This document shows positions 1-14,384 of a DNA stretch of 14,384 nt, piece after piece. The number at the start of each line of letters is the position of its first letter. Within the stretch, counting starts at the first letter, position 1. A model generated the notes under the pieces. The model had not been told where the DNA came from and made no database searches. It was given only the letters and a program-made list of their open reading frames with translations. The stretch is taken from assembly GCA_943355045.1 (NCBI GenBank), contig CALRDY010000006.1, forward strand, positions 1 through 14,384, given 5' to 3'. The translations under genes and the position numbers were made by a program. This DNA comes from Candidatus Nomurabacteria bacterium. GTDB lineage: Bacteria > Patescibacteriota > Minisyncoccia > Phycocordibacterales > Phycocordibacteraceae.

Positions 1-2907
1 GAGTGGCTCTTCCTCACGCGCATCCCCGTCATCCCGCCGGCGCTTCGCCCGATGGTCGCGCTCGAAGGCGGTCGTCATGCGACGTCCGACGTGAACGACC
101 TCTATCGCCGCGTCATCAACCGCAACAACCGTTTGAAGAAGCTCATCGACATTCATGCGCCGGAAGTCATCCTGCGCAATGAGAAGCGCATCCTCCAGGA
201 AGCCGTCGATGCACTCCTCGACAACTCGATCCGGAAGAGCGGTGCCGCTGCCGGTGCTATGACGATGGCGCAACGCCGTCCGTTGAAGAGTCTCGCGGAC
301 TACCTCAAGGGCAAGCAAGGCTACTTCCGCCAGAACCTGCTCGGTAAGCGCGTCGACTACTCCGGCCGTTCCGTGATCGTCGTCGGTCCTGACCTCGAGC
401 TCGACGAATGCGGTCTGCCGAAGCATATGGCGCTCGAGCTCTTCCGTCCGTTCGTCATCGCCGGACTCCTTGAACGCGAGCTTGCATTCAACATCCGCGG
501 TGCAGGCCGTCTCATCGAAGACGGCGTCGCTGAAGTATGGGAACTCCTCGAAGAGGCTATCAAGGGCAAGTACGTGCTTCTCAACCGCGCTCCGACGCTC
601 CACCGCCAGGGTATCCAGGCATTCCGTCCGCGGCTCATTGAAGGAGACGCCATCCAGCTGCACCCGCTCGTCTGTAACGCATTCAATGCGGACTTCGACG
701 GAGACCAGATGGCCGTGCACGTGCCGCTTTCTGAGGAAGCGCAGTGGGAGGCGAAGAACATCATGAGTGCCAACAAGAACATATTGAAGCCAGGGTCCGG
801 CGAAATGATCGTGCTTACCGGAAAGCCGCTCGACATCATCCTCGGCGTCTACTGGCTCACGAAAGCAGTCGAGAAGGTAAAAGGCGAGGGCAGTTATTTC
901 GCATCGCCGAATGCCGCGATTCTCGCGTCTGAATACGACGCTATCGATCTGCGCGCGAAGATCAATGTGCTGCCGGTCGAAGGGAAGGAGAAGTACGCGA
1001 AGTTCGACGGGCATCCGTTCGAGACGACCGTCGGCCGCCTCCTCTTCAACACCGTGCTCCCCGCGGACTATCCGTTCATCAACGAGACCATCACGAAGAA
1101 GGTGCTCGCACGCATCGTGACCGACTGCATCGCACGCTACGGGCTCGACGCCGTTCCGAATATCGTGAACAAAGTGAAGCGTTTCGGTTTCGACTACGCG
1201 ACTCGTTCCGGCATTTCGTGGGCGATCGACGATGTCTCCGTGCCGGTACAGAAGACGCGCATCATCGACGAGGCCGCTGCCAAGGTCGCCAAGATTGAAG
1301 ACGACTATCGCAATGGACTCCTCGCCGCAGAAGAGAAGCGCCGCATGGCGATCGAGATCTGGCAGGGCACGAAGCAGGCGGTCGAAGAGCAGATCGCGCT
1401 CGAGCTCAATCCGATGGGCTCCGTCGCCGACATGGTGCGCTCCGGCGCCCGCGGTACGCTCGGCAACCTCACGCAGATGGCCGGTATGAAAGGCCTCATC
1501 CAGAACACCGCCGGTGTGACGATTGAAGTGCCGATCATCTCCTCGATGATCGAAGGTTTGAATCCGATCGAGTACTTCATGTCGACCCACGGCGCGCGCA
1601 AGGGTCTGACTGACACCGCGCTCGGTACCGCGAAAGCCGGGTACCTCACGCGCCGTCTCTTCGACGTCGCCCAGGACTCAATCGTGACCGAGAAGGACTG
1701 CGGCACCAACCGCGGCGTGAAAATCAATCGCGTGAGCGCCTCCGGCATTCAGACGAATTATGCTGAAGCCCTCCGCGGTCGTGTGCTCGCAGAAGATGCG
1801 AAAGATCACGACGGCACCGTGCTCTTCAAGAAGGGTCACTATCTCTCTGCTGGAGATGCTGAGGCGCTGAACGCCTCTCCGATCGCTACGGTCGTGTCGC
1901 GTTCTCCGATGTCGTGCGAGACGCGCTACGGAGTGTGCCAGATCTGCTACGGCATGGACCTCACGACGCAGGACATCGTCGACCTCGGCGAAGCGGTCGG
2001 CACCGTTGCCGCGCAGGCTATCGGCGAGCCGGGCACCCAGCTCACGATGCGTACCTTCCATGCCGGCGGTGTGGCATCAGTTGGTGGCGACATCACGAGC
2101 GGTCTCCCGCGCGTCGAAGAAGTGTTCGAGAAGCGTTCTCCGAAGAATCCGGCCGTCATCTCGAAGTCCGACGGCATGATCATGGAGATCAAGGACGAAG
2201 GCCGCGAGAAGATCCTCGTCGTGGCGCCGCTTGCGGGTCAGGGCAAGAAGGACGGCTCTTCGTACGAGTACCTCGCGCCGTATCCGCGCGTGCCGCTCGT
2301 GAAGGCAGGCGACACGGTCGTGAAGGGGCAGATCCTTACCGACGGTTCGGCCGATCTCGACGATCTCTTCGAGTACGCCGGCCGCGCGATGGTGCAGGAA
2401 TATATCATTACCGAAGCATCGAAGATCTACGAGCTTCAGGGCGCGCCGGTTTCCCGGAAGCACCTCGAGGTCGTCGTGAAGCAGATGTTCTCGCGCGTGA
2501 AGATCACGGAGTCGGGCGACACGGAGTACTCGGTCGGCGACGTCGTCGAGGATTGGGAGTTCGCAAAGGCGGTCAAAGAGATGGAAGCGGCAGGCAAGCT
2601 CGTACCGGCAGCACGCGAGATCGTGCTCGGCATCAAGGAGAGCGCGCTCTCTCGCCGCTCGTTCCTCTCGGCGGCGTCTTTCGAGCAGACGACGAAGATC
2701 CTCATCAATGCTGCGCTGCGCGGCTCGGTGGACCGCCTCCGCGGCCTCAAGGAGAACGTCATCCTCGGACGCCTCATCCCGTCAGGCACTGGTTTCGCTG
2801 GGAGCCAGAAGCACGCGCACATCAAGAAGCTTCAGGATGATCGCGCCGCCTCAGCACCAGTGTCTTCGTCGCGCACAACGAGCTTCGCTCCGCGCACGCC
2901 CCGATAA
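1..2907 (+). CDS. rpoC: DNA-directed RNA polymerase subunit beta' (5'-truncated by window edge)
   Basis: Largest catalytic subunit of RNA polymerase; with beta it forms the active-site cleft. The frame is open from base 1 and the first codons already read as conserved beta' sequence ([11 protein letters not shown]), so the ATG at 52 is internal and the gene begins upstream. Counting codons from base 1: the catalytic Mg-binding motif NADFDGD lies at about 229-235 (three Asp). The bridge-helix/F region follows ([19 protein letters not shown]). The second zinc site has Cys at about 567, 639, 646 and 649. The trigger-loop motif [13 protein letters not shown] begins near 675, and the C-terminal [14 protein letters not shown] is intact. 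The trigger loop runs straight on without the large SI3 insert of gamma-proteobacteria. The gene ends in a short Ser/Arg-rich tail. About 968 residues are present of an expected 1150-1250. An intrinsic terminator follows 50 nt later. Identification is secure. Confidence 0.98.
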
Positions 2908-2958
2908 TCTTTTTGGGTGCAGTGAGATCTCGACTCTAGATATAGTATAAAAATGGAG

Positions 2959-2995
2959 AACGGCGCAGGGGTTACCCTGCGCCGTTTTTCTTTTT
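2959..2995 (+). terminator. Intrinsic terminator after rpoC
   Basis: A perfect 10-bp GC-rich stem (2961-2970 with 2975-2984) has the 4-nt loop gtta, is extended by two A-T pairs, and is followed by the T-rich run tttttcttttt. This is the textbook arrangement for plus-strand termination of rpoC. In the opposite direction the hairpin sits just past the stop of the convergent small gene. Its trailing sequence there (ttctccattttt) is a much poorer U-tract, so it may work weakly in both directions. Confidence 0.9.
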
Positions 2996-3003
2996 GCGCC
3001 GCA

Positions 3004-3231
3004 TCATTTCGTTGCATCGAATACGTTGGAGCGACGAATAGTGAGGTACGCGACGACGATCATGGTCGGCAGCATAAAGAAAATCTGCGTCCCTGTACCG
3101 CCACCGCAGATGCTGACGATTTCAGAGACTACCCATCCGAAAAGCATCGAAACGCCTGCCGCGATGACAAGCGGAAAGAGCTTTTTCAGTATCGCCAGCA
3201 GGTCTATCGGCAGATTGTTAGTCAAAGCCAT
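3004..3231 (-). CDS. Small two-helix membrane protein, function unknown
   Basis: 75 residues with no recognised family. Two hydrophobic stretches (about residues 17-40 and 49-66) suggest an integral membrane protein with two helices and a Cys-Gly-Gly-Gly-Thr-Gly turn between them. The C-terminus is short and polar. The ATG at 3231 is favoured because the minus strand reads GGAGG (3240-3236) four to five bases upstream, the best Shine-Dalgarno on this side of the window apart from the 42-aa gene. A promoter with a perfect TTGACA lies at 3299-3271. The gene converges on rpoC and diverges from dnaG. The reading frame, Shine-Dalgarno and promoter together make it credible as a real gene. The function cannot be inferred. 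Confidence 0.72.
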   Translation of the reverse strand: MALTNNLPIDLLAILKKLFPLVIAAGVSMLFGWVVSEIVSICGGGTGTQIFFMLPTMIVVAYLTIRRSNVFDATK

Positions 3232-3235
3232 ACGG

Positions 3236-3240
3236 CCTCC
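3236..3240 (-). promoter_or_regulatory. Shine-Dalgarno GGAGG of the 75-aa gene
   Basis: The minus strand reads GGAGGCCGT then ATG. This fixes the start at 3231. It is notable because most larger genes here have no such site. Confidence 0.75.
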
Positions 3241-3270
3241 TTGGTTTACCGCAGTTCTGCATCTAGGCGC

Positions 3271-3299
3271 AAATTACCACTCGCATGTAGTCATGTCAA
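3271..3299 (-). promoter_or_regulatory. Sigma-70-type promoter of the 75-aa gene
   Basis: The minus strand has TTGACA (3299-3294, 6/6), a 17-nt spacer, then TAATTT (3276-3271), a weak -10 with 3/6 matches. The predicted start is near 3264, giving a leader of about 33 nt that contains GGAGG. It points away from dnaG, whose -10-like TAGAAT is at 3316-3321, so the two promoters share a compact divergent region. Confidence 0.6.
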
Positions 3300-3315
3300 A
3301 ATTATCGGAACGGGG

Positions 3316-3321
3316 TAGAAT
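3316..3321 (+). promoter_or_regulatory. Putative leaderless -10 element of dnaG
   Basis: TAGAAT (5/6 match to TATAAT) preceded by GGGG ends seven nt before the dnaG ATG, so transcription would start at or one base before the initiation codon. No convincing -35 and no Shine-Dalgarno are visible. The same GGGGTA-A-T arrangement occurs before hisS. Confidence 0.5.
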
Positions 3322-3328
3322 GGGCTGA

Positions 3329-5017
3329 ATGACCGATACTGTCGCGCAAGTTAAGGAGCGCCTGGGCATCCAGGAAGTGATTGCTCCGTATGTGAAGCTC
3401 ACGCGAGCGGGGAAGTCGCTCCGCGGATTGTGTCCGTTCCACAAAGAAAAAACGCCGAGTTTCCATGTCTCGCCCGAGCGCGGTACCTGGCACTGCTTCG
3501 GGTGCGGGCTCGGCGGCGATGCATTCTCGTTCATCGAGAAGGTCGAGGGAGTTGATTTCAAAGGCGCGCTGAAAATCCTTGCCGAGAAAGCGGGAGTGCA
3601 GATCGAGTACGCGGGCGGCGGCGCGGGAAAGGAGGAGGCGTCGAAGAAAGATCGGCTGCGCGCGCTCATGGCGCGCGCGGAGCAGTTCTATGCAATGCAG
3701 CTCGCGGGCACCGAGGCCGAAGCGTATGCGAAGAAGCGAGGCCTCTCTATCGAAAGCATTTCCGCGTGGCGACTCGGCTACGCACCGGACGCGTGGCGCG
3801 CGCTCCTCGAAGCATTTGTCGCCGAAGGATTTTCCACGGGAGAGTTGCTTGCTGCGGGGCTCATCAAAGAGGCCGATGGGAAACCAGGGACGTACTATGA
3901 CCGCTTCCGCAATCGGCTCATGTTCCCGATACATGATTCTGCCGGGCATGTCGTCGGATTTACTGGACGCACATTGTCCGCGGATGAGCCGGCGAAGTAT
4001 CTCAATAGTCCTGAAACGGACCTCTACCGCAAATCAGAGATCCTTTTCGGCATGGATGTCGCAAAGGACGCAATACGTACGCGCGGCTTTACCTGTCTTG
4101 TCGAGGGGCAGATGGACGTGCTGCTCGCGCATCAGGCGGGCTTCACGAATGCGGTCGCACTTTCGGGCACCGCGCTTTCCGAGCGGCACCTCGTCCTCAT
4201 GAAGCGGTACAGCGAGAACCTCATGCTCGTGCTCGACGCTGACGCAGCTGGTCTCAAAGCGACCGCGCGCTCGGCAGCGCTCGCGCTCCATGCGGGATTG
4301 CGCGTGAAGGCGGCGCAGCTGCCGCTCGGGAAGGATCCAGCCGACCTCATCAGCGAAGATTCGCAAGAATTCTCGAAGCGTATCGCCGCCGCAAAACCGA
4401 TCGTCGAATTCTTTCTCGGAGAACTTGCGCAGCGGGAAAGCGATCCGCATCGGCTCCTGCGCACGGCCGAGGGCATCGTGCTCCCTTTGATCGCGGCGAT
4501 ACCGAGCCCTATGGAGCGCGAACATTTCGTGCAGGCGGCCGCCCGAGCGCTCGGGCTCTCGAGCGAAGCCGTCCGCGAGTCGCTCAAACGTCTCCCGAAG
4601 CAGCCTTTTGCCGAAAGTGTCGCGCTAAGCGCGGCACCGCCAAAGGCGGTGCCGCGCAAGCCGTCGGAACTCCGTTCCGAACAGCTTCTTGCCGTTCTCC
4701 ACGCCTATCCCGATACGCCGCTTGCAGAGCGCGTCAAATCGGAGTATTGTCGAATTACTGAGGCTCAAGAGCTGCCGCTCGTCACTCTCCCGGAATCGAC
4801 CTTGTTCTATGCGGAACAGGCGTTCGGCGAAAGCCCCGGAGAGGACGCGGCAGACGAGCTTCTCCACGCCTTCGAAGAAGCGGTGATCCGCGAGGCGTAT
4901 CAAGAAGCAGTACGAAATTTACGTAGAGCCGAAGGCGCGACTGACGCCTCCGCGATTGAGAGTGCTCAGGCAGCGTGCGCGAAACTCGCCGCCCGCCTCG
5001 CCGCATTCGGTCACTAA
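3329..5017 (+). CDS. dnaG: DNA primase DnaG
   Basis: Synthesises RNA primers at the replication fork and docks on the DnaB helicase. The 562-residue product is normal length for DnaG. The N-terminal CHC2 zinc finger uses C35, H38, C56 and C59 ([12 protein letters not shown] then WHCFGCG). The catalytic core with its TOPRIM fold follows: VEGQMD with E259, and the LDADAAG metal site with D303 and D305. The C-terminal portion (from about 445) is helical, acidic and Ala-rich, as expected for the helicase-binding domain. A Pro/Ala-rich linker at about 434-443 is encoded by a perfect 12-bp hairpin (separate entry). The ATG at 3329 gives the expected N-terminus and has no Shine-Dalgarno. The gene is followed after 23 nt by rpoD, the classic dnaG-rpoD pair, here without rpsU upstream. 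Confidence 0.96.
4630..4656. repeat. Perfect hairpin inside dnaG linker
   Basis: A 12-nt arm (4630-4641, cgcggcaccgcc) is followed by the loop aaa and its exact complement (4645-4656). It codes in frame for [10 protein letters not shown], between the primase core and the helicase-binding domain, where insertions are tolerated. The arms are too long and GC-rich for casual codon choice, and the hairpin resembles the other palindromes in this window in form. Confidence 0.7.
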
Positions 5018-5040
5018 TCCATTTATTTTTACATTACCGT

Positions 5041-6285
5041 ATGGCGACTGCTACAAAAAAGAAAAAGAGCGCAAAGAAAATCGTGCCCGCAAAAAAGAAG
5101 GTCACAAAGCCTTCGAGTAAGCGCGCGCCCGCAAAGAAGGCTCCGGCGCGTCGCGGGGGAGTCGGACGTATGAAGAAAGTCGTGCGCACGGCGGTACGCG
5201 GCGCGAAGGCGAAAGCCGAGTCGCAGAAAGTGTTTTCGGCCGAGCAGCTCATCGAAAAAGGTAAGGATCGCGGCTACGTCACCTACAGCGAAATCCTAAA
5301 ATCATTTCCGCATATCGAAGAGGACGTCAGTTTCCTCGAATCGCTCTATGAGCGTTTCGCGACCGCGGGTGTCGATGTGCTCGAAGGCGGCATGCTTGAA
5401 GACGCGGCCGATGAATACCTCGCGACGCGCAATATCAAAGATCGCCATTCGACTGGCTACGACTCCATCCAGATCTATCTTCGCGAGATCGGGCAGTACC
5501 CGCTCCTGACCGCTGCCGAGGAGCGCGAGCTCGCGCAGCGCATCGAGAAGGGCGACGCGGAAGCGCGCAATATCCTCGCGAGGAGCAACCTGCGCCTCGT
5601 CGTTTCTATTGCAAAGAAATATGTCGGCCGTTCGCCTGACCTCACGCTTCTCGACCTCATTCAGGAAGGGAATCTCGGCCTGTTCCGCGCCGTCGACAAA
5701 TTCGACTGGAAGAAAGGATTCAAGTTTTCGACGTACGCGACCTGGTGGATCCGTCAGGCGATTACCCGCGCGCTCGCCGACCAGTCGCGCACGATCCGCA
5801 TCCCCGTCCACATGGTGGAGACCATTGCGAAGTACAAGCAGGTTTCGCGCCGTCTCGCGCAGGTGCTCGGCCGCGATCCGCACGAAGAGGAGATTGCCGT
5901 TGAAATGGGCGTCGAAGTGGAAAAAATTTATCAAATAGAGAAGATCAATCAGGATACGCTCTCGCTCGAGAACCCAATCGGCTCGGACGACGATGAAAAG
6001 TCGACGCTCGGGGACTTCATTCCCGACGACAAGATCCCGTCACCGATACAGGAGTCTTCGGAGCGCATCCTCACGGAGCAGGTGCGCGCAATCCTCAGCG
6101 ATCTTTCACCGAAGGAACGCAAGATTCTCGAGATGCGCCACGGTCTCATGGACGGCATCTATCACACGCTTGAAGAAGTGGGGCGCGAGTTCGGCGTGAC
6201 CCGCGAACGCATCCGCCAAATTGAAGCGAAAGCGCTCGAGAAGATTCGCACCCATACCGACGCGCGACATCTGAAGTCGTATTAA
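5041..6285 (+). CDS. rpoD: Primary RNA polymerase sigma factor RpoD, with basic N-terminal tail
   Basis: Housekeeping sigma factor that directs RNA polymerase to -35/-10 promoters. From the ATG at 5041 the product is 414 residues. Residues 1-59 contain 23 Lys/Arg and no Asp/Glu, an AKK/PAKK-type tail like histone H1. Residues 66-115 resemble region 1.1 ([19 protein letters not shown]). Region 1.2 starts near 141 ([16 protein letters not shown]). Regions 2.3-2.4 are at about 227-250 ([20 protein letters not shown]). Region 4.2 carries the helix-turn-helix [19 protein letters not shown] at about 385-403. The gene follows dnaG by 23 nt and is probably co-transcribed with it. No Shine-Dalgarno precedes 5041, and TACATT ends five nt before it. 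An internal ATG at 5170 (Met44) has GGGGGA nine bases upstream and could give a form lacking most of the basic tail. Confidence 0.96.
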
Positions 6286-6287
6286 AG

Positions 6288-6447
6288 CTCGCTCGGGCAT
6301 GTTCAGAAGGGAGCACGCGTCGCCGCCCCAAGCCGGGCGGCGCGCTCACTCTCGCCAGCGCAAATTACAGCGCCGCTGCTCTTCTGCACTGTAATTACCA
6401 TGCTGCGCCGGCTCCGAGAGTCTCCCTTCTGAACATGTCCTCGCTCG
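6288..6447. mobile_element. Nested inverted-repeat element with flanking 8-bp direct repeats (MITE-like or structured RNA)
   Basis: Perfect 16-nt terminal inverted repeats (6298-6313 catgttcagaagggag; 6422-6437) enclose about 108 nt and are flanked by the direct repeat ctcgctcg (6288-6295 and 6440-6447). Inside are a GC hairpin (6321-6328 with 6335-6342), a stem actctcg (6348-6354 with 6415-6421), short gcgc pairing, and an 8-bp stem aattacag (6363-6370 with 6389-6396). The whole folds as a branched structure. It starts three bases after the rpoD stop and has no convincing coding frame. The direct repeats favour a small non-autonomous mobile element. A structured RNA, or the 3' end of the dnaG-rpoD message, remains possible. 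No T-run follows, so it is not a standard intrinsic terminator. Confidence 0.6.
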
Positions 6448-6468
6448 TGTGGATAGGTAAATAAAGTG

Positions 6469-6502
6469 AAGAGTCCTCCGAGCGTATGCTGGGAGGACTC
6501 TT
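6469..6502 (-). terminator. Hairpin after the 42-aa gene, probable terminator
   Basis: Arms aagagtcctcc (6469-6479) and ggaggactctt (6492-6502) pair perfectly over 11 bp, with a 12-nt loop that itself can pair agc/gct. It lies 15 nt past the stop of the minus-strand 42-aa gene and is followed on that strand by cactttattt, a weak U-tract. In the plus direction no T-run follows. Confidence 0.5.
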
Positions 6503-6517
6503 GCGGGGTTGACTCGG

Positions 6518-6646
6518 CTAGCCATGGGACGGGTGATGATGACTCATGGAGTGGCTCACTCCAGCGCACATCAAGATGATAAGTCCGTAGACTGAGCACA
6601 TGATGAGCCAAATCGTGCCGCCCAGAGACTTGAATACCTTCTTCAC
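6518..6646 (-). CDS. 42-aa single-pass membrane peptide with His-rich tail, function unknown
   Basis: The product has a basic start (MKKVFKSLGG), one hydrophobic helix (about residues 11-30, TIWLIMCSVYGLIILMCAGV), and a short tail with five His among ten residues (HSMSHHHPSH). The GTG at 6646 is chosen because the minus strand carries GGAGGAGGT (6659-6651) just upstream, the strongest Shine-Dalgarno in the window. A longer frame from an ATG at 6724 overlaps the promoter, so it is unlikely. The promoter is at 6751-6724 and gives a leader of about 70 nt with a small cccgg/ccggg hairpin. The His cluster suggests, but does not show, metal binding. It is small, but its complete set of expression signals supports a real gene. 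Confidence 0.7.
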   Translation of the reverse strand: MKKVFKSLGGTIWLIMCSVYGLIILMCAGVSHSMSHHHPSHG

Positions 6647-6650
6647 AGGT

Positions 6651-6659
6651 ACCTCCTCC
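6651..6659 (-). promoter_or_regulatory. Strong Shine-Dalgarno GGAGGAGGT deciding a GTG start
   Basis: The minus strand reads GGAGGAGGTACCT then GTG AAG AAG. The core GGAGG is eight bases from the codon. This near-ideal anti-16S match selects the GTG at 6646 over the upstream ATG at 6724. Confidence 0.78.
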
Positions 6660-6723
6660 GTTAGAAACGAATACCCGGAAATGCCCGGGCGGCAGAGCTT
6701 TTTCAAGAGCTGACTAGCTTTCA

Positions 6724-6751
6724 TTTATACATGACCCATCTACATCGTCAA
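6724..6751 (-). promoter_or_regulatory. Strong sigma-70-type promoter of the 42-aa gene
   Basis: The minus strand has TTGACG (6751-6746, 5/6), a 16-nt spacer ending in TG, and TATAAA (6729-6724, 5/6). The predicted transcription start is near 6717. A perfect 22-bp palindrome begins 11 bp upstream of the -35, where a regulator could act. Confidence 0.72.
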
Positions 6752-6761
6752 GGTATCCATA

Positions 6762-6783
6762 ACTTGTCGCTATAGCGACAAGT
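6762..6783. promoter_or_regulatory. Perfect 22-bp palindrome, candidate operator
   Basis: The half-site acttgtcgcta (6762-6772) is followed with no loop by its exact complement (6773-6783). It lies between the divergent promoter of the 42-aa gene and the start of the helicase gene. The absence of a loop and a T-run argues for a dimeric protein-binding site rather than a terminator. Which regulator would bind is unknown. Confidence 0.5.
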
Positions 6784-6840
6784 CTTTGATAGTCCGTAAA
6801 AAATATGAATTCTCAGCATGCGAAGAACGCGCGCGAGAGG

Positions 6841-6846
6841 TACACT
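6841..6846 (+). promoter_or_regulatory. Weak putative leaderless -10 of the helicase gene
   Basis: TACACT (4/6) ends six nt before the ATG at 6853 and is preceded by gagagg. No clear -35 is seen. It supports 6853 rather than 6805 as the start, but on its own it is weak. Confidence 0.35.
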
Positions 6847-6852
6847 CTAGGC

Positions 6853-9804
6853 ATGACCACGCCGGCTTTTGAAGAAGCGTATGCGAAGCTCAATACGAAG
6901 CAGAAAGAGGCGGTAGATGCCATCTACGGGCCGGTCATCGTCATTGCAGGTCCGGGGACGGGGAAGACGCAGATACTCGCGTTGCGCATCGGGAATATCC
7001 TGCTCAAAGCCGTCGGCGCGAAGCCCGACGAGATACTCGCATTGACTTTTACCGAGAGCGCTGTGGCGACGCTGCGGACGCGGCTCGCGTCTTTCATCGG
7101 CGGCGCTGCGTACCGCGTCCGCATCCACACGTTCCACGGTTTCGCACGGTCGATACTCGAACTCCGTCCCGATCTCTTTCCGCGCATCGCACTTGGTACG
7201 CCGCTGTCTGAAGTGCGCGGCATCGCGCTCATGGAGCAGCTGCTCGACGAGGGGGAGTATCTAAAGATACGCAATCCGAAACAGCCGCACCGCGCGGCAC
7301 GGACGCTCATGGCTTTCATGGGCAAATTGAAGCAGGAGCACTATACGCCGGAACGGTATCTTGCCGAGCTCACGGAAGCGTACGAGAGCCTTCTCGCCGA
7401 GCCCGACCGCATTCATGCTACTGGGGTGCATGTAGGGAAAGAAAAAGGGGAACCGTTGCGACGGCGCGAGCGGCTCGAAAAACATATCGAAGTCGCGCAG
7501 CTTTTCAAGGCGTATCAGGAAGCGCTTGAACGCGAGTCGCTCTATGACTACGAAGACCTTATTGCTGAAGCTGTGCGCGGACTTGAGTCGGACGAAGGGT
7601 TCCGCGCCGAAGTCGGCGAGCGTTCGCAGTTCGTTCTCGCCGATGAGCATCAGGATGCGAATCCGGCGCAGAACCGACTCCTCGAGCTCGTGACCGATTT
7701 TGACGGCTCGCCGAATCTCTTTATCGTCGGCGACGAGAAGCAGGCGATTTATCGCTTCCAGGGCGCGTCGCTCGCGTCATTTTTTTACTTTAAAGAGAAG
7801 TATCCTGAGGCGAAGGTCATATCGCTTGTGGAGAATTATCGCTCGACCTCGAAGGTTCTCGCGGCCGCGCATGACCTTATCGCTCCCGCGCCGACGTCGA
7901 GCGAAGCATTTCGTCCTGTCTTGCAAGCCGTCCGCGGGGAAGGAGGCGTACTGGAAGAGGTGGTTTGCGATACTCCGCGAGAGGAACGCGACGCTATCCG
8001 CGCTCATATCGAGAAGCTGCATGCTGCGGGGACGCCGTATGAAGACATTGCGATCCTGACGAAGAAAAATGCGGACGTGCTTTCGCTCGCTGAAGCACTG
8101 CGTAGTGCAGGTATCCCTGAGGATCATGCGAGTGCTGAGTTGAATGCTCTCGCGCATCCGGCGGTCAAGCTGTTCATAGCGCTCATCCAGGCGCTCGCTG
8201 CTCCGCAGCAGGATGCACCGCTCGCCCGCGCGCTTTTCATGCCGGGCATACCGGGTACGCTCCCTGAGCGCATGCGGCTGCTCGCGCTCGCACGTGAAGG
8301 GAAACCGCTCATACAGATACTTGCTGAACAGGGTACGAGCGAGATGCGTTCTTGGGTGCGTACTCTCACGAAGCTCTCCGGAGAGATGTCCGCGACGCCG
8401 CTCGTCTCGTGGCTCACGCGACTTGCGAGCGAAAGCGGCTTTGTCGCCGGACTGCTCGCGCTCGGCGAGAGTGAGGACGCGTATGAAGCGTACCAGGGCT
8501 TCATGGACGAGGTGGCACTCATCGCGCGCGAGGATCCGAGCGCGACCGCACACGATCTCTTGCGCCGCCTCGCGCTCATCGAGAAACATGAGCTTCGCGT
8601 GAAGCGCGCACGCACGAAGCATGCGGGTGTGCGCATCATGACCGTGCACGGCGCGAAGGGGCTCGAGTTCCTGCAAGTCATCATCGCGCATGCAAGCGAC
8701 GAGCGCTGGCTCGGCGGCAAGACCGATGAATTCTCCCTCCCCCGACGCCAAGGGGTCGGGGCTCCGACCGAAGCGTCGGGGCTGCTTGAAAAAGAAGATG
8801 ATGAGCACGATGTGCGGCGGCTCCTCTACGTCGCGCTCACTCGTGCGAAGGACGGCGTGCTCATCACGCGCTCGGGCGTGACCGACGAAGACCGCGCGCA
8901 GACGCCGCTGCGGTTCCTTACCGATATCTCCTCGCATCTCACGTCGGTCGGTTTTTCTACGCCGCCGCCGAGCGTGTCTTCGTACGGCGTCCGCACCATC
9001 CTCGATCCGATCTTCTTGAAAGAGCGTTTGCTCGCGCGCGGATTCTCGCCGACAGGTTTCAATAATTACGTCGCATCGCCGTGGCAGTACTACTTCCGCA
9101 CGCTGCTCCGACTCCCGAGCGCGCCAGAGCTTCCGATGCTTTTCGGTACGGCCGTGCATGCGGGATTGAAGGCGTACGCCGACAAAGTGAAAAGCGGCGG
9201 CGCTTCTAGCGAGGATGCGACGGAAGCATTTTATCGAGAACTCACTCGCTTGCCGCTCACGCCGCTTGATCGGAAAGAGCTCATGAAAACCGGCGAGGTC
9301 GCGCTTCGCGCGTATCTCGCGCAAGAAAGCGGAAACATGCAGGGCGCGCATGAGTCGGAATTTTCCATAACCGTATCGCTTACGGTCCCGGGCGTGGGCG
9401 AGGTGCCGCTTTCAGGAAAACTCGATCGGCTTGATATCAAAGCAGACGGCACCGTCGAAGTCATCGACTACAAGACCGGCAAAGCGAAGAGCGAGAATGA
9501 GATTAAAGGCCTGACCAAATCAAGCGACGGCGGCTATTATCGCCAACTAGTTTTCTATAAGCTGCTGCTCGATAAGGACGGTCGCTATGCAATGAACGAG
9601 GCCTCGCTGCATTTTGTCGAGCCAAGCGAAAAAGGGAAGTGCACCATCCGTCGCTTCACAATAACGAGCGAAGAAGTCGCTGCACTGGAAACAGAGCTCA
9701 TCAAAGCTGCGCAAGCGATCGCCGACGGCTCTGCATTTACCGCCGTCTGCGACCCGGAGTCTTGCGACTATTGCGACTTAGTCGGCTTCCTTCTTGTGAA
9801 GTGA
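6853..9804 (+). CDS. UvrD/Rep-family superfamily 1 helicase fused to a C-terminal PD-(D/E)XK nuclease
   Basis: ATP-dependent 3'-5' DNA helicase with a RecB/AddB-type nuclease domain, probably for double-strand-break processing or repair. It has 983 residues from the ATG at 6853; the ATG at 6805 adds 16 atypical residues. Motifs: Q motif LNTKQKEAV; Walker A AGPGTGKT (32-39); Ia LTFTESA; HTFHGF; Walker B/motif II DEHQD (264-268); III GDEKQAIYRFQGA; IV ENYRST; V TVHGAKGLEF; VI YVALTRAK with R664. The nuclease has H769 (GTAVHAGL), D858, and D872-Y-K874 (IDYKTGK). Near the C-terminus CDPESCDYC gives three Cys. The usual first Cys of the AddB/Cas4-like Fe-S site, normally in a YxxCPxxF motif, is Ser here (VASPWQYYF), so a complete cluster is doubtful. 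Residues 630-643 come from an in-frame palindrome. The stop abuts that of the convergent dsbA-like gene. Confidence 0.92.
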   Translation: MTTPAFEEAYAKLNTKQKEAVDAIYGPVIVIAGPGTGKTQILALRIGNILLKAVGAKPDEILALTFTESAVATLRTRLASFIGGAAYRVRIHTFHGFARSILELRPDLFPRIALGTPLSEVRGIALMEQLLDEGEYLKIRNPKQPHRAARTLMAFMGKLKQEHYTPERYLAELTEAYESLLAEPDRIHATGVHVGKEKGEPLRRRERLEKHIEVAQLFKAYQEALERESLYDYEDLIAEAVRGLESDEGFRAEVGERSQFVLADEHQDANPAQNRLLELVTDFDGSPNLFIVGDEKQAIYRFQGASLASFFYFKEKYPEAKVISLVENYRSTSKVLAAAHDLIAPAPTSSEAFRPVLQAVRGEGGVLEEVVCDTPREERDAIRAHIEKLHAAGTPYEDIAILTKKNADVLSLAEALRSAGIPEDHASAELNALAHPAVKLFIALIQALAAPQQDAPLARALFMPGIPGTLPERMRLLALAREGKPLIQILAEQGTSEMRSWVRTLTKLSGEMSATPLVSWLTRLASESGFVAGLLALGESEDAYEAYQGFMDEVALIAREDPSATAHDLLRRLALIEKHELRVKRARTKHAGVRIMTVHGAKGLEFLQVIIAHASDERWLGGKTDEFSLPRRQGVGAPTEASGLLEKEDDEHDVRRLLYVALTRAKDGVLITRSGVTDEDRAQTPLRFLTDISSHLTSVGFSTPPPSVSSYGVRTILDPIFLKERLLARGFSPTGFNNYVASPWQYYFRTLLRLPSAPELPMLFGTAVHAGLKAYADKVKSGGASSEDATEAFYRELTRLPLTPLDRKELMKTGEVALRAYLAQESGNMQGAHESEFSITVSLTVPGVGEVPLSGKLDRLDIKADGTVEVIDYKTGKAKSENEIKGLTKSSDGGYYRQLVFYKLLLDKDGRYAMNEASLHFVEPSEKGKCTIRRFTITSEEVAALETELIKAAQAIADGSAFTAVCDPESCDYCDLVGFLLVK
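8740..8781. repeat. In-frame palindromic insertion inside the helicase gene
   Basis: Outer arms ccccgacgc (8740-8748) and gcgtcgggg (8773-8781) enclose an inner hairpin ggtcgg (8754-8759) with ccgacc (8764-8769) and loop ggct. The element is exactly 42 nt, 14 codons (residues 630-643), and begins and ends on codon boundaries. It falls between helicase motifs V and VI, a variable loop. Confidence 0.62.
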
Positions 9805-10476
9805 TCACTTCGCACTTTCAAGCGCTTGTTCGACGAGCTGTTGAACGGCGGCGTAGGGGTACCCGCCGTTCATGACGACAGGCGCTTTACCTTTGACGAG
9901 GATGAGCGAGTACGGCGTTCCCTCCGCGCCGATATCGAGCGCGTTCTGCCGGTCCGCCGTGATGCGCGCATCGACCTGGTTCGCTGCGTCTGCGAAGCAA
10001 GAGGCGAACGCATCGCCGGTAATGCCTATCGAGGAAGCGAGTGCGCTGTAATGCACGGAGTCGAGGGGCTGATTCTTGAAAAGGGCGGCCGCGAATTTCC
10101 AGAAGGCGTCATTGCCGGTTGTCTTCGCGATGCACTCCGCGGCTCGCGCGTGGGAGAAAGCGTTCGGATGGATCTCGGTTAGCGGGAACTCGCGGAAGAC
10201 CCAGGCGACCTTGCCGCTTGCGCCTTCATTCGCGATGATCTGATGCAGCGTCTCATGGAAATCCTTGCAATAGGTGCAGTCGAAGTCGGAGTACTCGACG
10301 ATCATCACGGGCGCCGCAGGATTCCCGAGGATGTGATCGGTCGCGCCGACCGCTCGCACGAGCGCTGAATTCCCCGTGGCGGTCGAGGAGGCTTTTGGCA
10401 TTGAAATATAGACTGCCCCCGCGACGATGATGCCGCCGAGAGCAATCGCGACAGGGATGGTCAATGAATTTTTCAT
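9805..10476 (-). CDS. DsbA-like thiol-disulfide oxidoreductase, membrane-anchored
   Basis: Extracytoplasmic thioredoxin-fold protein that likely introduces or isomerises disulfides in exported proteins. It has 223 residues from the ATG at 10476. The longer upstream frame is out-of-frame shadow of the exonuclease gene. Residues 5-25 are one hydrophobic helix (signal anchor or uncleaved signal), followed by a Ser/Thr linker. The active site is C67-T-Y-C70 within VEYSDFDCTYCKDFH. The cis-proline loop is G186-T-P188-Y. A second Cys pair, C115 and C160, sits in the helical insert as in some BdbD/DsbA-type proteins and may form a structural disulfide. The start overlaps the exonuclease stop (ATGA, 10476-10473), implying translational coupling. 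It could be annotated DsbA/thioredoxin_4 family. The specific substrate is unknown. Confidence 0.9.
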   Translation of the reverse strand: MKNSLTIPVAIALGGIIVAGAVYISMPKASSTATGNSALVRAVGATDHILGNPAAPVMIVEYSDFDCTYCKDFHETLHQIIANEGASGKVAWVFREFPLTEIHPNAFSHARAAECIAKTTGNDAFWKFAAALFKNQPLDSVHYSALASSIGITGDAFASCFADAANQVDARITADRQNALDIGAEGTPYSLILVKGKAPVVMNGGYPYAAVQQLVEQALESAK

Positions 10477-11054
10477 AATTGCAGCGCGTGGGTCATCGTC
10501 GGCGTGCTCGTCGCTTCTTTCGTCCAGGGTGAAGTGTCGAGCTTGATGTCGCGAATGTCGCGGAGGTCTTTGTATTTGAGCACACCGTGCTTGAGCGCGT
10601 AGTCGTAGAGCTTGCGGGTCAGACGGACGTCCTCGATGCAGTATTCGCGGACCTTCTCTTTTTTCCCTTCCTTCCACCACTCGCTCGCTTTGAGCCCGTC
10701 GCCGGACTTGCCTTTGCCGAGCGTTGCGTCGGCGAGTGACTGGAGTCGGATGCGCCGGCCGAGGACTTTCTGCACTTCGGTAAGTAGGTCGAGCGAGCGC
10801 AGGCGCGTGAGGTCGCCTGGGTAGTAGCGATTGAGGAGAGGGATATCGAATGAGTCGGAATTGAAACCGATGAGCATGTCGGCGCGCTCAAGAATCGGCC
10901 AGAGCTTGTGGAGATCTTCTTTGAAATAGGAGGAAAATTCGCCTGTCTCTGAGTCGTGGATCGCGACGACCGTGAGCTCCTGTTCATCTACGTCGACATG
11001 CCCGCGCACCATCGAGTCGGAAATGGATTCGATATCGAACGTGATGGCGCGCAT
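10473..11054 (-). CDS. DEDDy 3'-5' exonuclease, RNase H-like fold (PolB-exonuclease type)
   Basis: 193 residues. ExoI motif F-D7-I-E9; ExoII region GFNSDSFD70IP; ExoIII E-Y138-C-I-E-D142. Tyr four residues before the final Asp assigns it to the DEDDy class, related to the exonuclease domains of family B polymerases and to YprB-like ribonuclease H proteins. It likely trims DNA or RNA 3' ends; the substrate cannot be told from sequence. No polymerase or helicase domain is attached. The ATG at 11054 places the first motif at residue 7; an in-frame ATG at 11081 would add MRSCSISNG. No Shine-Dalgarno is visible. The gene lies 126 nt after hisS, behind an inverted repeat that holds a TATAAT, and overlaps the dsbA-like gene by four bases. 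Confidence 0.85.
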   Translation of the reverse strand: MRAITFDIESISDSMVRGHVDVDEQELTVVAIHDSETGEFSSYFKEDLHKLWPILERADMLIGFNSDSFDIPLLNRYYPGDLTRLRSLDLLTEVQKVLGRRIRLQSLADATLGKGKSGDGLKASEWWKEGKKEKVREYCIEDVRLTRKLYDYALKHGVLKYKDLRDIRDIKLDTSPWTKEATSTPTMTHALQL

Positions 11055-11175
11055 CCCGTTAGAAATAGAACACGAACGCATTCATTGCGTCGTACTCTAT
11101 CCAATTATGAAAACAAGATTTCGCCATGGCGTTGTCATTATATACCTCGTGTTCGTGATTTCTAACGGGACGCAT
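11050..11175. repeat. Long inverted repeat between hisS and the exonuclease gene
   Basis: A 12-nt perfect arm cccgttagaaat (11055-11066) matches 11158-11169 inverted. After a small bulge a further 8 bp pair (gaacacga, 11068-11075, with 11147-11154), enclosing about 71 nt. The direct repeat cgcat flanks it (11050-11054 and 11171-11175; the right copy is offset by one base). The left copy contains the start codon of the exonuclease gene. The interior is AT-richer than its surroundings and holds TATAAT on the minus strand. It is similar in size and layout to the element after rpoD, but its arm sequence is unrelated. Confidence 0.55.
11137..11165 (-). promoter_or_regulatory. Possible promoter of the exonuclease-dsbA operon
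   Basis: The minus strand has a perfect TATAAT (11142-11137); 17 nt upstream the inverted-repeat arm offers TTAGAA (11165-11160, 3/6). The predicted start is near 11130, giving a leader of about 75 nt to the ATG at 11054. The promoter would lie within the inverted-repeat element. Confidence 0.45.
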
Positions 11176-11180
11176 AGGCG

Positions 11181-12449
11181 TTAATTCCCGGCGCGTACTC
11201 GCGCCGGGATGTCAGATGCGGAAAGACTTACTTCTTCGCCGGTCGCGAGGGTCTTCACGCGCACCGTCTGGCTCGCGGCTTCGTTTGCGCCATAGGCTGC
11301 GAAAAACGGGATGCTGCGCTTTACCGCGTCTTTGATCTGGTCGCCGAGGCCGCGGGGGGTCAAGTTGACGAAGACGCGAGCGCCTTCTTTTCGCAGCGTG
11401 TCTGCGAATGTTTGTGCAGCAGGAATGTCGCTTGGTACGGGCGTGCCGAGATAGATCTGCGGCCGGCCGCCGCTCGTATCCGGTACGAGCGCATGCGTAT
11501 CGAGAAAGTCCGCGAGCGTGACGTCGCCGAGCGCGAAACCGACTGCTGGTATCGGGTCGCCGCCGAAAAGCGCGACCAGTCCGTCGTAGCGGCCGCCGCC
11601 GAAAAGCGCACGCGGATTTTCGATGTTCGTATCGTAGACTTCAAAGACCATTCCGGTGTAGTAGTCGAATCCGCGCGTGATGCTCGTGTCGAAGACGACG
11701 TTGCTCACACCGCGTTCTGCGAGCGTCGTGATGCGGTCAAGGAGTCGCTGCTTTTCGAGTGCGACTTCCGGCGCGCTGCTTGAGTCCTCGATGAGCGAGA
11801 GCGGATCGGTCGCCGAGATCGTGCTCGACGCGGCGGCGAAGGCTTCAGGAGGCATCTTCGATTTTTTGTCGAGAAGGCGCAGGTACTGGCGGACGCTTTC
11901 GCCGCTGAGGCCCGCCGCCGCGCAGGCGGCGTTCAGGAGCGGCCGCGAATTCATGCGGATGACGAAGTCTTTTTCGGTCGCGCCGAAAGATTTGAGTATT
12001 GTTGCGGCGAGTCGCACGACTTCGATATCGGCTTCGCCTTCGGGGAGCCCGATGAGGTCGATGTCTGTTTGATAAAATTCGCGCAAACGACCCTTCTGCG
12101 GGCGCTCGTAGCGGAACCGGTTGCCGATGGAGAACCAGCGCAAAGAGTACGAGAGCTCGCGGCGCTTCGCGGCAACCATACGCGCCAAGGTCGGCGTCAT
12201 CTCGGGCCGCAGGGTAACGCTCCGGTCGCCGCGATCGATAAAGGTATACGTCTGCTCGTTTACGATCTCTTCGGAGGTCTTCGCTTCGTAGAGCTCCGAG
12301 CGCTCGAGCGGGGAGGCGTTATATTCTTCATAGCCCCAAAGCGCGAGTGTCTCGCGTATGCGCGTAAACATCGCTTCCATCCTCGCCCAATCGGCTGGGT
12401 AGAAATCGCGAACGCCTTTATAGGGATCGGTTGAAAGCGGCTCGGACAT
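11181..12449 (-). CDS. hisS: Histidyl-tRNA synthetase
   Basis: Class II aminoacyl-tRNA synthetase charging tRNA-His in the cytoplasm. It has 422 residues from the ATG at 12449 (MSEPLSTDPYKGVRDFYP), normal for HisRS. Motifs: motif 1 region GVRDFYP and the TLRPEMTPTLAR ATP/His pocket; motif 2 GNRFRYERPQKGRLREFYQTDIDLIG; HisA-specific RGFDYYTGMVFEVY; GGGRYDGL; motif 3 PAVGFALG; and a C-terminal alpha/beta anticodon-binding domain (IYLGTPVPSD to the end). An upstream in-frame ATG at 12479 would add ten residues read through the promoter hairpin and is disfavoured. A -10 TACAAT ends seven bases before 12449, so the mRNA is probably leaderless. The last codons lie in a 10-bp hairpin. Confidence 0.96.
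   Translation of the reverse strand: MSEPLSTDPYKGVRDFYPADWARMEAMFTRIRETLALWGYEEYNASPLERSELYEAKTSEEIVNEQTYTFIDRGDRSVTLRPEMTPTLARMVAAKRRELSYSLRWFSIGNRFRYERPQKGRLREFYQTDIDLIGLPEGEADIEVVRLAATILKSFGATEKDFVIRMNSRPLLNAACAAAGLSGESVRQYLRLLDKKSKMPPEAFAAASSTISATDPLSLIEDSSSAPEVALEKQRLLDRITTLAERGVSNVVFDTSITRGFDYYTGMVFEVYDTNIENPRALFGGGRYDGLVALFGGDPIPAVGFALGDVTLADFLDTHALVPDTSGGRPQIYLGTPVPSDIPAAQTFADTLRKEGARVFVNLTPRGLGDQIKDAVKRSIPFFAAYGANEAASQTVRVKTLATGEEVSLSASDIPARVRAGN
11186..11209 (-). repeat. Hairpin over the 3' end of hisS
   Basis: tcccggcgcg (11186-11195), loop tact, and the exact complement (11200-11209) form a 10-bp GC stem. It encodes most of the C-terminal I-P-A-R-V-R-A-G and ends just before the stop codon. 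No T-run follows on the minus strand (aattaacgcc), so it is either a U-less terminator/3' stabiliser or another inserted palindrome extending the protein. Confidence 0.6.
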
Positions 12450-12456
12450 ATGCCCG

Positions 12457-12484
12457 ATTGTACCCCTTACCACTTCCAATTCAA
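12457..12484 (-). promoter_or_regulatory. hisS promoter, apparently leaderless
   Basis: The minus strand reads TTGAAT (12484-12479, 4/6), a 16-nt spacer, then TACAAT (12462-12457, 5/6), then cgggcat and ATG. Transcription would begin at or one base before the start codon. The -35 lies in the loop and the spacer in one arm of the 16-bp hairpin described separately. Confidence 0.6.
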
Positions 12485-12510
12485 AACAGAGGAAGTGGTA
12501 AGGGGTTGTA
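12458..12510. repeat. 16-bp perfect hairpin flanked by TTGTA direct repeats, at the hisS promoter
   Basis: accccttaccacttcc (12462-12477), a 13-nt loop, and the exact complement (12491-12506). If the outermost base of each arm is counted as flank, the repeat ccccttacc... is bordered on both sides by ttgta (12458-12462 and 12506-12510). That is what a 43-bp insertion with a 5-bp target duplication would leave. It lies directly after the PH-domain gene's stop. No T-run follows on either strand. Confidence 0.62.
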
Positions 12511-13050
12511 TCAGGTGCCGGTATTTTTCGGTTCGGTCGTGGTGACGTATTTGAGGATCAGGTCGCGCATCTGCTCCGGCCGGGGGATGCCGCGCATGTG
12601 GAATTCGTCGGAGGCACCGGCAGTCTGGACGTTAATATCGCCGAGGCCGAGCATCGAGGCGAGGATTCCGGAGACATTCGTCGTGACGTCTTGTACGCGC
12701 GAAAGGGGCAGACTCGAAACTTCGCGGTGGAAGTAGCGGCGCTGCTCGATATCGACGAGGCGCTTATTGGTCAGCACCCATGCATTGAGGAAGTAGCGGG
12801 TGCAGGCGCCCCACGCGCTCGTCCAGGTCACAAGCAGCCACGCGCCGAGTACGGCGCGCGCGAGAGGCGCCTGATAGTCGAAAAGCGCCGCGTACTGTTC
12901 GAAGGGCTGCGCGAGCGCGAGGAGCTTGGGAATCGCGAAGGGGATAATCGCGATGATGGCGTACGGAAGGAGTCCGGTAAGGAAGAGGAACCAGTGCTTG
13001 CGGGATTCCTTCACGACATGTTCGCCCGGCTCGAGTTCGAATTCTTTCAT
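12511..13050 (-). CDS. Membrane protein with bacterial PH domain (bPH_2/YdbS-like)
   Basis: 179 residues. The N-terminus (ELEPGEHVVKESRKHW) is typical of the family, followed by two hydrophobic helices (about 20-47 and 62-84). A soluble PH-like beta domain follows (about 90-165): WVLTNKRLVDIEQRRYFHREVSSLPLSRVQDVTTNVSG, then LGLGDINVQTAG. These match the bacterial PH_2 (YdbS/YdbT) family, whose molecular role is poorly known and membrane-associated. The ATG at 13050 follows the upstream membrane protein's stop by seven bases, so the two are probably one transcript. No Shine-Dalgarno is seen; CATGAT ends six nt before the ATG but overlaps the preceding stop, so it is a weak promoter candidate. 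Confidence 0.87.
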   Translation of the reverse strand: MKEFELEPGEHVVKESRKHWFLFLTGLLPYAIIAIIPFAIPKLLALAQPFEQYAALFDYQAPLARAVLGAWLLVTWTSAWGACTRYFLNAWVLTNKRLVDIEQRRYFHREVSSLPLSRVQDVTTNVSGILASMLGLGDINVQTAGASDEFHMRGIPRPEQMRDLILKYVTTTEPKNTGT

Positions 13051-13057
13051 AGCGGAA

Positions 13058-13342
13058 TCATGGCAGATATGGCGTCAGAAAGGAGGCGCTGCCGGAGAGC
13101 GCGTAGGACATGAGCGCAAACGATATGAAAAGATGCGTCGCAATCGCGGGGAAGGTGAGCCAGGATGCGTGGGAATATTTGAGCCAGTGATAGATGGCGA
13201 CGAAAGTGTAGACCGCCCAGAAGGCGAAGATGATGTAGAGCGCCCACGTGATGAGTGCACCGCCTGAAGGGATTCCCAACAGGTCAAATTGCGCAAACGA
13301 GATGGAAGGAAGGGAAAAGGCTTGAAGCGGCTGGTCGTTCAT
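13058..13342 (-). CDS. Conserved-looking small membrane protein, function unknown
   Basis: 94 residues from the ATG at 13342. After a soluble N-terminus (MNDQPLQAFSLPSISFAQFDLLG) there are two strongly hydrophobic, aromatic-rich helices (about 29-53 and 62-83) joined by the short polar turn HWLKYSHASW. I do not recognise a named family. Similar proteins next to prmC in Parcubacteria are a recollection, not verified. The start is set by the -10 TATCAT eight bases upstream; the longer frame from 13399 would overlap the promoter and begin inside the prmC stop region. It is co-directional and seven bases from the PH-domain gene, suggesting a shared membrane role. Confidence 0.75.
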   Translation of the reverse strand: MNDQPLQAFSLPSISFAQFDLLGIPSGGALITWALYIIFAFWAVYTFVAIYHWLKYSHASWLTFPAIATHLFISFALMSYALSGSASFLTPYLP

Positions 13343-13350
13343 TGGGGGGA

Positions 13351-13379
13351 ATGATACTACGAGGGTGAAGTGAGGCCAA
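13351..13379 (-). promoter_or_regulatory. Promoter of the membrane-protein/PH operon, near-leaderless
   Basis: The minus strand has TTGGCC (13379-13374, 3/6 including TTG), a 17-nt spacer, TATCAT (13356-13351, 5/6), then tcccccca and ATG. Transcription would start within one or two bases of the start codon. There is no Shine-Dalgarno. Confidence 0.5.
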
Positions 13380-13398
13380 GAATGTTTGTGGAACAACA

Positions 13399-14361
13399 TT
13401 ATTGCGCCGAACGAGCCCTCGTATGCCTACATACGAGAAAGCGCGGTGTGCCGTACTGGTCGGTGCGTATCTCGGCGGAGAGGCCGTGTGCCTCAAAAAG
13501 TGCGGCCGCGGCTTTTGTGTGTTCGTTGTCGCATTCGATCCAGGCGACGCCGCTCGGGGTCAAATGTTTCGGGAGTTCCGCCGCGATGCAGCGTATAAGA
13601 TTAAGACCATCGTCGCCCGCGAAGAGGGCGAGCGCCGGCTCGTGGTCGGCGACGCTCGCGTCGAGTGTGCGACCAGAAGGAATGTAGGGCGGATTCGCAG
13701 CGATAATGTCAAACTTCATGCCGTCGAATGGCTCGAATAAGTCGCCGGTGCGGACGTCGGCGCGAGAAGCGTCAAGATTATTTTCGCGGATATTTTTCTG
13801 GATAGTCGCTTCGTGTGCGGGATCAATCTCGCCGAAGTACACCTGCGCATCGAGCAGCTTCGCAAGCGTCGCGCATCCGATAGCGCCGGAGCCGGCGCAG
13901 AGATCGAGGAGTGTTAAGCCTGAATACCCAGAACCGCTCGCCTTCGGAACCGCATATTTTTCTGCTAAAAAATTGCTCTGACTCGCGCTGTCGCGCTCCG
14001 TACGTTTCTCAGTCGAGCGCTCCCGGGTATTCCGTATGCTTTGGAAAAGAAACCGCAACTCATGCATGCGATTTCTGGGCACGGAATCATTTTCTGCTGA
14101 AAATGTTCCTCCTGCTCGGTCCGTCGACCTGTGCAGAGTCCCAGAAATCGCATGCATGAGTTGCTCGGTCCACCATTCCGTTTCGGGGCGTGGAATGAGC
14201 GGCTTCGAGTCGAGGTAAATCTTCAGGCCGAGAAAGGGCTGCCAGCCGATGACATAGCCGAGCGGCTCGCCGGAGGCGAGCCGCTCTTTGTCGGCTTCGT
14301 ATTCCGCAGTCTCCTTGCCGCCGTATTTTTCGTCGAGGAGCCATTGCTCATCCTTAGTCAT
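13399..14361 (-). CDS. prmC: Release factor N5-glutamine methyltransferase PrmC/HemK with a large in-frame insertion
   Basis: Methylates the GGQ glutamine of peptide-chain release factors, using S-adenosylmethionine. From the ATG at 14361 (MTKDEQWLLDEKYGGKE) there are 320 residues. The N-terminal substrate domain ends at PLIPRPETEWW (54-64). The SAM-binding motif LLDLCAGSGAIG is at 151-162, the acidic motif FGEIDP at 176-181, and the catalytic NPPY at 223-226. The C-terminal fold is complete to TPRFLVCR. Between the two domains, residues about 69-148 are not PrmC sequence: they derive from two palindromic DNA modules (separate entries) and include the repeated motif FSAENDSVPR (87-96) and FLAEKYAVPK (131-140). 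The last residues after VCR are also hairpin-encoded. An in-frame GTG at 14379 is possible but adds atypical residues, and the frame is open to the window edge. No Shine-Dalgarno is seen. All catalytic motifs are intact, so the enzyme is probably active. Confidence 0.9.
   Translation of the reverse strand: MTKDEQWLLDEKYGGKETAEYEADKERLASGEPLGYVIGWQPFLGLKIYLDSKPLIPRPETEWWTEQLMHAISGTLHRSTDRAGGTFSAENDSVPRNRMHELRFLFQSIRNTRERSTEKRTERDSASQSNFLAEKYAVPKASGSGYSGLTLLDLCAGSGAIGCATLAKLLDAQVYFGEIDPAHEATIQKNIRENNLDASRADVRTGDLFEPFDGMKFDIIAANPPYIPSGRTLDASVADHEPALALFAGDDGLNLIRCIAAELPKHLTPSGVAWIECDNEHTKAAAALFEAHGLSAEIRTDQYGTPRFLVCRHTRARSAQ
13418..13437. repeat. Hairpin at the 3' end of prmC
   Basis: ctcgtatg (13418-13425), loop ccta, catacgag (13430-13437): a perfect 8-bp stem. 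It encodes the L-V-C-R-H-T-R segment, where PrmC proteins usually end, and so accounts for the added C-terminal residues. There is no T-run. Confidence 0.5.
13922..14032. repeat. Palindromic module A inside prmC
   Basis: Outer arms gaataccc (13922-13929) and gggtattc (14025-14032) enclose a core with a small hairpin ttttt/aaaaa (13957-13961 with 13967-13971, loop ctgct). The core sequence cggaaccgcat..ttttctgct.aaaa..ttgctctg.ctcg matches that of module B in the same orientation, although the arms differ. On the coding strand it is in frame and encodes FLAEKYAVPK. Confidence 0.6.
14055..14164. repeat. Palindromic module B inside prmC, 25-bp perfect arms
   Basis: Two perfect 25-nt inverted arms (14055-14079 and 14140-14164; each contains catgcatg and atttctggg or its complement) enclose 60 nt. 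Inside, acgga (14081-14085) pairs with tccgt (14120-14124), and cattttc (14088-14094) pairs with gaaaatg (14099-14105) around the loop tgct. The module reads through in frame in prmC, encoding FSAENDSVPR. It is the longest perfect inverted repeat in the window. Confidence 0.8.
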
Positions 14362-14384
14362 GTACGAGAACGCTAGCACATAAG

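Follow-up and report, generated by a model that had tools for sequence, protein, structure and literature searches.

Palindromic modules with a conserved core and differing arms, carried in frame between the two domains of PrmC in a Candidatus Nomurabacteria genome

How does a gene for a conserved protein come to carry two palindromes inside its reading frame, and where do the arms of these palindromes come from? The question is raised by prmC in the window, by which we mean the whole 14,384-nt stretch of DNA analysed, a single contig of a draft genome of 452 kb in 51 contigs (G000 below; G-numbers stand for genomes, L- and C-numbers for loci or copies). The family profiles match the window protein on both flanks of the insert: TIGR00536 (hemK_fam) exceeds its cut-off, and TIGR03534 (RF_mod_PrmC) reaches 176 bits (E 6.8e-52), under its curated cut-off of 199. 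The best solved HemK/PrmC chain, 1sg9, aligned only to residues 32-76 and 155-264 of the query, on either side of the insert. The open reading frame extends past the ATG to 14379/14382, close to the contig end, and its translation has no stop across the whole insert, in which two modules, B and A, are located between PRPETEWW and LDLCAGSG (Table 1). With the frame open, the cores of the modules related and the PrmC families on both sides, the original prediction of two related palindromic modules in frame is borne out. The proposed alignment with close relatives revealed many with a far shorter linker, for example 63 nt in G014 versus 273 nt in the window genome. The locus shows how repeats can make a conserved protein longer where its two domains meet.

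Table 1. Position of prmC and of the parts of its two palindromic modules in the window.
Feature	Coordinates	Strand	Basis or remark
prmC	13399..14361	-	ORF from ATG at 14361; TIGR03534 and TIGR00536 matches
Module A arm, decayed	13922..13950		outer paired part 13922-13943
Module A core, 53 nt	13951..14003	+	similarity to other copies by DNA search and model
Module A core motif TTTTCTGCTAAAAA (hairpin 1)	13958..13971		sequence
Module A second arm, decayed	14004..14032		outer paired part 14011-14032
Module B arm, 3' of core in prmC sense (NRMHEL side)	14055..14079		perfect inverted repeat
Module B core, 60 nt, three-way junction	14080..14139	+ (R1 orientation)	folding and model match
Module B core motif TTTTCTGCTGAAAA (hairpin 1)	14090..14103		sequence
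Module B arm, 5' of core in prmC sense	14140..14164		covers QL of the EQL codons (EQLMHAISG)

The arms of module B form an exact 25-bp inverted repeat with 60 nt between them, as had been predicted, and the module, folded as DNA, reaches -45.3 kcal/mol, where shuffled sequences average -13.75 (z -12.1; none of 200 shuffles folds as well). B is common to three species, those of the window genome, of GW2011_GWA1_56_13 (GWA1_56_13 below) and of G033, and in the latter two EL(R/H)FLDLC comes directly after it; both loci were found with peptide patterns from the window PrmC, which biases the comparison to similar relatives. The prmC of G033 has no R1 match (see below) at E<=0.1, as we read it because another insert splits the core, and it was assigned to B by protein kinship. 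Between the three species the arms differ at 5, 5 and 7 of 25 positions, three of them each time on both sides, with two mismatches each in GWA1_56_13 and G033. The original prediction would have been refuted by close relatives that have the segment without palindromy; relatives do have the B segment, but its palindromy is retained there. EQL or EQM is present at the equivalent of the arm 5' of the core in many orthologs without B, whereas the codons of the other arm have no counterpart in such relatives. Because these codons stand there in orthologs without B, the arm on the start-codon side is read as probable host DNA, and the arm on the NRMHEL side as its putative inverted copy; the residues of the copy side (MHEL, THEL, ICEL) vary with those of the host side (MHA, MSA, TNA).

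Module A is more decayed. The 8-bp arms originally ascribed to it are only the outermost part of arms with 22 paired positions and 4 mismatches, and its fold is moderately above chance (z -2.5; equalled by 3 of 200 shuffles). The claimed alignment of the two cores at the DNA level holds, with a 26-nt stretch common at 77% and a match of B to a model built without it, and so does the likeness of FSAENDSVPR to FLAEKYAVPK, both being encoded by hairpin 1 of the respective core and the bases after it. A is missing in the prmC of GWA1_56_13 and of G033, so that these two relatives give its empty site. The prmC of G002 is without B and has a stretch resembling the first half of A (VRNAQERSPEERTER), which makes A probably older than the split of G000 and G002. 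A and B are two successive insertions, B first: two other species have B as well, and neither of them has A.

The cores belong to a dispersed family. A DNA search of the window genome aligned the core of A to copy C5 (86% over 64 nt) and to C23 (84% over 62 nt), and a third copy, C14, resembles B more weakly (72%). These copies have inverted repeats of their own, perfect over 21 bp in C5 and 24 bp in C14, and 30 bp at 87% in C23; all five folded copies have a closing stem and two hairpins, the stem of A being interrupted. A covariance model, R1, built from the three copies C5, C23 and A, detects B at E 3e-5 and finds nine places in the window genome at E<=1, namely A, B and seven others, the match at C9 being weak (E 0.003) and C3 being truncated by a contig end. 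The further copies that had been expected in the source genome are hence present by both methods. In a search of 58 genomes with stricter filters, at which weak matches are lost, 36 (the window genome included) have R1 matches at E<=0.1, with 17 in G046 and a maximum of 27 in G051. Relatives found by their PrmC in a named collection carry the labels Candidatus Kaiserbacteria, Candidatus Paceibacterota and Parcubacteria group. Copies stand in reading frames (A and B, the prmC of G016 and of G012, and a dnaE-like gene of G002 and G013), behind genes whose translated flanks read as rpmE, rplL, recA, L28 and rpoD, and, in the window genome, apparently between divergent genes (L046, L011); gene names at loci other than prmC come from reading the translated sequence, not from family searches. 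At four loci searched against Rfam at E up to 10, no family reached its gathering score; the six matches obtained (E 0.02 to 7) lie far under these scores and were taken as chance. One query of phage records, with the C5 copy, gave no match, and among the matches listed, judged by title, the literature on palindromes, repeats and terminators of CPR, Parcubacteria and Kaiserbacteria held no fitting description of the dispersed core.

Arms were compared over the 12 nt on each side beyond R1. Of 74 matches at E<=0.01, 72 could be used, the other two lying at contig ends. The matches come from 70 sources, which include 60 regions taken mostly around the best matches; this biases the sample to strong ones, and since R1 itself spans 10 bp of arm, its matches favour intact stems. 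Complementarity beyond the model amounts to at least 10 of 12 positions in 38 of the 72 copies and to at most 6 of 12 in 16. In six genomes chosen as variable-armed, 38 copies have a mean self-complementarity of 10.3/12, versus 4.5/12 when arms are swapped within the genome (218 ordered pairs; the weak C9 was left out of the G000 set). Four copies of G046 (L123, L124, L125 and L127) have identical cores and are each self-complementary at 11-12 of 12 positions just beyond the model, while their arms agree with one another at only 7-9 of these 12 positions, which are AT-rich. Cores are also identical in L106-L108 of G051, whose arms are alike at the inner bases and diverge outward; arms are partly common among copies in G037 and G051. 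In G056 (12 copies fetched, identity 0.99) and G049 (4 copies, identity 1.00) they are fixed, from which it follows that arms can travel with the core, and this counts against a single rule. The idea of a conserved core with changing arms holds and extends well beyond the two modules, with the exception of these two genomes, and arms that differ by locus hint at an origin by copying of the surrounding host DNA. As a separate observation, the R1 cores at L110-L121 (G056) and L129-L131 (G037) lie within larger units that have common ends like GAATTACGAAACT.

Arms also change between orthologous copies, and they mostly do so on both sides at once. Between G000 and G002, the pair C14/C21 differs at 8 of 24 arm positions, all eight both-sided, and C23/C20 at 5 of 20, four of them both-sided; C5/C26 has no change at 21 arm positions. 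Over 66 distinct rows of an alignment fitted to R1, on which these pair counts rest, 26 of 27 pairs have both-sided changes (367 cells, where shuffling gives 102 on average), and the outer helix sums to 203 both-sided, 11 one-sided and 46 unpaired cells. Mispairs read on the model strand comprise 23 G-T versus 42 A-C and 110 others among 1928 pairs, so that there is no G-U excess.

The prmC linker is a recurrent target in relatives. In 13 of 20 linkers measured (G000, G002, G016, G013, G007, G017, G003, G005b, G012, G008, G004, G033 and GWA1_56_13) the stem beats all 100 shuffles. The R1 core is present in G000, G016, G012 and GWA1_56_13; G005b and G008 have a different common insert with unlike arms; and a bare palindrome stands in G017 (22-bp arms, loop 0), G002, G003 and G013 and, by eye, in L250, a linker read separately from the 20. 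Conserved codons occupy the arm nearer the start codon in B (EQL), G012 (LAH) and G004 (ELV), and in these few cases, G004 being without R1 core, that arm is read as probable host sequence. Further inserts were seen at these loci. The common insert of L065 and L072 (prmC of G008 and G005) encodes LGLAARSA and occupies the same linker with arms that differ by species, and L069 (prmC of G004) has more inserts in the catalytic domain, one of them reading LPTGRQA, which we take to be a repeat common in such bacteria. A second repeat, of about 57-60 nt where counted, is nested within one of the hairpins of the R1 core at L085 (G002), L091 (G027), L208 (G014) and L248 (prmC of G033), and several of these nested repeats start with sequence like CACCACRNGRGYACTTC.

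Other loci present a similar picture. The 3' region of the rpmE-like gene was read in 30 species and measured in 28, two with less than 25 nt before the next gene being left out, and where the prfA start was not seen (6 of 28) 200 nt were used. The stem is above 40 shuffles in 17 of the 28. Seven species have the R1 core, with stems of 12-22 bp and at most one mismatch, and all of them except G015 are among the 17; a long stem with another insert occurs in G020, G001 and G021, the insert of the latter two being common and their arms different (by eye); and six species (G065, G014, G070, G073, G009 and G018) have a bare hairpin with a perfect stem of 16-25 bp and a loop of 1-5 nt. The dnaE-like gene, open in frame in all seven species compared, has the R1 core in G002 and G013 and a weak match in G014 (E 0.03); G062 has a palindrome of a different kind there (by eye), and G033, G015 and G027 lack an insert. 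In the lepB-/pth-like spacer the core is present in G000; other inserts, without R1 match, occupy G002, G027 and G062, a short hairpin stands in G014 and nothing in G033 and G015 (all by eye). Between G051 and its sister G082 a comparison was made at five loci, L103/L242 being unalignable beyond the gene: the L28-like gene has the core in G051 and a bare terminator in G082 (12-bp stem, 6-nt loop), at two loci the core of G082 is another one, enclosed by perfect arms of at least 20 bp (23 bp at L245; the other by eye), and one has the core as in G051 within other perfect 23-bp arms. For the rpoD-like terminator, the gene end was readable in 3 of 12 other genomes (G035, G041 and G053). At one and the same place, related species may thus have the core in common or differ from one another by having an unrelated insert, a hairpin without core or no insert at all.

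Some neighbouring observations complete the survey. A copy is shared by L090 (G027) and L097 (G013) at 98.5% over 1194 nt, yet the dnaE-like insert is present in only one of these species. The window itself has a perfect 16-bp hairpin with a 13-nt loop (ACCCCTTACCACTTCC) and no core at 12462-12506, at the start of a frame named hisS-like from reading the sequence, and perfect inverted repeats with arms of 11-13 bp and loops of 0-4 nt at 2959-2986, 4629-4657 and 6762-6783.

The explanation that we tentatively favour, at somewhat below an even chance, is a dispersed repeat of the order in which only the three-way-junction core of 53-60 nt and about 8-10 bp of stem are conserved, while the outer arms are the property of each locus. 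The core would cap a long hairpin, in many cases a near-perfect one, and would nucleate fold-back (template-switch) copying, by which the arms are made and mended: during replication the nascent strand may fold at the core and copy the host sequence that precedes it, which would both lengthen the arms with host sequence and keep them complementary. In prmC, the core would have entered the interdomain linker twice, B before A and in frame, and one arm of B would still consist of host codons (EQL), the other being their inverted copy. The data show the family, its conserved cores with locus-specific arms, the both-sided changes, the shared B, the empty site of A and the differing contents of orthologous places; template switching, its polarity and the way in which the core moves are inferred. 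We prefer fold-back copying because changes often affect both sides and seldom one alone, because G-U pairs are not in excess, because template switching is reported to produce perfect stems at a single stroke and to restore pairing (PMC8794818), and because stems stand in frames and, as it appears, between divergent genes, places at which the structure of a transcript should be of no consequence. Perfect coreless palindromes in the same prmC linker, such as the one of G017, also speak for it. Against it stand the unchanged arms of C5/C26, the fixed arms of G056 and G049, the 16 of 72 copies with little complementarity beyond R1, the leaning of R1 and of its alignment towards intact stems, and the dnaE-like arms of G002, whose longest common word with three relatives lacking the insert is 6-8 bases, so that host origin was not seen there; a rule by which one arm is always host DNA is unsupported in this gene. 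Among the loci compared, no empty site keeping one arm alone was found, and the copying step was thus not caught. A stronger form, in our judgement unlikely, would have the mobile element be little more than the loop: the core alone is inherited, and each insertion copies neighbouring host DNA backwards, giving nearly every copy a unique, self-corrected stem, even inside genes.

Alternatively, the core may enter the loop of pre-existing hairpins, mostly intrinsic terminators, and the arms would then be the old stem. The bare hairpins behind the rpmE-like gene, with stems of 16-25 bp as against 12-22 bp in species with the core, the bare terminator of G082 where G051 has the core, and the A/T tracts often found at the arm ends of G046 and G051 copies (by eye) are consistent with this; in copies of these two genomes, though not at prmC, stems that lie behind a gene and lead into a run of T were noted by eye. 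A terminator is unexpected inside the prmC and dnaE-like frames or, apparently, between the divergent genes at L046 and L011, copies which rule out terminator loops as the sole target, and among the loci compared no site had the same stem without the core. We regard this explanation, too, as doubtful, although it keeps a real share of our expectation. An ordinary mobile palindromic element of MITE or RPE type, bringing its arms along and differing by subfamily divergence, would account for the fixed arms of G056 and G049, for the direct repeats that flank some G056 copies as judged by eye (L120, for example, lies between two copies of GATTATTTAATTAT) and for the lack of both G002 dnaE-like arms in relatives without the insert; it is rendered improbable by identical cores with different arms within G046 and by both-sided changes at orthologous copies.

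Strong covariation, together with the copies behind rpmE-, rplL-, recA-, L28- and rpoD-like genes, would fit a structured RNA or terminator module in which selection on the transcript keeps the pairing while the stem sequence drifts. The copies in frames and, apparently, between divergent genes, the G-U pairs not above A-C mispairs, the scarcity of one-sided changes and the Rfam result at four loci make it very improbable. A false inverted duplication by the assembler, conceivable in a fragmented draft of 51 contigs with prmC at a contig end, is hardly credible, since the frame is open and B recurs with its own differences in separate public assemblies (GW2011_GWA1_56_13 and JALHQL01), which already refutes it for B.

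Stem changes on both sides commonly count as proof that selection acts on RNA structure, yet here they occur inside a reading frame as well. Such changes in frame, together with identical cores that carry different perfect arms, suggest that replication itself may write and repair hairpins, and with its many copies in many species and some empty sites, the core family offers material to test this.

Several known systems resemble the repeat in part. REP elements and their Y1 transposases likewise form dispersed palindromes, but the R1 repeat has a three-way-junction core, and a Y1 transposase was rejected as its mover: the family PF01797 (Y1_Tnp) occurs in 35 of 58 genomes and in neither G051 nor G046, which have 27 and 17 R1 matches. 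Rickettsia palindromic elements had been named as the closest parallel. They are described as small palindromic repeats with terminal inverted repeats, which insert into frames, those of conserved genes among them, and are translated (PMC2229807). The parallel stands for insertion in frame into protein genes but not for the arms, since by that description terminal inverted repeats are a feature of the element, whereas in most genomes looked at the R1 arms vary from copy to copy around a constant core. The BOX, RUP and SPRITE elements of pneumococcus are, in the available parts of their description, MITE-like, short and structured, nest in one another and are sometimes terminator-like (PMC10969869); the R1 repeat resembles them in being short and structured, in nesting and in the terminator-like look of some copies, and differs in that its arms are unshared between copies in most genomes looked at. 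The mitochondrial genes of Nematomorpha contain coding palindromes as well, likewise long and perfect, but there both arms encode conserved protein, and here one arm only; the abstract mentions no dispersed core (PMC6649704). Template switching, or quasipalindrome mutation, is said to create perfect stems in one event and both-sided changes with pairing restored (PMC8794818, available parts); R1 copies likewise often have near-perfect stems, arms that change together and few one-sided intermediates. It is described there as a mutation process of RNA-gene stems, and those parts do not mention a dispersed conserved core such as the one that R1 copies carry.
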